Source of the DNA: a virus
Strand: one strand, 5' to 3'
DNA: 64,000 nt
IMG/VR virus record: IMGVR_UViG_3300044730_002015
Span: 1-64,000 of that record
The position numbers and the translations under genes are program-made. Below are positions 1 through 64,000 of the stretch, piece by piece; positions within the stretch are counted from its first letter, which is position 1; the number at the start of each line of letters is the position of its first letter. Under the pieces are notes generated by a model that was given only the letters and a program-made list of their open reading frames with translations, was not told the origin of the DNA and ran no database searches.

Positions 1-164
1 CCCTGCTGACATTTCAAATACTGTTGATATGGATAGGCCTTGTAGTTGTACAAGTCCTTTTCGTCAAACTTGTATCCAGCCTTGCGGCAAAAATCCAGAT
101 ATAGTTCAAGGTCGTCCAAGACCTGTGTAGTACGCGGATTATGTTTGATTGTGAACTTTGCCAT
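1..164 (-). CDS. Conserved small protein, 3' end cut by window edge
   Basis: The start codon is at 164 and the reading frame runs off the left edge after 54 codons, so the C-terminus is missing. The protein begins MAKFTIKHNPRTTQV and then alternates charged and aromatic residues; no domain is recognisable. The ATG lies one base after the stop of the preceding gene (166-696), with a GAGG element inside that gene's last codons, so the two are probably translationally coupled. From memory, proteins with similar openings occur in cyanobacterial T4-like phages, but I cannot assign a function. Confidence 0.7.
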   Translation of the reverse strand, partial: MAKFTIKHNPRTTQVLDDLELYLDFCRKAGYKFDEKDLYNYKAYPYQQYLKCQQ

Positions 165-165
165 T

Positions 166-696
166 TTAGATCCTCACTGATTGATGTGGCATGGTGGTGT
201 TATAACGGATTCTGCATCCGTTCTCATTATCCTCCGAGACTTCAATTTCAATGTCTCGGTCGGGATATCTTTGGGCTATTTTATGATACAACTCTTCTGC
301 GATCATTTCGCAGCTTCGGTTGTTGAGTTCCAGTTGAGAGGTTCGTGCCAGTTCAGTTCCATCTTTATCACGGGAAACGGCCCGATTAGACAACTCTGAA
401 CCCAGGGATCCGGATGGCGAGTACATTGACAAGAGCCAGCGTTTGAACTGGATGAACTCGATATCGCGGTCGTCGTGCATAACAGCGATTGACACCCGGA
501 AATGGAAAATGTGACGATGAGGACTAGCAAGAAACGATACATCATATTCATCACCTGTGGCCAACTTGGGATCAGTGGCCGCTGCTGGGTAGCGGTGGAT
601 ACCTTCACGTGTGAAAGTGACCCAGATCATTCGCTGTGCATGATTACTTATGCGCTGTTGTTGTTCTATGAGGCTGAGTTGTCTTTGTGTGTTCAT
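166..696 (-). CDS. PTPS/QueD-fold-like conserved phage protein
   Basis: A 176-residue protein. The order of motifs follows the 6-pyruvoyl-tetrahydropterin synthase/QueD family. His34 sits after a strand (GIHRYP). A His-x-His pair at 60 and 62 (PHRHIF) matches the family's HGH. Then comes a strand ending in IEFIQFKRWL (family: VDFGDLK), a helix opening SCEMIAEEL (family: TAENIA) and a late strand with Glu (VSEDNENG). The three His would be zinc ligands. No Cys lies between His34 and His60, where QueD has its catalytic Cys, so it may bind metal without the usual catalysis. The match is by eye and weak at sequence level. It overlaps the previous gene by ATGA and lies two genes downstream of a TGT-like enzyme, which makes a 7-deazaguanine role thinkable but unproven. 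Confidence 0.75.
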   Translation of the reverse strand: MNTQRQLSLIEQQQRISNHAQRMIWVTFTREGIHRYPAAATDPKLATGDEYDVSFLASPHRHIFHFRVSIAVMHDDRDIEFIQFKRWLLSMYSPSGSLGSELSNRAVSRDKDGTELARTSQLELNNRSCEMIAEELYHKIAQRYPDRDIEIEVSEDNENGCRIRYNTTMPHQSVRI

Positions 697-1199
697 ACTA
701 TTTCGTCCTTTTCGTATTTGCTCCAGTCGGTGAATCGTGATCTACGCATGAGATCGTGTAAAGGATGCACCCATACACCTGGATTGGTGGCTGCAAAATC
801 TTCGTCGTCGATTTTAACGCAGGTATTGTAGTTCCAAAGTCTGATGCGAGGAACCGGTACTTTGATAATGGGAATGAATCGATCACGCTCGCACAGACCA
901 CCTTCGTGAAACTGCTGTACATATTCAAAGGGTATGTCCAGACTGCACCAAAAGCCGCGATCTAAAAATGTTTCAATGACCGTTTCCCAGGCCACATAAT
1001 CCTGTGTGGTCTTGGGCCGATAACTGTCATTGGCACCAAAGAAGATATGATCCACTGTGCGAGGTATGTCCAATTTGGCTTCGATCTCTTCCACAGTGTG
1101 ATAGCCTATAACAAACAAAGTCGGCCGGCCCAGTGCAGGAGTGTGTTCAACTTCTTCGCCAAAGAAGAAATCAGCCGATTCGTGGCCTTGTCTAATCAT
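693..1199 (-). CDS. Conserved T4-like phage protein of unknown function
   Basis: A 168-residue protein starting at ATG 1199, chosen over a TTG three codons upstream because the ATG gives a short overlap with the upstream stop (1192-1194). It opens MIRQGHESADFFFGEEVEHTP and contains FFGAND, a WCSLDIP strand and a C-terminal KIDDEDFAATNPGVW segment. From memory this family is common in marine cyanomyoviruses, always without a function. The alternating strand/helix pattern looks like an alpha/beta fold. It sits between a TGT-like enzyme and a PTPS-like protein in a tightly coupled run, so it may belong to the same pathway; that is inference only. Confidence 0.8.
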   Translation of the reverse strand: MIRQGHESADFFFGEEVEHTPALGRPTLFVIGYHTVEEIEAKLDIPRTVDHIFFGANDSYRPKTTQDYVAWETVIETFLDRGFWCSLDIPFEYVQQFHEGGLCERDRFIPIIKVPVPRIRLWNYNTCVKIDDEDFAATNPGVWVHPLHDLMRRSRFTDWSKYEKDEIV

Positions 1200-1392
1200 C
1201 GTGACCAACCTCTTGATCTATGTCGTGTTGTAATCTTCTTAGTTTAGCAAGTTCGTCTCTATAGAGCAACCTTTGTTTCTTCATTTCGTGCAATTGATTG
1301 TCTTCAAAGGTACCAGTTTTTTCCATTACATCAATCTTTTTGTCTAGGATCCTGTGCATCTCTTCCAAATGTTTGATACGATTTTCGTACAC
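1192..1392 (-). CDS. Short coiled-coil protein, DUF465-like
   Basis: A 66-residue, charged, almost wholly helical protein with heptad-like spacing (RIKHLEEMHRILDKKI, then MKKQRLLYRDELAKLRRL). The shape and the HLEEMH opening resemble the small DUF465/YdcH-type coiled-coil proteins. The start is GTG at 1392, supported by an AGGAG element about six bases upstream. Its last bases overlap the start of the next gene. It probably oligomerises; no function can be given. Confidence 0.7.
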   Translation of the reverse strand: MYENRIKHLEEMHRILDKKIDVMEKTGTFEDNQLHEMKKQRLLYRDELAKLRRLQHDIDQEVGHDD

Positions 1393-1401
1393 CTCTATCT
1401 C

Positions 1402-2895
1402 CTAACTAATGGTAAAAAGTTCATTAAATTTAGTGTTGGCGTTTTTGGCCTTTTTGCCTTTGAATCCCCTTACACCAATGATCTCCATCCAGTAACTGTG
1501 ATAATGATCAATGATGGCCAGGCTATCATCTCGGGTGGGCGCAGAAAAAATCCTTTCTACTATGTCACGGAAAGTGTCTCCGCTGATCTGATTGCGCAAC
1601 ATCTCTGGTATCACACCTGAGTCATAACGCCGGTTGGCTTCCTGCGTGGCGCGGATATGTGTCCAAACATTATGTGCCATTAGTAGTGCGTAACTGAAAC
1701 TGTCCCAAGATGTGTTGCCTTCCTTGCCTACTTTATTTAGATCGCCCGGTCGGTATATGCAAATATCTCGCATACGAAGCATTTGGCTCACCGGCGAATC
1801 TTCCCAACGTTCATAGATGCCATCTGCTATGACACCTGTGGCCCAGGGTCTGGTATCTGTGGAATATTTCTTGTCATCTGCTGAAGGAGCCATACGATAA
1901 CTGAATCTGCCATCGTGTTCGAAAATACTTTCGTAATAGACCTGACCGTTGGCAGTGGCCAGGAATGGGCTTGCACAGTCATAACTGATGGTAAAGTTGG
2001 CATTGACATGGCGCCTGATGGCACGCTGTATGTCTGTGAGTAAGCAACTCCACTCTAGTTTACTGATGCCTAAAAAGTGCATCCAATCATGCACACCTTG
2101 TTGTAACAATCCGTCATAGCGTAAGGTAACCAATCGGCGCAGTATCAGTTCCATATCGGCCATGTTTTGTCCACCCATGGCCCAGCCATTGAAATGTGTT
2201 GTGGGATAGCGACCGGGATCCGAGTAATGTTTCATGGTATCATACCAATCATCGGCAGCACGATGATTGTCACCTTGCAACACATTCAATATGCGTGTGC
2301 CACCGTTGTTGATGCCACGGCGATTGGCCATAAAGAAGTCGTTGTTGTACTTGGTGGCGTCTACCAGTTCTTGCCCCGACTGGAAGTTTCCAACCTTGCT
2401 GTTGGCTTCGCGATCGTGTATGACCCAAGTGGGAATATCCAAGGTCATGGCATAGTTAGAAATATTATCCAACCAACGCAGACTGGATTCTCTGTATTTT
2501 TGTGCCCGCGCACAGCCGGATCCGGCACGCCAATCACCTTCCCACTTTCCCTTGGCAATCTGGAATCCTCCGGAGTCGCCCAGTATCACAGTATCAGGAT
2601 CTGCGTCAATGCGATTCCTGACCATGTCTTCAGACCAGTCCTGCTTGGCCAGATCAAGATTGGCGTGTCCGCCGGAGTAAAGACTGTAACGATAAGGGAA
2701 TATGCCTTTCTTGGCATTGAGCCAGTTCAACTGCTCCATGTCAGTCATGCCAGGTGGAAACCTAGCAGGATCCACATAAGGACCATTTGCCGGATCTCTT
2801 TGCTTGCCTATGAATGTGGCATAGAATCCCGAGATAGCCGGCAAGAAAACAGCATAGTCCTTTTGCTTGGCAGTCAAATCATCACGCTCGGTCAT
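1402..2895 (-). CDS. tRNA-guanine transglycosylase-like enzyme, DpdA-type candidate
   Basis: A 497-residue protein with the motif order of the TGT superfamily. D107-SGGFQ matches the DSGGYQ general-base motif. D153 (TLDIPT) matches the MAFDECTP position. Next comes NVLQGDNHRAADDW with GWAMGG (family: VQGG...GYAVGG). D306 in SYDCASPFLATANGQ matches the nucleophile segment FDCVLPTRSGRNGQ. All three catalytic aspartates therefore appear present. The usual CxCxxC zinc cluster is not visible, which argues against an ordinary tRNA enzyme. Phage relatives (DpdA) exchange guanine in DNA for a 7-deazaguanine and so block restriction. I favour a DNA-modifying role but cannot exclude tRNA. It overlaps the upstream micro-gene by ATGA. 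Confidence 0.75.
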   Translation of the reverse strand: MTERDDLTAKQKDYAVFLPAISGFYATFIGKQRDPANGPYVDPARFPPGMTDMEQLNWLNAKKGIFPYRYSLYSGGHANLDLAKQDWSEDMVRNRIDADPDTVILGDSGGFQIAKGKWEGDWRAGSGCARAQKYRESSLRWLDNISNYAMTLDIPTWVIHDREANSKVGNFQSGQELVDATKYNNDFFMANRRGINNGGTRILNVLQGDNHRAADDWYDTMKHYSDPGRYPTTHFNGWAMGGQNMADMELILRRLVTLRYDGLLQQGVHDWMHFLGISKLEWSCLLTDIQRAIRRHVNANFTISYDCASPFLATANGQVYYESIFEHDGRFSYRMAPSADDKKYSTDTRPWATGVIADGIYERWEDSPVSQMLRMRDICIYRPGDLNKVGKEGNTSWDSFSYALLMAHNVWTHIRATQEANRRYDSGVIPEMLRNQISGDTFRDIVERIFSAPTRDDSLAIIDHYHSYWMEIIGVRGFKGKKAKNANTKFNELFTIS

Positions 2896-3011
2896 CGATC
2901 TTCTCTAGGGCCAAACAGTCGTCCAATGGTTCTACCAATCACAATGACCAGTGCCATGATGGCAACAAACGTCACGCCAGACAATATCAAACCGTAGATT
3001 AAGTCTGTCAT
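2892..3011 (-). CDS. 39-residue single-span membrane protein
   Basis: This short frame is locked between two ATGA overlaps: its ATG overlaps the clamp gene stop and its TGA overlaps the start of the TGT-like gene. Residues 4-26 form one hydrophobic helix, followed by a basic tail (RTIGRLFGPREDR). This gives an N-out or N-in single-span peptide of unknown role. Double coupling is strong evidence that it is translated. Confidence 0.7.
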   Translation of the reverse strand: MTDLIYGLILSGVTFVAIMALVIVIGRTIGRLFGPREDR

Positions 3012-3745
3012 TTGGTCTGTGCCGGCAAAATGTATTTGTACACAGCGATACCTGAATCAACTGTGATCATGGCAGCACCTGCGGATGCGATATGCACTTT
3101 CTTGTCGCCTACCAGGTCCAAGATGGAAATAACCTGTTTCACAGGAAAACTCCAGGCGCGGCTGAGTTTGTTGCCGCAGCCGGGATGGAACACAAAGTTA
3201 CCAGCGTGTGTTGAGTGATCGCCAAAGTAAAACATCAAATCTTCTTTTTCAGTTTTGGCAGTGAACAGCGGCTCTTCGGAGTTGGCCGATGCTTGCATTT
3301 TGAGTCTTTGCACTCCGGCGATGGTGGGTTCGAATGCCAGGTCCCAAACAGGCTCTTTGAACGTGACCTTTTTGAGTTTCTCATTGGCCAGTTCCGGCGC
3401 CATGAAGCGATAGTCATTTTTGAAGTCGCTGTCTTTGTTTTCAAAGTGTATGCTGTCTAGGATCTTTTCGCCGTTGCGATCACGCTGTGTGATAGTAATC
3501 TTGGCGTCCTCGCGATACACTTCCAGATTTAACAGTGTGCTGAGTTTGCCAAGATTGGGCATACCCAGTGTGCCAATAAACTCGGCCACCGGCGTTTTGA
3601 AAGCGGCCTGCAACACCACGGATTTGTCTTCGCTGAGTCCTTCCAAATCAGTGGATTTGTCAGTGCCTGTGATTTTTACCACATCAATGTTGCCTAGCTT
3701 GTGCGTATGCTCCACGATGTCTTGTAGTGTGTCTTTGATGCTCAT
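3008..3745 (-). CDS. 45: DNA polymerase sliding clamp (gp45)
   Basis: A 245-residue protein matching T4 gp45 in length and layout. It opens with a helix (SIKDTLQDIVEHTHKLG), has two similar halves, and carries the C-terminal SFPVKQVISILDLVG and ...VDSGIAVYKYILP strands. In T4 the trimeric ring tethers polymerase to DNA and also serves as the mobile enhancer of late transcription with gp33 and gp55. Both roles fit here, since late promoter boxes are abundant. The gene has its own tandem promoters in the 63-base gap after gp43. An AAGGAG element precedes the ATG. Confidence 0.93.
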   Translation of the reverse strand: MSIKDTLQDIVEHTHKLGNIDVVKITGTDKSTDLEGLSEDKSVVLQAAFKTPVAEFIGTLGMPNLGKLSTLLNLEVYREDAKITITQRDRNGEKILDSIHFENKDSDFKNDYRFMAPELANEKLKKVTFKEPVWDLAFEPTIAGVQRLKMQASANSEEPLFTAKTEKEDLMFYFGDHSTHAGNFVFHPGCGNKLSRAWSFPVKQVISILDLVGDKKVHIASAGAAMITVDSGIAVYKYILPAQTK

Positions 3746-3764
3746 TGCTTCTCCTTGTGAGGTA

Positions 3765-3771
3765 TATTTAG
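3765..3771 (-). promoter_or_regulatory. Late promoter box before gp45
   Basis: CTAAATA, 19 bases before the gp45 ATG. It matches the core of the T4 late promoter (TATAAATA) that is read by gp55 with gp33 and gp45. It directly abuts the -10 element of the early promoter. Confidence 0.65.
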
Positions 3772-3800
3772 ATTGTACAGCAAAAAATGATAGATTTCAA
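3772..3800 (-). promoter_or_regulatory. Sigma70-type promoter before gp45
   Basis: -35 TTGAAA at 3795-3800, a 17-base spacer, and -10 TACAAT at 3772-3777. Spacing is ideal and both hexamers are close to consensus. It starts transcription inside the gp43-gp45 gap. Confidence 0.7.
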
Positions 3801-3808
3801 TGACTTTT

Positions 3809-6469
3809 TTAATCAAAACTAAAAAGATTGTCAAAGGTTGAATTGATCTGCGTGTTACTGGCCAAGTCCCAATTCATCACACCCAGCAGGTTTTCCACCT
3901 TTTCGTCGATCACCGCGGTCTCCATGGCAGCATCATCAAAGGGTAAATCTCGGAACCACTGCGGCAAATGCAGTTGGTCAGTAGGGTAGGCCACCGATGT
4001 GAAGTTTAGCGGATTGCCTTTGAGTTTGCACACAATCACTTTCATACCGTCCACGATCTGTAGGCTGTACTTGTCGCCGTGCATTCGTCTGAGATTATTC
4101 CAATTCATTGAAGCACGCACGTGGCCTGGCATATTGGCTCGACCCAGCCGCTCTTCTTCTTTGACGAACTTGGTCAAGTTGTTCACACGCTTGGGCGACC
4201 CTTTTTCCCAGGCTGGTCTTTCTGTGAACTTGATTTTGAACTCTTTGACTTCGTTGATCACCCAGTCCTTGTCCGAACCCTGCAGCACGTGAGTCAGCAG
4301 ATGTAGCAAGAACTCTTGTATGACCTTGGGAGTATCAGCACGCTTGAGATCCAGGCCCATGGCTTTGATCTGTCCAGGTTCGCCATTGACATCCTTGCGC
4401 TTGCCTTCTTTGTCATAGATCATGACCGCATAACGCTTTTTGGTGATGTAGAGTCCTTTGATGGCCACCAGTTCCCTACCACCACGTATGATCTCACCGT
4501 GAGCTCTGCGACAGTGGAAAGCCTGCTCCATGAAGCCAGGAAAGGAATCATTCAGTTGATCAGCTATGGTGTCATAGATCTGTATGGCAGTGTCTTTGTC
4601 CCAGGCTATGTCTCCGGCATCAATCTGCGGCTTCAGTGTAGAATACGCAGAAAAGTAACAGGAATCAGTGTCACCGTAGATAATGGCATCGCCCACGTGA
4701 TCATACCGGCCTGTGACTGCTTCGTTGATAAACGCAGCCATGTGACGTGCAATTTGCCGGCCCACCAGTGTGGTTGACTGACCGATACGTTTGTCAAAGA
4801 ACCTACAGCCAGGATTGAGAATGGCGCCGTAGAGACTGTTCAAGTTGATCTTTTTCACCAACTGTCGCTTGTCCCAGAACTCAATGTCTTCTTTGGTCTT
4901 GGCTTCTTTGAGATTCTTCTGCAGTTCTTTGCGCTCTTTGTACCAGCGTGCCAGCAGCCCTGGTACCACACCTTCGCGCTCGTAGGTAAAGATAGTGCCA
5001 TTGGCCGACAAGCAGTAAGGAGTGTGGCTGTCAAAGACCATGCTCCAAATTTCTGCTGCCGACAGGTCTTGGCTGGTGCCATCTTCCCAGTCCACAGTGA
5101 GCACTGTGCCGCGCTCACGATTCATCACAGCAGTGTATTCCAAGGAACCAAACACATTCTCCCAGGCAGCAGCAAAGGAGTTGCCGGCCAGCATCTTGCT
5201 TTTGAGATGTGCGTCGGTCATGGTGGGTCTCAATTGTCCAACGATGGTCTCGGGAGCCATGTTCAGTGCTTGGATGGCCGAAGGATACAGACTGTTGATG
5301 TCCACTGCACCTATGTAGTCATGCAAGCCTTTTTTGGGATAGGCCACATACGCACCTGCGGCTGCTGTGTCATCGTCAGTGAGGCGCTGTTTGCGGCTGG
5401 GCACCACCAGGCCACGCTCGTGTGCTTCATTGATGATGGCCTGTTCTGTCACTGCCACTGCTCCTGCTGTGGTGGGCAGTAACACCGTGTTCTCATGTGC
5501 GATTTCATTGGCCAAGTCTAGGAATTTAAGTTTCTTGTCCAGTTTGGCCAGGAGGGCCACGTCTTGTCTGTTGTAGTCTATGAACACCCGCCAATCTTTG
5601 TTGTACAAACTGTCCAGCGTGCCTTCATAGGCCAACTTGCGCTCGCCCAGTTCATATTCGCCAATGGCGTCCAGGGAATAACTGTGCCGTTCTTCATAGG
5701 TGTATTTCCTGTACAGTTGCATATAGTCCATATGCACACGACCTATCAAGTCAAAGGTCTCTGACTCTTTGCCAAAACGTTCAAAGGTGCGCTGTTTAGG
5801 AAACTGGCTCCATAAACAGAACTTGCGTGTGTCATCTCGGCTGAGAATGCGTGTCACACGATTTACAGTGTAGGGAATATCATAGCCTTCTGAGTTCCAG
5901 CCCGACAGCACATCTGCGTCTTCTATGAGATCAAGGAATGTTTCCAGCAACTGACCTTCGTCACGGAACACAAATGTGTTGTCAAAGTGCTGTGCGATTT
6001 CGGCAGCAGTTTCATCGCTCATGCCTGCAGGAGGCACCACCAAGGTGACTAACTTGTCCATCCAGTCTAAATACACACTGATGGCTGTGATGGGATTGAA
6101 TGGATCTGACGGATCAGCAAAGCCTTTGTCTTGATCGAAACCTGTTTCGATGTCAAAGAATGCCACGTGCAATTCGGGCGACTTTTTGCCTTTGTAGTTT
6201 TCTTCCAAGCATCGCAACACAGGTTTGATGTCCTGCTCATACAAGGTCTTGCCCGACTGTATGCGTATTTCTTTTTGGAATTCTTTAAAGTTTCGTGTGC
6301 TGAATCTTGCAACGGGCGTGTCATACACACTGCGGAATTTGCCACGAGGATCATCATAGTAAAAGATATAGTTGGCTGGATACTCTTCGTATCTCCTTGC
6401 ACCTGCTACACGCTCTACTACATAGATACGATCTTCATCGCGGCTGTGTAGTGCATCAACATAACTCAA
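3809..6469 (-). CDS. 43: Family B DNA polymerase with 3'-5' exonuclease (gp43)
   Basis: About 886 residues, the usual T4-like length. Positions here are counted from an upstream GTG at 6487. Exo I is D112-x-E114 (FFDIETG), Exo II N198/D203 (SGWNSEGYD), Exo III Y305-D309. Polymerase motif A is VDINSLYPS at 395-403, motif B KKINLNSLYG at 545-554 and motif C YGDTDS at 604-609. All catalytic residues are present and there is no intron or split. I chose TTG at 6469 because an AGGAG lies seven bases before it; the GTG at 6487 lacks one. It lies downstream of dsbA and a membrane-protein gene and upstream of gp45. Confidence 0.95.
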   Translation of the reverse strand: MSYVDALHSRDEDRIYVVERVAGARRYEEYPANYIFYYDDPRGKFRSVYDTPVARFSTRNFKEFQKEIRIQSGKTLYEQDIKPVLRCLEENYKGKKSPELHVAFFDIETGFDQDKGFADPSDPFNPITAISVYLDWMDKLVTLVVPPAGMSDETAAEIAQHFDNTFVFRDEGQLLETFLDLIEDADVLSGWNSEGYDIPYTVNRVTRILSRDDTRKFCLWSQFPKQRTFERFGKESETFDLIGRVHMDYMQLYRKYTYEERHSYSLDAIGEYELGERKLAYEGTLDSLYNKDWRVFIDYNRQDVALLAKLDKKLKFLDLANEIAHENTVLLPTTAGAVAVTEQAIINEAHERGLVVPSRKQRLTDDDTAAAGAYVAYPKKGLHDYIGAVDINSLYPSAIQALNMAPETIVGQLRPTMTDAHLKSKMLAGNSFAAAWENVFGSLEYTAVMNRERGTVLTVDWEDGTSQDLSAAEIWSMVFDSHTPYCLSANGTIFTYEREGVVPGLLARWYKERKELQKNLKEAKTKEDIEFWDKRQLVKKINLNSLYGAILNPGCRFFDKRIGQSTTLVGRQIARHMAAFINEAVTGRYDHVGDAIIYGDTDSCYFSAYSTLKPQIDAGDIAWDKDTAIQIYDTIADQLNDSFPGFMEQAFHCRRAHGEIIRGGRELVAIKGLYITKKRYAVMIYDKEGKRKDVNGEPGQIKAMGLDLKRADTPKVIQEFLLHLLTHVLQGSDKDWVINEVKEFKIKFTERPAWEKGSPKRVNNLTKFVKEEERLGRANMPGHVRASMNWNNLRRMHGDKYSLQIVDGMKVIVCKLKGNPLNFTSVAYPTDQLHLPQWFRDLPFDDAAMETAVIDEKVENLLGVMNWDLASNTQINSTFDNLFSFD

Positions 6470-6532
6470 ATTCGTTCTCCTATGCACACTTTGGGCTGTG
6501 CAAATACCAATCTTGCCTTGAGGCGGCGAACC

Positions 6533-6841
6533 TTATGACTGCTGTATAATTAGCTTGATCAGTCCTATGCTGTCAATAATACTCAGCAACAAATAATTTC
6601 CCAGGATACCAAAACTGCCACGAGTGTAGGCACACCATGCCATAATCAAGCAGCCGGTAATGAATGCAGAGTACAACGGGATAAACGGCAAGTGGGGCAC
6701 AGTCCAAGCATAGGTAACACTACAGCCTATGCTGATGGCCCAACCGGTCATTTCCAAGCAAAAGCGAAAGGGATTTTCTCTCCAGTCGTTTTTGACATAG
6801 TCCCCAATGCTGTCTCGCCACTGGGCATATGTACTGGTCAC
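6533..6841 (-). CDS. Small membrane protein between dsbA and gp43
   Basis: A 102-residue protein with an amphipathic N-terminus (TYAQWRDSIGDYVKNDWREN) and three hydrophobic stretches: about 30-47, 50-70 and 76-98. It starts with GTG at 6841 in a GTGA overlap with the dsbA-like stop, so it is translationally coupled. From memory a similar small membrane protein sits near the polymerase gene in cyanomyoviruses. Function unknown; possible roles are membrane anchoring of replication or inhibition of a host membrane process. Confidence 0.8.
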   Translation of the reverse strand: MTSTYAQWRDSIGDYVKNDWRENPFRFCLEMTGWAISIGCSVTYAWTVPHLPFIPLYSAFITGCLIMAWCAYTRGSFGILGNYLLLSIIDSIGLIKLIIQQS

Positions 6842-7101
6842 AGAGTCTTGCCAACTGTGGTCAGGATATTTTCCAACAGTTCGTGATCTTGTTGCTCTTT
6901 ACCAAACTCGGCCTTGTGAGCGATCTTGATGGCCTTTTTGAGGATTGAGGGTTTGATTTCCATTTCCTCAGCAATGGCCTTGACTGTGTCGTTGAGACCT
7001 TCGGTCAAGGTTTCGATTTCGTGCATGACCTGGCTACCCTCGTTGAACAGTTGTGTGAGTTTGGCTTTTTGTTCCGAGGAAAAATTACGGGATTGTGACA
7101 T
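6838..7101 (-). CDS. dsbA: DsbA-like double-stranded DNA-binding protein
   Basis: An 87-residue, helical, highly charged protein. Its length and pattern (long N-terminal helix, turn, EEMEIKPSILKKAIKIAHKAEFG, then a C-terminal helix) match T4 DsbA, an 89-residue double-strand DNA-binding protein linked to late promoter regions. It is preceded by a near-consensus sigma70 promoter overlapped by a perfect inverted repeat, so a DNA-binding protein here could control its own synthesis. The start ATG has a TAGGAG eight bases upstream. The assignment rests on length, helix pattern and synteny with gp43 rather than on signature residues. Confidence 0.65.
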   Translation of the reverse strand: MSQSRNFSSEQKAKLTQLFNEGSQVMHEIETLTEGLNDTVKAIAEEMEIKPSILKKAIKIAHKAEFGKEQQDHELLENILTTVGKTL

Positions 7102-7110
7102 CTGAGACTC

Positions 7111-7138
7111 CTAAGTTAATGATACAATATTAACTTAG
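7111..7138 (-). promoter_or_regulatory. Perfect 10-bp inverted repeat (operator-like) over the dsbA start site
   Basis: Arms CTAAGTTAAT (7111-7120) and ATTAACTTAG (7129-7138) with an 8-base gap. The repeat covers the -10 element and the likely transcription start. It could be an operator, or an mRNA hairpin just upstream of the ribosome-binding site. Confidence 0.55.
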
Positions 7139-7155
7139 TGTCCTCGGCGTGTCAA
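7127..7155 (-). promoter_or_regulatory. Sigma70-type promoter of dsbA-gp43 unit
   Basis: -35 TTGACA (perfect) at 7150-7155, a 17-base spacer, and -10 TAATAT at 7127-7132. It would drive dsbA, the small membrane protein and gp43. Confidence 0.75.
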
Positions 7156-7167
7156 CGATTATTTTGT

Positions 7168-7605
7168 TCAGTTACACCAACTTTGTTTGGCTTCGCCATA
7201 ATATTCTCTGGCAAAACCGTTTTTGATCAATTCGGCACGCAGGCTACGACCATCCACGATGACATCACCCAACACACGGCCACCAAACTTGTCCCAGTCG
7301 ATCAATGCTATCTGTGTTTTTTTGGCAGATGCCACAAATGCCTTGGTAAACTCAGTGGCAGCAGCTCCGCGCTTGGCTTCAGATTCGCATTTGGCACGAT
7401 GCCCTTTTTCTGGCGTGTCCACACCATACACTCTCACGCTGAGTTTTTTCTTCAGCGGGTCAGGCAACCAAGGCGCCGCAAACTCAACAGTGTCGCCGTC
7501 TACCACTCGGGTAACCGACCAGTCATGGAGTTTTGATTCGGGCTGTTTCTGCGCCCAGGCCGGTATGGCGATGATTAATGCAAAAAAAACAAAGAGTTTT
7601 GACAT
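7168..7605 (-). CDS. Exported thermonuclease (SNase family)
   Basis: 145 residues. The first 18 form a signal peptide (LFVFFALIIAIPAWA, then Q). The mature part is a staphylococcal-nuclease domain with the calcium/catalytic set: VVDGDTVEF (D36, D38), VRVYGVDTPE (R58, D63, E66) and KFGGRVLG (R110). The family cleaves DNA and RNA 5' of phosphates. Secretion to the periplasm could degrade competing DNA or salvage nucleotides, or the protein might be virion-associated; the sequence does not decide. It has a GGAATC element before the ATG and lies 13 bases after the long fibre gene. Confidence 0.88.
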   Translation of the reverse strand: MSKLFVFFALIIAIPAWAQKQPESKLHDWSVTRVVDGDTVEFAAPWLPDPLKKKLSVRVYGVDTPEKGHRAKCESEAKRGAAATEFTKAFVASAKKTQIALIDWDKFGGRVLGDVIVDGRSLRAELIKNGFAREYYGEAKQSWCN

Positions 7606-7618
7606 TTTGATTCCTTTA

Positions 7619-10600
7619 TTATGCTTGTGTCACAGTTACTATTACGCTGGGTACTGCGGGTCGGGTGGGAGTGGTTCGCGCACCAATGGACAGTAATTCC
7701 AAAGCGGAATCTGGACTGGACCAGTAGATCTGATAGTAGGTATTGGCCACAGTGGGATTGACCAACCAGTTCCAGGCAGCAACAATCTTGGCATTGTTGC
7801 CGTTAAGATCGAGATCTGTGCAGCTGTCGGGTACATTTACACCATCCTTGGCCAACCAAACACTCACAGTGTCCTGTCCCGAATCGGTCTTGGAAAACTG
7901 TGCTGAAAACTGTATGTTGTAAACACCGGGATTGGCTATCACAATGTGCGAAATGTTGCCTACTGCCACGCTGACACCTGTGTTGAATGCGTCCGATGTG
8001 TCAAGTGTCATTGGCACAGCATTTCCAGTGTCATTGGGCTGGCTCACTGTGCTCCAGAACTGTCCGTAGAATGTGCTGCCGCCGGTGGTGCCTGTGAGCG
8101 TGGATCCGTTGCCATAGTAGTAAGGCGCAGTGACATTGCCCGAGAACACAGGTGACTCGCTCACAGCGAATGCAGCAGTGTCAGTGGTGGCGTTGCCAGT
8201 GAGCACTATGTTGTTGCCTGCGGCCAAGGTCAAGGTATCTGTGGCAGAATCTGCCACAAGATTGGTGCCGTTGGCCGCTACAGTGGGGAATCCTGTGGTC
8301 ACAACACCGGTCAGTTGTGTGCCGTTGCCCAAGAAGTAGGCAGCAGTGACATTGCCCGAAGCGGTGATGTTGCCCACGCTGAGTGTGTTAGTGACATCGT
8401 TGTAGGTGAATTCGGCGTCATCGTCGATTTCTTTGCCTGAACCAACAAAGGTCACGCGGGTGGGTGTGAGGTTTTGCCCTACCAAATTGCCACCTGTGAT
8501 ATTTCCAGTGGCTACAATTGTGGCACCTTGTATCAGTGTGCTAGCTGTGATATTGACTGCTGTGACATTGCCTGATGTGGTCAGGCCATTGTTGATCACT
8601 GTGCCTGACGAAGTTATCAAGTTGCCACCGCGGATGTTGCCCGTGGCCACTACCTGTCCTGCAGTGACAAGATTGCCACCGGTAATGTTGCCAGTGGCCT
8701 GGATGGTGCTATTGGATGTCACTGACAGGAATGACACAGAGTTGGCACCGCCCACGGGTTGGCCAATAGAGTATGTGACATTGCCCGTGGCTGATGATAC
8801 TGCGACACCTGTTCCAGCTATGGCTGCCGTGACACCGTCGTTGGTCACCGTAATGGTGTCGCCTAATTCTACTTCACTGTTGCCAATTAATCCGATACCA
8901 GCGCCTGCTTGAAATGTCCAATGATCCACTGCCAAAAAGTTGTTGGTTATACTGCCGTTGCTGAGTGCGTTGGTCACATCACTGCTGAACAGTGTGACTA
9001 TTCCAGTACGGCCATTGAAAGTTTGCACTCCAGATCCGCCCACTGGGATATCCTGCCAAACATTGCTGGAAGTATAAATTACAAAGTCGCCTACTGCGAA
9101 TGTGATGTTGCCTGATCCCAGATTCTGTGTGCCGGCCACGCCAACCACATATTCATCGCCCACATTGCCCACACCGTCGGCCAAGGTAGGTGAGTTGTTG
9201 GCTGCATTCCAGATACCCAGGAAGTTGACACCACCTGCTGGCAGATATATGGGATCGATCTTGGTTGAGGCATTGAGTGGTACCACTCCAAACGCATTGC
9301 CTTTTTGTGTGAGTGGTATGGCTGCCGTGGTCTGGCGTGTGCCGTCACGGAACTCGATACCCACCATGTTGACTTCCATGTAGCCAGTGTCGGCGTTTTC
9401 ACCTACTTGAATGTTTTCTCCAGAGCCGGCTGTGGTCAGTCGCAGACCATCGGTGGTCATCTGCATATTGCCCACCTGCATGGCAGTGACACCATCTACA
9501 TAGAATACACCGTTGTCCACATGGACTTCGGCATCATTGCCCAGCACCGAGTCTTCAAGGAACAAACTATTGGGACCTACCCACACATTGGACCACTTGT
9601 TGGTGCTGTTGCCCAGTCCAAAAATATTGTTCACTGCCGGGTTTAGATTTGCGTGTAAGGTAGTGGTCAGTGGATCAAACTCTGCGGTCAATTCAGTTGT
9701 AGTATTTCCCGGAGCCGTGGTCCAAATCTGGATTTTTGACCCTTGTTGCAGGGTAGTCTGATTTTCAGTTGCTACAAAATCTATGCGTGTGGTGGATATG
9801 TCAGGCCAAGTTCCATCTGTGAGATAAGGTGTGGCCGCAACACGGCTGATAATCTGTCCACCAAGCACGCCTGTGGGTGCCAATGAAGTACCATTGTATC
9901 TACGGCCAACATAAGCCGAATAGTTGGCCGCACCATCGCTGTAGATGCGACTGGGTATGCTGGGCTGTCCAGTGATGTGTAGCATGACACCATAGTTCTG
10001 TGGATCTACTATTGATCCATCGGCAGATCCTACGATCTGGAACGATGCTGCCAGGTTGCTGGTATCGGGCACCAAAGCACGTATGCGACCATCGCGATCT
10101 ACTGCAAAATCTGGTTCTGCATTTAGATCGGAGCTGTGTATGTGAAATCCACCCAATACATTGAGATTGGCATTGCCGCCAACGGTGGCATAGGTTATGT
10201 CACGACCAGCCACTGTGCCAGACATGGTCTGATCTGAGATGGTAAAGTTGCCGAGATTGGCCACCCCAGTGACAGAGATGTTGCTGAATGATGTGTTGCC
10301 TGCGAATGGAGTGTTGCCAAAGATCGAAACACCGTTGGCATACAAATAGTTGTTGGTCAATATGTTGCCGGCTGCTAGATTGCCTGTTAAGGTGGCTACT
10401 AAGCCATTGAATGTAAAGTCTGCGCTGCCACCAAATGTTCCAGCATTATTAAACTGGACTTGTGTGTTGGATCCACCGGGAACTCCATTGCCACCACCGC
10501 CTCCGGTGCCAACCAAGATACCACCAGCAGTATTGCCATCGCTGTAGTAAAATCCGTTGCGATCTGGATCCCACCAGATGCGACCCTGTTGCCCTACATA

Positions 10601-10657
10601 GGTATTGCCCTGTGCGTTGTTATCTCTACTGGTGAATAAGTTTTGAATGTAGCTCAT
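7619..10657 (-). CDS. Long tail fibre with C1q/TNF-like tip
   Basis: 1012 residues. Residues 1-60 (RDNNAQGNTYVGQQGRIWWD) form a short structured head likely to attach to the virion. The middle is dominated by degenerate turns of the type TGNITGGNL and NITASGNVTAAYFLGNG, a beta-rich trimeric fibre shaft. The last 150 residues begin TFYGQFWSTVSQPNDTGNAV and run through VYNIQFSAQFSKTDSGQDTV, typical of a C1q/TNF jelly roll used as receptor-binding tip. The shaft repeats recur in the genes at 57042, 58909 and 62284, so these fibres are paralogous. No dedicated promoter was seen. Confidence 0.85.
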   Translation of the reverse strand: MSYIQNLFTSRDNNAQGNTYVGQQGRIWWDPDRNGFYYSDGNTAGGILVGTGGGGGNGVPGGSNTQVQFNNAGTFGGSADFTFNGLVATLTGNLAAGNILTNNYLYANGVSIFGNTPFAGNTSFSNISVTGVANLGNFTISDQTMSGTVAGRDITYATVGGNANLNVLGGFHIHSSDLNAEPDFAVDRDGRIRALVPDTSNLAASFQIVGSADGSIVDPQNYGVMLHITGQPSIPSRIYSDGAANYSAYVGRRYNGTSLAPTGVLGGQIISRVAATPYLTDGTWPDISTTRIDFVATENQTTLQQGSKIQIWTTAPGNTTTELTAEFDPLTTTLHANLNPAVNNIFGLGNSTNKWSNVWVGPNSLFLEDSVLGNDAEVHVDNGVFYVDGVTAMQVGNMQMTTDGLRLTTAGSGENIQVGENADTGYMEVNMVGIEFRDGTRQTTAAIPLTQKGNAFGVVPLNASTKIDPIYLPAGGVNFLGIWNAANNSPTLADGVGNVGDEYVVGVAGTQNLGSGNITFAVGDFVIYTSSNVWQDIPVGGSGVQTFNGRTGIVTLFSSDVTNALSNGSITNNFLAVDHWTFQAGAGIGLIGNSEVELGDTITVTNDGVTAAIAGTGVAVSSATGNVTYSIGQPVGGANSVSFLSVTSNSTIQATGNITGGNLVTAGQVVATGNIRGGNLITSSGTVINNGLTTSGNVTAVNITASTLIQGATIVATGNITGGNLVGQNLTPTRVTFVGSGKEIDDDAEFTYNDVTNTLSVGNITASGNVTAAYFLGNGTQLTGVVTTGFPTVAANGTNLVADSATDTLTLAAGNNIVLTGNATTDTAAFAVSESPVFSGNVTAPYYYGNGSTLTGTTGGSTFYGQFWSTVSQPNDTGNAVPMTLDTSDAFNTGVSVAVGNISHIVIANPGVYNIQFSAQFSKTDSGQDTVSVWLAKDGVNVPDSCTDLDLNGNNAKIVAAWNWLVNPTVANTYYQIYWSSPDSALELLSIGARTTPTRPAVPSVIVTVTQA

Positions 10658-10667
10658 GTGCTACACC

Positions 10668-11069
10668 TTAGTCATCTAACGGTTCGTCGTTGCTGAGTTC
10701 TTGTATGGCAGCCACGGGAATGCCACTGAGTTTTTTTATACGATCAATGATGTCAGGATTCTGTGTCAAATCGCCTTGTGCTTCTTCGGCTTGTTCTGCT
10801 TCCTCGGGAGTACCGTCATCATAGACATTTTCCACACCCACGGCTTTTTTCAACAGTTCTTGCTTTTGCTGCAAGGGAGGCAAAAAGAGATCATCGGGAC
10901 TTTTTTCATTGCCACTGGCAGTGATATCAGCAGAGTCATCATCGCCGACAGCCACTTGTATTTCAGCGTTGATCAAGCCAGCGGGATTTTGTATGCGAGG
11001 ATCGGGCGATCCACCTTCAGGATGATCTAGGTTATTGGCTAATACCCGTAAAATGTCTGCTATTTTCAT
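10668..11069 (-). CDS. Tagged acidic virion-associated protein
   Basis: 133 residues, acidic and low-complexity in the middle (DDDSADITASGNEKSPDD; EEAEQAEEAQGD), ending DEPLDD. The first nine residues MKIADILRV fit the shared N-terminal tag found on many proteins here. A late box lies 18 bases upstream. This suggests a late, head-associated protein, perhaps a scaffold or core component; no enzymatic motif is visible. Confidence 0.75.
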   Translation of the reverse strand: MKIADILRVLANNLDHPEGGSPDPRIQNPAGLINAEIQVAVGDDDSADITASGNEKSPDDLFLPPLQQKQELLKKAVGVENVYDDGTPEEAEQAEEAQGDLTQNPDIIDRIKKLSGIPVAAIQELSNDEPLDD

Positions 11070-11087
11070 CTTTGTGCCTTGTACTTG

Positions 11088-11094
11088 TATTTAT
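11088..11094 (-). promoter_or_regulatory. Late promoter box
   Basis: ATAAATA, preceded by C, 18 bases before the ATG at 11069. It overlaps the last codons of the upstream gene's stop region. Confidence 0.55.
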
Positions 11095-11098
11095 GTGT

Positions 11099-11980
11099 TC
11101 AACGGTTCCTGTGTTTGGGCTGCCGTTGATAGGATTTGGGATTCTTGTGTGTGCCCGATCCCCGGGCCACCCGTTGTGCGGCTCGTGCCACAGGATTGCG
11201 CGGTGCAGGGGTGGATTTCTTGGGTGCTTCCAGCACACGATAACTTTTCTTCTCTGGCCGGTCTAAAACTTGTAATGCGGTTTTGATGTCATTGTCCAGA
11301 GCAGCGATTTCTAAAGCACGGAAGTTATCTCGACCTACACTGGTCCCGGGTGTTACTCTTATAAAATTGTATAAAGTATCAATCCATATCTTAGCAGTCC
11401 GACTATTCCTACCGCCAAGATTCAACAAGGGTCTTATGGTCTTGGATATGAGATCCGTTAGTGATGTGGCCTCGACATTAGGAAAAACTTTTTTCAATCC
11501 ATCATAGATCTGATCAGCATCAGTGGCTTCATAAACTTCTTCTATGTACTCGTCTATCACACGATGATTTTCAGCGTCTTCGCTGGTCTGCTCTACACCA
11601 AAGTTACGATCAAATCTCGCGCCCGGTGAAATGGGATTTTTCATCTGCGTGTAGAAAGGTTCTAGATCTGGACCCACTGAATCTTCGGGACCTTCGGTGG
11701 GTGTACCTGTGTAGTTTTGTGTGGGATAGTCGCGAGGTGTGTTCAGTAAATCTCTCAACGGACCTTCTTTGTTGTTGTATTCTTCCCAGTCGTAGCTGGT
11801 GTCTATGCCCTGCAAGGATTCTTCCTTGACCTGCTGTTCGTGGAACTGAGCATTGGGGCCGGCTAGATTGCCTGCCTGGGGGTTGCCTGCCACATCCACG
11901 GGATCAGGATCCATGAGCTGTACCACATCTCGGGGAAGGCTGTGTCCTGCGCGATATTCAAACAAGTCGTCGATTATCAT
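11099..11980 (-). CDS. Tagged virion-associated protein, unknown function
   Basis: 293 residues. The start MIIDDLFEYRAG fits the shared N-terminal tag. It has a proline-rich acidic N-half, a central helical domain (about 140-245) and a strongly basic tail (from about 250: KKSTPAPRNPVARAAQRVAR...) that could bind DNA. The ATG overlaps the upstream stop (ATGA at 11977-11980). An internal or nucleoid-associated head protein is the best guess. Confidence 0.75.
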   Translation of the reverse strand: MIIDDLFEYRAGHSLPRDVVQLMDPDPVDVAGNPQAGNLAGPNAQFHEQQVKEESLQGIDTSYDWEEYNNKEGPLRDLLNTPRDYPTQNYTGTPTEGPEDSVGPDLEPFYTQMKNPISPGARFDRNFGVEQTSEDAENHRVIDEYIEEVYEATDADQIYDGLKKVFPNVEATSLTDLISKTIRPLLNLGGRNSRTAKIWIDTLYNFIRVTPGTSVGRDNFRALEIAALDNDIKTALQVLDRPEKKSYRVLEAPKKSTPAPRNPVARAAQRVARGSGTHKNPKSYQRQPKHRNR

Positions 11981-12717
11981 CGCTCTTCCATGTAATCTTG
12001 TACCACTGGCTTGGTGTCTTGTTCCATCATCTGCTCATGCACCTGATCGATGGCTTTTTTGGCATCGGCGATGCTGGCAAATCCTGTGCCTATTTCTTTT
12101 TCATCTACTTTGACCACAAAGCCATCTGTCATGTTGCCGCAGATGTCAGCTGTTTTTTCTCCGTTGGGCCCGATTGTGACACGATCCACGGGCTTCAATG
12201 AATCCCCGCCACGATTGCTGTCTTTGCGTTTGAGATCAGTGTCAGTTTTCTTTTCTTTGGCAACTGTGTCCAAAAAGTCTTTGAGGTCTCGTGCAGAACC
12301 TTTGACCACTATGTCTTCGCCAATGGCTGATTCTGCCACAGCTGATTCATTTTTTTCACGCCCCGCACAGTGCGCACGTTGGCTAAATCCTCGAGGGTTG
12401 GCGCAGTTGATGGACTTCTTGTATTTTTCTGACCATTTTTCTGTTACAGGTTCTTGTGCTTTTTTGTTGTGCAGTTCTTGATATAATGTTTCAACCTGCT
12501 GATCTAATTCTGCAGCCTGATCCTGTTCTACCTGCGACATCTTTCTGGCCAGGGCAGTATCTTCTGCTGAGTCGCCTACCAACTTACTGGGAATTTTGCT
12601 GGCGGGATCTGTGCCGCGCAGGTATCCTACGAACTTGGGGCCGGCACCTTGATTGAGATCACCCTCGGCGATGCGCTGCAGTCGGGCTGCTATGTCGTAG
12701 ATGTCCTGATTGCTCAT
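11977..12717 (-). CDS. Virion-associated protein with Cys/His motif
   Basis: 246 residues. Residues 102-120 carry a motif with two Cys and one His (NCANPRGFSQRAHCAGR) that, from memory, recurs in structural or internal proteins of marine phages and may bind zinc. The C-terminal half holds a beta-rich VDRVTIGPNGEKTADICGNM segment. It overlaps both neighbours by ATGA (Dps-like gene upstream, 293-residue protein downstream), so stoichiometric co-expression is likely. Function unknown. Confidence 0.75.
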   Translation of the reverse strand: MSNQDIYDIAARLQRIAEGDLNQGAGPKFVGYLRGTDPASKIPSKLVGDSAEDTALARKMSQVEQDQAAELDQQVETLYQELHNKKAQEPVTEKWSEKYKKSINCANPRGFSQRAHCAGREKNESAVAESAIGEDIVVKGSARDLKDFLDTVAKEKKTDTDLKRKDSNRGGDSLKPVDRVTIGPNGEKTADICGNMTDGFVVKVDEKEIGTGFASIADAKKAIDQVHEQMMEQDTKPVVQDYMEER

Positions 12718-13154
12718 GCACGAGCTTTCTTGAGAAAGCTACGCAGCATCCAATTGTGCTTGCCGTGTGCGTCCTGGCGCTCGGCCAAGAAGTTTAGTAT
12801 GCCTTCTTGATTTTCTGCCTTGGCGCTGGCAATGGCTGCGCCAATCAGGGCCAAGAGTTTTTCATTGTCAGTTTTGAGTTCTTCGAACATGAGTTCGGCT
12901 CGGGGGATCTTGACTTGATCTTGGATAACGCTGAGTTCTTGATAGCGCGACAGTGATCCTGGTGCGTACACATCCAGCACACGGATGTATTCGGCTGCGA
13001 GATCAGTGGATTCAAAAACTTCTGTGGCTAGTTTATCAAAGAACTTGTGATACTGACTAAAGTCAGGACCTTCCACGTTCCAATGGAAACTTTTGGCCTT
13101 GAGGTAAAAAGCAAAACTGCTGGCTAATAGTTGTTTGAGATCGTCGGCTAACAT
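12714..13154 (-). CDS. Dps/ferritin-like protein
   Basis: 146 residues from ATG 13154, chosen because GAAGGA lies eight bases upstream; a longer frame has no such site. The Dps ferroxidase signature is complete and correctly spaced: H24, H36, D51, E55 (spacings 12, 15 and 4, as in E. coli H51/H63/D78/E82), with HWNVEGPDF and DLAAEYI. Dps oxidises iron with peroxide and can coat DNA as 12-mers. Here it could protect injected or packaged DNA from oxidants. It sits inside a cluster of tagged virion proteins and overlaps both neighbours. It lacks the basic N-terminal tail that E. coli Dps uses for DNA binding. Confidence 0.85.
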   Translation of the reverse strand: MLADDLKQLLASSFAFYLKAKSFHWNVEGPDFSQYHKFFDKLATEVFESTDLAAEYIRVLDVYAPGSLSRYQELSVIQDQVKIPRAELMFEELKTDNEKLLALIGAAIASAKAENQEGILNFLAERQDAHGKHNWMLRSFLKKARA

Positions 13155-13567
13155 TTGGTATCCTTCTTGGATTCTTGCATGGGCTGTATGCCCTGTTCGT
13201 GCTGGCTCAAGATATAATCCCAAACTGACACCAGATTCATTTTTGCTCCGGCGATTTTTTCCTGTACCCATTCCGGCAAGTTTTCACCGTCGGCTATGGC
13301 ATCGTGCAGCCCTTTCACTGCTCTCAGCATGGTATGCAAGTTGCTCTTGGCCATGCCTGACTCGTCGTCATACTCGCCATCGTAGTTTTCTTTGATGTTG
13401 CGTGGGGTCTTCCGTGCTTTTTTGGGTCTGCTGTTGGCATACTCGCGGCTTTTGTCGTAGACGCCTTGACCTATGGGGCCGCGTCGCTGTGTAGCGCCCA
13501 GGGGCATGGCAACCGTGGCAATACCGCCTGCAACAGTGGATTCTTCAATTATTTCTTGTAGTCGCAT
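13148..13567 (-). CDS. Tagged virion-associated helical protein
   Basis: 139 residues. It opens MRLQEIIEES (shared tag). A basic segment follows (SRPKKARKTPRN). The C-terminal helical domain (about 68-125) has ESGMAKSNLHTMLRAVKGL and LPEWVQEKIAGAKMNLVSV, a pattern familiar from many phage structural proteins of unknown role. The late box is only seven bases before the ATG. It overlaps the Dps-like gene by seven bases. Confidence 0.75.
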   Translation of the reverse strand: MRLQEIIEESTVAGGIATVAMPLGATQRRGPIGQGVYDKSREYANSRPKKARKTPRNIKENYDGEYDDESGMAKSNLHTMLRAVKGLHDAIADGENLPEWVQEKIAGAKMNLVSVWDYILSQHEQGIQPMQESKKDTKC

Positions 13568-13574
13568 AATAATA

Positions 13575-13581
13575 TATTTAG
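13575..13581 (-). promoter_or_regulatory. Late promoter box, 7 nt from start codon
   Basis: CTAAATA in the 18-base gap before the ATG at 13567. With T4-like spacing transcription would begin at or beside the start codon. Confidence 0.6.
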
Positions 13582-13585
13582 CGTT

Positions 13586-13795
13586 TTAAGTGTTGCTGCG
13601 TTTCTTGCCTGATTTCATGTTAGCGCACCAATGATACATACGCCCACGCTCTCCACCGTATTTTTTAGCCCGGGCACGCAGATCTGTCACACTACCCTGG
13701 CAACTGGCACCTGCACGTTTCACTCTGCCGGGACGGCTTCGTCCTTTGACTTTCTTGTCAGCAAAGTTTTCTGTGATGAATTCATGTGCTCTCAT
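13586..13795 (-). CDS. Tagged small basic Cys protein
   Basis: 69 residues: tag MRAHEFITEN, then a very basic body with GASCQGSVTDLRARAKKYGG and MYHWCANMKSGKKR. From memory this small Cys-containing basic domain recurs in marine phages. Net charge suggests binding to packaged DNA. ATGA overlap with the upstream GNAT-like gene. A similar tag occurs on the 53-residue protein at 39813-39974. Confidence 0.75.
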   Translation of the reverse strand: MRAHEFITENFADKKVKGRSRPGRVKRAGASCQGSVTDLRARAKKYGGERGRMYHWCANMKSGKKRSNT

Positions 13796-14901
13796 CGTGC
13801 TGTGGCCACTAATCTAATGTCTCTGGCAACTTTGGCCATGTCTTTACCCTGTGCAGCTGCGGCAGGAACAGCATACATTTCTTCATCACCAGCACCGATG
13901 TTTAACACCTCGCCGGTGGCTGTGTCGTAGCCATGCACTTCAATGCCAGGCATCTGCTCCAAGCGTTGCCACACACGCTGTCCACCAGGACTTTGCTTGC
14001 GATCCGATACCAGGGTCAGTCCTAGATCAGTTATGAGCCTGCGATAAAATTCTGCTGCTGGCACGTCATTGTCGGGACTGGCATACAGGCCTGCCACTAT
14101 GAAACTGTCAGGGTTGCCAGGATAGCGGCTGCCAAACACCGTGAGTGTGGAGCGATTGGTCTCAGTGTTGAAAAGATTGTAGGTTATTTGTCCACCAAAC
14201 TGATCACGATACACGCTGTGGGTTTTGTCTATGTCTAATACCTTGCGGCCCAACAATGACATTTTTTCAGGCGAGATATTGCCGCCACGATTGGGCAGTT
14301 GATCCGGATTGGCACCTTTGCCTTTGACCTTGGAAAGTATTTTCACTTCTGTGACACCTTGTCCACTGTATTGCCGGTAAAGATCCACATACCGCTGGAC
14401 ATCTTGTTCCCAACCCCGGGGATCGCGATTCTTGTACTGTAGGCCCAAACTCATGGCATAGGCTTCTGAGGCACTGAGCCACGAACCAGGTTCCTTATGA
14501 TCGGCCATGCGGGTCAGCACTCTGCGTGTCTGTGGATCCAAGCGTTCCAGTCGGTAAGGATCCAACTGGCCTTCCGCCACACATTGTTCCCAGACATTTT
14601 TTCCAGGCTTGTGTTTGTCCCAGAAACCTGCACCGGCATCGGTCTGCTGGCCACTCCTGCGTATCTTATAACCCAGACTTTTCACATAGTCATACATGGT
14701 ACGAGCGATGCCTTGGCCACGATAGCGTTCATCCACTTCCAGATCTTGTGGCATTAACTCGCCGTCGTAGTCCACGAACAGCACCGATCCCAAGGGTCGG
14801 CCTCCTGCTGACGCTTGCACCATGATCTCATCCTCTTCTCGTTCCAGGCTCATGTCTATGCCTTGGAATGAGTCTTGGCCTATGATGTCTTGGGGCAACA
14901 T
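13792..14901 (-). CDS. GNAT-like acetyltransferase domain protein, virion-associated
   Basis: 369 residues from ATG 14901 (a TTG two codons upstream is less likely). Residues 1-10 MLPQDIIGQD fit the shared tag loosely. About 25-105 look like a GNAT fold: GSVLFVDYDGELMPQDLEV followed by the acetyl-CoA loop ERYRGQGIARTMYDYV (R/QxxGxG/A). The remaining 260 residues are two unassigned domains, the last alpha/beta with EFYRRLITDLGLTLVSDRKQ. If active and injected it could acetylate a host target. No known relative is claimed. Confidence 0.7.
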   Translation of the reverse strand: MLPQDIIGQDSFQGIDMSLEREEDEIMVQASAGGRPLGSVLFVDYDGELMPQDLEVDERYRGQGIARTMYDYVKSLGYKIRRSGQQTDAGAGFWDKHKPGKNVWEQCVAEGQLDPYRLERLDPQTRRVLTRMADHKEPGSWLSASEAYAMSLGLQYKNRDPRGWEQDVQRYVDLYRQYSGQGVTEVKILSKVKGKGANPDQLPNRGGNISPEKMSLLGRKVLDIDKTHSVYRDQFGGQITYNLFNTETNRSTLTVFGSRYPGNPDSFIVAGLYASPDNDVPAAEFYRRLITDLGLTLVSDRKQSPGGQRVWQRLEQMPGIEVHGYDTATGEVLNIGAGDEEMYAVPAAAAQGKDMAKVARDIRLVATAR

Positions 14902-14903
14902 GA

Positions 14904-15164
14904 TCAATCCAACTGACTGGCCAACTGCTGATACAAAGCCAGTTTTTTATCTACACTCATGGCCATCCAACGCTGCATCCAATCACTGTTGGGTCTTGTG
15001 CCCATGGCGTCTTTGACCAGATCGCTGATGTTCTGATTCATGGTCTGTTCCGTGGGTTCAGTGCCTTCCGCCATACCCGGCTCAGAATCTGAGCCTTCTG
15101 ACACTGCTTGTTGCTGTTGTTCGTTAAGTAGATCTAGATAGGATCTCATGAGTTCTGCTGACAT
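14904..15164 (-). CDS. Small helical protein
   Basis: 86 residues with a polyglutamine-rich helix (LLNEQQQQAVSEG), an acidic linker, and a C-terminal helical block (SDWMQRWMAMSVDKKLALYQQL). AAGGAG lies eight bases before the ATG. It ends two bases before the next start. Perhaps an adaptor or chaperone for the following gene; unknown. Confidence 0.7.
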   Translation of the reverse strand: MSAELMRSYLDLLNEQQQQAVSEGSDSEPGMAEGTEPTEQTMNQNISDLVKDAMGTRPNSDWMQRWMAMSVDKKLALYQQLASQLD

Positions 15165-15186
15165 TTGATTTCTCCTTTATCTATGT

Positions 15187-16239
15187 CTAATCACCACGCA
15201 GGGCCTGCAACAATGCACGGGCCACCACGCGGTCTTTTTCTTTTTCCTCGTCCGCCAACTGGGCATAATCCTGTCGCATGAGTTTGGCTCGTTGGTCGAG
15301 TTTGGCTTCTAACTTACCGGCCGCACGCAGTTTTTCTGTGTCTGCGAACTGATCGGGATTTTGCACGAATGCCTGGGCAGTGACATTCCAGCCCTTGTGT
15401 ATGGCATCGCTGATGGCTTCGATGTCTGTGACTCCGGAATCGATCATCTTCTTGGCATAGGCAGCAGACTTCAAGTTGGCCTGCCAGCCAAAGGTGTTGC
15501 CGGGAGTGCTGCGACCATAACCATAGGCACGGTCCAAGGCTTCGTCACTGATCATGGCCAACTGTGCCACGGTGAGAGGCTGTGCCCGGCCTTCCGAGAC
15601 ACCTCGATCCTTGATATCTCTGTCTGCCGGCCGGAACCCCTGGTATTTTTTTGCCATAGCAGTAAAATCAACACCTTTAGATTTTGCAAAATCAGTAAAG
15701 TCTGCTCTGATTGATTTTTTAGGTAGTTCCTCAAAGCCCATTTGCAAACTCCACCCAAAGTCTTGGCGTAGTTGTTCAAGTGTTTTAGGGTCCACTGATC
15801 CTTGACGAGCCTTACCGAACTCTTTGATCAGATCTTGCAATAAATACCAATCTCTGTCAGCATCAGTTACAGGACGGGTCAAGGTCGTGGCCGGTAGTGA
15901 TTTGTCGTGTGGCTCGTAAATATCTTTCCTAACATTAAACCCTTGGTCTTCAAGTTCTTCTGCTACATGATCTCTGACCTGTGTATCCATGGCATAAAAG
16001 GCTCGGATACCTGCCTTCATGCCAGCAGACATAAATTTTCGACCGACTTTAATAATAGCGGCTGCATCAGCACCGGCGCCTTCGTCGCTGTAAGTATCTA
16101 CAAAATCTTCGCCAATTGGAATAATAGCAGTACCGTATTCAAATGGCCCGTTGCCTTCGCTGCCGCCTGGTGCGAATTCGTTCAAGCGACCTTCTCGAAC
16201 ATTCGCCTGATTTTCTGTTATGATATCTTGTATTTTCAT
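15187..16239 (-). CDS. Tagged virion-associated protein, unknown function
   Basis: 350 residues: tag MKIQDIITEN, a Gly/acidic linker, a mixed domain at about 35-130 (IIPIGEDFVDTYSDEGAGAD; MKAGIRAFYAMDTQVRDHV), and helical C-terminal parts with repeated DFTDFAKSKGVDFTAMAKKY. The last 110 residues (DEALDRAYGYGRSTP to the end) are a separate helical module. A late box lies 22 bases upstream. No catalytic motif is recognised. Confidence 0.72.
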   Translation of the reverse strand: MKIQDIITENQANVREGRLNEFAPGGSEGNGPFEYGTAIIPIGEDFVDTYSDEGAGADAAAIIKVGRKFMSAGMKAGIRAFYAMDTQVRDHVAEELEDQGFNVRKDIYEPHDKSLPATTLTRPVTDADRDWYLLQDLIKEFGKARQGSVDPKTLEQLRQDFGWSLQMGFEELPKKSIRADFTDFAKSKGVDFTAMAKKYQGFRPADRDIKDRGVSEGRAQPLTVAQLAMISDEALDRAYGYGRSTPGNTFGWQANLKSAAYAKKMIDSGVTDIEAISDAIHKGWNVTAQAFVQNPDQFADTEKLRAAGKLEAKLDQRAKLMRQDYAQLADEEKEKDRVVARALLQALRGD

Positions 16240-16260
16240 TTTTGATTCCTTGTCTAAGTA

Positions 16261-16869
16261 TTATTTACGAGTCTGTGACAGCATGGATGCTGCGATAGCC
16301 AACATACTTTTCATGCGTTCGATCTCTCCGGGCGTTTCTTTCCAACCCACGGTTATCTGCCCGATGAATTTTCCAGGCTCAGGAGGAACACTGATCCTGC
16401 AGCCATATCTCATGCCTTTTTCTATGTACCAAAGGCCCACTTCGCTTTGTGCTGAGAGATATTCAACGCAGGGCACTTCTCCGGCCATGAGTGCCACAAC
16501 ATCTCGATTGTTGGCAGCATTGGCAGTGAACAAGCCAACGTCTATGCCTTCTTTGGTTTTGTCTCTGCCTTCACGAGTGTATGCACGATACAGCACACGG
16601 CTGCCCAGTATTGGATCTACTTTGAATATGGCCACTACTTCGGCCTGCGTGTTCTTGAACAGATGTGTGACAGCATCATCCAGGCGATTTTCAGCCAGGG
16701 TAGGCAATCGTTGTTGTTCTTTATAGGTACCAACAATCAAATCGAGATTTTTGTAAATCAAGAATCCCATGAATGCCAGTACTGCCATGATGACCAAAGC
16801 CACCAACTTGAATGGCGAATCCACATAGGTCAAGATTTTATCAAGATAATCTTTTTTAACCACTGCCAT
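16261..16869 (-). CDS. Single-span membrane protein with large C-terminal domain, T4-holin-like topology
   Basis: 202 residues from ATG 16869, two bases after the stop of the polyvalent gene. There is a short basic N-terminus, one hydrophobic span at about 20-39 (FKLVALVIMAVLAFMGFLIY), then about 160 soluble residues with a GAF-like alternation (AEVVAIFKVDPILGSRVLYRA...GLWYIEKGMRYGC). T4 holin T has just this plan: one span and a large periplasmic domain. Sequence similarity to T is not evident, so a sensor or anchor is equally possible. Confidence 0.65.
   Translation of the reverse strand: MAVVKKDYLDKILTYVDSPFKLVALVIMAVLAFMGFLIYKNLDLIVGTYKEQQRLPTLAENRLDDAVTHLFKNTQAEVVAIFKVDPILGSRVLYRAYTREGRDKTKEGIDVGLFTANAANNRDVVALMAGEVPCVEYLSAQSEVGLWYIEKGMRYGCRISVPPEPGKFIGQITVGWKETPGEIERMKSMLAIAASMLSQTRK
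16262..16268 (-). promoter_or_regulatory. Late promoter box
   Basis: GTAAATA at the very end of the preceding gene, 22 bases before the ATG at 16239, which also has an AAGGAA element. Confidence 0.5.
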
Positions 16870-16871
16870 GA

Positions 16872-19800
16872 TTATCTCATCTCCGGTACAACTTCTAATT
16901 CCACACCTACTAGATCCGGTCTGTTGCGCCCCATCCATCCGGCGGCGAATCTATTGGCGTCGGTCTGGCTGTTGCCTATGCCACCAAATGTATGCACCAC
17001 TTCATTGGTGTTGGCATTGCGTATCTGCCACTGACCAGTGAACTCGCCTTGTGATCGTTGTGCTGCATACTGGGCGATCAATCGGTCTGCTTGTTGATTT
17101 ACATTAGGCTGGGCCTGCACGGGTTGGGCTTCGATGCTAATGACCACTCGGCCCTGTGCCGTCAATGCTGAACGCACCGAGTCCATGGCAGCATCGGCAT
17201 TGGGGGCATCAACACTGAGGCTGTCTCGTCCATAGCCATCGCTGCGTCGCTCGGTCCACTGTACTCGATATCTTTGTTGACCATTGGTACCTTGCAAACG
17301 CTGTTGCAATTGTTCGCTGTCTTTCTTGTCGTCTTTGTGCTGTTGCTGATATTGTTTTACCTCTGCGGCTGAGGCCGGTTCGGCTAGGAAACTGTCGGGA
17401 TCATTGCGGCGGAGTTCGAGCCAGTGTTTGTCTTGCCGTTCAGCTTCGGCCTTGGCCAGTGCAGTATTTTCAGCGGCCACCAGCAGGGTCCGGCCGCTGT
17501 CTGTGTCAGTGATGCGCCAGATGGTGGGACGATCCACGATCTTTTTTGCCACCTGTGCTCTACGGCTCAGCTCGGGTTCAGTTTCGGACTTTTCTCGCGT
17601 GAAGAAAGGGTAACCTTTGCCGCTGTGTCGCACCAAAGCAGTTTCGTTGGCCGATTCTAGACTCCAGTCCTTGATGGTGTCAATGACTTCACCAGTGTCG
17701 GTATTGACGACTTCATATTCTTTGGCATCAGCACGGCTGCGGGGCGGTGCTTCCTTGGCCAGGACTTGACGTGCCCATGACTTCTTGAGTTCTTCGGGTG
17801 TGATCATACCTGCGCTGTATCTAGCAAATAATTCTAGTGCATCTTTAGCACCTTCTGTTTCAACATCGGCTTTGATTTTGGTACCTTTGTCGGACCGGGA
17901 GTACTGGGTTTCACGGTATCCGCTCAAAAGTTTGTACAGTTTCTTGCCATACTCTTGGCGCTCTAGTTCAGGTCTGCTGGCTATGTACATGGCTCTAGCA
18001 AAACGCAGCATGGTATCTTCCAGTGCGCCAATCTCTTCGTCGCCTTTGGCCAGATAATCGCCGCCCGGTGAGCGGAACTCGATGTAGCCATCTTTGATGT
18101 GTGCTGAAGTGTATTTGTCGCGACCCACTCCATCTCGCACCATGTCAGCGGCTAACTCAATGAGATTCTTTTTCATGAGATCCATGGCTGCTGCTGTTTT
18201 TTCTGCGCCGGTCATGGACTGTGCATCCTGCTCACGAACTTGCTGTCTACGGCTGCGCTGCACATCCTGCAGTTTGCTCAGGGCCGAACGTGCGTAACTG
18301 TTGGCACTACGTCCAAAACGTTCCAGCACATACTGATCACCCAGGAACATTATGAGTTTGACATAGTCCACTGCACCACCCTTGAAAGGCACGCTGATGC
18401 CCATGTGTAAACCAGTTGATGAGTTGGTGTAGGCATCGCCGTCGCTGTTGGCCCAGTCTATAACAGTCTGCAGAGATTCCAGCGCCTGCTTGAGTGGCAT
18501 GGGCGGTGATACCACTTCCAGTCCTGTTTCGTCGCTGGGATCGTCGGGATCTAGGCTGCCATCGGGCTCGATGATCCAAAGACCCGGCTTTCTTGACACA
18601 CTGTGATAACCAGTGCTGCCACGCACTTGAGCATCACCGCCCAAGGCTTGGCGTAAACTGTCAGCGATGTCATCCACAGTGCGATCGCCACCGCTGCTTT
18701 CACCGCCACGCCAGTAGGGCCAGTCTAAACCAAACTCACTGCCAACGTCACTCATGTATCGATATTCTTGTTCCAACCAGTCACTTTCGTCGTAGTCGCT
18801 GGATTCGCCGACCGTGTCAAAATAATCATCTCTGGCTTGATCATAACGATCATCTTCGGTATCCACACTGGTTTCCACATCTGCCCGATACAGTTCTCTG
18901 GCCAGCGCTTCAATCTTTTCTCTCTGTTCCTCGGACTCTTCACTGGTGTCTATGCCCAGTTCTTCCGCAGCACGCTCTCTATAGTTGTCCTGCTCGTCGG
19001 GCCACACATTCTCATCATAGTAGTCGCGCACGATCTGATCTGCATTTTGGTTCCAGCCTTCGGCTATCTGTTCGCTACGCCATTCGTAGAAAGATTCCTG
19101 CATTTCTTGCCGCAATCTATTGGCAGACGATCTGCCAACACCGTTGTCGCCACCTTGGAAAAAATCCACTACCTCATCGATGCTGTAGGCACGCTCGTCC
19201 ATGTCATAGTCAGCTTCGTAGTCTTCTTCGTTGTCACCATCGCCGGCATCACGGAATATGAGCTCGGCTTCAAAGCCGGCCTGTATGCCCTCGGCTTCGT
19301 CGGAGTCGGCCCACTTTTTCAGTTCGCCTGGACTCATTTTTACTTCAAACAAATCTTCGCTGTTTTGTGATTCTGTGATGCCACGTGCCCAATCGTCGGG
19401 TGTGACGCCATATTTGGCCACCCACTGATCATGCAACTTTTGAGGTGTGATATCATATCGTCGAGATATGGTTTGCATGATCTTGTCTATGTTGTCATAG
19501 TTGGGATTTTCCAACTGTTTGACACCTTTGGCCAGATCATCCAGATACTTTTCACGCTGATAACTTTCTGCTATGTCTGTGAATATTTTGTCGTGCTGTC
19601 GGCCGTAATCAACCATGACACGTCCGGCCACGGTGTTGGCATCGGCTTCCACTCTAGCCAACTCTTGGCTGTTCATGTCGTGATGTGCCACTCCATCGAT
19701 AAACTGTTTCACGTGCTGCAGTTCATGTGTGTAGGTACGCAATACATCTGCAAGATATCTGTCGCCAACGTACACATATACTTCACTGTCATCGGCTGTG

Positions 19801-21059
19801 TTCTTCCACTGCGTGACACCAAACGTGTTGTGATCCCGGGCCCAGGATCTATCGCTGGTAAAGGTGACTGGTGGTACTTGATCGGGTTTCAGCGCCAGTG
19901 ATCTCAAGATATCGGGTATGGCACGATTGATCTCCGAACTCAAACGGCTGTCCACTCCACGGAATGTGACACGGCCTTCGGTCAATTTACCGTTGGTCCT
20001 GGCTCGGGGAGGTACACCAGCACGAGAGATTTTGAATCCCAACTGTCGAGCTGCCTTCTTTAAACTATCGGGCCGGATGTCTACTGTGAGTGCGTTGCTG
20101 AATCTGGGATCATTTCGTTCTGCTTGGGAAGGAATATAACCCGAAGCTGCTTCCTTCAAAGGCTCGTCTGCAAATCCCCAGCGAAACTCAGTCATGATTT
20201 CCATGCCTGTCACACGCTTGACCAAATCCCAGATTTCTCTCTGCTGGCCTTGCTTGATCAGTTGACCCAGCAACTTTTTCTGCTCGGCAGTGGCTTTTCG
20301 ATAAAATTCGTTCAGTTCCATGATGCCGATGTTGCCAGCATACGCAGCTTCTTCTATGCTGAGTTCATCACTCTTGGCCTGATCACGGGCCTGGATCAAT
20401 TGTCGGATCAGTCCACGATTGCGCAGTAGTTTGAACACTAGATTTTCTGCAGAAAATTCCCCGGCACGGTCCAGACCGGCTTTTCTCATGCGTTTGATTT
20501 TGTCCAGCAGCAGAGACAATTGCTCATATTGGGAATTTTCCACAGCCTGCTCTATGGCATGACCTAACTTTTTATATTTTGCCTGCACTGTGTTGTCGTC
20601 TATGGGCACTCGCTGCCTGCGCGGCATTTTCTGCCATTGGTCACGTGTGAGAGAATAAACACCAGCACTGTGATGCTGATCGGCTGCGCCTTGCACATAC
20701 AATTCCACGTCTGAATCTTTTATTTTTATATTATAGCGATCGTTGTACAGGCTTTTTTTGGCGTCAAACAATTCGCGATACACTTCATCGTTGTCCAATC
20801 GCTTCATGTCAATGATCAGGTGCAGATCAATGTCGGAATAGGGTGTGTAGGTATAACCTGCGTTGCTGCCACTGACAGTGATGTCATCTATCTGTGCGGA
20901 ATTCAATCCAAGATATTCTCTAAAATCGTCGGCTATGCGCAGCAAGGCCTGGCGTACCTCGGGTTTTATTTGATCCCCGTCAAACAATTGGGGATTGAGA
21001 TCTTGATGCAACTGCACAGCATCCTTGAGATTGTACTGTTCTAATTCCGTGATATCCAT
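16872..21059 (-). CDS. Polyvalent protein: nucleotidyltransferase, HExxH peptidase and amidoligase-like domains
   Basis: 1395 residues. (1) About 40-125: nucleotidyltransferase with GSNAGYTYTPYSDIDLHL (G64-S65, D76, D78). (2) About 320-500: zinc metallopeptidase with THELQH (H445, E446, H449) and downstream Glu471. (3) About 590-930: amidoligase-like, starting GFEAEL, interrupted by an acidic insert (about 603-780), then GLEVVSPPMPL and NSSTGLHMGIS. (4) From about 1110: three or four copies of a small beta module (YEVVNTDTGEVIDT; WRITDTDSGRTLLV; WQIRNANTNEVVHT). Chains of different enzyme domains are the hallmark of polyvalent proteins that phages and conjugative elements inject with their DNA. 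A late box lies seven bases from the start. Confidence 0.78.
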   Translation of the reverse strand: MDITELEQYNLKDAVQLHQDLNPQLFDGDQIKPEVRQALLRIADDFREYLGLNSAQIDDITVSGSNAGYTYTPYSDIDLHLIIDMKRLDNDEVYRELFDAKKSLYNDRYNIKIKDSDVELYVQGAADQHHSAGVYSLTRDQWQKMPRRQRVPIDDNTVQAKYKKLGHAIEQAVENSQYEQLSLLLDKIKRMRKAGLDRAGEFSAENLVFKLLRNRGLIRQLIQARDQAKSDELSIEEAAYAGNIGIMELNEFYRKATAEQKKLLGQLIKQGQQREIWDLVKRVTGMEIMTEFRWGFADEPLKEAASGYIPSQAERNDPRFSNALTVDIRPDSLKKAARQLGFKISRAGVPPRARTNGKLTEGRVTFRGVDSRLSSEINRAIPDILRSLALKPDQVPPVTFTSDRSWARDHNTFGVTQWKNTADDSEVYVYVGDRYLADVLRTYTHELQHVKQFIDGVAHHDMNSQELARVEADANTVAGRVMVDYGRQHDKIFTDIAESYQREKYLDDLAKGVKQLENPNYDNIDKIMQTISRRYDITPQKLHDQWVAKYGVTPDDWARGITESQNSEDLFEVKMSPGELKKWADSDEAEGIQAGFEAELIFRDAGDGDNEEDYEADYDMDERAYSIDEVVDFFQGGDNGVGRSSANRLRQEMQESFYEWRSEQIAEGWNQNADQIVRDYYDENVWPDEQDNYRERAAEELGIDTSEESEEQREKIEALARELYRADVETSVDTEDDRYDQARDDYFDTVGESSDYDESDWLEQEYRYMSDVGSEFGLDWPYWRGGESSGGDRTVDDIADSLRQALGGDAQVRGSTGYHSVSRKPGLWIIEPDGSLDPDDPSDETGLEVVSPPMPLKQALESLQTVIDWANSDGDAYTNSSTGLHMGISVPFKGGAVDYVKLIMFLGDQYVLERFGRSANSYARSALSKLQDVQRSRRQQVREQDAQSMTGAEKTAAAMDLMKKNLIELAADMVRDGVGRDKYTSAHIKDGYIEFRSPGGDYLAKGDEEIGALEDTMLRFARAMYIASRPELERQEYGKKLYKLLSGYRETQYSRSDKGTKIKADVETEGAKDALELFARYSAGMITPEELKKSWARQVLAKEAPPRSRADAKEYEVVNTDTGEVIDTIKDWSLESANETALVRHSGKGYPFFTREKSETEPELSRRAQVAKKIVDRPTIWRITDTDSGRTLLVAAENTALAKAEAERQDKHWLELRRNDPDSFLAEPASAAEVKQYQQQHKDDKKDSEQLQQRLQGTNGQQRYRVQWTERRSDGYGRDSLSVDAPNADAAMDSVRSALTAQGRVVISIEAQPVQAQPNVNQQADRLIAQYAAQRSQGEFTGQWQIRNANTNEVVHTFGGIGNSQTDANRFAAGWMGRNRPDLVGVELEVVPEMR

Positions 21060-21066
21060 GATTTAA

Positions 21067-21073
21067 TATTTAG
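21067..21073 (-). promoter_or_regulatory. Late promoter box, 7 nt from start codon of the polyvalent gene
   Basis: CTAAATA, seven bases before the ATG at 21059, in an intergenic gap that also holds a terminator for the upstream gene. Confidence 0.62.
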
Positions 21074-21097
21074 CAGTTTTTTGACTAGGCACGGGCC

Positions 21098-21128
21098 AAA
21101 AAAATAGCGCAGAATTATCTGCGCTATT
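21098..21128 (-). terminator. Rho-independent terminator after the glycosyltransferase gene
   Basis: Perfect 11-bp stem (AATAGCGCAGA at 21103-21113 with TCTGCGCTATT at 21118-21128), loop of four, followed in the minus direction by seven Ts. It separates the glycosyltransferase from the polyvalent gene. Confidence 0.85.
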
Positions 21129-21154
21129 TCCAACCCGGGGGGTTGCCAGCAATA

Positions 21155-22042
21155 TTAGGCAGCAGCGGCCTGTGGTTCCTGCGCTGGTGGAGGGGCTGTC
21201 TGCGGCTGTCCAGCACGTTTGTTCTGTTCCACGATGGCTGACATTTCTTGATAGATGCGATCTTGGCTCATGAAATCAAACACAAATGTTCCGGTATGGC
21301 GCAGTAACACACGCTTGTCTACCCACACTTCACCACCTAGATCACGCCAGTTTTCGCAGAAAGTCCAGTCCTCTGAATAGTAGCGATTTTCACGCACGGC
21401 TGTGTCAAAATATGTTTTCATGTATTGATTTAATTCTGCAGGCAGTCCAATGTCATTGTTGAATGGCTTCACAGCAGGATGGCTGTTCATCTTTTCAAAC
21501 ACGTGGCGCTTGACCAACAAAAATCCTGTGCCAGTTTTTGACACTTCCTGCAGGCCATCCGGTGCTTCTTTGGCTCCGGGGAATCCATTGACCACCCATT
21601 TTACCGGCAGTGTTTTCATGGGATACAGGCCACCTATGACATCTTTGTCGTGATTCAACATGGCCAGGATATGCCAGGGCTCAAAACCAATGTCGGCATC
21701 AATAAACATCAGGTGTGTGGAGTCGGGGGTGTTTAAAAATTTAGCTACCAGGGTGTTGCGAGCACGTGAGATCAATGACTCGTTGGTCATGGTTTCAATG
21801 GTCCAATCCAGGCCCAACTGGCGTGCGGTATTGGCCCATTTGATATAACTCATGAAGTTTTGTTCAAACAATTGACCACCATAGCAGGGCATACAAAAAT
21901 GGATTTTTTGTTTGCGGCAGTAGTCGATGTTGACCTGGATCTGTCCTTGATTCGACGGTGGTGCTGCTGGTGCGGGTGCTGCATTGGCAGCTTCTGTAAG
22001 TGCTGCGGCTAGGGCTGCTTTTTTGCTGGGTTTTTTTGCCAT
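21155..22042 (-). CDS. GT-A glycosyltransferase-like protein
   Basis: 295 residues from ATG 22042, with GAGGACC upstream (a TTG four codons earlier is less likely). Residues 5-40 are a Lys/Ala/Pro-rich linker, and the C-terminus ends in a Pro/Ala/Gln tail. The core has IHFCMPCYGG, a helix with SLISRARNTLVAKFL, and the metal-binding HLMFIDADIGFE (DxD). Later YYSEDWTFCENWRDLGGEVWVD resembles the acceptor part of GT-A enzymes. Sister of the 50999-51658 gene. It probably transfers a sugar to a phage protein, DNA or host glycan; target unknown. Confidence 0.8.
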   Translation of the reverse strand: MAKKPSKKAALAAALTEAANAAPAPAAPPSNQGQIQVNIDYCRKQKIHFCMPCYGGQLFEQNFMSYIKWANTARQLGLDWTIETMTNESLISRARNTLVAKFLNTPDSTHLMFIDADIGFEPWHILAMLNHDKDVIGGLYPMKTLPVKWVVNGFPGAKEAPDGLQEVSKTGTGFLLVKRHVFEKMNSHPAVKPFNNDIGLPAELNQYMKTYFDTAVRENRYYSEDWTFCENWRDLGGEVWVDKRVLLRHTGTFVFDFMSQDRIYQEMSAIVEQNKRAGQPQTAPPPAQEPQAAAA

Positions 22043-22101
22043 GTTGGTCCTCAAAGTAAAGTTGTGCTATTACTTAAGAACTCTACAGCAGTGGCGAAAA
22101 T

Positions 22102-22731
22102 TTATTCGGTGGCTTTGGCGCGGTCGATCACGGCCTGATGATAACCATCAGCCCAGTCTCGATATTCAGCAGAGTCTGGCTGATAAGGATTGATCATTAC
22201 CTGATTGTTTTGATAGCATTTGTATCCTCGGAGATAGCAACGGCTGTCCCTGGGACCTAGATCCAATTTGCTCATGGGCTTGCTGGCAATATTTTCAGCA
22301 AAATTGATCTGATCTTCTAGATCTTTGATATCCCAACCCGTGCGCTGTATGCTCTGCACCAGAGCTGTTTCTATATCGTACACACGGCTCTGCAGTAAAT
22401 CCACAGCATCAATGGCTTCTTCAATGGCTGCCATTACATCAGCGATGCGATCCTGTTGATTTTCCATGGTTTCTGGAGCTAAGGTACGCAGTTGCATTTC
22501 AAAATCATGCAGTTTGTACAAGGCGTCCTTGCTGATTTTTTTCACTGAAGGCAGCAGCCGTTCCATGTATTTCTGTGCCTGTGATAAAGATTCTGCTGTC
22601 TCTGTCTCCACGGCCTCTTGGGTAACAATCTGCTCTAATAATCCAACGAATCGGTTTTTTTGTTCAGTGGTGGCAGAGCCGAGATTATCGCGTATCTGTT
22701 GCACTAGATCGTTGATTTTATTGGAGTCCAT
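22102..22731 (-). CDS. Helical coiled-coil virion-associated protein
   Basis: 209 residues from ATG 22731. Long helices fill about 1-155 (KINDLVQQIRDNLG; LLEQIVTQEAVETETAESLS; ADVMAAIEEAIDAVDLL). The last 60 residues hold SRCYLRGYKCYQNNQ and SAEYRDWADGYHQAV, which look like a small separate domain. The start codon is five bases from a late box. Unknown function, possibly a head or neck component. Confidence 0.72.
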   Translation of the reverse strand: MDSNKINDLVQQIRDNLGSATTEQKNRFVGLLEQIVTQEAVETETAESLSQAQKYMERLLPSVKKISKDALYKLHDFEMQLRTLAPETMENQQDRIADVMAAIEEAIDAVDLLQSRVYDIETALVQSIQRTGWDIKDLEDQINFAENIASKPMSKLDLGPRDSRCYLRGYKCYQNNQVMINPYQPDSAEYRDWADGYHQAVIDRAKATE

Positions 22732-22735
22732 AGGA

Positions 22736-23380
22736 TTATTTATTGTTCGCGCCCATGGCTGCAGCCACGGTTTCAAAGTAATCACGTCCTGCTACTCGGA
22801 GATTGGGATCCACTCCAGTGGCACGGAAAAATCCTTCGCGATCGCCGGCAGCGACCATGGCACGCACATCGGTACTGCGCAGATTGGGATCACCCGCAAT
22901 GCCTTCGGCATCCTGTGCTTCAGGTGTGCCACCGTCGGTGAATGAATCAAAATTGTACACAGCACGCAAGGGTTGGCCTTTGCTGTTGACTTCACGGCCG
23001 TTTGTGGCCATGGGAAAACGCATGGCTTCTTCTCCGGCACCGTACATGACAACAGCATTTTTGTAGCCTTTTTTATTCAAATATTCGGCGGCAAAATCAC
23101 TCATGGGTATGGCAGGATCCATGACAAAATGATCACGATCCTGGGGCAATATTGCTCGCCACCAGGCCAATTTTTCAGAACCTGTCAAAGGATTTTTTTC
23201 AGGATCACTATCGCGAGGACTAATAAACAGATACCAGTCAGCATTCAATTCACCGGCCTTTCTTTTTAGGGCATTGATCAGTCGTTGGTGCCCGGCATTG
23301 GGAGGATTAAATCTACCAAATGCATAGACCACAGTGTCTTTGTTGCCACGTGTGTTTTCAAACAATTCAAATAATAACAT
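22736..23380 (-). CDS. Tagged nucleotidylyltransferase of the HxGH superfamily
   Basis: 214 residues. The first eight (MLLFELFE) fit the shared tag. The body is a Rossmann-like adenylyltransferase: VVYAFGRFNPPNAGHQRLI at 17-35, with Asn28 in place of the first His or Thr of the HxGH motif; then WYLFISPRDSD, VMYGAGEEAM and a late LRSTDVRAMV (family: ISSTxIR). Family members adenylylate NMN or cytidylylate sugar and choline phosphates. The missing first His may alter activity. TAATG overlap with the ligase-like gene upstream suggests a functional pair. Confidence 0.75.
   Translation of the reverse strand: MLLFELFENTRGNKDTVVYAFGRFNPPNAGHQRLINALKRKAGELNADWYLFISPRDSDPEKNPLTGSEKLAWWRAILPQDRDHFVMDPAIPMSDFAAEYLNKKGYKNAVVMYGAGEEAMRFPMATNGREVNSKGQPLRAVYNFDSFTDGGTPEAQDAEGIAGDPNLRSTDVRAMVAAGDREGFFRATGVDPNLRVAGRDYFETVAAAMGANNK
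22737..22744 (-). promoter_or_regulatory. Late promoter box, 5 nt from start codon
   Basis: AATAAATA at the end of the nucleotidyltransferase gene, whose stop codon lies inside it, and five bases before the ATG at 22731. Confidence 0.5.
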
Positions 23381-24546
23381 TATCTAGGTTGCCAATCGCT
23401 GCGTTTGATATATTTAACAAATTGTCCAGGAATGGCATATTGGTAACCACCAGGATCGGGCTGTGCAAATCCTTCGGGATTGTCCTGGCGTATGATGCTG
23501 TGTTGCTGTATGCCTGTGAGCCACTGATCCAGCACTGAATCTTTAATTTTCTGCAGTTGTTCCACAGCACCCAGCGTGGCTGTGAGTCCTGCCTGATCGT
23601 TCAGCATGATGTCGGCTTGTTTGGCACTGAGATTTTTTTCGGCCCAGGCAGGAAATGCCCGAGTTAAATCGGCGAATTTTGTTGCTCGCTGATCACCCAT
23701 GAACTTGTAAATCACTGAACCAGGACTTTTAAGGCCCGGCTTGGGTGACAGATAATCGTCCAACACCGTGCGATTTTTCAATATGCTCTGCTCTAGTGTG
23801 GCCAGTGCCCGATCCATTTCGGGATCTAGCACAGGCACAGTTTCCACATACAGCGGACCCTGTACCACCAGTGCTGGTGTATGATTCATGGCGTCAATCT
23901 GATCTGTGCTGAGTCGTTGTTCTTGGGTGCTGCCCAGTTCGGGGTAGTAGCCGGTGATGGCCACACCAGCAGTGGCATTTTCTATGCGCTCGCCTAGCCT
24001 GCTGTCTTGGCGCACATAGAATCTCGTGACATTGGGTTGGAATGTATATTCACCTCGGGCGGCAATGGCAGGCTTCTCGGGATAGAACAACAATCCACCT
24101 TCCACGAAACCACGGAAATCGTCGGGAGTGGCACGCTCAAATACCGAATACAACTGGCTCATGCCTTGTGCATATTGATTGCGTTGTGCTTGTTGTTCTG
24201 GGGTGTCCGCACGACCTGTGCCGGCAATAAACTTTTTTACTGCTGACGCACTGGACATTTTGGTACTGATGCCATCGGCGGTTTTATCTTTGCCACGCTG
24301 CTGATACATCCAGGCATTTTTGGGAAAGAAATAAAACTGTCCCTCATCGTCCCTGCCCCAGAAAAACACCGGAGATCCATCCCATTTCACTTCCACCTGC
24401 TGATATTCTGTGGGCAGTCTGCGCAGTCGTTCTATGGCATGCAAGGCACCTTGGCTGCCATTGGTATAAACAAGGTCTTCCAAGTGTTGATATTTGCGAC
24501 CTATGTCTGGCATGGCCGCTTCTACAAGGAACTGGCGGCTCAGCAT
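23380..24546 (-). CDS. Tagged KxDG ligase/nucleotidyltransferase-like protein
   Basis: 388 residues from ATG 24546, two bases after the upstream stop. It begins MLSRQFLVEA (shared tag). VEVKWDGSPVFFWGR at 51-65 looks like motif I (KxDG, Lys54) of the covalent nucleotidyltransferase fold of DNA/RNA ligases. GFVEGGLLFYPE at about 147-158 recalls the acidic-Gly motif III/IV, and SVIYKFMG (Lys281) recalls motif V. Phage proteins with KWDG(S/A)P, from memory, are annotated only as a DUF. It could seal nucleic acid breaks after injection or modify protein. No OB-fold is obvious. Confidence 0.65.
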   Translation of the reverse strand: MLSRQFLVEAAMPDIGRKYQHLEDLVYTNGSQGALHAIERLRRLPTEYQQVEVKWDGSPVFFWGRDDEGQFYFFPKNAWMYQQRGKDKTADGISTKMSSASAVKKFIAGTGRADTPEQQAQRNQYAQGMSQLYSVFERATPDDFRGFVEGGLLFYPEKPAIAARGEYTFQPNVTRFYVRQDSRLGERIENATAGVAITGYYPELGSTQEQRLSTDQIDAMNHTPALVVQGPLYVETVPVLDPEMDRALATLEQSILKNRTVLDDYLSPKPGLKSPGSVIYKFMGDQRATKFADLTRAFPAWAEKNLSAKQADIMLNDQAGLTATLGAVEQLQKIKDSVLDQWLTGIQQHSIIRQDNPEGFAQPDPGGYQYAIPGQFVKYIKRSDWQPR

Positions 24547-24548
24547 GA

Positions 24549-26156
24549 TCAGTAACTTATGGTAATCTTGTTGATCACACCGCTGGAGAAATCTTTCACT
24601 CGACAGCGTAGCCAAGTAAAGTTGCCTAGTAGATTCAGCGCTGACACACCTGTATAAGCAGGTATGGGAATGTTGCCACCGGCGATTTCTCTGATTTCAA
24701 TGATGTCATTGGCCTGTGGCGTCCAGTCAAACACCAAGGTGTTGACATAGGTATTGGTGTTGCTGTTGCCAGAACTGGTCAAGATATAACTGCCCAGATT
24801 GGGAAATAATAAATTGGCCACACCACCTTGCCAGGCTGTGTTGCTGTTGGCCACTGCACCAAAATCCAAGGTCATGCGATTGGGATCACCGTTGCTGTCC
24901 ACAGTGATGTTGCGCACCACTGCACCTTGAGCGATGTAGATATTGCTGTTGTATGCGGAACTGTTGCCACCCGTGATGTTCACATTCACGTTGCTGTTCA
25001 GCGGAGGCAGTTGTTCAAAGTCAAGCCTGGGATCAACAAATCTAAATATCAAATTAGCGCCGGTCACAGGACTTTCATCCGCCAGCACAGCAAAACAATG
25101 CAGGGGCGAAGTGTTGGCGTTGCTGCCTGTGCGAGGCAAAGGAATTTGCAGTATGCCATTCACAGATACCAGTACACTTTCACTGGTATAAGTGGCTGAA
25201 TCATTGTTCAACACAAAGGTGTTGCTGAGTCCGTTGGCCACTATGGTCTGGCTGGAAAAGTTGCTGGTAGCGATGGGCTCGTAGAATTCTCTCACTGCCA
25301 CTGTGGCATTGGCCGGCAGTGCATCATTGAACACCAGGGTGCTGCCCACCGTGGTGTATGCTCCGCCTATGGCATTGGAACCTGGAACTTGTATGATACC
25401 GTTCACGCTGACCACCAGTTGATCAGCCGGATACTGTCCGTTGAGTACAAATGATTTTGTGGTTCCCACGCTGTTGCTGTACACGGGCCAGGTCAGTGTG
25501 CCTGAGCTGTTGGGACCTGCGTACCAGTTGCCGGGTGCTGTGGCATACTGTACCACCACATTGGCAGCATCGGGTATGCCCACGATTATGGGTGTGCCAT
25601 CAAAACTGTTGTTGTTGGCATCTGAAGCATTGACCAAAATCTCTGTGCCTATCTGCAGTGCAGAGATAGTGGGACCATAGGTAAATCTCACTTCCGTGCC
25701 TGATTGATAAAACACGTTGCTGATGTTGCTGCCTGCTACTGCGGCATTGGTATAGCCGGAATTGAATATCTGCGACTCTACCATGAGCGCAGGCACATTA
25801 GCAGTTTTTTGTAAAAAGGTGTTCTGTCCAAGACCCGTTACTTCTGCGATCTTGAACCAAGGATAGTTGGTGGCCAAAGGATCCAACAAACTGCTGTCAG
25901 GGTCGGACTCCAAGGTGCCTTCAAATATGAGATTGCCCACAAAATTGGTACAGTAGTAGGCCACTGTTTGTAAGCCGCCCGGGCTACGATAATAACTGGC
26001 TGCTTTCACAGGATCGCCGGCCCAGTTGTTGGCAGTGTTGGCGTTGTAGTTGGGATAACCTGGATTGTAACTGGGGTTGTTGTTAGCGGCCGCAGTGGCA
26101 TTCCAATAGTTACCGTAACTAACCGTTGGGATTAGTATCTGCCCCGATGTGCGCAT
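24549..26156 (-). CDS. Virion structural protein, fibre or baseplate-like
   Basis: 535 residues, poor in Lys and His, rich in Asn, Ser, Thr and Val. It is made of beta-strand modules, twice with the pattern FVLNxxxxxxxxVLVSVNGIIQVP (about 240-265 and 325-345). That repeat is typical of small beta-sandwich fibre or decoration modules in phage tail proteins. The N-terminus is Asn/Tyr-rich (NPSYNPGYPNYNAN). The ATG follows GGAGTAACACC, shared with the stop of the previous small gene. Confidence 0.72.
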   Translation of the reverse strand: MRTSGQILIPTVSYGNYWNATAAANNNPSYNPGYPNYNANTANNWAGDPVKAASYYRSPGGLQTVAYYCTNFVGNLIFEGTLESDPDSSLLDPLATNYPWFKIAEVTGLGQNTFLQKTANVPALMVESQIFNSGYTNAAVAGSNISNVFYQSGTEVRFTYGPTISALQIGTEILVNASDANNNSFDGTPIIVGIPDAANVVVQYATAPGNWYAGPNSSGTLTWPVYSNSVGTTKSFVLNGQYPADQLVVSVNGIIQVPGSNAIGGAYTTVGSTLVFNDALPANATVAVREFYEPIATSNFSSQTIVANGLSNTFVLNNDSATYTSESVLVSVNGILQIPLPRTGSNANTSPLHCFAVLADESPVTGANLIFRFVDPRLDFEQLPPLNSNVNVNITGGNSSAYNSNIYIAQGAVVRNITVDSNGDPNRMTLDFGAVANSNTAWQGGVANLLFPNLGSYILTSSGNSNTNTYVNTLVFDWTPQANDIIEIREIAGGNIPIPAYTGVSALNLLGNFTWLRCRVKDFSSGVINKITISY

Positions 26157-26160
26157 GGTG

Positions 26161-26328
26161 TTACTCCTTGATTACTTCTACGATCACACCGCTGCCCACA
26201 AGCTCTTGCGCCACTGCTTCCAGGCTTGACGTTACATCAGCGCCGGCTATGGCATCAGATTCTGAGGCATCGTCCCTGGTCAGTTTGGACAGCTTGATTA
26301 CAATGATTTCTTCGTATATTTTAGCCAT
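26161..26328 (-). CDS. 55-residue small protein
   Basis: ATG at 26328, five bases from a late box. The protein is acidic with one strand (KIYEEIIVIKLSKL) and one helix (SSLEAVAQELVGSGVIVEV), a ferredoxin-like half. Its GGAG before the stop serves as ribosome-binding site for the following structural gene. Unknown; small tail or baseplate accessory proteins of this size are common. Confidence 0.7.
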   Translation of the reverse strand: MAKIYEEIIVIKLSKLTRDDASESDAIAGADVTSSLEAVAQELVGSGVIVEVIKE

Positions 26329-26333
26329 ACTAC

Positions 26334-26340
26334 TATTTAG
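26334..26340 (-). promoter_or_regulatory. Late promoter box, 5 nt from start codon
   Basis: CTAAATA overlapping the stop codon of the 26337-27041 gene and five bases before the ATG at 26328. Confidence 0.6.
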
Positions 26341-27041
26341 CGTGGCTCAATACGATATGTCTTTCTTAGCAGTCCAGGGAATGACATTTCAAACAGCATC
26401 TGTATATGCGGGTTGCTGGTATCAATGAACATATTGCTGGTCATCCAGCGGCGCCGCTGCCCCGTCATACGCTGTTGTAGACTAGGGCCCAGCCTGATTT
26501 CTTGTGAGTAATTTTCGCAGAATTTTATCAGTTTTTCCACCACGGGCTCTTCCAGCCAGCGTTCTCGAAAATAGTGCCTTAATGTGTGCTCGGGATCTTT
26601 GAGTTGGATCACGTCGGGTTCATGTGTGAGTTCAGCAGTGACCAGTTTCACGTGTTGTAGCTGTTGCCAGAACTTCTGTTCCTGCAGCCGGTGATAATCA
26701 TTGGTGTAGATCTGCAGCCAGTTGTCGTACAATACCACTTTGTCCTGATCATTGGATTCCAACCAGTCCAGGCATTCGTGCAAGGCCAGCACGTCATCAG
26801 CAGAAAAACTCTTGCCGGGACGAGTACGATTACCACGCCAGGACCCACCATAATTTATGTTACGCTTGAGTATCTGATCTCTGAATTCTATGTTTTCATC
26901 CAGGGTGCTGTGATCCCTCACACGGCCCAGTCTGGGCGACCTCAGCACTGCTGCTTCAAAAAGATAAGCAGAGATACTGTAGCGATAGCGGTTGTAAAAC
27001 AGTGAACCGCGGGGTTGGGATTTAGACTCTAATAAGTCCAT
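26337..27041 (-). CDS. Conserved hypothetical protein after clpA
   Basis: 234 residues, basic and rich in Arg, Trp and Tyr. Segments such as GSLFYNRYRYSISAYLFEA, WLQIYTNDYHRLQEQ and HYFRERWLEEP give an alpha/beta pattern with many aromatics. No signature motif. The N-terminal 20 bases overlap the clpA 3' end, so it is read after the chaperone genes. It may be a late structural protein or a ClpA accessory factor; neither is supported by motif. Confidence 0.7.
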   Translation of the reverse strand: MDLLESKSQPRGSLFYNRYRYSISAYLFEAAVLRSPRLGRVRDHSTLDENIEFRDQILKRNINYGGSWRGNRTRPGKSFSADDVLALHECLDWLESNDQDKVVLYDNWLQIYTNDYHRLQEQKFWQQLQHVKLVTAELTHEPDVIQLKDPEHTLRHYFRERWLEEPVVEKLIKFCENYSQEIRLGPSLQQRMTGQRRRWMTSNMFIDTSNPHIQMLFEMSFPGLLRKTYRIEPR

Positions 27042-29289
27042 TGGTATCCACAGATCCTATCAAGTTGCTGGTAATGTCAAAGGTCACAGAATCTCCAACA
27101 TAATCGGCCATGATTTCACAGTTCATGAGATCATCAAACAGGATCTTGCGGCTAAGCGGCACACGAACTAGTTCATCGATTTTGCGGCTCAAGGGTCTAG
27201 CACCCATTTTGGCATCATAGCCTTTGTCTGCCAGGTGATCGATCAAGGCTTCCGAGAAGTTGATGCGAATGTTTTTGGGAGCCATGGCCTGTTGCAGTTG
27301 CTTGAGGAATTTCAGCACGATACGCTTGATGGCCAGGGTATCCAGTTTCTGGAATTTACATATGGCATCAATACGATTGCGTATCTCGGGTTTGAAATAG
27401 TCTTTGAGTGCGCGATCTTCTTCACCGGATTTGGCCAAGGCCACCCCAAAGCCAATGGCATTGTTGTCATTGTCTCTGGCACCCAGGTTGCTGGTCATGA
27501 TGATGATGGTATTTTTACAAGACACTTTCTTGCCATTGCTGCCAGTCACAGTGCCTTCGTCCAGCATCTGTAGCAAGATGTTGGAAACATCGGGGTGCGC
27601 TTTTTCTATTTCGTCAAACAAGATCACTGAATAGGGACTCTTGCTGAGATCATTGATGAGTTTGCCACCACCTAAACTGTGATCTTCATAGCCCACATAT
27701 CCCGGAGGCGCTCCAATTAGTGTTGAGAGATTGTGCTTCTCTTGGAATTCGCTCATGTCATAGCGCAACAGTTTCATATCCAGCGCGTCACTAAGTGCCT
27801 TGGCCAGTTCAGTTTTTCCTGTGCCTGTGGGTCCAAGGAACAGGAACGATGCCAAGGGCCTGGTATCAACATTGATGCCGGCAAAGGAAACAAATATGCG
27901 ATCGATCACAGGGTCTATCACTTGATCTTGTCCAAACAGCCGATCTTTCACTGTGTCTGCCAAACGCTTGATCTTGTCTGTGGTCTTGCTGGCCAGTTTG
28001 TCTCGCGGTATGTCAGTGAACTTGGCGCAGGCAGTGATGATATCTTCACGCACCACCACAGCACCTTCGGCATCGTTCACACGATAACCAGCGCAGGCGG
28101 CATCCAACAGGTCAATGCTTTTGTCGGGATTTTTACGATCAGTGATATAACGATCGCTGAGTTCTACCGCGGCCTTCACAGCATCTCTGTCGATCTGCAC
28201 TGAGTGGAATGTTTCCAGTCTGGGCTGCAGGCCTGTCAAGATATTTTCCGTGTGCTCAATGCTGGGTTCGTCTATGGCCACTTTGTAGAATCTACGCATG
28301 AGTGCGCGATCCTTTTCAAATGACTCATAGTATTCTTCCCAGGTGGTACAGGCGATGACCTTCAAGTTTCCTTTGGTGATGGCAGGCTTGATCATGTTGG
28401 CCAGATCCATGCTGGAGTTATTGGCAGCGCCAGCGCCTTTCATGGCGTGTGCTTCGTCAATGAACAAAATGCAGTTGTCCTTGGCTGCCAAGGCACCGAG
28501 AACGGCCTTGACTTTTTCTTCAAAGTCTCCGCGATATTTGCTGCCTGCCAACACATCCGCAATGCTCATAGACCACACTTCGTGATTCTGCACAAACTTG
28601 GGCACTTCGCCTGCGATCACAGCCTGTGCCAGGCCTTCCACGATGGCAGTTTTGCCCACACCGGGATCGCCCACCAGCAACACATTTGATTTGAAACGCT
28701 TGGCCAGCACAGTGATCATTTCTTTGAGTTCTGTGGCGCGACCTATCACGGGTTCATACTTGCCGGCTTCGGCCAGTGCTGTCATGTTGATGCAGTACTC
28801 TTCTAATATTTCTGTGGCTTGCTTTTTGCCCAGTTTAGGTTCACGCTGTTTGTGATGGTGACTCTGCCAGTATTCTACAAATTCTTGTTTGTTTAAACCG
28901 TACTTGCAGAAGAAATAGTGTGCGTGGCTGTTGTTTTCACTCATGATCGACAGATACAGATCGATGGGTATCAAGAACCTGCGATTGCTAAACACCACCT
29001 GTGTCACAGCGCGATTGATCATGCGCTCGAGACCATTGGTCTTTTTGGGTACGAACTCTTCAGGATCAACAGATTCCAACTCTAGATTTTTCATGGCCTG
29101 CAGATAAGCTTCGATGTCGGCATCCAGGCTTTCAATGTCTACACCAAAGTTCTGCACCTGATTGCGGAATTCGTGATTGCGTATCAGTGCCAGGCTCACG
29201 TGCTCCAAGGTAACATATTCGTGACGCATATCAATGGCCAAGTCTCGGGCCATGTCAATGATGCTTTCCACTTCGGGGTTATACTGCAT
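27022..29289 (-). CDS. clpA: ClpA-type AAA+ unfoldase
   Basis: 755 residues, the size of E. coli ClpA. An N-domain (1-140) contains EHVSLALI. AAA module 1 has Walker A GDPGVGKT (207-214) and FIDEAH (276-281); module 2 has GPTGTGKT (486-493) and LFDEIEKAH. A tripeptide Ile-Gly-Phe at 612-614 sits exactly where E. coli ClpA has its IGL ClpP-docking loop, just before the LKDYFKPEIRNRID segment. That suggests the phage enzyme can dock on host ClpP and redirect proteolysis. It forms an operon with dnaJ and def, overlapping def by 11 bases. Confidence 0.92.
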   Translation of the reverse strand: MQYNPEVESIIDMARDLAIDMRHEYVTLEHVSLALIRNHEFRNQVQNFGVDIESLDADIEAYLQAMKNLELESVDPEEFVPKKTNGLERMINRAVTQVVFSNRRFLIPIDLYLSIMSENNSHAHYFFCKYGLNKQEFVEYWQSHHHKQREPKLGKKQATEILEEYCINMTALAEAGKYEPVIGRATELKEMITVLAKRFKSNVLLVGDPGVGKTAIVEGLAQAVIAGEVPKFVQNHEVWSMSIADVLAGSKYRGDFEEKVKAVLGALAAKDNCILFIDEAHAMKGAGAANNSSMDLANMIKPAITKGNLKVIACTTWEEYYESFEKDRALMRRFYKVAIDEPSIEHTENILTGLQPRLETFHSVQIDRDAVKAAVELSDRYITDRKNPDKSIDLLDAACAGYRVNDAEGAVVVREDIITACAKFTDIPRDKLASKTTDKIKRLADTVKDRLFGQDQVIDPVIDRIFVSFAGINVDTRPLASFLFLGPTGTGKTELAKALSDALDMKLLRYDMSEFQEKHNLSTLIGAPPGYVGYEDHSLGGGKLINDLSKSPYSVILFDEIEKAHPDVSNILLQMLDEGTVTGSNGKKVSCKNTIIIMTSNLGARDNDNNAIGFGVALAKSGEEDRALKDYFKPEIRNRIDAICKFQKLDTLAIKRIVLKFLKQLQQAMAPKNIRINFSEALIDHLADKGYDAKMGARPLSRKIDELVRVPLSRKILFDDLMNCEIMADYVGDSVTFDITSNLIGSVDTNGLIRV

Positions 29290-29716
29290 GATGTGCCTTT
29301 CTGTCGTGCATGGTTATGCCGTCTAAATGATCAAGTTCGTGCTGGAAACAGCGTGATGCCAAGCCCAGTAATTCTTCATTGACTATATCGCCTGTGGCTG
29401 TTTGGTATCTTACTAGTATTGCATTGGGTCTGCTTATTGTACACTGGTCTCCGGGAAAACTCAAGCAACCTTCATCGAAATTGGTAAAATCGTCACCAGA
29501 TTCTGTGATTTCGGGATTGAAACAGGCCCAGGATCTCACACCAATCTTCATCACAAACGCACGCTTTGATATACCCACCTGCGGTGCTGCCAGACCTATG
29601 CCATTTTGAGTCATCATGAATTCCAAAAGATTTTTGGCCAGCCGTTCATTCTTCCAGGGATAGACAAAATCCACGGGTGCGGCGATTCGATCTAGGACTC
29701 GGCGTGTGAGTTTCAT
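29279..29716 (-). CDS. def: Peptide deformylase
   Basis: 145 residues with all three deformylase motifs: GIGLAAPQVG at 39-48, EGCLS with the metal Cys84, and QHELDHLDG with H126, E127 and H130. It removes the formyl group from nascent proteins and is metal-dependent, probably ferrous iron. The C-terminal helix is short, as in phage deformylases. Known in cyanophages, where it is thought to speed maturation of photosystem proteins; a photosystem role is not indicated here. The ATG is five bases from a late-type box. Confidence 0.93.
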   Translation of the reverse strand: MKLTRRVLDRIAAPVDFVYPWKNERLAKNLLEFMMTQNGIGLAAPQVGISKRAFVMKIGVRSWACFNPEITESGDDFTNFDEGCLSFPGDQCTISRPNAILVRYQTATGDIVNEELLGLASRCFQHELDHLDGITMHDRKAHHAV

Positions 29717-29721
29717 TGAAT

Positions 29722-29728
29722 TATTTAC
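29722..29728 (-). promoter_or_regulatory. Late promoter box, 5 nt from def start
   Basis: GTAAATA overlapping the dnaJ stop codon and five bases before the def ATG. It may let def and clpA be expressed late as well as early. Confidence 0.5.
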
Positions 29729-30483
29729 TGTTTCGCTCGCCTTATGGCCTCGATAACATCTTCGGGTATGTTTCTAGGTAAATGTGTTTCGATATTGACT
29801 ATGATGTCTCCAGCAGGTCCATTGGGATTTTTTAAAGCCTGGCCACGCAGCCGCATCTGCGATCCTGGTCTGGTACGTTCAGGCACTGTGACCGACAGCA
29901 CCGTGTCCTGCAGCGTGGGTATTTCTAGTTCACAGCCCAGGATCAGATCCCAAAAATCTATGCTGCGTGTTATGACCAAATTCAATCCCTGACGCTGGAA
30001 TTCGGCGTGACGGTCAACAATGTAAGTTATGATGAGATCGTGATTGTTGGGGCCGAGATTGGGATAGCGCACTTCCTGTCCTGACTCTATGCCCAGGGGT
30101 ATGTCTATTTCAATCAGTCGCCCGGAAATATTAAAGTTACGCTTTCCCCCTGTTGCCAGATCCTTAAGGTTGATATGTGCCTGTACGCGGGCCTGGGGCC
30201 GGACCTGATGACGGAAGATGTGCCCGAAGATATCACCGAAATGATGTGCGAACTCTGGTGGTATTCCTGATTGCTGGAAATGGAATTGGCTTTGCGGGTT
30301 GTCGTACTGGCTTCGCTTGGCATCATCAGATAGTGTAGCATATGCTTGTTGTATCTCCTGGAACTGCTGGGTATCACCGCCGCGATCGGGATGATGCTTT
30401 GAGGCCAATCGGCGATAAGCAGATTTTATTTCATCTGCCGAGGCCGATCGGTCTACTCCTAAAATAGCATAAAAGTCTTTCAC
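29725..30483 (-). CDS. dnaJ: DnaJ-like co-chaperone (type II, no zinc finger)
   Basis: 252 residues. J-domain at 1-65 with HPD at 31-33 and YRRLASKHHPDRGGD. A short Phe/His/Gln-rich linker replaces the Gly/Phe region, and there are two C-terminal substrate domains (LKDLATGGKRNFNISG...; FWDLILGCELEIPTLQ) but no CxxCxGxG zinc repeats. This is the CbpA-like layout. It stimulates Hsp70 (host DnaK) ATPase. Start is GTG at 30483, six bases from a -10 element, with no ribosome-binding site: the mRNA may begin at the start codon. First gene of the dnaJ-def-clpA unit. Confidence 0.9.
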   Translation of the reverse strand: MKDFYAILGVDRSASADEIKSAYRRLASKHHPDRGGDTQQFQEIQQAYATLSDDAKRSQYDNPQSQFHFQQSGIPPEFAHHFGDIFGHIFRHQVRPQARVQAHINLKDLATGGKRNFNISGRLIEIDIPLGIESGQEVRYPNLGPNNHDLIITYIVDRHAEFQRQGLNLVITRSIDFWDLILGCELEIPTLQDTVLSVTVPERTRPGSQMRLRGQALKNPNGPAGDIIVNIETHLPRNIPEDVIEAIRRAKQ

Positions 30484-30489
30484 ACTGTT

Positions 30490-30518
30490 ATTTTAGCATG
30501 AATGACTGGGTATGTCAA
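30490..30518 (-). promoter_or_regulatory. Sigma70-type promoter of dnaJ-def-clpA
   Basis: -35 TTGACA at 30513-30518, 17-base spacer, -10 TAAAAT at 30490-30495. It overlaps the 3' end of the holin-like gene. Transcription would start close to the dnaJ GTG. Confidence 0.72.
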
Positions 30519-30817
30519 ACTTCTTCTTTTTTGCCGGCTTCAATGGCCGCTACCTTTTCCTGGCCGCGTGTGTAAGCACTGATACCAAGTATGGCACCAA
30601 AAGCGATGTGTATAAATCCGCCGCCCTGCAGGCTCAAGGGAGCCCACTGACGGAATGCATCATTGGCTGCTTGTACTTCCCAAAACTGCACGATAGTAAA
30701 CAGTACAGGAAACAGTATAAAATCTGCTATGTTGATCATCATGTAAGTTACAGCCATCATTGGACGCCATTTGCTGGTCATCCAATCCTGGGCTTTTTTC
30801 TCTGCTGCTGTGGCCAT
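30515..30817 (-). CDS. Holin-like small membrane protein (GTA holin 3TM-type)
   Basis: 100 residues from ATG 30817, backed by AAGGAGC. A cytoplasmic charged N-terminus with the SKWRPMMAVTYM motif is followed by span 1 (about 21-44, with IADFILFPVLFTIV) and span 2 (about 65-82, GGGFIHIAFGAILGISAY), then a charged tail (GQEKVAAIEAGKKEEV). The WRP...D...P pattern and tail resemble the gene-transfer-agent holin family as I recall it. It would let the endolysin pass the inner membrane. The M15 endolysin and spanins lie 4-6 kb away, so the lysis genes are scattered. Confidence 0.65.
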   Translation of the reverse strand: MATAAEKKAQDWMTSKWRPMMAVTYMMINIADFILFPVLFTIVQFWEVQAANDAFRQWAPLSLQGGGFIHIAFGAILGISAYTRGQEKVAAIEAGKKEEV

Positions 30818-30915
30818 TGCTTGCTCCTTGTTGTAATAATTTGTACTTATTTCTCGCAAGTATTTTGGTCAGTGTGCAGTTTTTACACTAAGTATCATTT
30901 TATAGGGATATTATC

Positions 30916-31296
30916 ATGGCCTGGACTGCTACACTAAACATCACCAACCTCACTGACTACAATCTCACTGTGAATCACAACACAGTGGGAGATTTGACCA
31001 CTATCGCACCGGGAGCTGCTTGGTCCTGGACCACGTCGGATCCCAACAATACCAACGCCTTGCGTTTCTGGCAAACTCCGGGACAGTGGTATATGCAGGG
31101 CTCAGTGGCCTATGGCCCCATGGCTGGCGTTTATATGGATCGTGGCTGGATGGCACCTGCGGATCAGACCATCCGCTTGGATGCTGATGTCAATGGCACA
31201 GGATTCTCACAGACCCAAAACGGTGGAGCCACTGTGGTGCCCTGGAACGGATTCGAATCCGGTGGCACGATCAATATGAAGTTTTCTAAGACTTGA
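30916..31296 (+). CDS. Beta-rich unknown protein on the opposite strand
   Basis: 126 residues, rich in Asn, Thr, Trp and Gly and almost free of Lys and Cys (TATLNITNLTDYNLTVNHN...; GAAWSWTTSDPNN; LRFWQTPGQWYMQG). The pattern suggests a beta-sandwich or lectin-like domain. It is one of only three plus-strand genes seen, divergent from the holin-like gene and overlapping the 3' end of the desaturase gene by 11 bases. An AGGGA lies about nine bases before the ATG. No family is recognised. Confidence 0.7.
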   Translation: MAWTATLNITNLTDYNLTVNHNTVGDLTTIAPGAAWSWTTSDPNNTNALRFWQTPGQWYMQGSVAYGPMAGVYMDRGWMAPADQTIRLDADVNGTGFSQTQNGGATVVPWNGFESGGTINMKFSKT

Positions 31297-31993
31297 TGTT
31301 GTAGGCCAAGCCCAGCGCAGCTAACACTCTGATCCAGAACCAGCCGATGTCGAACTCCCACCATTTGTGGCTGAGTTGTGCTGATGCTGGTCGTTCATGG
31401 TGATTGTTATGTAATTCTTCGCCGCCGATAATGAAACCAATAGGACTAATATTCCTACTAGAATCCTGCGTGTTTGAGTTTCTATAACCCCAAAAATGTC
31501 CGACGCCATTTATCACTCCTGCGGCCCAGAACGGAATCCAGGCCATCTGTACCAACCATATCACTATGCCCCAGCCGTGGAACACAGCAGTCAATGCGCA
31601 CAGCAACAACAAGTATCCCAGGTTGGGATGTCTACTGTATATATTCTGTTCTAGCCAATCCCGGGGTGTGCCGCGGCTGTACTGTTCAATCATGCGACGA
31701 TTTTTGCTGGCGTCAGCATACAGCCAAGCGCCGCCAAACAGCACACGCCCAATGCCCAAGATCTGCGGCGAATGCGGATCGCCTGCAGTTTCGCATTTCT
31801 GATGATGCAGTCTGTGTATGGCCACCCACTCGCGTGTGACCATGCCTGTGGTGAGCCACAGCCAGAATCTCATGGGATGGCTTACCCAAGGGCTCAGTTC
31901 CAGGGCCAAGTGTGTTTGATGTCGATGTAGGTAAATGGTAACACACAGTATGGTAATGTGTGTCATGATTAGTGTTAGTATGATTTCTATCAT
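31286..31993 (-). CDS. Fatty acid desaturase
   Basis: 235 residues with the three histidine boxes of membrane acyl desaturases: HRHQTH (23-28), HRLHH (60-64) and HNNHH (195-199), plus GHFWGYRN at 165-172. Hydrophobic spans lie at about 4-21, 38-52 and two pairs at 126-160. Such enzymes use a di-iron centre, O2 and reductant to introduce a double bond in acyl-CoA or acyl-lipid. It is compact, as the delta-9 type lacking a cytochrome b5 domain. It may alter host membrane fluidity during infection. The late box is six bases from the ATG. The gene is complete. Confidence 0.9.
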   Translation of the reverse strand: MIEIILTLIMTHITILCVTIYLHRHQTHLALELSPWVSHPMRFWLWLTTGMVTREWVAIHRLHHQKCETAGDPHSPQILGIGRVLFGGAWLYADASKNRRMIEQYSRGTPRDWLEQNIYSRHPNLGYLLLLCALTAVFHGWGIVIWLVQMAWIPFWAAGVINGVGHFWGYRNSNTQDSSRNISPIGFIIGGEELHNNHHERPASAQLSHKWWEFDIGWFWIRVLAALGLAYNIKS

Positions 31994-31999
31994 GGCAAG

Positions 32000-32006
32000 T
32001 ATTTAG
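32000..32006 (-). promoter_or_regulatory. Late promoter box, 6 nt from desaturase start
   Basis: CTAAATA six bases before the ATG at 31993. Confidence 0.6.
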
Positions 32007-32109
32007 TAAGTAGTAATGTCAGCGCTCACTTAAGTGATCTTGGGGTAGCGAATCCTGATCACAGCGCAGCAGCCGCGCAGCATAACCCTAACGGTCCTAG
32101 GGTATGTGT
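32007..32109. other. Intergenic stretch with several inverted repeats
   Basis: No gene seen. A perfect 12-bp palindrome (TCACTTAAGTGA, 32026-32037), an overlapping GTGATC/GATCAC pair (32034-32039 and 32057-32062), and a hairpin ACCCTA/TAGGGT (32085-32090 and 32098-32103). It could be a structured RNA, processing site or terminator; no T-run follows in either direction. Confidence 0.4.
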
Positions 32110-32856
32110 TTATCGTCCTTGAGCGTAACTCAAGGCACCTTCATAGAAACTGGTGCTGGCTATGTCTCGAGGAACATAACTGGCATTCTTTAAATTTTTC
32201 CTCTGCGCCCAGGCATAGCCAGCCATGTGACCTGAACAGTCCTTGGTGCAGGGATAACCTTTGTAGTACAGGCCCACCGGCGAAGCAGGTGAGTTAGGCG
32301 GGCGCTGTGTGGAAATGTTTTCGCAGATGGCAGTATCGGGCTTGACACCAATCAACATGAATCTAGTGTAAGCACCATCTCGATCTCTTAATTTTAGATT
32401 GCCTTGATACAAGGGCACGGCATCGCCATATGATTCCATCAAATCATTGCGATCGCGGGTCTGTACGGCGAATACCACACCTGCGGGCAAGGCATCATAC
32501 CAGCCCGATCCGGTCCAGTCGTTGTGGCTGGTGTTGATCACAGTGTCATCGGACCAGTAATCAAACGTGTTGGCATCACCGCAGATGTGCCGTGCCTGAC
32601 TTAATTTTTTTCCACGATTCACAGCCGCAGGATCCAGGTCAATGTTGACCATGCGGTCCACAGGCAGTATCTCAGTGTCTTGTGCTATCTTGGCCAGATT
32701 ACCATTCCAAGATCCAATCACAACAATCCTGCCAGGGTTGGCCACAGGCTGCAATCTGCGCAACAACCACAGTTTGCTGGCTATGAGGTCGTCGCTGAAA
32801 CTACCTTGGGGAGTATCGGGACTGGCTTCCCCCAAATTGCTAATAGCGTTTATCAT
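32110..32856 (-). CDS. Methyltransferase-like protein with Cys-motif tail
   Basis: 248 residues. About 37-100 resemble an S-adenosylmethionine-binding Rossmann domain: GRIVVIGSWNGNLAKIA (motif I), VNIDLDPAAVNRG (motif II) and HICGDANTF (motif III). The 50 or so C-terminal residues (about 198-248) carry PCTKDCSGHMAGYAWAQ, a CxxxCxGH motif that I recall from other marine phage virion proteins. Target unknown. Its start overlaps a 22-residue micro-gene by ATGA. Confidence 0.68.
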   Translation of the reverse strand: MINAISNLGEASPDTPQGSFSDDLIASKLWLLRRLQPVANPGRIVVIGSWNGNLAKIAQDTEILPVDRMVNIDLDPAAVNRGKKLSQARHICGDANTFDYWSDDTVINTSHNDWTGSGWYDALPAGVVFAVQTRDRNDLMESYGDAVPLYQGNLKLRDRDGAYTRFMLIGVKPDTAICENISTQRPPNSPASPVGLYYKGYPCTKDCSGHMAGYAWAQRKNLKNASYVPRDIASTSFYEGALSYAQGR

Positions 32857-32921
32857 ACAGGACTGTAGGGATTTTTAGGAAGGTCGTAACCGTCTTCGTC
32901 GGGATAAACAGGGTAATCCAT
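32853..32921 (-). CDS. 22-residue micro-ORF
   Basis: Reads MDYPVYPDEDGYDLPKNPYS then two more residues. Its ATG is one base after the upstream stop and its TGA overlaps the next ATG, so it is coupled on both sides. It may be a real peptide or just a device for coupling translation. Tyr/Pro/Asp rich. Confidence 0.4.
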   Translation of the reverse strand: MDYPVYPDEDGYDLPKNPYSPV

Positions 32922-32922
32922 A

Positions 32923-33138
32923 TTAAGCCAATGCTGATACCATGGTTACAGTAGCATCCAACAATGCCTGTACCTGTGTTTTCTTCTCCAAGGCCTCGGC
33001 CGTGGTTGCCACTGTTTTGGCCAAGTCAATGTCACGCAGCAATTCTTGGGCTTCGCTTTTGCTGAGATTGCCAGCTGCAAGGTCACGTTGTATCTGTTGT
33101 AATTCTGCTTCAATGGCCAATAGTGTTGCGTCTGTCAT
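32923..33138 (-). CDS. 71-residue helical hypothetical protein
   Basis: Two helices with heptad-like spacing: LLAIEAELQQIQRDLAAGNLS and TTAEALEKKTQVQALLDAT. Acidic. Its ATG overlaps the lipoprotein stop (ATGA at 33135-33138). No function recognised. Confidence 0.7.
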   Translation of the reverse strand: MTDATLLAIEAELQQIQRDLAAGNLSKSEAQELLRDIDLAKTVATTAEALEKKTQVQALLDATVTMVSALA

Positions 33139-33551
33139 CTTTTCTTCCTTGCCATGGCCTGCTGTGCGCCTGTGCTGGCCAATGTGATCAAACTGTATTT
33201 GCTACGGCAGTATGCGGCAGACACAGGTTCTGGTCGAGCATAACGCTCAGGTAAAGTAACTGTGATTTCTTTGATGCTGGCAGCCATGGCAGCTACATCG
33301 CGGTTGTTCTGCAGTTCTCTAGCGTAGTTGTGGAATTCCACAGCCTTGCGATGTATTTCTGTGGCATTCACAGCACTTTGTTTTGTGTCTTGGCATTGGC
33401 CTGCCATGAATTCGCTCATGGTGCGCAGTTCCACAGCATAGGTGTATTCGCGATTGTCAAAGGGTGGTAGCCAGTAACTTTCCCAGGCCTGCTGTACTGT
33501 GCCACAGCCCACAAGCAAGGGCACAAATAAAAATAGGAGTATTCGACGCAT
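33135..33551 (-). CDS. Phage lipoprotein
   Basis: 138 residues from ATG 33551. The first 16 form a lipoprotein signal (RRILLFLFVPLLVGC; Cys16). The mature part is mostly helical (AVELRTMSEFMAGQC; ATEIHRKAVEFHNYARELQN) and ends basic. A GGAG lies between the late box and the ATG, so ribosome site and start codon are only five bases downstream of the box. It could be an outer-membrane or spanin-like component, but no inner partner is adjacent. It lies after pstS. Confidence 0.75.
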   Translation of the reverse strand: MRRILLFLFVPLLVGCGTVQQAWESYWLPPFDNREYTYAVELRTMSEFMAGQCQDTKQSAVNATEIHRKAVEFHNYARELQNNRDVAAMAASIKEITVTLPERYARPEPVSAAYCRSKYSLITLASTGAQQAMARKKR

Positions 33552-33556
33552 ACTCC

Positions 33557-33563
33557 TATTTAG
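33557..33563 (-). promoter_or_regulatory. Late promoter box, 5 nt from lipoprotein start
   Basis: CTAAATA followed immediately by GGAGT and the ATG, so the box and a weak ribosome-binding site are fused. Confidence 0.6.
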
Positions 33564-33580
33564 CACAAAAACGCTGGATA

Positions 33581-34591
33581 TCAGTGTTTGATGCGTGACC
33601 AAACCTGCGTTCTTATCTGCTGTGTCAATGCATCGGGCAGGCTAACATAATCTAAGTCAGCAGCGTCCTTTTTACCATTCTTGAAAGCCCAGTCAAAGAA
33701 TTTGATCACTTCTTGGCTGGACTTTTTGTCAGTGGGATCGATATACATGATGATGAAACTGGCTGAACTCACGGGCCAAGCATTGGGATTCTTTTGATCT
33801 ACGATGCTGAGTCCCATGCCCGGTACACTAAACCAATCTGCACCATCAGCAGCGGCTGCAAATGTCACATCATCGGGCGCTACGAATCGGCCCGATTTGT
33901 TCTGCAGCAACATATAATTCATTTTGTTCTTTTTCACATAGGCATATTCTACATAACCAATGGCGCCTTTGATCCTGTTGACATTGGCAGCAACGCCTTC
34001 GTTGCCTTTGCCACCCACTGATGAAGCAGCAGGCCACTTTACCGCAGCTCCGCGACCCACCTTGCTAGCCCACTCTTGGCTGACTGTTGACAAGTAATCA
34101 GTCCAGTTGAATGTGGTACCTGAGCCATCTGCACGGTGTACCACAACAATGTTTTGATCGGGCAGCCGCTTGCCTGGATTCAGTGCTGCTAATTTAGCAT
34201 CGTTCCACTTGGTGATTGTACCCATATAGATATCAGCCAATAAAGCACCGGTGATGCGCAGTTCACCTGGTTTAAAACCATCCAAGTTGATAACCGGCAC
34301 AGTGCCGCCTATGATGGCAGGAAACTGTATCTGAGCATTCTTGTCTAGATCTGCACCTGACACAGGTGCGTCTGTGGCACCAAAGGTCACGGTTCGGGCA
34401 TTGATCTGGCGTATGCCGCCCGATGAACCAATTGATTGATAGTTGAGTCCCACTCCTGTGACCTTTTTGTAAGATTCGGCCCACTTGGCGTACATGGGAT
34501 AGGGAAATGTAGCACCTGCGCCTGTGATGTCGGCAGCAATTGCTGTGGTACAAAATAAAACCGCGGCAAACATTGTAAATAGTTTTTTCAC
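33581..34591 (-). CDS. pstS: Periplasmic phosphate-binding protein PstS
   Basis: 336 residues from GTG 34591, chosen because AAGGAG lies just upstream. The signal peptide (KKLFTMFAAVLFCTTAIAA) precedes DITGAGATFPYPMYAKW, the classic PstS phosphate-binding opening; GSSGGIRQI, TDAPVSGADL and the HRADGSGTTFNW binding loop follow. It captures phosphate for the host PstCAB transporter during phosphate stress. Closest by eye to betaproteobacterial PstS, hence a host clue. The upstream region has a Pho-box-like site, a late box and a 12-bp inverted repeat. Confidence 0.93.
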   Translation of the reverse strand: MKKLFTMFAAVLFCTTAIAADITGAGATFPYPMYAKWAESYKKVTGVGLNYQSIGSSGGIRQINARTVTFGATDAPVSGADLDKNAQIQFPAIIGGTVPVINLDGFKPGELRITGALLADIYMGTITKWNDAKLAALNPGKRLPDQNIVVVHRADGSGTTFNWTDYLSTVSQEWASKVGRGAAVKWPAASSVGGKGNEGVAANVNRIKGAIGYVEYAYVKKNKMNYMLLQNKSGRFVAPDDVTFAAAADGADWFSVPGMGLSIVDQKNPNAWPVSSASFIIMYIDPTDKKSSQEVIKFFDWAFKNGKKDAADLDYVSLPDALTQQIRTQVWSRIKH

Positions 34592-34637
34592 TTGAATTCT
34601 CCTTTGTGTTGTGCTCCTGCACAAGACTATTTACAAT
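34572..34637. repeat. Perfect 12-bp inverted repeat around the pstS start
   Basis: ATTGTAAATAGT (34572-34583, inside pstS codons 3-7) and ACTATTTACAAT (34626-34637), 42 bases apart. The ribosome-binding site and start codon lie in the loop. The outer arm also contains the late box. Confidence 0.5.
34628..34634 (-). promoter_or_regulatory. Late promoter box of pstS
   Basis: GTAAATA, 36 bases before the GTG start, inside the outer arm of the inverted repeat. Confidence 0.5.
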
Positions 34638-34654
34638 AAACTGCGCGGTTTATT
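34635..34654. repeat. Near-palindrome upstream of pstS
   Basis: AATAAACTGCGCGGTTTATT, arms of seven bases plus a GC core, with one mismatch (T/G). It lies between the Pho-box-like site and the late box; possible operator. Confidence 0.35.
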
Positions 34655-34672
34655 ATGACACTTTTGTTACAA
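34655..34672 (-). promoter_or_regulatory. Candidate Pho box of pstS
   Basis: On the minus strand TTGTAAC-AAAA-GTGTCAT: two seven-base half sites separated by four A. The E. coli Pho box has CTGTCAT repeats with a four-base A/T spacer; the second half site matches six of seven, the first four of seven. It lies 64 bases before the start. Would place pstS under host PhoB. Confidence 0.5.
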
Positions 34673-34687
34673 GTGAAAAACTATAGA

Positions 34688-34915
34688 TCAAGATTTGTGC
34701 CGATGATCGATGATGAACTGTAAAACTTGATTGATCGATAGATATGACACAGTGATAATGGTTAATACCACCGGAGCCAGGATCAACTGTCTAGACGACA
34801 GACCTGGCAAGCACAACAGTAGATATGCTGCCAGTGTGCCAGGCAGCAGATAGGGCAAGCAGGATTGTAATCCCAGAGCCAGCGAACTACTTTTTATTTG
34901 CTTCTTTGGGTTCAT
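34688..34915 (-). CDS. Small membrane protein in the lysis region
   Basis: 75 residues: a basic N-terminus (NPKKQIKSS), two hydrophobic spans (about 11-36 and 42-62) and a His/Lys tail. It overlaps the o-spanin-like gene by 29 bases. Size and neighbours suggest a holin or antiholin, but no family signature is visible. The pstS promoter region follows it. Confidence 0.65.
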   Translation of the reverse strand: MNPKKQIKSSSLALGLQSCLPYLLPGTLAAYLLLCLPGLSSRQLILAPVVLTIITVSYLSINQVLQFIIDHRHKS

Positions 34916-35258
34916 AGTATTCTCGATACTTTTTCAGCATCTCGCGCTGCTGTGATAGGAAATTGCGTGTGGCAGCAAAATCTATGGCTAATTCTTCGTA
35001 GCCATCGTCGGTCAAGGCAAACAGCACTTGATCCGCATTGGCTGCTCGCAGTTCTTCAAACACACGAGCCTGATTTTCCGGAGTCACGATGATCCAGCGT
35101 GGTACTGCTGGTTTGATAGGTGTGGGATCTGGGAGATTAAGCGGCGTGCGTGCCACTGCTTTCTTTTCGATCTCTATGGGTTTGATGGCATTCCAGGCCA
35201 GCAAGGCACAGCCCTGCAGATTCATTGACACCAGGATGACAGCTAGCATTGATCTCAT
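34887..35258 (-). CDS. Outer-membrane spanin-like lipoprotein
   Basis: 123 residues from ATG 35258. Lipoprotein signal with LQGC at residues 13-16 (RSMLAVILVSMNLQGC), then a Pro-rich segment (LNLPDPTPIKPAVP) and a charged helical C-terminus (RNFLSQQREMLKKYREYY). It directly follows the i-spanin gene with an ATGA overlap. An Rz/Rz1-type pair spanning the periplasm is the simplest reading. It is longer than most o-spanins. Confidence 0.72.
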   Translation of the reverse strand: MRSMLAVILVSMNLQGCALLAWNAIKPIEIEKKAVARTPLNLPDPTPIKPAVPRWIIVTPENQARVFEELRAANADQVLFALTDDGYEELAIDFAATRNFLSQQREMLKKYREYYEPKEANKK

Positions 35259-35749
35259 TGTGGTGCCCGATAGTTGGGATTGGCTATGGCTGGACATTCT
35301 TTGTTGATCTCCGCTGAACTCTTGGCTGCCAGTTCTTGCTGGGTATGTGCCGCGCCTGATGCCAGTTCAAGACAGCGCATGGCATTGCGTGTGCCACGGT
35401 TCACCAGGCGTTCTACTAGTTCTGGTTTTTCACGAGCTAACTGACCAAAGTCTCGGGGATTGCCGCGTGCGTCCTGGCTGAATTTTTTTGTCAGTGTATC
35501 TACTTCACCGCGATAGCGTTCTGCTAGATTCTGTAGATCACGATTGGTCTGCTGTATGGCTGCGATGTCTTCCACCATTTGTTTTAGCAAATCTTTTTGT
35601 TCTTGGATGCCTTGTTCTAGTCTACGTGCATTTTCTTGGCTTTGCACCAAGTCGGCTTTGATGTTGGAAACATACCAAAGGCCTGCGGCTATGATAACAG
35701 CGATGATCAGTGCTACTATGGATCGGATTATGGCGCCGACAGGCAGCAT
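35255..35749 (-). CDS. Inner-membrane spanin (Rz-like)
   Basis: 164 residues from ATG 35749. One N-terminal span (about 9-27, SIVALIIAVIIAAGLWYVS), then a long coiled coil (ADLVQSQENARRLEQGIQEQ, DIAAIQQTNRDLQNLAERY), and a C-terminal domain with two Cys (RCLELASGAAHT; NKECPAIANP). This is the i-spanin layout, fusing inner and outer membranes after peptidoglycan loss. Overlaps neighbours at both ends (TGATG and ATGA). The Cys residues could form a disulphide with the partner. Confidence 0.8.
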   Translation of the reverse strand: MLPVGAIIRSIVALIIAVIIAAGLWYVSNIKADLVQSQENARRLEQGIQEQKDLLKQMVEDIAAIQQTNRDLQNLAERYRGEVDTLTKKFSQDARGNPRDFGQLAREKPELVERLVNRGTRNAMRCLELASGAAHTQQELAAKSSAEINKECPAIANPNYRAPQ

Positions 35750-36363
35750 CAAGGCCTCTCGTAGCTGGCCTGGGCACGTGACATGGCTGTGCGAGCAGCA
35801 TCTGCTTGCTCCTGGCCTCGTGCTTCGGCGTCTCGTGTGCTGCCGCCGGGTTCTCCCGCAATATTTTTGATACGTTCTATTTTGGCTGGCTCTTCACCAT
35901 AGGTGTCGATAAAATATTGTCCAAGACCTTCATCATACTGCCAGTCAATGACTTTGACTGTGCCGTCTTTCATGGTCACACGATATCTGGCTGGTCTGAA
36001 CATACTTTCGGCCACACGTTGATCTGCTCTGAAATCTAGACCTGTGATTTTTTCTAAGGTGGCACGATACTGTGGATCCAATTTAACATGATGCTTATTG
36101 ATCAATGCCAGTATGTTATTGGCCACCATGTTTGTCATCGAGCTAGCCCGACCTGTTCTATATCTCATTACCAGATAATCAATGATTTCTCGAGAAGCTT
36201 CCGTGGCATCATCGCTGGTTACAGGAAAATACTTTTTTAGGATATTAACATATTCCACTGGCCGAGAATCTGACTCTAACAGAGTCAATGCAGATCGTAA
36301 AAATTTACTTTCTGCTATATCAGCAGGTGAATTTATGCCACCTACAATTTCATTAAGTTTCAT
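35749..36363 (-). CDS. Tagged hypothetical protein in the lysis cluster
   Basis: 204 residues from ATG 36363, which overlaps the endolysin stop; a longer upstream frame is an extension inside the endolysin gene. It begins MKLNEIVGGI (shared tag without Glu8-9). Helical N-half (SALTLLESDSRPVEYVNIL) and a beta segment (RYRVTMKDGTVKVIDWQYDE). The C-terminus is Arg/Gln/Ala-rich (ARGQEQADAARTAMSRAQAS). Perhaps a packaged protein encoded in the lysis operon. Confidence 0.7.
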   Translation of the reverse strand: MKLNEIVGGINSPADIAESKFLRSALTLLESDSRPVEYVNILKKYFPVTSDDATEASREIIDYLVMRYRTGRASSMTNMVANNILALINKHHVKLDPQYRATLEKITGLDFRADQRVAESMFRPARYRVTMKDGTVKVIDWQYDEGLGQYFIDTYGEEPAKIERIKNIAGEPGGSTRDAEARGQEQADAARTAMSRAQASYERP

Positions 36364-36824
36364 GCAATCAATCCGGGCTTGTACACAGTCTTGCCATTTT
36401 CTTTCATGGCAGTCAGTACCTGTTTCTTGAGATTGCCTTCCACATAGCTCACATGGACCCAACCTGAATCGGGCACACCGGGAGTGTAAAATTCCAATAT
36501 CACTTGTGTAAATTCCAGATTGCTCACGATCCACTGTGCTAGATCGGCATTGGCCACTCCGGGAATCTCGATATCAGCGGCCTGGCCTTGGCAATGATCT
36601 GATGTTTTAGATCCACCCACGGCAGCATTAACATTGGGATGGCGGAAACCCGAATTCACTTTCACACCAGTTTTGTAGTGTTCGCGCACTGGTTGCAGAA
36701 CTCGTTCTGCTAGCCTTTTGAGATTGGCGATTTCTGCATCGCCGGGAGTGTTGTCTAGATTGTGACGCAGTGCTGTTTCTGACTTGATCATTTCTGACAG
36801 TGTGAAATTTTCTGTGAGTTTCAT
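36360..36824 (-). CDS. Endolysin, peptidase M15 (D-Ala-D-Ala type)
   Basis: 154 residues, a single-domain zinc peptidase. VNSGFRHPNVNAAVGG and SDHCQGQAADIEI give ligands H77 and D84, and WVHVSY gives H124. It cuts peptidoglycan cross-bridges. No signal peptide, so it needs a holin; no cell-wall-binding domain. An AAGGAGC lies upstream of the ATG. Adjacent to the spanin genes. Confidence 0.9.
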   Translation of the reverse strand: MKLTENFTLSEMIKSETALRHNLDNTPGDAEIANLKRLAERVLQPVREHYKTGVKVNSGFRHPNVNAAVGGSKTSDHCQGQAADIEIPGVANADLAQWIVSNLEFTQVILEFYTPGVPDSGWVHVSYVEGNLKKQVLTAMKENGKTVYKPGLIA

Positions 36825-36834
36825 ATCTTGCTCC

Positions 36835-37377
36835 TTATCTTGTGATATGTGCCAGGTCTTGCCAGTTTTTTAAATCTCTGGCCACACGGCGATATATTGG
36901 TTTGATTGCTAGACCAGCGGCTTCGCGGATTTCATTGATATCGCCTTCTTTGTCACGATTGTATGCTGCCGGAGTCAATATCACGTTATTGGACACGGCT
37001 TTTTCACTGTAGGGATAAAGTTTTTTGCCCACACGTATTTTAAACTTGTCTGGATCAATGGCTGTGAGATTGGGCAGTTCGGTCATGACCTGATTGAAGT
37101 TTTTTACAAACTCTGGCGATCTGCGGAATTCAGCATAGACCAGATAACGATTGGGTTTGATTTCTCCCGGCGAGCGATCAGCATCCAGTATGAAGTCATA
37201 ACCTTTTTCCAACCACACAACCAAATCGTCTGCGGCCTGGCTGTTGCGCAGATAAAAACTTACTACTATGACATCAGCATCATCGCCCATGCGGCTTTCG
37301 AATTCATCGATGTGTACAGTAGGCTTGACCAAGCCCATCATGTCATGATATTCCAAACCTTCATTTAACTGTGTCAT
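36835..37377 (-). CDS. Conserved hypothetical structural-type protein
   Basis: 180 residues. Ferredoxin-like alternation is visible (DDADVIVVSFYLRNSQAADDL; KPNRYLVYAEFRRSPEFVKN). The C-terminus is basic (IYRRVARDLKNWQDLAH). ATGA overlap with the upstream gene. Unknown; virion-associated proteins near the lysis genes of T4-like phages are often of this size. Confidence 0.7.
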   Translation of the reverse strand: MTQLNEGLEYHDMMGLVKPTVHIDEFESRMGDDADVIVVSFYLRNSQAADDLVVWLEKGYDFILDADRSPGEIKPNRYLVYAEFRRSPEFVKNFNQVMTELPNLTAIDPDKFKIRVGKKLYPYSEKAVSNNVILTPAAYNRDKEGDINEIREAAGLAIKPIYRRVARDLKNWQDLAHITR

Positions 37378-38012
37378 AGTGCCGGCGCTCCTAGTCCACC
37401 CACGCCTGAGCCCTGTCCCGGAGGTGCGCCCAATGAGCCTGGTTGTGGCACACCAGGTGTTAGAGCATCCTGAGCAGATGGTCCTGTTTGATTCTGTTCT
37501 TTGTCTAGATCTTCTTCGTAGGCATCATCAAGATCCGCCAAATCCACACTTTGGTCTTCTAATTCTAGGCTACCAGTCTTGATGTCTTGCATGAGGTCCT
37601 TGGGCATGGTAATGCGCACCAGCCATATGTCTTTTTGAATCATACGGGCTTTGTGCGTGCCAGGACGGAAATCTCCAGGGTTTGTGATCTTTTCTGGGAT
37701 CTTCATTTTGTCTTGTTTGTATTCCACTGTGCAGTCCAGGCTGGTTAGACGCAGTCCTGCTCTGGGATCGGGCATGAGTTTGTAAGGCCATAAGAATATG
37801 CAGGTCACTGTGTATCTGCTGACATCGGGACCTTCCACCAGTTCGCCAAAGCGCCAGTTTTTGTAACTGTAGATGTCTAGTTCATCCAGCACACGCTCAA
37901 AGTCCAGCAGCACAGCCATGCTGCCGTCTGAAGTGTAGATGCCTTTGATCACATCGGCTATCAGCCAGTAATCGTTGTCGCCAAAACCGTTTTCAAATAC
38001 CTTGATGCCCAT
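37374..38012 (-). CDS. Hypothetical protein with Pro/Gly-rich tail
   Basis: 212 residues. The folded part (1-140) is beta-rich (NDYWLIADVIKGIYTSDGSM; TVTCIFLWPYKLMPDPRAG). Then comes an acidic linker and a Gly/Pro/Ala tail (PGVPQPGSLGAPPGQGSGVG). The late box is seven bases from the ATG; divergent from phoH. Probably a late structural protein. Confidence 0.7.
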   Translation of the reverse strand: MGIKVFENGFGDNDYWLIADVIKGIYTSDGSMAVLLDFERVLDELDIYSYKNWRFGELVEGPDVSRYTVTCIFLWPYKLMPDPRAGLRLTSLDCTVEYKQDKMKIPEKITNPGDFRPGTHKARMIQKDIWLVRITMPKDLMQDIKTGSLELEDQSVDLADLDDAYEEDLDKEQNQTGPSAQDALTPGVPQPGSLGAPPGQGSGVGGLGAPAL

Positions 38013-38019
38013 AGTGTAT

Positions 38020-38026
38020 TATTTAG
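38020..38026 (-). promoter_or_regulatory. Late promoter box, 7 nt from start codon
   Basis: CTAAATA seven bases before the ATG at 38012, in a 168-base divergent gap. Confidence 0.62.
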
Positions 38027-38139
38027 TGCTTTTGGGACCTAAGGGGATTTACTCGAGAGGGATTTGTTTGCGTGACAGCTTAATACTTAGCTGGTTTTTC
38101 CAGGGAGATATGTGCGGTTTAACTGGGGCCGCAGGTGAT

Positions 38140-38146
38140 CTAAATA
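38140..38146 (+). promoter_or_regulatory. Late-type promoter box of phoH
   Basis: CTAAATA on the plus strand, 34 bases before the phoH start. It is the only strong box on this strand. A CTGG-TTTTT-CCAG hairpin lies about 40 bases further upstream. The rest of the gap holds no other gene. Confidence 0.55.
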
Positions 38147-38180
38147 ACATTGGTAGCGATAACACTTAGGAGAATCCACC

Positions 38181-38918
38181 TTGGCTCGCAACAAAAGAAT
38201 AGCAGCACAAAAAGCAGCACGTTACACCGAACAACAAATGGCACCCAACACCATAAACTTCCGAGAAGCACAGCGAGTCAGGCACATAGAACTGGTGCCC
38301 AAGAGCCTCAATCAAGAAAATTACATATTAAAGTTACTGGATCCCAAACAACACATTGTGATAGCATATGGTCCTGCAGGCACAGGCAAAACTTACATAG
38401 CCATGCAGGCCGCAATAAAACAGTTGAAGATGGGCGCCATCGAGCGCATCGTCCTCACTAGACCAGCCGTGGGCGTAGAAGATGAAAAGCATGGATTCTT
38501 ACCCGGGGATTTAAATTCAAAAATGGAACCCTGGACCAGACCACTTCTCGACGTGTTACGCGAATATTACAGCCCACGCGACATCGCAAAAATGCTAGAA
38601 GATCAGACTGTGGAGATATCCCCCCTGGCATTCATGCGCGGCCGTACCATGAAGTCAGCCTGGGTCGTTGCTGATGAAATGCAAAACGCCACTCCTGGTC
38701 AAATGAAGATGCTGCTGACTCGTATTGGCGTGGGATCTAAAATTGTTGTGACAGGAGACGTTGAGCAGGCCGACAGATCAACACGTGATAATGGCCTTCT
38801 AGACCTCGCAGAGAGGCTGAACGCTCAAGGAGTATATGGCCTAAGTATATGCAAGCTGGATCGCAGAGACTGCCAACGTCATTCTATCATTGATGGAATA
38901 TTAAAGTTGTACGACTAA
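38181..38918 (+). CDS. phoH: PhoH-like ATPase
   Basis: 245 residues. Walker A GPAGTGKT at 64-71 with Lys70, Walker B VVADEMQNAT, sensor segment GDVEQADRSTRD and LTRIGVGSKIVV. This is the single-domain phage PhoH family, a predicted RNA/ATP-dependent enzyme often upregulated under phosphate starvation; its true role is unknown. Start is TTG at 38181 with TAGGAGAATC upstream, since no ATG is near. Only 13 bases downstream begins a 15-residue ORF with a perfect ribosome site. Confidence 0.92.
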   Translation: MARNKRIAAQKAARYTEQQMAPNTINFREAQRVRHIELVPKSLNQENYILKLLDPKQHIVIAYGPAGTGKTYIAMQAAIKQLKMGAIERIVLTRPAVGVEDEKHGFLPGDLNSKMEPWTRPLLDVLREYYSPRDIAKMLEDQTVEISPLAFMRGRTMKSAWVVADEMQNATPGQMKMLLTRIGVGSKIVVTGDVEQADRSTRDNGLLDLAERLNAQGVYGLSICKLDRRDCQRHSIIDGILKLYD

Positions 38919-38932
38919 GAGGAGGTTCAATC

Positions 38933-38980
38933 ATGAAATATCCCACCTCGTTTGATGATCTACAGGCGCATCCGCCTTAA
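38933..38980 (+). CDS. 15-residue micro-ORF after phoH
   Basis: Reads MKYPTSFDDLQAHPP. A perfect AGGAGG lies seven bases before the ATG, the best ribosome site in the window. A rho-independent terminator follows at 39032. It may be a translated peptide or a leader for something in this stretch; expression is likely, function unknown. Confidence 0.45.
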   Translation: MKYPTSFDDLQAHPP

Positions 38981-39031
38981 AGCAGTGCCATGAGATCACT
39001 GTAGAACATCCGTGACGCTAGACGTCAATTC

Positions 39032-39064
39032 AGCCCGTTATACCCTAATGGGCTTTTTATTTTG
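39032..39064 (+). terminator. Rho-independent terminator of the phoH unit
   Basis: Stem AGCCCGTTA (39032-39040) with TAATGGGCT (39046-39054), one G-U pair, five-base loop, then TTTTTATTTT. It ends plus-strand transcription before it runs into the convergent gene. Confidence 0.85.
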
Positions 39065-39464
39065 TTACAGGGCCACCTTCTACCCAGGCATCGCAGGTGC
39101 GTTTGGCAGCACATTTGAATTTCAAGAATTTACAGTAGCCCAGATCGCCAGCATCTATGGTATCTTCGGCAGCAGAGCTGGGCTCTGATCCAATGCCTTG
39201 AGCGATGCAGTCCAACATATCTGGCGATATGTCAAAGGCCGCACAGTTGCCGCAGCGACTTTGTTTGACCGATTGGATATCATCTGTGTTCCATTTGTCG
39301 GCCAACTCCTGCCAGTATTGGTCATTGGGTTCATTGGGATTCAATGGACCATAGTGATATTCATCTATGGCTTTTTGTCTGTTGCGGAGATTGAGATCGA
39401 TATCTTGGGTAGCCGGGGGACAGCCCTTTTCAATGGCTTCGATTATGTTGATGTAGTTTCTCAT
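39057..39464 (-). CDS. Cysteine-rich protein with shared N-terminal tag
   Basis: 135 residues from ATG 39464. The start MRNYINIIEAI matches the tag with one residue offset. The C-terminal 65 residues hold six Cys: CGNCAAF, LDCIAQGIG, GYCKFLKFKC, RTCDAW. The spacing suggests a metal or Fe-S cluster or disulphides. From memory the CGNC...GYCK...C domain occurs in other marine phages with no function. It ends convergent to the phoH terminator. Confidence 0.7.
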   Translation of the reverse strand: MRNYINIIEAIEKGCPPATQDIDLNLRNRQKAIDEYHYGPLNPNEPNDQYWQELADKWNTDDIQSVKQSRCGNCAAFDISPDMLDCIAQGIGSEPSSAAEDTIDAGDLGYCKFLKFKCAAKRTCDAWVEGGPVTK

Positions 39465-39465
39465 T

Positions 39466-39816
39466 TTATTCCTTGGTTGGAACATTTTTGGCCGCACCGC
39501 TGCGTTCGGCATCGGGATCTTGTCTGCGTTTACGAGCAGCAGCCGAAGCACGGCCTTTTTTGCCCAAGGCGTGTGCCTTGGCCTGTGGCAAGCATTTGGG
39601 CTTGCCTTCGCCTTTGCTGCCTCTAGCACAGTCTCCGCGTATCTTGCCATCGGGTCCAAATCTCACCCACTTTTCTTTAAACCATTTGCGTAGATCTTCT
39701 TCTAATTCCTGTTCCGACACAGGCACGCAGTTGGGCACCATGCGGTCGCCTTTTTTCTTCATGCCCTGTTGCTGATAACCTGTCCAGCAGGCTTCAAGTA
39801 TTTCTTGATATCTCAT
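39466..39816 (-). CDS. Tagged small basic protein
   Basis: 116 residues. Tag MRYQEILEAC, then WTGYQQQGMKKKGD, an acidic helix, then GPDGKIRGDCARGS and a Lys/Arg/Ala tail (KKGRASAAARKRRQDPDAER). High positive charge suggests DNA or RNA contact. ATGA overlap with the 53-residue protein upstream. Confidence 0.7.
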   Translation of the reverse strand: MRYQEILEACWTGYQQQGMKKKGDRMVPNCVPVSEQELEEDLRKWFKEKWVRFGPDGKIRGDCARGSKGEGKPKCLPQAKAHALGKKGRASAAARKRRQDPDAERSGAAKNVPTKE

Positions 39817-39974
39817 TTTTTCTTACCACCGGTGCCCCAGTTGGCAGCACCTTTTTTGCGACACTGTACCAAGGCACCGGATGCATAGGCCGATGGCCAT
39901 ACCTTGTAGCGGCTGCGCACTTTATTATAGCAGGCATCTTTCTTGGCTTCTGATACAAATTCATGAGCACGCAT
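39813..39974 (-). CDS. Tagged 53-residue basic Cys protein
   Basis: Begins MRAHEFVSEAKK (tag almost identical to the protein at 13586). The body has CYNKVRSRYKVWPSAYASGA and VQCRKKGAANWGTGGKKK. Two Cys and net positive charge. This small basic domain recurs, from memory, in many marine phage genomes. TAATG and ATGA overlaps with both neighbours fix start and stop. Confidence 0.72.
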   Translation of the reverse strand: MRAHEFVSEAKKDACYNKVRSRYKVWPSAYASGALVQCRKKGAANWGTGGKKK

Positions 39975-40177
39975 TATTCTTTGCTCCTGGCAACAAAATA
40001 TCCAGTGATTATGCCCACTATGCCTACCAAGGATTTTTCCAGCAGTTGTATCACTGCTGTGTCTGGTACTTTCATGTTTATTGCAGCAAGATGAAAATCA
40101 TAGATCACTGAGCCGCCCAGGATTAGTAAAAATCCCACGACCAGGATCAGCAGTATGATATCTTTGGGTGTCCACAT
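39974..40177 (-). CDS. 67-residue membrane protein
   Basis: Starts at ATG 40177 (MWTPKDIILLILVVGFLLIL). Two hydrophobic spans (about 6-24 and 45-62) flank a short soluble loop (DFHLAAINMKVPDTAV), ending in a charged RSKE. The start codon lies at the foot of a 10-bp hairpin and 19 bases from a late box. Possible holin or antiholin. Confidence 0.65.
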   Translation of the reverse strand: MWTPKDIILLILVVGFLLILGGSVIYDFHLAAINMKVPDTAVIQLLEKSLVGIVGIITGYFVARSKE

Positions 40178-40199
40178 ATGGCAAATCTCTTTGCCATAT
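40176..40199 (-). promoter_or_regulatory. 10-bp hairpin at a start codon
   Basis: ATATGGCAAA (40176-40185) pairs perfectly with TTTGCCATAT (40190-40199), loop of four. The Shine-Dalgarno-like AAAGAGA overlaps the loop and the ATG lies at the stem base. It could control translation of the small membrane protein. Confidence 0.5.
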
Positions 40200-40203
40200 T
40201 TAT
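40197..40203 (-). promoter_or_regulatory. Late promoter box
   Basis: ATAAATA (CATAAATA with the flank), 19 bases before the ATG at 40177. Confidence 0.55.
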
Positions 40204-40208
40204 GTGTT

Positions 40209-40499
40209 TTAAGCGGGCTCTTGATCCCAATCCTCTTGGGCAGGTTCCTGAGGATGATTGTGATCCAGCAGCATGGCAAAATACTGCTGATAATGCGGAG
40301 TATAAGTTTCGATCAGTTTGTTCCAGTCCCGGCCAGCATTGACTCCGTTCACATGGGCCTGCACTACCTGCAGCCGTTTGAAGTCCAAGATAACTGCAGA
40401 TGACTGCAAATGGCTGGTTTTGATGCTGTTGCGAACTTCGCTGAGTTCATCTATGCGCCCATCGGCGCGTGTTACATATCGTACGATAAAGTATCTCAT
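40209..40499 (-). CDS. 96-residue hypothetical protein after gp44
   Basis: Beta-alpha pattern (RYFIVRYVTRADGRIDELS; SSAVILDFKRLQVVQAHVNG) with an acidic C-terminus (EPAQEDWDQEPA). ATGA overlap with the clamp-loader gene, whose product it follows at the place where T4 has gene 62. It is far too short for gp62, so it is not a credible partner. Confidence 0.7.
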   Translation of the reverse strand: MRYFIVRYVTRADGRIDELSEVRNSIKTSHLQSSAVILDFKRLQVVQAHVNGVNAGRDWNKLIETYTPHYQQYFAMLLDHNHPQEPAQEDWDQEPA

Positions 40500-41413
40500 T
40501 TTTCTGTCAGTGTGATTAGTGTGGCTGCTAGATTGATTTCAGGGTCGGCTATGAATGCATGGTTGACCAGGCCATCGCGTATGGCCAAGACTGAATGATT
40601 GAATGCTTCATCGTCTTCGCCAAACAGTTCTATGTTGTCATACATCCAGGTATAGATGCTTTCATACTCACCAGCAGTGACATTGTTCAGTATGAGTTCT
40701 CTGGCCTGTTTATATTGCTGGCGCTTGAACAGTTCCACTGCCTGTGCCATGTAGTCGCCGGTGGCTGTGTCACTTGCGGGATTTTGTAGCACACCTCCAA
40801 CTGAACCCAACTGCACAGCATTGATAGATTTGCGCAGGTCGGGATAGTGTGCTGTGACATAACTGTCCAAGGTATCCAGTTCAAACTTCACGCTTTCCGA
40901 GAGCAGGATGGTGGCGATCCTGGCAGTGAGTTCGGTTTTGTCCAAGTCACGGATATGGAATCCTTGGCAACGACTGTGCAGTGCAGGTATCACTTTGTTG
41001 GGATAGTTACAGGTCAAGATAAAACGTGCTGTGCTGGCATATTCTTCCAACAAGCCACGCAACATGGCTTGACTGGCCTGGCTTAGATAGTCTGCTTCAT
41101 CCAACAGCACAACTTTGAATGCACCAAACGGCATGGTGCTCACAAAGTTCACCACCTTGTCACGCATGACTTCGATCTTGGTTTCGTTTGAAGCATTGAT
41201 CTGCATGACATCATATTCGTTGACTTCTAACTGATTGATCAAAATTTTGGCCAGTGTGGTTTTGCCTGTGCCCGGTGATCCCGAAAACAGCAGGTGTGGT
41301 ATGGCTCCATCTCGGATCCAGCCTTCCACCTGTGATTTTTGTGCTGCATCCATGAACACATAGTCGGCGGCTGTTGCGGGGCGATATTTTTCCACCCAGA
41401 GTCGATCAATCAT
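40496..41413 (-). CDS. 44: Clamp loader ATPase large subunit (gp44)
   Basis: 305 residues, AAA+ of RFC small-subunit type. Walker A GSPGTGKT at 45-52, Walker B VVLLDEADYLS, sensor FILTCNYPNK and Arg finger region HSRCQGF, opening with WVEKYRPATAADY. It loads gp45 at primer ends. The partner gp62 is not seen in the window. It has its own sigma70-type promoter in the 63-base gap upstream. Confidence 0.93.
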   Translation of the reverse strand: MIDRLWVEKYRPATAADYVFMDAAQKSQVEGWIRDGAIPHLLFSGSPGTGKTTLAKILINQLEVNEYDVMQINASNETKIEVMRDKVVNFVSTMPFGAFKVVLLDEADYLSQASQAMLRGLLEEYASTARFILTCNYPNKVIPALHSRCQGFHIRDLDKTELTARIATILLSESVKFELDTLDSYVTAHYPDLRKSINAVQLGSVGGVLQNPASDTATGDYMAQAVELFKRQQYKQARELILNNVTAGEYESIYTWMYDNIELFGEDDEAFNHSVLAIRDGLVNHAFIADPEINLAATLITLTEK

Positions 41414-41437
41414 AAGTTTCCTTTGGCAATATCTAGT

Positions 41438-41466
41438 ACTTTAGCACTCAGTTGGGTCTGTGTCAA
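41438..41466 (-). promoter_or_regulatory. Sigma70-type promoter of gp44
   Basis: -35 TTGACA at 41461-41466, 17-base spacer, -10 TAAAGT at 41438-41443, in the gap before gp44. Confidence 0.65.
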
Positions 41467-41476
41467 TGACAATTGG

Positions 41477-41947
41477 TTATTGTTTGATGGTATTTTGTTG
41501 CGCTTCGGCCACACGCTTGCGAAGGCTAGAACTGCTAAAAGAGTGGTCGCGTTTGTTGAACACCAATTCAATGCCACGCTCGATACAGATCTTGCGACCA
41601 GTGAAGTCTTTGTCTTCGTACTCTACACCCAAGATCCTGACATCTATAGGCAAGGTCAGCAGGATGTCTTCCAAATCTTTTTCTGTTTGGTACACCACTA
41701 TTTCATCCACGAATCTCGTGGCTGACAACTGTATCTGACGTTCCACTATGCTCTGCACCGGTGGATTTTTGCTGTCGGGTCTATCGATAGTGGGATCGGT
41801 CTGCAGGCCTGCTATGAGATAGTCACAGTGATTTTTGGCTTCGGCCAGCATGGCTATGTGGCCGGCGTGCAAGAGATCAAAGGTACTGAATGTTATACCT
41901 ATCTTTTGTCCTGCGTCTTTTAATTCTCTCACTCGGTTGAATATCAT
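41477..41947 (-). CDS. Cytidylyltransferase-like protein
   Basis: 156 residues from ATG 41947 (ATGA overlap with the upstream gene). GITFSTFDLLHAGHIAML holds HxGH (H27, H30). Then LIAGLQTDPTIDR and a C-terminal HSFSSSSLRKR, as in glycerol-3-phosphate cytidylyltransferase and heptose adenylyltransferase. It activates a polyol or sugar phosphate as nucleotide derivative, perhaps for glycan transfer. It sits among replication genes. Confidence 0.82.
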   Translation of the reverse strand: MIFNRVRELKDAGQKIGITFSTFDLLHAGHIAMLAEAKNHCDYLIAGLQTDPTIDRPDSKNPPVQSIVERQIQLSATRFVDEIVVYQTEKDLEDILLTLPIDVRILGVEYEDKDFTGRKICIERGIELVFNKRDHSFSSSSLRKRVAEAQQNTIKQ

Positions 41948-42180
41948 TTGTTGTGTTGTTTTTTTAAAATGTGCAACATCCGTTGCTTTTCCCATTCTTC
42001 TTCGCCAGTGAATTTTGGCAAATTTTCATAGCGTTCATCTATAAAACACTTGATGTCATACAGATCTTTTTTGATATGGCTGGCGGTGAATCCGTCGTTG
42101 TAGGGACTGGCTATTTCGGCCATCATGCGACTGAGATCCAACCACACACGATTTTTATCCCAATCTATCTTATAGCCCAT
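41944..42180 (-). CDS. 78-residue conserved small protein
   Basis: Starts at ATG 42180, inside the end of the gp31-like gene. Pattern: DWDKNRVWLDLSRMMAEIAS, then SHIKKDLYDIKCFIDERYEN, basic C-terminus. Helical, with several aromatics. From memory similar small proteins occur near gp31 or replication genes in cyanomyoviruses. No function. Confidence 0.65.
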   Translation of the reverse strand: MGYKIDWDKNRVWLDLSRMMAEIASPYNDGFTASHIKKDLYDIKCFIDERYENLPKFTGEEEWEKQRMLHILKKQHNK

Positions 42181-42577
42181 CTTTGGCAAAGTCGTTCACA
42201 GTGGTTTTCATATAGCGCCCATCTACAGCATCGCCCATGGTATCGTCCTGTGGCAGTTCATCGGCTACCAGCAGGATATCATTGGGATCAATGCGGCGTA
42301 TGGTTCTAGTGCCTTGGTGATCTTCAATCTCCAGGCCTCTGGTCCAACGACCGTGTGCTATACACACATACTCTCCCACACGAACACTGGTCTGTTCAGG
42401 ACCCACAGCATACACTCGGCCCCAGCGAGGACGTATGCCCGTGGCCTGTCCGTTGTCATTGGGCAGGATCAGGCCTCCGGTGGTGATGCGCTCACGGAAT
42501 TCCATGTCAGTGACGATCACATGATCTCTCAAGGCACGCAGGCTGGAGATTTTTATAGGTTCAAATGCTAGAGTCAT
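42170..42577 (-). CDS. 31: GroES-like co-chaperonin (gp31-like)
   Basis: 135 residues. LRDHVIVTDMEFRERITTGG with LILPNDNGQ is the GroES start plus mobile loop. GRVYAVGPEQTSVRVGEYV and the C-terminal NDILLVAD match the GroES barrel. Longer than host GroES, as T4 gp31. It should cap host GroEL to fold the large phage capsid protein. Overlaps the upstream ribosomal-site region by ATGA. Confidence 0.85.
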   Translation of the reverse strand: MTLAFEPIKISSLRALRDHVIVTDMEFRERITTGGLILPNDNGQATGIRPRWGRVYAVGPEQTSVRVGEYVCIAHGRWTRGLEIEDHQGTRTIRRIDPNDILLVADELPQDDTMGDAVDGRYMKTTVNDFAKDGL

Positions 42578-42984
42578 TGTTTTTTAGTTTCCTTGGTTTT
42601 TGCTATGGCTGCTGCCAGGCCTGTCACAGGTTTCGCAGGCTCCTCCTTGACGATTTCTACATCATCCTCGGCCACATCTTCAGGAAAGTCCACTGGCTCT
42701 TCTGGTACAGGTGCTGGCAATGGTTCTTTAGATTTAATGGCCTCTGCTGGCTTCTCTGCACGTGGCTTTTGTGCATTGGTTGGACGATTTTGTTTTTTCC
42801 CTTGTGTACTATATTGTTCAGCCAATTGCTGTTGCCTGGTTTTGACTACATTATTATTGCTGTCGATGATGTCTCCCCTGGCATTGACTTTTTGATTGCC
42901 GATAGCTCGGACATTTTCATTGGCCAATACCATTGAACCCATATCAATAGTTTTACCCATGGCTGTTCTATAAGTTTTGCTCAT
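42574..42984 (-). CDS. Conserved low-complexity virion-type protein
   Basis: 136 residues. The first 50 are folded-looking and conserved in style (SKTYRTAMGKTIDMGSMVLA, GNQKVNARGDIID). The rest is Lys/Glu/Pro/Gln-rich (EKPAEAIKSKEPLPAPVP; VTGLAAAIAKTKETKKQ). From memory this opening is widespread in cyanophage proteins of unknown function, often near gp31. It may be a scaffold or core protein. Confidence 0.7.
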   Translation of the reverse strand: MSKTYRTAMGKTIDMGSMVLANENVRAIGNQKVNARGDIIDSNNNVVKTRQQQLAEQYSTQGKKQNRPTNAQKPRAEKPAEAIKSKEPLPAPVPEEPVDFPEDVAEDDVEIVKEEPAKPVTGLAAAIAKTKETKKQ

Positions 42985-43002
42985 GATAGTTTTTCTCTCC
43001 TT

Positions 43003-43497
43003 TTATCGCAGAAATTCTGCGATATCTAAATCATACTCAAGACTATTTACACGATGTACACCCATGAGATAAAGAACAAAGCTGGCTACCGATGAGCCGC
43101 GGCCCACACCGTATATGATACGGTTGGCACGCATGACATCTACCAAGTATTTCAAGTAGCACAGCAAGGGAAAAAGATCTCGATCAAAATACATCAATAG
43201 TTCTTGTCCAGCACGCTGTCTTTCGGCATCGCAGGTGCAGAGATCCAAAACATATTGCGCGATATCCAATGTTCTATATTCTTCGGGCATGAGCCAGTGC
43301 TGTTGTGCCTGTTTATCCCAAAGATCTACAGGTACTGATATGTCAGTTGCTGTTTCAAATGTCAGGCCTAGATCTAAGCCATCTTGGCAAATAAAATCTA
43401 CCAGCACATGACCTAGATCAAGATCGGGATTTCTTTTAAGTGCTTGGATCAGATCTGATTCACTGTATACGAATCTGCCTACTGCATCAACTTTCAT
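43003..43497 (-). CDS. DnaE-like polymerase III alpha fragment
   Basis: 164 residues from ATG 43497 (11-base overlap with the upstream gene). The C-terminal 33 residues IIYGVGRGSSVASFVLYLMG and HRVNSLEYDLDIAEFLR match the DnaE palm motif GPGRGSAAGSLVAYLLGI...L.FERFL. The protein stops just before the catalytic Asp segment (PDxDxD), so it is a stub without polymerase activity. The N-terminus has no PHP motif. From memory short DnaE-like proteins exist in marine T4-like phages. It could modulate the host polymerase or bind nucleotides. Confidence 0.7.
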   Translation of the reverse strand: MKVDAVGRFVYSESDLIQALKRNPDLDLGHVLVDFICQDGLDLGLTFETATDISVPVDLWDKQAQQHWLMPEEYRTLDIAQYVLDLCTCDAERQRAGQELLMYFDRDLFPLLCYLKYLVDVMRANRIIYGVGRGSSVASFVLYLMGVHRVNSLEYDLDIAEFLR

Positions 43498-44083
43498 TTT
43501 TGGTGAACTGTAGTATTTTGCTAACGGATTCAGATTTACCTTCATCGTCATCAAAGTGTAGATCTAGATCTCTCCAGGATTCCATGGGTTTGAGTTTAAC
43601 TATTTTACCACCAACATCTGTGAAATTACAGTAGTTAGGTGAATTTTCCACCCACCAACCGGTATCGTGGTCCAGAGATCCCGTGCTTTCATTTTCGTTG
43701 TGTAGATAGTGTACCCACTGTCCTTGGTTAGAGGCGATGCCGACATCCGTGACGATCAATGCTGTTTCTGCAATGGTGTTGAGTTTGAGATATATGGCTA
43801 TGCCCACTATCTGATCATAGCACTCATCGGGCAAGTCGATTACTCGGATGCCTTGGCTCTGCAGTGCTGAAATGCGATCCTTCTTAGAAGAATCTACCAA
43901 CACTGCACCGTCTAACACGTGATCAAAAAAATGTCTCCAACGATCAATGGCTATGTTCTGTGCTAGGGAATCTACTGTGTTGGTATAAAACTCTAGGCTA
44001 CAGGCCATTTCCTGTATGCAAAATTGATCGTTGAGAAAAATTCCTACATTGAAGGCATAACTCTTTTTCAGTCTTACATTCAT
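43487..44083 (-). CDS. Hypothetical protein upstream of DnaE stub
   Basis: 198 residues. Beta-alpha N-half (RLKKSYAFNVGIFLNDQFCI, HVLDGAVLVDSSKKDRI) and an acidic C-terminus. No catalytic motif. It is coupled to both neighbours, so it may act with the DnaE-like protein; unknown. Confidence 0.65.
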   Translation of the reverse strand: MNVRLKKSYAFNVGIFLNDQFCIQEMACSLEFYTNTVDSLAQNIAIDRWRHFFDHVLDGAVLVDSSKKDRISALQSQGIRVIDLPDECYDQIVGIAIYLKLNTIAETALIVTDVGIASNQGQWVHYLHNENESTGSLDHDTGWWVENSPNYCNFTDVGGKIVKLKPMESWRDLDLHFDDDEGKSESVSKILQFTKNES

Positions 44084-44328
44084 GAAATATCAATCACAGT
44101 ATTGTAGTTGTTGGTGTTGCCTGAGTTGTTGCCGTACTTGGCATCCAGTTTGGTTTGCAGTATCTGCTTGTGACTTTCAATGGCCATGAATATCTGATTG
44201 GCCATGTGATTGTTGCGTGCGGTCTGGGCGTACTTGACTCGTTGATAGAGCCCCGAAATAATTTTTTCCATTTCTTCTATGCTTTTATCAGCATAGGCGG
44301 CAGGATCAATAAACGGGTGCTCCATCAT
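44080..44328 (-). CDS. 82-residue helical protein
   Basis: Helices IEEMEKIISGLYQRVKYAQT and MANQIFMAIESHKQILQT, followed by an Asn-rich tail (NNSGNTNNYN). Two Met codons start the frame; either is possible. Similar proteins are recalled from cyanomyoviruses. No function known. Confidence 0.7.
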   Translation of the reverse strand: MMEHPFIDPAAYADKSIEEMEKIISGLYQRVKYAQTARNNHMANQIFMAIESHKQILQTKLDAKYGNNSGNTNNYNTVIDIS

Positions 44329-44339
44329 GGTCAGTGGCT

Positions 44340-44531
44340 TTACTTGGCCTTGGCTTCTTTACGTGCGTTTTTTTCTGCTGTGATTTCGTTGCGACGCAGT
44401 TTTATGGCCTTGGCTGCTTCGGCCAGGGCCTTACGAGCACGGGTACCTGCAGCCGAGTTACCGGATTCAAATTTGGCATCTTCTGCTTCCCAGGCTTTGA
44501 CAGCGTCAAGAATGGCTTGTTTGGTTGACAT
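44340..44531 (-). CDS. Small Lys/Ala-rich histone-like protein
   Basis: 63 residues (ILDAVKAWEAEDAKFESG then AAGTRARKALAEAAKAIK and a Lys/Arg tail). Composition and pattern recall Hc1-type histone-like proteins common in marine phages. It may bind DNA or RNA. AAAGGAG precedes the ATG. Confidence 0.72.
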   Translation of the reverse strand: MSTKQAILDAVKAWEAEDAKFESGNSAAGTRARKALAEAAKAIKLRRNEITAEKNARKEAKAK

Positions 44532-44562
44532 ATGTAATTCTCCTTTACAGTATTAGTTAGCA

Positions 44563-45006
44563 TTATAAATCACCTGGCTGACGATTTTCTGAGTACCATG
44601 CTTGGAATTCGCCACCAGGATAACGGTTCTTGAGTTTTTCAATATTTTCAGCTATGACATCATTGGGGTTGAGGTTGAGTGCTCGGCAGGCATTGACCCA
44701 GTACCACATGATATCACCTAATTCGCGTTTCATGTGATATAGATTCACTTCATCCAGGTTCTTGCCTTGGAAAAAGATCTTCTTGGGGATTTCACAAAAT
44801 TCGCCAGATTCTGCTGCCAGTCCCAAACAGGCTGTGAGCAGCAGCGAAACGTTCACATCTGGGCCGTGTCTGGGACCGGTGTCATCAAATGTTTCATAGT
44901 TGCCATCCACACGATCCAGTCGGTTCATGAAAGTGGTCAAATCATTGGATTCGGCGCTGGTCACTTGCCGTACAAATTCTGAATACTTGTCAAGATCAAT
45001 CTGCAT
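44563..45006 (-). CDS. mazG: MazG-like nucleotide pyrophosphohydrolase
   Basis: 147 residues. ESGEFCEIPKK (E66, E69, E72) and KRELGDIMWYW (E95, D98) form the metal site of the all-alpha MazG fold. The family removes pyrophosphate from nucleoside triphosphates and was proposed to lower (p)ppGpp in phage infection; biochemistry suggests dGTP/dCTP as substrates. It leads an early-looking run and has an excellent promoter and an AAGGAGTTTC site. Confidence 0.87.
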   Translation of the reverse strand: MQIDLDKYSEFVRQVTSAESNDLTTFMNRLDRVDGNYETFDDTGPRHGPDVNVSLLLTACLGLAAESGEFCEIPKKIFFQGKNLDEVNLYHMKRELGDIMWYWVNACRALNLNPNDVIAENIEKLKNRYPGGEFQAWYSENRQPGDL

Positions 45007-45025
45007 AGAGAAACTCCTTTGTCAC

Positions 45026-45053
45026 AGTATAGCATCTGCAGCAAAGGAGTCAA
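45026..45053 (-). promoter_or_regulatory. Sigma70-type extended -10 promoter of mazG
   Basis: -35 TTGACT at 45048-45053, 16-base spacer, -10 TATACT at 45026-45031 with TGC before it (extended -10). Among the strongest promoters here. Confidence 0.75.
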
Positions 45054-45084
45054 GAGATTTTGGATCTTTAGATCACTAAACGGT

Positions 45085-46332
45085 TTAAGGAATATTCCAG
45101 GAAGTGCTGCCGGTTATGGTGTGGCGCACATACGCTCCGGGATTGTCAGTGATCACCGGCCCAGCTGGGCTAAATGACCCGCGTTGGGTACCACCTGGAT
45201 ATTGTAGCACTACCACACCCGATCCACCGGATCCACCTAATCCTCCCCCTGTGTTCACGGAAGGTCGGGTAGCCGCGGGGCTGGGCCCAGGACCTCGGCT
45301 ATTACCTGATCCACCTCCACCTCCACCGGTGTTGGCTGTACCTGAGGTGGCTGGCGCACTCAGTCTATCTGATAAGTTGGTAGGAGTTGAACCAAAAAGT
45401 GCCCCGGAACCGCCCGCTCCGCCACCACCTAATCCGCCGGCACCTCCTTGGTAGCCTTGGCGAGTGGGCGCGGCACCGCCTCCGCCACCTCCACCACCGT
45501 AATAGGAGCCGGTCAAAGGAGAAAAGAAACCACGTCCACCAAAACCGCCTTCGTTGACAAATGACGGCGGATTATAACGACCGCCCCCGCCTGCTCCCGG
45601 CCTAGGCGATGTTGTATTACTTGCACCTCCGCCACCCCCACCGCTGGTCATTGGAAGCCAATACCAACTGGTTGGTTGGCTTGGAGGAAAAGAACTTATT
45701 TGAACTCTTGGAGCTACCCCACCTGGGCCACCGGGATTTCCACCAGGTGCACCGATGCGCGAATTTCCTGCTACAGAATTACTTGCTGGATAGGTCGGGC
45801 TGCGTATTGTAGCAGGCCAGAATTGAGGCGTAGGCGGCCTTTGTATTGATGACGAAACTCCGCCACCCCCGCCGCTACTTGTTGGAATGAACTGGGGTTG
45901 GTTAATTGCTCCTGGAATGCCTTTGCTGGTATTAGAACTTAAAGTTCCATTGGTTCCCCAACCACGACCACCTCCTCCTCCTCCGCCATAAGCAACCAAT
46001 GATGTGCCAACAAAAGTATTTGACCCCGGAGATCCGTCGGTTAAAAGAGCAGGCGAGGCCGGATCAGATGTTTGTGAACCGCCCAAGCCACCAGCACCAA
46101 TGGTTATGGCCACCGATCCCGGACCAGCAAAATTTAACACACCTGTGACAACTCCACCACCACCACCACCACCGCCCCCGCGCTGGCCACCACCACCACC
46201 GCCACCAACCATTAGATAAGTGACATCTGCAGGACTAGGACTAGGACTAGGACTAGGCGAAGGTGGAGCCGGTACAGGCTCCCCGCCGATGAATATCGAA
46301 GTACCTTTAATTTTTACCTTGTTTAATTTCAT
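45085..46332 (-). CDS. Glycine-rich adhesin-like protein
   Basis: 415 residues. After a short head (KLNKVKIKGTSIFIGGEP) comes a Pro-Ser linker from a hexanucleotide repeat, then a Gly-rich domain: ADVTYLMVGGGGGGG, a run of poly-Gly motifs, strands such as SVAITIGAGGLGGS, and a C-terminal GVVVLQYPGG plus VRHTITGSTSWNIP. Poly-Gly motifs like these form polyglycine-II sandwiches in gp38-like phage adhesins. Five such proteins lie in the window. Likely receptor recognition at the fibre tip. Confidence 0.75.
   Translation of the reverse strand: MKLNKVKIKGTSIFIGGEPVPAPPSPSPSPSPSPADVTYLMVGGGGGGGQRGGGGGGGGGVVTGVLNFAGPGSVAITIGAGGLGGSQTSDPASPALLTDGSPGSNTFVGTSLVAYGGGGGGGRGWGTNGTLSSNTSKGIPGAINQPQFIPTSSGGGGGVSSSIQRPPTPQFWPATIRSPTYPASNSVAGNSRIGAPGGNPGGPGGVAPRVQISSFPPSQPTSWYWLPMTSGGGGGGASNTTSPRPGAGGGGRYNPPSFVNEGGFGGRGFFSPLTGSYYGGGGGGGGAAPTRQGYQGGAGGLGGGGAGGSGALFGSTPTNLSDRLSAPATSGTANTGGGGGGSGNSRGPGPSPAATRPSVNTGGGLGGSGGSGVVVLQYPGGTQRGSFSPAGPVITDNPGAYVRHTITGSTSWNIP
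46231..46257 (-). repeat. Hexanucleotide tandem repeat (Pro-Ser linker)
   Basis: 4.5 copies of AGGACT on the plus strand, encoding alternating Pro and Ser. Length change in units of six keeps the frame, so linker length could vary between isolates. Confidence 0.85.
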
Positions 46333-46338
46333 ATTCGT

Positions 46339-46638
46339 TTATGATATACTTGTGACAGTGAAAGTACCAGGTGATGTAAAGGTATGATACGTATAACCGC
46401 CTGCACTGGTAATTGTTCCATCTGTGGCTTTGGTACTACCAGGGTATCTAACTATCACTGTACCCGAACCCCCAGACGCACCCGAAGTGGGCGTAGTACC
46501 AATTCCGCCACCGCCACCACCGCCACCAGCGCCATCATAGGCTCCACCGCCGGCAACCACAATATAATCTATTGCAAGATGTGGTTCGTCTATGTTGGTG
46601 ACGTTGAAATTTACTAGATTCATTCCTTGGATAATCAT
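46339..46638 (-). CDS. Short glycine-rich adhesin-like protein
   Basis: 99 residues, a minimal member of the glycine-rich family: head (IIQGMNLVNFNVTN), IDYIVVAGGGAYDG, a short poly-Gly block, and the end GTVIVRYPGSTKATD with YTYHTFTSPGTFTVTS. The end matches the 60285 protein, also at DNA level, so it looks like an internal deletion or recombinant derivative. Late box 22 bases upstream. Confidence 0.75.
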   Translation of the reverse strand: MIIQGMNLVNFNVTNIDEPHLAIDYIVVAGGGAYDGAGGGGGGGGIGTTPTSGASGGSGTVIVRYPGSTKATDGTITSAGGYTYHTFTSPGTFTVTSIS

Positions 46639-46660
46639 ATGCCTATTCTATAATATACCT

Positions 46661-46668
46661 TATTTATT
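46661..46668 (-). promoter_or_regulatory. Late promoter box
   Basis: AATAAATA, 22 bases before the ATG at 46638. A TATTATAG lies between, so a host-type -10 is also possible. Confidence 0.55.
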
Positions 46669-46696
46669 GCTTATAAACCCAGGGAAGATTTGTAGG

Positions 46697-46730
46697 AAAA
46701 TCTGCCCTAGCCAATATGGCAAGGCAGATT
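46697..46730 (-). terminator. Probable terminator after APS kinase gene
   Basis: Stem AATCTGCC (46699-46706) with GGCAGATT (46723-46730), extended imperfectly by TAGCCA/TGGC, followed in the minus direction by TTTT. The T-run is short. Confidence 0.5.
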
Positions 46731-46756
46731 GTTTCGTTGTGATACTGCGGTGTTGC

Positions 46757-47590
46757 CTACTCTAGGCCCATCTCGCGGCGTATTTTTGTGGCCGAAATAG
46801 CGTGTGTGGCTTCGTCGAATGACTCTTGCTCGATTCGATAGCCTACATCACGTCCGTAGGTGATGTTCACTATGTTGGGCACCAGGATGATTTCGTACTG
46901 TCCTTGATAAACAGGATCTAGATCACGGCGTATAAGTGATTTGACCTGCTCGGCAGCAAAAGGATTGGAGCCTTGCCAGCCCTGGCAGTCACGGATCATG
47001 ATTGCAACCTGACCGGTCTTGGCTATGGCACGCTCAAACAAGGCCCTATGGCCCGCATGCCAAGGCTGCCAGCGACCCAGCATCTGCACAGTTTCTCGCT
47101 GCCAGTCGAACGTGGGCCTGCGACGGTTTTCCAAGATATGGCTGCCCACGAACTCTGCCCACTTTTCTGCTGCCTGTTCAGTGATGCGGAAGTCGTAGAC
47201 TTCGGGTGGGGTGAAAACTTTGTTGGTGTCTTCAAAGCGACCTTTTTCAATGGTGTCAATCCATATGGTCCAATCGGCCTTGAAGTTGTTGCGCATCTCG
47301 GGCAAGGGTGCCACGAAATCCACTATCACAAAATCATTCAAGAATGAATCTGCTAACTCGCGCATACGCAGACTCTGGCGTATGCGTCCTTCGTGTGAGA
47401 AATCCCAGTCATTGTATTTTTTGCGCACATCGTCCGCGTTAATCCATTTGACCTGCGCACGGCTAGCACTGATGTTTTCAGCGTCGGTGTGATACAGATC
47501 GCTGTGTTGTTCCAAATAAGTTTTGAGTCGTTCAGCAAAGTAGGTCTTGCCCGCACCGGGCAAGCCCATGATCAAGATTCTCTGTGCCAT
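46757..47590 (-). CDS. APS kinase-like and HxGH nucleotidylyltransferase fusion
   Basis: 277 residues. Residues 1-125: P-loop kinase of APS-kinase style (GLPGAGKT at 9-16; INADDVRKKYNDWDFSHEGR; FVAPLPEMR). APS kinase makes PAPS from adenylylsulfate. Residues 165-277: nucleotidylyltransferase with GRWQPWHAGH at 172-181, GSNPFAAEQVKSLI, and an ISATKIRREM end, the NMNAT style rather than ATP-sulfurylase style. The fusion substrate is unknown; a sulfotransferase gene lies next but one upstream. Confidence 0.75.
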   Translation of the reverse strand: MAQRILIMGLPGAGKTYFAERLKTYLEQHSDLYHTDAENISASRAQVKWINADDVRKKYNDWDFSHEGRIRQSLRMRELADSFLNDFVIVDFVAPLPEMRNNFKADWTIWIDTIEKGRFEDTNKVFTPPEVYDFRITEQAAEKWAEFVGSHILENRRRPTFDWQRETVQMLGRWQPWHAGHRALFERAIAKTGQVAIMIRDCQGWQGSNPFAAEQVKSLIRRDLDPVYQGQYEIILVPNIVNITYGRDVGYRIEQESFDEATHAISATKIRREMGLE

Positions 47591-47605
47591 GTTGAGTTGG
47601 GTTGA

Positions 47606-47812
47606 TTAGTTTACGATTTGACCTGCAGAGTCTGCAGTTTGATCATTGGCTGCATCTGTTGCTTCTGCTGGAGCCTGCTCAGGGATCTGAGGACGCACCT
47701 GCTCAATGATGTCACGGATCACTGGGCCAAAGCCAGTTTTGATCGGCAGTTCATTGAGTGCTGTCAAGATAGCATTCAGTTGATCTACGGTTAATTTTAC
47801 GGTTACTTCCAT
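47606..47812 (-). CDS. 68-residue acidic protein
   Basis: N-terminal strand-helix (EVTVKLTVDQLNAILTALNE) and an acidic Ala/Gln tail (QAPAEATDAANDQTADSAG). It precedes the kinase fusion by 15 bases. AAGGAGAAG before the ATG. Function unknown. Confidence 0.65.
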   Translation of the reverse strand: MEVTVKLTVDQLNAILTALNELPIKTGFGPVIRDIIEQVRPQIPEQAPAEATDAANDQTADSAGQIVN

Positions 47813-47845
47813 GGACTTCTCCTTGTGGTATAATACTGTACTTAG

Positions 47846-48784
47846 TTAGATAAAAGTAGGTCCCGAATCTTTTGCGTCATCGATCACTTCGCCGAAGAAA
47901 GTCTGTTTGGGCCGAGTGCTGTTACGTGGATGATCTAGATTCTCTTCGTTCAATGGCACATCATCTATTTCACGCCAGAATTCTTGGCCGGCCACTGCAT
48001 CTAATATTTCTTTAGGCAGCACATCTTCGGGATAACTGGCAGTGGATTTCAGCACTTTTCTCACAGCGTGCATGTCTTCAAAGCCATAAACATCTGCATC
48101 ATTTTCCTGATGTATGTTCACTAGATTTTCAAAGTCATGCTCATAGTATGTTTCACCCAAGAAGTCATAAACTTTTTGCATGGTCTCCCTAGGATCAGTG
48201 ACCAAATCTCGATATTCGATAAAGTGTATGTTGGCACGATATCCTTCGGCAAGGGCTTTTTTCAAGCCATCAAAGGACTGGCCCAAGATGCCAGGACCGG
48301 CTATGGCCCTGCAGCGATTCTCGTCATTGAGGGCTATGCCCGATCGTATCAGCATCTGATCCACAAAGTTTATGCGCTCGTTTACTATGTGCGGATTGCG
48401 ATGTATCATGGATATAAAAGACGCCAAGATCTCTGCCACATCACGCACAGGGTACAGCACTTTAGGATGCTCAATACCAAAGTATCCAGGAATGTAGTTC
48501 ATGCGATTGACCCAACTGCGATTCTTTTCAAACACCACAGGTCGGTCTGTGTCAGCATAATACTGATCTATCACAGAAGCGATAAGTTTTTGTCCAAAAT
48601 CATATTTGGGAAATGCCAAAAACAACTCGTCTTGGTTCAGTGCTTCTTCCAACAGCAGCATGGTTGGCACCACTGGTGAACTGGGTCCTGAATAAAATCT
48701 GGGATTCTGATTCAGTATGGCCGACAGCATGGTGCTGCCACTGCGTGGCAGGCCCGACATAAAATAATACTTTTTCTTGGTCAT
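47846..48784 (-). CDS. Sulfotransferase
   Basis: 312 residues. FMSGLPRSGSTMLSAIL is the 5'-phosphosulfate loop (PAPS-binding) of sulfotransferases. VLYPVRDVAEILASF is the 3'-phosphate loop. YRDLVTDPRETMQKVYDFLG is the conserved helix. It transfers sulfate from PAPS to a hydroxyl, perhaps of a glycan or protein. Adjacent kinase fusion could supply PAPS. ATGA overlap with the glycosyltransferase upstream. Confidence 0.87.
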   Translation of the reverse strand: MTKKKYYFMSGLPRSGSTMLSAILNQNPRFYSGPSSPVVPTMLLLEEALNQDELFLAFPKYDFGQKLIASVIDQYYADTDRPVVFEKNRSWVNRMNYIPGYFGIEHPKVLYPVRDVAEILASFISMIHRNPHIVNERINFVDQMLIRSGIALNDENRCRAIAGPGILGQSFDGLKKALAEGYRANIHFIEYRDLVTDPRETMQKVYDFLGETYYEHDFENLVNIHQENDADVYGFEDMHAVRKVLKSTASYPEDVLPKEILDAVAGQEFWREIDDVPLNEENLDHPRNSTRPKQTFFGEVIDDAKDSGPTFI

Positions 48785-49692
48785 GATTGTCCTTGTAATT
48801 GGTCGGTGGCTGCGATAATTTCTTCAACATTGAAGATCTCTTGATCTTCAGTAAAGGGATACTCGCCTTCGTTGCCGTTGAAGTCAAAGTCAAACAAGTA
48901 ACTGTGCGGCAGTTTGAATTCGTAGGGTATCTTGGTGCAGATGTTGGTGTGCAGGTCATAGCCAAACACCTTGGGACTGGTGCCATTCCACAACACCACA
49001 GAAGGCCGTCTCAGTGCTGCCGCTGTGTGTTGCAAACAACTGTCAATCAGGATGTTTTTTTGGCTGTGCAGCAACAGGCTAAACAGTTCCATGGTGCTGA
49101 GGAATTTCTGTGGGGTAGCAAACACATGGTGAGCACCCTTGAGTTTGGGTGAGTTTATTTTGGTCACTTGATAAATGGTGTAGTCTTTGCGATAGTGATC
49201 TACCAGAGCCTGTCCTATGTTTTCCGGCATGTCTCGGGTCCAGGAATAGGCCTTGGCGTCAGTGGTCATCATTCCACCATTGGTATGCAGTACCATGATG
49301 GGTTTGGTGCCGCGTATCCAATACTTCCTGCTGAGATCCTGTTGCAACTTGTTGAGTTTGACCACAGGAGTTTCGCCTTTGTATTCTATGCCATACATCT
49401 TGCACCAGGTCTGTACCAATGGTAATTTTTGGTGTATATGATCTGTGGTAAAGTAAGGTTCATGATGGAATATCAGAGAATCTTGATCTTTGATGTAATT
49501 TTGATAAAAGTAACTTGTACCACCAATGGTGTACACACGGTCTACAAAATCTAGATTGGTAAACACATCGGGATAGGCGCACACCACTATGAGCTTGCGA
49601 TCTGGATGATTGTTCTTGATGGTACGGGCCACGGCTGTGGCTGCCACGTGTTTGCCTAAACCACCTTGTACATGGAAAATGCTGTATTTCAT
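48781..49692 (-). CDS. GT9-like glycosyltransferase
   Basis: 303 residues. HVQGGLGKHVAATAVARTI opens like heptosyltransferase-type GT-B enzymes. The C-half contains KNILIDSCLQHTAAALRRPS and VVLWNGTSPKVFG, the nucleotide-sugar site of family 9. No signal peptide. ATGA-coupled to the GT-methyltransferase fusion upstream. Confidence 0.8.
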   Translation of the reverse strand: MKYSIFHVQGGLGKHVAATAVARTIKNNHPDRKLIVVCAYPDVFTNLDFVDRVYTIGGTSYFYQNYIKDQDSLIFHHEPYFTTDHIHQKLPLVQTWCKMYGIEYKGETPVVKLNKLQQDLSRKYWIRGTKPIMVLHTNGGMMTTDAKAYSWTRDMPENIGQALVDHYRKDYTIYQVTKINSPKLKGAHHVFATPQKFLSTMELFSLLLHSQKNILIDSCLQHTAAALRRPSVVLWNGTSPKVFGYDLHTNICTKIPYEFKLPHSYLFDFDFNGNEGEYPFTEDQEIFNVEEIIAATDQLQGQS

Positions 49693-51002
49693 TTGAGTCC
49701 TTGTGTATGTCTTTCCAACACAGTAAAGCCATTGTTGTTAGTTTTATGTATGCGGAAGCGCCAGTGCGGATTTTTTATTAGGAATTCAATTATGGCAGTG
49801 AGCAGGCCTTGGCGATCACGACCATCTTCGCCGCACAGGCCAAAGGTGTAAGTGTCATGGAATGCTATGTATCGTCGGGCCTTGTTGCCATGCAAGGCCA
49901 ATTCTTTCTGTAACTGTTCGTAGGTATGCAAGGTGTCAATAAACAGCAAATCCATGGGTTCGACTTCTATATCCAGCACATTGGCTTTGATATATTGAAC
50001 AGACTTTCCCTGTGCCTGGGCTTTGAGGAATAGTTCGCGCACCTTAGGATGCAACTCAATATCAAAACTCAACAATTCAACATCGCTGGCCAAGAATGCA
50101 CGAGTACTCACGCCGGTCCTGACTCCAAACTCCACCACTGTCTTGCACTCTTGGGCCAACTCGTATAGTATGTGTACATTTTCATTGATGTCGCTCACAT
50201 TGGTACGAGCCCAGTGATATTCCTGATCGAATACCGTGGCATTTGTGTTATTGAGCTTTTTTGCCAGCCGCTGCCTACTGTACATATTAATCATGTTCTG
50301 GGGAATATCCCAGTTTTTGCTGTTTTTAAAATGTCCGTAGGCCAAGAGATTTTTACTGTCTAGTTCTATGCGGCAGTTGATCTCACTGTCGGGATCATTG
50401 AACTTGGTCAGCGTTTCTGAGATGGTGCCTTTTATGCGGTTGCTGTTGATGGCAAACACACGTTTGGCTCGTTGTGCAAAATAGTCGTCACCGTACCATA
50501 CCTGATACAAACTGGGAATCTCTTGATAAGATTGTTTCATCATGAACATACAGATACCAAATGCCCAGGCCTGGCCACCAATGGGCTTGGTGTCATCGTA
50601 ATTTAATCTAACAATTTCTTCTGCTGTGTCAATGACATCGTCTATGCGATAATTGTTTTGTCTGCCGCGTAGATTCACACCAATGAGATCGCCGGCTTGA
50701 AATGGAAAATCGCTGACCATGTCAATCACGTCGGCTGATACAACAATGTCATCGTTTATGATGCCCAGGACATGTGACTGAGCCCGATAGTAACCTTCGT
50801 TCCAGGCAGGGTTCACAAAGATATTTTTATTGTATGATACTAACTCTACTTTCACATGGTTCAGCACGGACCATTGGGGTCTAGATTTACGATTGTTATC
50901 AATCACTATGATCTTGGCTATTTTGTCGTGATTGGCGTAGATTTCTAGCGCCTGATCAAAGTCCTTGACCATCCACATGGTGGGAATCACTACATCTATC
51001 AT
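49689..51002 (-). CDS. Glycosyltransferase-methyltransferase fusion
   Basis: 437 residues. N-terminal GT2-like domain (IDVVIPTMWMVKDFDQALEI; VLGIINDDIVV metal motif; AFGICMFMM). The C-terminal part, about 270-437, is a class I methyltransferase: KTVVEFGVRTGVSTRAFLA, LLSFDIELHP, DLLFIDTLHTYEQLQKEL, ending FHDTYTFG. It would add and methylate a sugar. Coupled to genes on both sides. Confidence 0.82.
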   Translation of the reverse strand: MIDVVIPTMWMVKDFDQALEIYANHDKIAKIIVIDNNRKSRPQWSVLNHVKVELVSYNKNIFVNPAWNEGYYRAQSHVLGIINDDIVVSADVIDMVSDFPFQAGDLIGVNLRGRQNNYRIDDVIDTAEEIVRLNYDDTKPIGGQAWAFGICMFMMKQSYQEIPSLYQVWYGDDYFAQRAKRVFAINSNRIKGTISETLTKFNDPDSEINCRIELDSKNLLAYGHFKNSKNWDIPQNMINMYSRQRLAKKLNNTNATVFDQEYHWARTNVSDINENVHILYELAQECKTVVEFGVRTGVSTRAFLASDVELLSFDIELHPKVRELFLKAQAQGKSVQYIKANVLDIEVEPMDLLFIDTLHTYEQLQKELALHGNKARRYIAFHDTYTFGLCGEDGRDRQGLLTAIIEFLIKNPHWRFRIHKTNNNGFTVLERHTQGLK

Positions 51003-51658
51003 AGTTTTTTGTCTTGTTTGAAATCGCCTTTGTACACTTTGTTGCCAATGTGAGAAACTGTGTAGTGTGGATTGACCCAGATATCATAGCCCAGTTCCAA
51101 TATCTTTCGGCTGAGCGTGATATCTTCTCCAACAAATCCACCATTCAATGAACTGTATTCGCAGATGTTGCGCAATTTTTTGCCACGGAATTCTAGTTCT
51201 GGATTGCTGGTCCAAAGATCCTCAACTACTTTGCGAGACATTTTGAGAAAACCAGTGCCGGTTTTTTGTACTTTGAAATAACCATCTGCGGGATCTTTTT
51301 CCATGTTTTGTGGGATCCAGATGTTGTAGGTCAAGGGTTCTTTGTCGCCTTTGTTGACTACTGGTACTGTGATCACATCCTTGTTGGACTTGACAATGTC
51401 AATCAAAACCTGCGCGGTCCAGTACTCATCATCGTCGATGAATACCATGGCGTCATAACCATCTTTGTAGGCAAGATTAAACAGTTCATTCCTGGCCATG
51501 GGCAAGATGCTTTCGTTGGCCAAAAATATGCAGCGTATGTCAATGTTGTGCGCCAGGCCCAGTTTGATTGATTCGCAGAGACTATGCACAAAATAGGCAT
51601 CTACCTTTTGATCCAGGCAGGGAGTTGCTACCAAAACTCGTTTTGTTGTTTTTTCCAT
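50999..51658 (-). CDS. GT-A glycosyltransferase
   Basis: 219 residues. RVLVATPCLDQKVDAYFV, helix SILPMARNELFNLAYK and MVFIDDDEYW (DDD metal motif), with a C-terminal SLNGGFVGEDITLSRKILEL. Paralogous in layout to 21155-22042. The start codon follows directly on the U-tract of a terminator hairpin, so it may be expressed only by read-through or from an internal promoter. Confidence 0.82.
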   Translation of the reverse strand: MEKTTKRVLVATPCLDQKVDAYFVHSLCESIKLGLAHNIDIRCIFLANESILPMARNELFNLAYKDGYDAMVFIDDDEYWTAQVLIDIVKSNKDVITVPVVNKGDKEPLTYNIWIPQNMEKDPADGYFKVQKTGTGFLKMSRKVVEDLWTSNPELEFRGKKLRNICEYSSLNGGFVGEDITLSRKILELGYDIWVNPHYTVSHIGNKVYKGDFKQDKKL

Positions 51659-51682
51659 AAAAAAAGGATCCTTGGGATCCTG
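51659..51682 (-). terminator. Terminator abutting a start codon
   Basis: Stem AGGATCC (51666-51672) with GGATCCT (51676-51682), loop of three. The minus-direction T-run of eight bases ends at the ATG of 51658. Confidence 0.75.
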
Positions 51683-51691
51683 GTATACGAC

Positions 51692-51722
51692 CCAGGGTTA
51701 ATATTATGTATCAACCCTGGGC
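51692..51722 (-). terminator. Hairpin after the giant fibre gene
   Basis: A 13-bp stem with one mismatch (CCCAGGGTTAATA at 51692-51704 with TATCAACCCTGGG at 51710-51722), loop of five. No T-run follows immediately, but a terminator hairpin follows in tandem. Confidence 0.65.
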
Positions 51723-51735
51723 GCGAGTGGAAAAA

Positions 51736-54700
51736 TTATTGGCTTTCTAGTGCTGCTATGCGTGCCTTGAGACTTTCAATTTCTGTGGAAAGTTCATTCA
51801 CAGCATTGACCAATATGGGAACCATGTAATCACTGGTGATCTGCAGTTTGTCGGGATTGTCTGCAGATACCACCACTGGTGAATCGCCTTCTGCGGCCAG
51901 GACGTTTTGAGCACTGAATCCATAGCGTCGTTTGCCATCGGGATCAGTGATACAGCCTGACTCGCGATCTTTGAAACTATACTCAATGGGTTCGATGCTT
52001 TGCAGGAAACCTCGGCCATGTGGCACACGACCATAGATACATTTGTCTCTGCAGTCTGACACAGCAGTCCACGCAATCTGTATCTGAGCACAGGTATGCG
52101 CATTGTTACCCATGATGATACGATTACATTCTGTGGTGATGTTGGCCAAACCAACCGAAGTCAAACCTGTATTACAACCTATGAGAATGTTATTGCAACC
52201 AAAGGAATTGTTACAGCCAGCGTTGGGCCCTATAAAAATGTTATAGCCACCTGATGTATTAAGCTGTCCAGCATATCTACCAATGAATACCGAATTGCAA
52301 CCAAATGTGGTTTTGAAGCCAGCCTTCATACCAATAAAGGTATTGTAGCATCCGCTGACATTGCATTTTCCAGCGCAGAATCCCAGGTAAGAATTGTATC
52401 GACCGAATGTATTACACTGACCGGCCTGGAATCCAATAAAGAGGTTATGGGTACCGGAGACGTTGGCACAGCCAGCCATGTGTCCAATAAAATGATTTCC
52501 GTTACCGGTGGTGTTACAATTGCCAGCTTGGAAGCCCAGAAACACATTATAACTTCCGGTGGAGTTTTTGCGGCCAGCGCCACTACCAATAAAGATGCCA
52601 GTGCCAGTGGTATTGCATACTCCAGCAAGACATCCAATAAAAATATTATCATAACCTTGATTATTTTGACCGGCCTGGGTACCCAGCATGACGGTATATG
52701 AGCCGGTATTATATTCACCTGCTCGCTGTCCTATGTTTACATTACATTTAGAATAATTGCCAGCAGCCATCGAACCGCCGCCGGCATATTGGCCAATACT
52801 GATGTTTACCGTTGTATAGCAACGTCCTGCGAATTTTCCAATGGCAATTGTTCCGCCTGCGTACTGACCCCTAAATGCTGCGCAGTGACCTGCTGCAAAA
52901 AGATCAACACTTTGATTACATTTACCAGCACAAAAACCAAAAATAATGTTATGGCTACCACAAAGTCCATTCATACCACTGCAGCAGAAGAACAGATTAC
53001 AGGTACCAGCACAATATGTTATGGGTCCTGCACCTGCTGCTGCACCATTCACAAACAATCCAGAAGCTGTGACACAAAGTCTTGCTGTACCTGACCCATT
53101 GTCGCCAATGATTACAGTATTGGAGAGGCCGGCTGTTCCCGCCAAACTTGTACCAGCACCAATGATCACATTGCACACACCAGTGGTTACTGCGCACCCT
53201 GCATTGCAACCAATAAAGGTATTTTTAACGCCAGTGGTGTTGCCGTAGCCAGCACATCTGCCAGCGAAGAAGTTGTATGTACCAATGCTATTACAAAAAC
53301 CTGCGGACCTGCCAAGGATAGTATTATCACTGCCGCTGGTACTGTTATAACCAGCACACTGACCAGCCACAAAGTTGTGAGTACCGGTACCGTTACAGTA
53401 ACCAGCCATTCTGCCCATAAAAATATTATAACCACCTGTGGTAGTAAAATTCCCAGCGCAGTTACCAACCATAAAGTTATGACTGGCAGAGGTTTGGCAA
53501 CGTCCCGCATAATAGCCCAATATTGTGTTATAACTACCGGTATTTCTTAATCCTGCTTGTAGCCCCACAAAGAAATTGCCGCTGGCTGTGGTATTATAAA
53601 AACCGGCGCAGTGGCCAAGGAAAACGTTAAAGCTACCAAAGGTGTTGCAAAAACCTGCAGACATACCAATAAAGTTATTGCCGCGTCCGGTGGTGTGATT
53701 AGCACCTGCATTACAACCAATAAACGTATTGCATCTTCCGGTGGTGTTGCAGCAGCCGGCATTGCGTCCTATAAAGACATTGTGACATCCAGCTGTATTG
53801 CGGAAACCAGCACATGCACCGGCAAAGAAGTTGAACTCGCCATAATAACCACCAGCAAAGCCATTGCAGGTACCTGCACAAAAACCTGCAAAAAAGTTGT
53901 TGTTGCCACTACCACCATTGCCCGAAATACAGCTGGTGATGTTTCTTGTGCCACAGGCCACAAATACACTGCTTCCGCCTACAGCGGAACCGTTTACAAA
54001 CAATCCCGAAGCCGTTACGCACAATCTTGCTGTGCCTGACCCATTGTCACCAATGATCACTGTGTTGCTCAACCCAGCTGAGCCTGCCAATGCTGCACCT
54101 GTACCTATGATTACGTTACATATACCTGTGGTTACTGAGCAGCCTGCATCTACTCCTGCCATAACGTTGCAACTACCGCTGTTTAGAAAATAACCTGCAC
54201 CACCGCCTATAAGTACATTCCTTGTTCCAAACGATACATATCGTCCAGCGGCGCCACCGATTAATGTATTAACATCACCCGAAGTTATACTACAACCTGC
54301 GCAGGCTCCAATGACTATGTTATAGGAACCGCTGGCATTTGCTGCACCTCTACCAGCAGTGTCACCAATAAAGATATTTCGACAACCACGAACATGATTA
54401 CATCCAGAATACCTACCAACATAGAGGTTATAGTTGCCAGAGACATTACATTGGCCTGCACAACTGCCCAGGAATATATCATGCGTTCCGAATTCGTTAC
54501 TACGACCAGCAAACTGGCCAACAAAGATGTTATGACTTGTAATTGTGGTAAAGCCAGCACATTGACCAGCGAAGAAATTATGATTTCCACTGCAATTGCC
54601 GGCGCCCGCACAGTTGCCAAAAACTATGTTGTTTGCACCAGTAATATTTTTACATCCCGCACAGGCGCCTATAAAGACATTGTCTGCGCCAGTGGTGTTG

Positions 54701-57030
54701 GCTGAACCCGCACACTGCCCTGCAAAGAAATTGTCTGTGCCAGTGCCGCCATTGCCCGAGATGCAGCTCACGATATTGCGTGTGCCACAAACCAACATGG
54801 CACCACCGCCACCGCCCACCAATGTGCCATTCACATACAGGCCAGTGGCGTTGGCGCACAATCTCGTGGTTCCACCTGCGGAAATGACCACAGTACAGCA
54901 AAGACCTGCGCTACCTGCATAATTACCAATTATAGTGTTCTCAAATCCCGATACTACCGAACATCCAGCACCCAAGCCAATAAAGATATTGCAAGCACCA
55001 GTGGTGTTGCGTCGACCTGCATATGCTCCGATAAATTGATTGTTGCTGCCAATGGTGTTGCAATAACCGGCGCCTCTTCCAATAAAGGTGTTGCAAACAC
55101 CAGTGGTGGTGTATCGACCTGTACTGCAACCCACAAAGAAGTTGTGACAACTGGCACTGGCAACCAAGCAGCCGGCATATTTTCCAATGAATGTATTGTA
55201 TTGGCCTGCGGTGCCGTTGCTGCCACCACCATAGATAACTGTTCCAGAGGAATTGAAAGGCGAGGATAACTGTGATCCATTCACATATAATCCAGTGTCG
55301 TTGATGCACAACCTTGGAAAGCCGTTGGTCCTTTCGCCGATCATTACTATGTTCTGCATGCCTGCTGTGCCAACTAAGCAACTGGCAGCAGACCCAATTA
55401 TGACATTACATACACCTGTTGTTACAGCACAGCCAGCATTGCAACCAATGAATATATTTTTAGCACCAGTGCTGTTACAACAACCTGCATTGGCACCAAC
55501 GAAGATGTTGTTGGTTCCAATCGTGGTCGCAAATCCAGCATAACGACCAATGGCGATGTTACAACTGCCAGAGGTATTTGCGCGGCCAGCACTGACTCCA
55601 ACAAAAAAGTTGTGGCAGCCAAAGGTATTGAAGATGCCAGCAGCACGACCAATCATGGTGTTGTATGTGCCACTGGTGGTGGACTGACCTGCATAGGCTC
55701 CAGCGAAGAAATTGTTGGTACCAGTGGTAATAAAAGAAGCAGCATAACTACCAATAGCTATGTTATGGACACCGGTGGTAATGCAACGTCCACTGTTTTG
55801 ACCTATTAAGACATTGTTTGAGCCAATGGTGTTGCAGCAGCCGGCATTGCGACCAATAAACGTATTAAAGGTGCCGGTGGTGGTGTTGCGACCAGCACAT
55901 GCACCGGCAAAAAAGTTATCTGTGCCAGCTGTGCCCAGTCTGCCGGCATCTTTGCCGATATAGATGTTATTTGTACCAGTGAGATTACAAAAGCCAGCAT
56001 ATTGTCCAAGAAATACGTTGCATGATCCAAAGGTGTTTCTGGCACCAGTACACTCTCCAATGAATACGTTTCTTTGTCCGCTAGCATTGCCAAAGCCTGA
56101 ATCTTTGCCAATAAAGACATTGTAACTGCCAGTGATATTGCAACGTCCAGCCTGGCGACCAATGTAAACGTTGTATTGGCCAATGGTATTCTGGCAACCA
56201 GCTAGTGGTCCAATGAATACATTCTCTTTGCCGGTGGTAGTAGAAAACCCAGCGCAGCCTCCAATAAAAGTATTACAACTACCAACAGTGTTATTTCTAC
56301 CGGCATACAGTCCGATAAAAGTATTTTGACTTCCTGTGTTATTTAGACAGCCAGCGCGGAATCCAATAAATGTGTTATAGCAACCAGTGCTGATGGCACG
56401 TCCGGCGTCTCTACCAATAGATATGTTATCTTTTGCGCCAACGCAGTTCTCTGCGCCTGCCCCGGCATAGGTTCCAATACCGATATTATTGCAAAATCCT
56501 GCTGCGAATCTGCCTGCGGCATATCCAATAAAGACATTGCATGAACCGGTGGTATTGCACTGACCTGCAAAAGCACCTATCATATTGTTGTAACTACCAG
56601 TACTTAAATTAAATCCAGCAGCCCAACCCAAGGCATTGTTATTATTGCCAGTGGTGTTGCACATACCTGCGCAATGACCAGCAAAGAAATTTCTACTGCC
56701 AATGGTGTTGCATTGACCAGCATACTGTCCAATAAAGATATTGCGACTGCCAGTGGTGTTGAATCGACCAGCATATTGGCCCAGGAACGTGTTATAGCAA
56801 CCTGTTGTGGTGCGACCACCAGCCGCGCGGCCGATCATGAGATTGTGACTACCAATGGTCAAGCAAGCACCAGCGTTGGGACTGATCACAGTGTTGTATG
56901 TGCCAGTGGTTAGGGCTGCACCGGCACCGTTGCCAGCAAAAAAGTTGCTGCCAGATTTATTGTAATTGGTTACATTACATAAATTTCTGCTGTCATCTAC
57001 TACTGTGGTTCCTGCGACTTTGATAGCCAT
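51736..57030 (-). CDS. Giant cysteine-rich repeat fibre with S74 chaperone domain
   Basis: 1764 residues. After about 20 residues, roughly 70 degenerate 20-24-residue repeats run to about residue 1640, of type NTFIGxxAGxCNTTGSxN, a solenoid like YadA-type or beta-roll stalks. Cys occurs at recurring places (before Asn-Thr-x-Gly and after Gly-x), about one per 15-18 residues, far above normal. The last 120 residues are an intramolecular chaperone (peptidase S74): SDCRDKCIYGR, YGFSAQNVL, LQITSDYMVPILVNAVNEL and a coiled coil. S74 domains trimerise fibres and cleave themselves off. A long, trimeric tail fibre. Confidence 0.85.
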   Translation of the reverse strand: MAIKVAGTTVVDDSRNLCNVTNYNKSGSNFFAGNGAGAALTTGTYNTVISPNAGACLTIGSHNLMIGRAAGGRTTTGCYNTFLGQYAGRFNTTGSRNIFIGQYAGQCNTIGSRNFFAGHCAGMCNTTGNNNNALGWAAGFNLSTGSYNNMIGAFAGQCNTTGSCNVFIGYAAGRFAAGFCNNIGIGTYAGAGAENCVGAKDNISIGRDAGRAISTGCYNTFIGFRAGCLNNTGSQNTFIGLYAGRNNTVGSCNTFIGGCAGFSTTTGKENVFIGPLAGCQNTIGQYNVYIGRQAGRCNITGSYNVFIGKDSGFGNASGQRNVFIGECTGARNTFGSCNVFLGQYAGFCNLTGTNNIYIGKDAGRLGTAGTDNFFAGACAGRNTTTGTFNTFIGRNAGCCNTIGSNNVLIGQNSGRCITTGVHNIAIGSYAASFITTGTNNFFAGAYAGQSTTSGTYNTMIGRAAGIFNTFGCHNFFVGVSAGRANTSGSCNIAIGRYAGFATTIGTNNIFVGANAGCCNSTGAKNIFIGCNAGCAVTTGVCNVIIGSAASCLVGTAGMQNIVMIGERTNGFPRLCINDTGLYVNGSQLSSPFNSSGTVIYGGGSNGTAGQYNTFIGKYAGCLVASASCHNFFVGCSTGRYTTTGVCNTFIGRGAGYCNTIGSNNQFIGAYAGRRNTTGACNIFIGLGAGCSVVSGFENTIIGNYAGSAGLCCTVVISAGGTTRLCANATGLYVNGTLVGGGGGAMLVCGTRNIVSCISGNGGTGTDNFFAGQCAGSANTTGADNVFIGACAGCKNITGANNIVFGNCAGAGNCSGNHNFFAGQCAGFTTITSHNIFVGQFAGRSNEFGTHDIFLGSCAGQCNVSGNYNLYVGRYSGCNHVRGCRNIFIGDTAGRGAANASGSYNIVIGACAGCSITSGDVNTLIGGAAGRYVSFGTRNVLIGGGAGYFLNSGSCNVMAGVDAGCSVTTGICNVIIGTGAALAGSAGLSNTVIIGDNGSGTARLCVTASGLFVNGSAVGGSSVFVACGTRNITSCISGNGGSGNNNFFAGFCAGTCNGFAGGYYGEFNFFAGACAGFRNTAGCHNVFIGRNAGCCNTTGRCNTFIGCNAGANHTTGRGNNFIGMSAGFCNTFGSFNVFLGHCAGFYNTTASGNFFVGLQAGLRNTGSYNTILGYYAGRCQTSASHNFMVGNCAGNFTTTGGYNIFMGRMAGYCNGTGTHNFVAGQCAGYNSTSGSDNTILGRSAGFCNSIGTYNFFAGRCAGYGNTTGVKNTFIGCNAGCAVTTGVCNVIIGAGTSLAGTAGLSNTVIIGDNGSGTARLCVTASGLFVNGAAAGAGPITYCAGTCNLFFCCSGMNGLCGSHNIIFGFCAGKCNQSVDLFAAGHCAAFRGQYAGGTIAIGKFAGRCYTTVNISIGQYAGGGSMAAGNYSKCNVNIGQRAGEYNTGSYTVMLGTQAGQNNQGYDNIFIGCLAGVCNTTGTGIFIGSGAGRKNSTGSYNVFLGFQAGNCNTTGNGNHFIGHMAGCANVSGTHNLFIGFQAGQCNTFGRYNSYLGFCAGKCNVSGCYNTFIGMKAGFKTTFGCNSVFIGRYAGQLNTSGGYNIFIGPNAGCNNSFGCNNILIGCNTGLTSVGLANITTECNRIIMGNNAHTCAQIQIAWTAVSDCRDKCIYGRVPHGRGFLQSIEPIEYSFKDRESGCITDPDGKRRYGFSAQNVLAAEGDSPVVVSADNPDKLQITSDYMVPILVNAVNELSTEIESLKARIAALESQ
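52110..56970 (-). repeat. Degenerate ~66-base coding repeats
   Basis: About 70 tandem units that encode the fibre solenoid. Units differ mainly at third codon positions, so they are old and held by protein selection. Closest unit pairs could recombine. Confidence 0.8.
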
Positions 57031-57041
57031 CTTCGTTGTCC

Positions 57042-58889
57042 TTAACTAGGCTTTGTATTTTTCAACTGATCAATCTGTTGCTGCTGTTCTTTGATGGCCT
57101 CGATCAGTATGGCTATCAAAGGCAGATAAGACACTGTCAATCCGCGTTCTTCTGAGTGTACCAACTCGGGTAACACTTGGATTAAATCTTGGGCTATGAT
57201 ACCATAGCTCTTGTTACCAGTTTCTTTCCACTTGAAACTCACGCCCTGTATGCTATTTATTTTGCTCAAGGCCGATTTGATGTTCTTGACATTTTTCTTG
57301 AAATTACGGTCTGAAGAAGTGTTGACATCCGTGGCTGTGAGTGTGCCTGAACTGGGGTTGAATGTGAGTTTGGTTGACGATATGGTGGCAGTGGTCAGCG
57401 AGCCCGAAGTGGCAGTGGCAAACACCGGATAGTAGTTGCTGTTGGTTGTGGTATCATCGGCTATGGTGGCGCCACCGCTGGAAATGCCTGTGAGCTGGCT
57501 GCCGTTGCCCAGTAGATATGAACCAGAAATGTTGCCCGAAGCGTTGATATTGCCAGTGACTGTCAAGATATTGGCAATATTAGCACCGTGGCTGAGTGCC
57601 ATGGTGTTGCTGGTACTGTTGTAGAAGAATGTGATGTTGCCACCAGAGGAGATATTGCCAATCTGTAGGCCGGCACCGTTAAGATCTGACAAAGTGGCAT
57701 TAGCATTGGCAGCAACGATGATGTCTTTGTCTGCTAAGAATATATTTGCAACATTGATTTCAGTTGTGGTACCTTCAACCCGCAGGTTACCTAGTATTAC
57801 TGCATTATGGGTAACCTGAAGATTACCAGCATTGACATTTGCAGAAACATTAAGATACTGACCGCTTACATTACCAAGAGCATTCACGTTGCCAGGATTG
57901 ACGTTGCCGGCAAGATTTATATCAGTTAATACTTGCCCTGTGAGATTGACGTCTTTGACATCCAACAGTGTGCCAACATTAAGATTATCAGTTGTTATAA
58001 GAGAAGTTACTGCAATATTACCAGCGGCGATATTACCTGTAGTAACAATATTGCTGGTCAATGAACCACTGGCCAAGTAGTTGGCTACTATTGCGTTGCT
58101 ATAACCTGCGGGTAGACCTGTTATAAATGCACCGTTGCCCAATAGATATGCAGCTGTTAGGTTACCTGTGGTACTGAAGCCACCAGCGGTAATGTTGGCG
58201 CTGGCTGTGACCGTGCCCGATCCATCCAGTTCCACTGTGGTGACTGCATCACCTCTTTTTACTCTTATCACTCCGCCCGTGCCACCCGAGAATGAATCTA
58301 AGGATGTGACATTTGCCGCGCCACCTATGATAGCTCCGCTGGTGATTAGGTTGCCACCAGTGATATTGCCCGAGGTGTCAATGTTGCCTGTAAGGGTGGT
58401 ACCTTCGGTGACCACTGTGTTGCCTGCAACTGTCAATTGTCCGTCTGCAATGCCCACCGATACGCCACCAATATAAATTGTGTTGTTGGACACATACAAA
58501 CTGCGCCATTGCAGTGTGTTAGAGCCAAGATCTGTGGTAGCATTGGATTGTGGTAAAACGTAAGCGGCAGTGATGTTGGCAGTGGTGATGATGTTGCCGG
58601 TCAATGAAACCAAATTGCCGGTATATGTGGGCAGGTATGCAGCCACATTTGAGTTGCTGTAGGTGCTGCCGCTCACAATGCCAGTCAAGAAAGCACCGTT
58701 GCCTAATATATATGTTCCCGAAATGTTACCGCTGCTGGTAATATTGCCTGTGGCAGTAATTACCCCAGTGACAGCGATGTTACCCGAATTGGCTATGCCA
58801 CTTTGGCTTAGGTCAAGCAAACTTCCCACAGGGATTTCTTGAATCTGTGAACTAGTAGTGTTAGCGATCAGTGGAAAATAATTGGCCAT
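57042..58889 (-). CDS. Tail fibre with S74 chaperone domain
   Basis: 615 residues. The shaft has repeats such as GNITSSGNISGTYILGNG and TANITAAYVLPQS. The C-terminal 100 residues (DRNFKKNVKNIKSALSKINS, YGIIAQDLIQVLPELV, IAILIEAIKEQQQQIDQL) are an S74 chaperone. Shaft type shared with the 7619, 58909 and 62284 genes. Late box 16 bases upstream. Follows the giant fibre by 12 bases. Confidence 0.87.
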   Translation of the reverse strand: MANYFPLIANTTSSQIQEIPVGSLLDLSQSGIANSGNIAVTGVITATGNITSSGNISGTYILGNGAFLTGIVSGSTYSNSNVAAYLPTYTGNLVSLTGNIITTANITAAYVLPQSNATTDLGSNTLQWRSLYVSNNTIYIGGVSVGIADGQLTVAGNTVVTEGTTLTGNIDTSGNITGGNLITSGAIIGGAANVTSLDSFSGGTGGVIRVKRGDAVTTVELDGSGTVTASANITAGGFSTTGNLTAAYLLGNGAFITGLPAGYSNAIVANYLASGSLTSNIVTTGNIAAGNIAVTSLITTDNLNVGTLLDVKDVNLTGQVLTDINLAGNVNPGNVNALGNVSGQYLNVSANVNAGNLQVTHNAVILGNLRVEGTTTEINVANIFLADKDIIVAANANATLSDLNGAGLQIGNISSGGNITFFYNSTSNTMALSHGANIANILTVTGNINASGNISGSYLLGNGSQLTGISSGGATIADDTTTNSNYYPVFATATSGSLTTATISSTKLTFNPSSGTLTATDVNTSSDRNFKKNVKNIKSALSKINSIQGVSFKWKETGNKSYGIIAQDLIQVLPELVHSEERGLTVSYLPLIAILIEAIKEQQQQIDQLKNTKPS

Positions 58890-58905
58890 TTGTATGTCTT
58901 TTTAA

Positions 58906-58912
58906 TATTTAT
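58906..58912 (-). promoter_or_regulatory. Late promoter box
   Basis: ATAAATA (CATAAATA with flank), 16 bases before the ATG at 58889, overlapping the stop of the short fibre gene. Confidence 0.6.
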
Positions 58913-59286
58913 GCACTTATTGGTATGTTGATAGTTCCCGAACGTCCGTATACCACTAGATAACCGGATATGATGGCAAAGTTTACAAGCCCCATACTTC
59001 TTGTCAATACTTGTAGGTTGCCGCCGCTGCTGGCATTGATGCCAGTAAGTTGGCTGCCGTTACCAAATAGATAACTAGCGGTAATATTGGCGCTGGTAAT
59101 GATGTTGCCCGTGGCGCCCAGTGTGGTGAAATTGCCAGCAGCCGGGGTGGCATTGCCGATAATAATGCCATTGATAGCACCAGTAGAAGCCAATTGCCAG
59201 CCTTGGCCGTTGAAAACCCAGGTTTTGTTATTAAACGTGTAGTAGTCGTTGACACTGGGGTTCGAGGGAAAATCAATAGTGGCCAT
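58909..59286 (-). CDS. Short fibre-like protein
   Basis: 125 residues. Begins ATIDFPSNPSVNDYYTFNNK, continues with the same TSANITASYLFGNGSQLTGI shaft unit as the long fibres, and ends after a short hydrophobic strand. No tip or S74 domain. It may be a truncated paralogue or a real short fibre; complete frame, late box 28 bases upstream. Confidence 0.7.
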   Translation of the reverse strand: MATIDFPSNPSVNDYYTFNNKTWVFNGQGWQLASTGAINGIIIGNATPAAGNFTTLGATGNIITSANITASYLFGNGSQLTGINASSGGNLQVLTRSMGLVNFAIISGYLVVYGRSGTINIPISA

Positions 59287-59314
59287 ATAATTTGTTCAGG
59301 AATATCCTATGTTA

Positions 59315-59321
59315 TATTTAT
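59315..59321 (-). promoter_or_regulatory. Late promoter box
   Basis: ATAAATA, 28 bases before the ATG at 59286; no other gene in this 85-base gap. Confidence 0.5.
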
Positions 59322-59371
59322 TATCACAACACCAAAGGTATCTCGCGTGATTATGCTGAGATCCATTGCGT

Positions 59372-60277
59372 TCAAGCAGAACTAACCTGGAAAGTGCCCG
59401 ATGAGGTAAAAGTATGCACTGTGTTGCCGCCCACTGTGGATACGGTACCACCGGTGGCCTTTTGCGAGCCAACATAACTGAAGATCACTATGCCCGGACC
59501 ACCTGTTCCCGCTGCTGCAGGAGAGCCACCCAAGCCACCACCACCTCCGCCCCCGGTGTTGACATTGCCCGGAGTTGACGCAAATGCAGGTGCCAATCCA
59601 CCAGCGCATCCGCCTTTGCCACCACCGCCTAGTCCGCCTGATGAAAATGAAAAAAGTTGTGTAGGAAGTTGGGTAGCGGCACCTCCGCCACCACCACCTC
59701 CGTAGTAAGTTGATGTGCCGGTGATACTGCTGGTAGATCCAGCACCACCTGGGCCACCCAGACGGGCGCCGGTGGTAGCGGGCGATGCTGTACCAGCCGA
59801 ACCCGCTGCGCCGATGGGTCCTCCTCCTCCGCCTCCGCCGCCAGCTCCATCAGTGTTGGGCAAAAATCGTTGTCCAGCACCGCCGGGGCCACCAAACGTG
59901 CCAGTACCAACGGTAGCATCTGCGTTGTAACCGCCTTGCCCGCCGCCACCTGCTCCCGGTGTGGCCGCTGTAGCTCCAGCAAATGAACTGGCACCACCGC
60001 CACCACCGCCCAAAGAACTCACTGTGACACCGCTACCTGTGATATCAGTGTTGGCTCCGCGTGTGCTGGCGCCGCCACCTCCGCCAACTGTGACCACATA
60101 AGGTCCCGTGGACACAGTGGTCACACCTTCTAGCACACGGCCTCCGCCACCTCCGCCACCTTGGTCATCGCCGCCACCGCCACCTGCACCTACCGCGAGA
60201 TATCGTACAGTAAAACTCTGTGGAAAGTACTGGTTGTAAAGCGTGGTATTACTAATGGTTATGCCAGTGAATAACAT
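59372..60277 (-). CDS. Glycine-rich adhesin-like protein
   Basis: 301 residues. Head LFTGITISNTTLYNQYFPQS, strand FTVRYLAVGAGGGGG, then poly-Gly runs with the pattern TVGGGGGAST, and a C-terminus PGIVIFSYVGSQKA ... VHTFTSSGTFQVSSA. Same family as its neighbours, with a different head. One of three in tandem here. Confidence 0.75.
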   Translation of the reverse strand: MLFTGITISNTTLYNQYFPQSFTVRYLAVGAGGGGGDDQGGGGGGGRVLEGVTTVSTGPYVVTVGGGGGASTRGANTDITGSGVTVSSLGGGGGGASSFAGATAATPGAGGGGQGGYNADATVGTGTFGGPGGAGQRFLPNTDGAGGGGGGGGPIGAAGSAGTASPATTGARLGGPGGAGSTSSITGTSTYYGGGGGGGAATQLPTQLFSFSSGGLGGGGKGGCAGGLAPAFASTPGNVNTGGGGGGGLGGSPAAAGTGGPGIVIFSYVGSQKATGGTVSTVGGNTVHTFTSSGTFQVSSA

Positions 60278-60284
60278 AATTTTC

Positions 60285-61157
60285 CTATACGGTAGAGGTC
60301 AGTGTAAATGTACCAGGTGCTGTGAATGTATGATATGTATAGCCACCTGAACTGGTAATGACACCACCTGTACCCTTGGTTCCGCCCTCGTATCTAACTA
60401 TGACTGTGCCGGGTCCTCCTGTGCCACCTGCATTGGGTGAAGTGCCTGTTCCGCCAGCACCACCTCCACCACCGCCACGACCGGGTGTGGCTGCAACCAC
60501 ACCACCACCGCTGCTGCCCCCGGTACCGGCACCTGATGTGGGTGTACCTCCCCCGATGCCACCTGAACCCGCGGAAGATCCTCCCCCACCGCCAGCACCA
60601 TAGATCACACCATCTACCCAGGTATAGCCTGCGCCACCGTCGCCGCCAGGGCCTGTGCCGCTGCCGCCCACACCTGGAGATCCTGCACCACCAGCACCAC
60701 CGCCACCGCCACCGCCGTTACGAGCACTGACTGCTCCGGGATTGCCCTGTGGGGGACTTGTGGGTGGTGTGTTGCCTGAGCCGGCTGTTTGACTGGCATA
60801 AGCACTACCAGCACCGGCACCACCGCCCGATGCTCCCGATGTGCCTGAACTGTTTTGGCTGCCACCACCGCCACCACCGGCTGCCGTCAATCCAAAACCT
60901 GTGCTGCTGTCACCAGAGCCTCCAGAGGATGGAGAGGTTGTCCGGCCAGCACCGCCGGTGCCCACAGTGACAGGATATGCAGCCGGAGCCGAAGATACCT
61001 GAGTTGATCCGGTTAGCACACCACCACCGCCACCACCGCCGGCAGCATCAAATCCACCGCCTCCACCAGCACCAACCACTATGTATTCTAATAACACATT
61101 GGGTACAAAGGTATTAATCATTGTGGCATTTTGTACAGTGGTTTCTGAAATTATCAT
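60285..61157 (-). CDS. Glycine-rich adhesin-like protein
   Basis: 290 residues from ATG 61157 (AAGGACC before it; a longer frame extends into the upstream gene). Head IISETTVQNATMINTFVPNV, then LEYIVVGAGGGGGFDA and a long poly-Gly core. The end GTVIVRYEGGTKGTG ... YTYHTFTAPGTFTLTS is nearly the same as in 46339-46638. Eight bases upstream of the next gene. Confidence 0.75.
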   Translation of the reverse strand: MIISETTVQNATMINTFVPNVLLEYIVVGAGGGGGFDAAGGGGGGGVLTGSTQVSSAPAAYPVTVGTGGAGRTTSPSSGGSGDSSTGFGLTAAGGGGGGSQNSSGTSGASGGGAGAGSAYASQTAGSGNTPPTSPPQGNPGAVSARNGGGGGGGAGGAGSPGVGGSGTGPGGDGGAGYTWVDGVIYGAGGGGGSSAGSGGIGGGTPTSGAGTGGSSGGGVVAATPGRGGGGGGAGGTGTSPNAGGTGGPGTVIVRYEGGTKGTGGVITSSGGYTYHTFTAPGTFTLTSTV

Positions 61158-61170
61158 GTTGGGTCCTTGA

Positions 61171-62265
61171 TTATGCGGGTATGGTCCAGGTAGTGGGTGC
61201 AGTGATAGTGTAAACCACACGTCCGCTGGGATTAGTTACGATAGTTACAGCAGGAGCAGGATTGAATGTTCCAACGGCTGGTCGTCCTACGGTAATAGTA
61301 GACATCACAACCACGCCTGGTCCACCTGCACCGCCTGCTGGTGTTGGAATCGTACTAGGAGGAAGGCCGGTATTGCCACCGCCGCCGCCACCGCCACCAC
61401 GATTGGTTGATCCAGCTGTGCCACCTGCACTGCCAGCGCCGCCGGCACCACCACCATCAAGGCCTGCTCCCCCGCTGCCACCATTGAATCCACCACCACC
61501 ACCACCACCGCCACCATAACCAATATCAGCGCCTGGAGCAGAAAATGTTCCGGGTAAAGTCCTACCTCCAGCGGCTGCGCCACCTGGTGCCCCCACTACC
61601 GAGGGCCAGGTCGGCGCCGGAACCGATGCAGGGGAGGGGCCGCCTGAGCCAGCAGTACCACTAACTGGGATTGGGCCACCGCCGCCCCCGCCACCACCTG
61701 CGTTGGAAATCTGCCGACTTGTGGGACCTCTGGTGGGCAATAATGGTGCAGGAGAAGACGGAGCTGTCGAGAAACTGCCACCAGTACCACCGCCTTGAGT
61801 GCCACCAGCACCACTGCCAGCACTGCCACCACCACCACCGCCACGTGCGTCGCCGGCCGGGGTAGGGAAAGGCCCTGATCCGGGAAGTCCTGCTACGCCT
61901 GCTGATGCACTGCCACCACCGGGACGTCCACCGCCACCACCACCTCCGCCGGCAGTGACACTTCCAATGCTAATAATAGGTCCTGGCGAAGTTATGGTTG
62001 TATTTTGACCTGGATTGCCACTGGTGGTTCCGGGCCCAGGTGGAGCTGCGCCTCCGGCACCAATGGTGAATATCACAGTGCCAGGTCCGCTGATGCTCCA
62101 AGCATTGTAATTACAACCACCGCCACCACCGCCACCGGCACCACGACGCCCACCGGAACCACCACCGGCTACTGCCATGACATTTAGACTCAAGGGAAAA
62201 TTTGGTACCCCGGCCGCTGTTGCTTGCCGCCCGGTTGATGCAACTGCTTGTAGTATTCCTGTCAT
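61171..62265 (-). CDS. Glycine-rich adhesin-like protein
   Basis: 364 residues. Short head (TGILQAVASTGRQATAAGVP), NVMAVAGGGSGGRRGAGGGG and poly-Gly modules. Its C-terminus (VVYTITAPTTWTIPA) resembles 45085-46332 (VRHTITGSTSWNIP) rather than its direct neighbours, which points to module exchange. Follows the partial fibre gene. Confidence 0.75.
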   Translation of the reverse strand: MTGILQAVASTGRQATAAGVPNFPLSLNVMAVAGGGSGGRRGAGGGGGGGCNYNAWSISGPGTVIFTIGAGGAAPPGPGTTSGNPGQNTTITSPGPIISIGSVTAGGGGGGGGRPGGGSASAGVAGLPGSGPFPTPAGDARGGGGGGSAGSGAGGTQGGGTGGSFSTAPSSPAPLLPTRGPTSRQISNAGGGGGGGGPIPVSGTAGSGGPSPASVPAPTWPSVVGAPGGAAAGGRTLPGTFSAPGADIGYGGGGGGGGGFNGGSGGAGLDGGGAGGAGSAGGTAGSTNRGGGGGGGGNTGLPPSTIPTPAGGAGGPGVVVMSTITVGRPAVGTFNPAPAVTIVTNPSGRVVYTITAPTTWTIPA

Positions 62266-62283
62266 GATTTTGAAAATAAAGTT

Positions 62284-64000
62284 TTAAATAACATTGGAGC
62301 CGTTGACAAACCAAGTGTCAGTGGCAACCTTGACCAAGGTGGCAAAACCATACCAGGCCAAAGTTCTATTGCCTGTTGTGGCATTGCCTGCTAGATACAG
62401 TGTTACACCGGCGTTGGCCCCGATAGTACAGTTGGCTCCACTTTGATTGATTAATGTTACAGCGGCACCAATGGGCAACGGCACAGAACTATTGGCTGGA
62501 ATATTTATTGTGACGCCACCTGAGGCAGTATAATAGTGTTCGCCCAGATCCGCCAACGCGATAGTGGGTGTGCCAGTCCAGGAAATCTGTGGAATATCCC
62601 TGTAACCTGCTACGATATTACCCGGCAAATATAGTTGGCCGTCGGAAGCAAAATTCCACCGATTGGATCCAGTTTGTATGGTAGTGTTGGCATTGGCCCC
62701 TACAATGGTACCGCTGGCCGAGTTGATGTTTAGATTGCCGGCCTGATCAAAAGTCCAGGTATAGGCACCAGTTTTGATAGTGGTGTTGCTGGCACTGCCT
62801 ACGAAATTGCCAGCAGCCACATTTGCGGAACTGGTTATATTGGCAGTGGTCAAAATTGTGACAGCGGCATTTGATGCAAGATAATCGGCCACATTGGAAT
62901 TGCCATATGAGCCACCACCGCCTGCGATACCAGTCAAGAATGCGCCATTACCAATAAAATAATTACCTGCAACGTTGGCAGTGGTAGTGATGTTTGCAGT
63001 GGTCAGTACAGTGACAGCAGCATTTGAGGCTAGATAGGTGGCTACATTGGAATTGCCATATAATGAAACCTGTGTGCCGTTGGCATAGTTTACAGCAAAG
63101 GTATTGCCAGGCAATGTCAAATTGCCAGTGTTGTCAAAATTCCAAGTATATGTGCCTGCTATCAAACCCACGTTGGGATCTGATCCTGCTGCTCCTATGA
63201 AGTTATTGGCAGTTATGTTGGCCGACGTAGTGATATTGCCAGTGGTCAGTATGGTTACAGCAGCATTTGAGGCAAGATAGTTGGCAACATCTGCGTTGCT
63301 GTATGAGCCACCACTACCACCCAATGATACCTGTGTGCCGTTAGCGTAGTTGACTGCAAAAGTGTTTCCGGGCAGTGTGAAGTTTCCAGTGTTGCCAAAA
63401 GTCCAGTTATAGACTCCAGTCCTGATAGTGGTATTGCTGGCACTACCGCCTACGAAATTAGCAGCACTGATATTGGCACTGCTGGTGATGTTGCCTGTGA
63501 CATTTAAACTGGTGCCTGTGGCAGCACCAATGTTGGGTGTGACCAGATTGGCACCGGCCTTGACCGAGATGTTGCCACCGCCGTCAAACGCCGTGGTGTT
63601 GTTGTCTACCTTGGCAGAAATAGTGGTAGTGGCAAGACTGATACCTGCGGCGGTGTTGGCCGAATATACCTGGCTTTGGCTGAACACAGCAAACTGTATG
63701 TTGCTGGTGCCAAAAACTATGGCAGTATTTGGCGCATCAACAATAAAGGCCGAGCCTTTGTTGACATTGCCGCCGGTGGTGTAGAAGTAGTCGTTGATGC
63801 CCAAGGCATCTACATTGGCCAAACCAGCGGTGTTTTCTGTGGAAGCCCTGGTGATAGCTGTGGCGTTGGACCACACATACACGCCATTGTGTGCGCCATT
63901 GGCTTCGTTCTTGACCAAGATACGAGTGTTGGCTGTCTGTACATTGGCTGTGTCAATGAGATTGAAACTACCAGTGGTGGTCAGCGTGGCACCTATACCG
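62284..64000 (-). CDS. Tail fibre, 5' end beyond window
   Basis: About 571 visible residues, open to the right edge. The visible N-part has a domain (ANTRILVKNEANGAHNGVYV; IDTANVQ) seen in phage fibres. The shaft has units FTLPGNTFAVNYANGTQVSL repeated at least three times and TANITSSANVAAGNF. The C-terminal end (AALVTLINQSGANCTIGANA then LAWYGFATLVKV) is a small beta domain. No S74 domain. Missing start means total length is unknown. Confidence 0.8.
   Translation of the reverse strand, partial: GIGATLTTTGSFNLIDTANVQTANTRILVKNEANGAHNGVYVWSNATAITRASTENTAGLANVDALGINDYFYTTGGNVNKGSAFIVDAPNTAIVFGTSNIQFAVFSQSQVYSANTAAGISLATTTISAKVDNNTTAFDGGGNISVKAGANLVTPNIGAATGTSLNVTGNITSSANISAANFVGGSASNTTIRTGVYNWTFGNTGNFTLPGNTFAVNYANGTQVSLGGSGGSYSNADVANYLASNAAVTILTTGNITTSANITANNFIGAAGSDPNVGLIAGTYTWNFDNTGNLTLPGNTFAVNYANGTQVSLYGNSNVATYLASNAAVTVLTTANITTTANVAGNYFIGNGAFLTGIAGGGGSYGNSNVADYLASNAAVTILTTANITSSANVAAGNFVGSASNTTIKTGAYTWTFDQAGNLNINSASGTIVGANANTTIQTGSNRWNFASDGQLYLPGNIVAGYRDIPQISWTGTPTIALADLGEHYYTASGGVTINIPANSSVPLPIGAAVTLINQSGANCTIGANAGVTLYLAGNATTGNRTLAWYGFATLVKVATDTWFVNGSNVI

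Follow-up and report, generated by a model that had tools for sequence, protein, structure and literature searches.

The window analysed here is a stretch of 64,000 nucleotides of viral DNA (positions 1 to 64,000 of IMG/VR record IMGVR_UViG_3300044730_002015). Positions 16872-21059 hold a single unbroken ORF, which runs from ATG to stop on the minus strand; across the same interval the plus strand contains many stops. An initial annotation, made from the sequence alone, had described a multi-enzyme chain of 1395 residues at this locus, and the intact ORF, whose product we call P0001, agrees with this and places it on the minus strand. From N- to C-terminus P0001 consists of a nucleotidyltransferase (NTase) of the Pol-beta superfamily, a predicted metallopeptidase with HExxH...E (zincin), a split amidoligase and four tail modules (Table 1); the three enzyme types that had been claimed hold up in domain profiles and conserved active-site residues, the zincin at the level of its motif. 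A sequence search of P0001 against solved structures gave no useful relative. PADLOC returned a single, marginal match, which was set aside.

Table 1. Features of P0001 and of the genes downstream of it; positions are those of the window.
Feature	Position	Strand	Basis
Whole CDS P0001, predicted NTase-zincin-amidoligase polyprotein, 1395 aa	16872..21059	-	orthologues 92% and 55% identical
Predicted prohead-protease site 1, I3-T4-E5, cleavage behind E5	21045..21053	-	I/L-x-E at aa 3-5
NTase domain, aa 6-237, GSN...DIDLH, E119, helical C-terminal part	20349..21044	-	PHROG 36119, E 4e-43
Predicted site 2, I235-E236-E237, NTase end	20349..20357	-	L/I-x-E in 31/31 rows
Small helical module, aa 238-303, GNIGIMELNEF...	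20151..20348	-	comparison with L126/L156
Candidate site 3, L301-K302-E303, before SGYIPS module	20151..20159	-	x-x-E ahead of SGYIP module in relatives
SGYIPS module, aa 304-385, mobile among NTase-zincin-amidoligase relatives	19905..20150	-	relatives compared
Zincin-like metallopeptidase, aa 386-500	19560..19904	-	conservation; weak Pfam M78, DUF6782 and DUF3920 matches
HELQH zinc motif, aa 445-449	19713..19727	-	H445, E446, H449 invariant in 31 sequences
E471, probable third ligand of zinc	19647..19649	-	invariant in 31 sequences
Small helical module, aa 506-560, YDNIDKIMQ...LHDQWVAKYGVTPDDW	19380..19544	-	PHROG 10346; also in several cyanophage proteins
Predicted site 4, L570-F571-E572, immediately ahead of amidoligase	19344..19352	-	L-x-E before amidoligase
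Amidoligase domain, aa 573-1110, GFEAEL, EPDGS, GLEVVSPP, STGLHMG, YIEFRSPGGDYL	17730..19343	-	PF12224
Acidic helical insert within amidoligase, about aa 643-765	18765..19133	-	AlphaFold2 model, helices 79-188 of model segment
C-terminal tail, aa 1111-1395, four beta-beta-alpha-beta modules	16875..17729	-	model secondary structure
Downstream gene, CTS-like leader MKIQDIITE	15187..16239	-	leader pattern
GNAT acetyltransferase gene, same downstream cluster	13792..14907	-	Acetyltransf_1, E 1e-4, above cut-off
69-aa basic protein, MRAHEFITE leader followed by NFADKKVKGRSRPGRVKRAG	13586..13795	-	leader pattern
139-aa protein, CTS-like leader MRLQEIIEE	13148..13567	-	leader pattern

The NTase contains the motif G64-S65...D76-I77-D78-L79-H80 and a third acid, E119, which is kept in distant relatives. 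The Pfam family NTP_transf_2 matches 30 of 31 relatives (best E-value 6e-6). The initial annotation had claimed a GS...DID nucleotidyltransferase and proposed a fold search of each segment; for this one the search finds AadA, AAD(9), MNT and CdnD (best E-value 4e-3, MNT at probability 1.00), and motif, third acid, profile and fold together confirm the claim. In the relatives L126 and L156 the helical module that follows the NTase in P0001 sits behind an MRAxxxxxE leader and ahead of an amidoligase. The position of the SGYIP module also varies: in L007 and other relatives it is placed after the zincin, again with x-x-E ahead of it.

P0001 carries an embedded predicted peptidase. The HELQH zinc peptidase that had been proposed is upheld at the level of the invariant motif and E471, but the Pfam matches are weak and there is no zincin among the 50 PDB matches listed, most of which are NTase matches. 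A stand-alone homologue of this domain is present in Synechococcus phage S-SRM01.

The amidoligase is matched by Amidoligase_2 (PF12224) with an E-value of 3e-9 (37.4 bits, against a curated cut-off of 22), as it is in 39 of 40 relatives. For this half of the protein viral amidoligase models match clearly (E-value 2.6e-48), but fold matches in the PDB are weak and limited to YbdK/GCS2 (GS). The invariant residues in alignment A5 are E597, E599, E831, D833, E848, H885, R917, E994 and R996. The acidic insert described as splitting the domain is seen as a long helical segment in the AlphaFold2 model, and it is shorter in stand-alone amidoligase relatives. Three or four small beta modules had been counted in the tail, and the model gives four, of ββαβ type; in Foldseek the tail resembles a Haloarcula marismortui ribosomal-protein chain over 53 residues (probability 0.99, TMt 0.69). 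A search of bacterial and archaeal genomes for amidoligase relatives gave 114 pattern matches, none of which was confirmed. Peptidoglycan was considered as the target of the amidoligase, and no evidence in its favour was found.

The order NTase, zincin, amidoligase is found at 40 loci, about 28 of them non-redundant, in uncultivated jumbo phages of the T4 superfamily; it was found in none of the phage records searched. Judged by sequence, the combination recurs as a family among jumbo phages and is not a singleton; because the identical domain order is shared by at least 28 non-redundant relatives, it is not a product of chance.

The borders between the domains are marked by a short motif, L/I-x-E. 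The prohead protease gp21 of T4 cleaves at L/I-X-E (PMC9026906), and the cleavage sites of T4 Alt are ITE-6 and LTE-619 (PMC5694885). At aa 3-5 of P0001 the motif is kept in 97% of 31 rows and in 35 of 36 N-termini. The motif at the end of the NTase has an entropy of 2.5 bits at P2, and L-x-E precedes the amidoligase in 57 of 57 amidoligase proteins, whether fused or stand-alone. When 1057 aligned column triples were scored for L/I-x-E, the best three (1.00, 0.97 and 0.93) all fell at domain borders, followed by 0.72, on the strand with the catalytic E831, and 0.68. In these three triples P3 and P1 are kept and the middle residue, P2, is variable, at three unrelated borders. The predicted sites lie within, or at the edge of, segments of the model with pLDDT below 50 (aa 234-243 at site 2, the candidate site 3, and aa 565-571 next to site 4). 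The bare motif occurs 14 times in P0001 against 13.8 expected in shuffles, which is no enrichment, and the raw count was dropped as evidence by itself. L/I-x-E is short and not enriched, so the case for the sites is built on position and conservation only.

The same motif marks modules that are borne on leaders elsewhere. Where such modules are internal, [LIVF]-x-E is directly ahead of them in 152 of 216 cases, against typically 0-15 and up to 20 at other offsets (about 2% for the majority of offsets); about 30% of the internal module starts are without it. The internal junctions retain x-x-E and lose the targeting part, R-A-x-E-F. The conserved x-x-E could in part be remnants of leaders left by gene fusion, yet the middle residue drifts freely.

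The three-enzyme gene stands first in a cassette whose genes downstream of it have leaders resembling the T4 capsid-targeting sequence (CTS). Such leaders are found in 129 of 986 genes, where 0.9 are expected; they are present in 60 of 157 downstream genes and in none of 147 upstream genes or 93 genes in head regions. A gene with a CTS-type leader follows the three-enzyme gene within five genes at 21 of 25 loci. The 139-aa MRLQEIIEE protein of the window was left out by the automatic leader count. Some cassette genes encode acetyltransferase and ADP-ribosyltransferase-like domains, and the module of the 69-aa basic protein recurs fused within the C-terminal part of the relative L044. The N-terminus of P0001 has no IPIII-type M-K/R-x-x-E-F leader, though genes downstream have one. 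Cytidylyltransferase, ClpA-like and glycosyltransferase-like genes are also nearby.

Homologues of gp21 (PF03420) score above cut-off in nine of 12 long relatives, five of which have the three-enzyme gene, and the major capsid protein of the long relatives has L-x-E ahead of N/S-SAGST. Neither gp21 nor gp23 was found when the 169-kb record of the window was searched, and it contains no head genes; we therefore take the record to be partial and infer the protease from the relatives. The nearest amidoligase relative in a cultured phage is Atu_ph07 gp196 (AUZ94978.1), which is 30% identical across 41% of the segment. Its gene is two genes from the portal, within a cluster rich in virion-protein genes; detection of gp196 in virions is not stated in the main text of the Atu_ph07 paper.

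We consider it likely, on these sequence features, that P0001 is the product of the lead gene of an internal-head cassette in T4-superfamily jumbo phages, a polyprotein of injected enzymes that is packaged in the capsid and cut by the prohead protease. The chain would be produced late and incorporated into the prohead core, where a gp21-type protease would cleave past L/I-x-E after E5, E237, E572 and probably E303; removal of the five-residue start would parallel T4 Alt. The products would be an NTase of ~27 kDa, a small helical piece of ~8 kDa, a zincin-bearing piece of ~31 kDa and the amidoligase with the tail of ~93 kDa. DNA would then be packed around the pieces, which would go into the host with it. 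There the NTase, like MNT and AadA enzymes, may move a nucleotide onto a small molecule or a protein; the zincin may cleave host proteins, and the amidoligase may make amide bonds on peptides or proteins. Packaging, cutting, injection and substrates are what we infer; the domains, active-site residues, border motifs, leader cassette and gp21 of long relatives are the features read directly. The initial annotation had viewed P0001 as an injected polyvalent protein. Its multi-domain nature holds up, and the CTS-leader cassette supports injection with the DNA. With prohead-protease-type sites at its borders the chain is probably a polyprotein and not one working protein. Host defences and peptidoglycan, also named there as targets, are guesses.

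The embedded zincin lies within the chain itself and might be what cuts it, with L/I-x-E as its recognition site, and Iyer et al. (2017, PMC5512222) propose that embedded peptidases release the domains of polyvalent proteins. The same mark, however, is found ahead of stand-alone amidoligases and of numerous small cassette proteins without a zincin, occurs as L-x-E in the capsid protein propeptide and fits the known specificity of gp21 (PMC9026906), and cutting by the zincin seems improbable.

The enzymes could also be injected and act as one uncut chain, x-x-E being fusion scars or parts of the fold. P1 DarB is an example of an injected multi-enzyme protein. The class is described in PMC5512222, but conservation of P3 and P1 with a free P2 at three unrelated borders, junctions that keep x-x-E yet lose the targeting residues, and sites that fall in low-confidence linkers of the model make an uncut chain unlikely. 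It is very improbable that P0001 acts inside the cell and outside virions, early or late, for example in host takeover or in tail or cell-wall biology. The neighbouring cytidylyltransferase, ClpA-like and glycosyltransferase-like genes would suit such a role, as would the stand-alone NTases of cyanophages, which are located among replication genes; the closeness of capsid-targeting-type leader genes downstream and the place of Atu_ph07 gp196 near the portal argue against it.

If P0001 is indeed a packaged and cut polyprotein, injected polyvalent proteins would form one system with capsid targeting and prohead cutting of the T4 style, and CTS-based packaging could extend from single cargos to several cut from one chain. 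We lean towards a general modular payload system in T4-superfamily jumbo phages, in which effector domains (NTase, zincin, amidoligase, acetyltransferase, ADP-ribosyltransferase-like and others) would be shuffled as beads, each behind a prohead-protease mark, and travel alone with a capsid-targeting leader or as a polyprotein cut in the head. A sequence rule (a leader, or an L/I-x-E border, then a module) would flag those effector domains of jumbo phages that are injected, the majority of them currently carrying a 'hypothetical' annotation. Because the rule specifies the exact ends of the mature proteins, it is testable by mass spectrometry.

The polyvalent proteins known from phages and conjugative elements carry disparate enzyme domains in each chain and are predicted to be transferred together with DNA (Iyer et al. 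2017, PMC5512222). P0001 combines at least two domains of disparate activities, by which such proteins are recognised, and like them has a predicted zincin and a Pol-beta NTase in one chain. It differs in its amidoligase, a domain not mentioned in the text of PMC5512222, and in its distribution, the NTases there coming mainly from firmicute mobile elements, fused to ArdC-N, whereas the P0001 family belongs to T4-superfamily jumbo phages. Release by an embedded peptidase is proposed there, whereas the borders of P0001 carry prohead-protease-type sites.

The T4 internal head proteins Alt and IPI-IPIII, which are CTS-tagged and cut by gp21, have a short N-terminal propeptide ending in L/I-x-E, which is predicted in P0001 too; IPIII-like leaders occur on the genes downstream of P0001, and a gp21 homologue in long relatives. 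Each of the T4 proteins is a single unit from whose ends pieces are trimmed, whereas P0001 is several joined enzymes with the motif at each border. In phiKZ and SPN3US, which are also jumbo phages, a prohead protease processes many packaged and ejected proteins, but the lineage and the motif (S/A-x-E or A-x-E) are different, and the available parts of PMC5694885 and PMC9026906 report no enzyme string with sites between enzymes. Atu_ph07 gp196 (PF12224) shares the amidoligase core and catalytic residues with P0001 but is a stand-alone protein of 500 aa with neither NTase nor zincin. The phage NTases of PHROG 36119 (cyanophages, Cr30, Maribacter, Lak) belong to the same family as that of P0001, at 30-37% identity, but in the records examined they are stand-alone proteins of about 235-265 aa.

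The gene at 16872-21059 is a single unbroken reading frame on the minus strand of the window, the plus strand of the same interval has stops throughout. The initial annotation had claimed three enzyme types in the 1395-residue product, and a nucleotidyltransferase (NTase), a small putative zincin and an amidoligase are all present. The acidic insert proposed inside the amidoligase is also there and is helical, and for the tail, where three or four small beta modules had been claimed, AlphaFold2 models four ββαβ modules. Active-site residues are kept across wide divergence in the NTase (D76, D78, E119), the zincin (H445, E446, H449, E471) and the amidoligase (E597, E599, E831, D833, E848, H885, R917, E994, R996). 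In fold searches the NTase half resembles AadA/AAD(9), MNT antitoxin and CD-NTases, nucleotide transfer onto a protein or small molecule is therefore its likely activity. The amidoligase clearly matches viral models and is weakly similar to solved YbdK/GS, while the zincin assignment rests on motif and conservation. The tail modules (16875-17729) resemble a small ribosomal-protein chain (4v9f_6, fold search) and possibly bind nucleic acid.

The T4 prohead protease gp21 cleaves after L/I-X-E (PMC9026906), and T4 Alt has cleavage sites at ITE-6 and LTE-619 (PMC5694885). Ranked by L/I-x-E fraction, the top three column triples of the alignments all lie at enzyme borders (table). In the N-terminal alignment the next-highest fraction is 0.40. 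In the C-terminal alignment 0.72 and 0.68 follow, and the 0.72 triple is the strand that bears catalytic E831. All three top triples fall in segments with AlphaFold2 pLDDT <50, with E5 and E572 at the segment edge. Anchored on the following motif, L/I-x-E is found at the amidoligase start in 57/57 fused and stand-alone amidoligases. The bare motif is not over-represented within the three-enzyme protein. In the relative L007 the SGYIPS module occupies another place in the chain, again after x-x-E.

Candidate cut marks in the three-enzyme protein and leader genes of the window
Feature	Position	Location	Remark
L/I-x-E triple	aa 3-5	NTase start	97%, variable middle residue
L/I-x-E triple	aa 235-237	NTase end	100%, variable middle residue
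L/I-x-E triple	aa 570-572	amidoligase start	93% (alignment), variable middle residue
Fourth candidate mark	L301-K302-E303	before SGYIPS module	
Leader gene	15187-16239		
Leader gene	13586-13795		
Third leader gene	13148-13567		by eye

Environmental virus contigs no longer than 59 kb carry the nearest orthologues (92% identity), and a more remote orthologue (55%) sits on a 119-kb contig. An amidoligase-alignment search found 72 virus loci, several on contigs >300 kb; 40 loci (about 28 non-redundant) share the order NTase, zincin, amidoligase, and complete three-enzyme proteins span roughly 1250-2080 residues. Other loci have a stand-alone amidoligase after a 10-18 residue leader. At L065, L069, L070 and L057 a single phage has three or four tandem amidoligase paralogues, the majority of which have a leader and an L-x-E of their own. 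Across the 50,697 phage records each part stands apart from the others, a single place covering at most 17% of the three-enzyme protein, with stand-alone NTases in cyanophages, Cr30 and Maribacter phages and a stand-alone zincin in S-SRM01. Atu_ph07 gp196 is a stand-alone amidoligase two genes from the portal, within a cluster rich in virion proteins (CDS 170-215); the main text on Atu_ph07 virion proteins does not state detection of gp196 itself. Among bacterial genomes, no confirmed relative emerged.

Leaders such as MRAQEFITE open 129 of 986 genes around amidoligase genes, against 0.9 expected from shuffled N-termini. They are found in 60/157 genes downstream of the three-enzyme gene, 0/147 upstream and 0/93 in head structural regions, and a leader gene lies within five genes of the three-enzyme gene in 21 of 25 loci. 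The leaders show the same pattern as T4 capsid-targeting sequences (CTS), such as the first 10 residues of IPIII (PMC9026906). Some tagged proteins have acetyltransferase domains, or an ART-PolyVal match under the curated cut-off. At least two leaders, a third by eye, and a GNAT gene occur in the cluster of the window itself.

Two CTS-tagged proteins are mosaics, one with an ART-PolyVal match under the curated cut-off (L039:10528-12330), the other with GNAT domains above cut-off, possibly in two copies (L049:12767-13708). A 60-residue basic module (NFADGKVKGKSRPGRVKRAG...YHWCANMKSGKK), seen in 13586-13795 and the C-terminal part of L044, is widespread, either as a tagged protein by itself or at, or close to, the C-terminal end of a chain, and is possibly DNA-binding. 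A module with GEGRDQIA / GKGQDQDAY and DLHGGN...DP motifs (L027:10475-11056, L108:5125-8385) resembles a kinase on visual inspection and has no Pfam match; its L108 copy is embedded in an NTase-zincin polyprotein. In the window, a phage ClpA/B-like AAA ATPase (27022-29289) and a ferritin/Dps-like DNA-binding protein (12714-13271) are encoded in the same region as the three-enzyme gene.

Searches with the 60 residues right after each leader, excluding the leader's own motif, found internal copies of these modules inside other proteins. [LIVF]-x-E immediately precedes 152 of 216 internal starts, and 145 of 180 where the alignment begins at query residue 1-2. For all other offsets the count is mostly 0-15, with a maximum of 20. 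A first version of this test gave 114/226. Internal junctions keep x-x-E and lose the R-A-x-E-F part of the leader, as expected if the chain interior needs cutting and not targeting.

A gp21-type Peptidase_S77 scores above cut-off in 9/12 long relatives, five of which also have the three-enzyme gene. The order and size of the genes in their gp20-gp21-gp22-gp23 clusters suggest a T4-type arrangement. Their capsid protein (L181-L186) has a variable L-x-E directly before N/S-SAGST in a shared N-terminal segment. This is probably the capsid propeptide cut, and such a cut would be consistent with the cutting rule of the three-enzyme family. In the same head regions a 72-residue gene after the portal opens with a leader-like sequence. 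The window's own record has 169,524 bases, and the closest relatives of its family-B DNA polymerase are those of Sinorhizobium phage Phosso, Agrobacterium phage Atu_ph07 and Rak2-like jumbo phages. No gp21 or gp23 head genes were found in the record, which therefore probably represents only part of a larger genome.

The best reading of these sequences is that the three-enzyme protein is a polyprotein packaged in the capsid, which the prohead protease would split into separate enzymes that would then enter the host. Polyvalent proteins were defined by Iyer et al., who suggested domain release by embedded peptidases (PMC5512222); amidoligases are absent from the text of that paper. In jumbo phages, ejected proteins are cut by the prohead protease at S/A-x-E (PMC9026906). 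Searches of the open-access literature, as available in excerpts, turned up no description of an enzyme chain whose members are separated by prohead sites.
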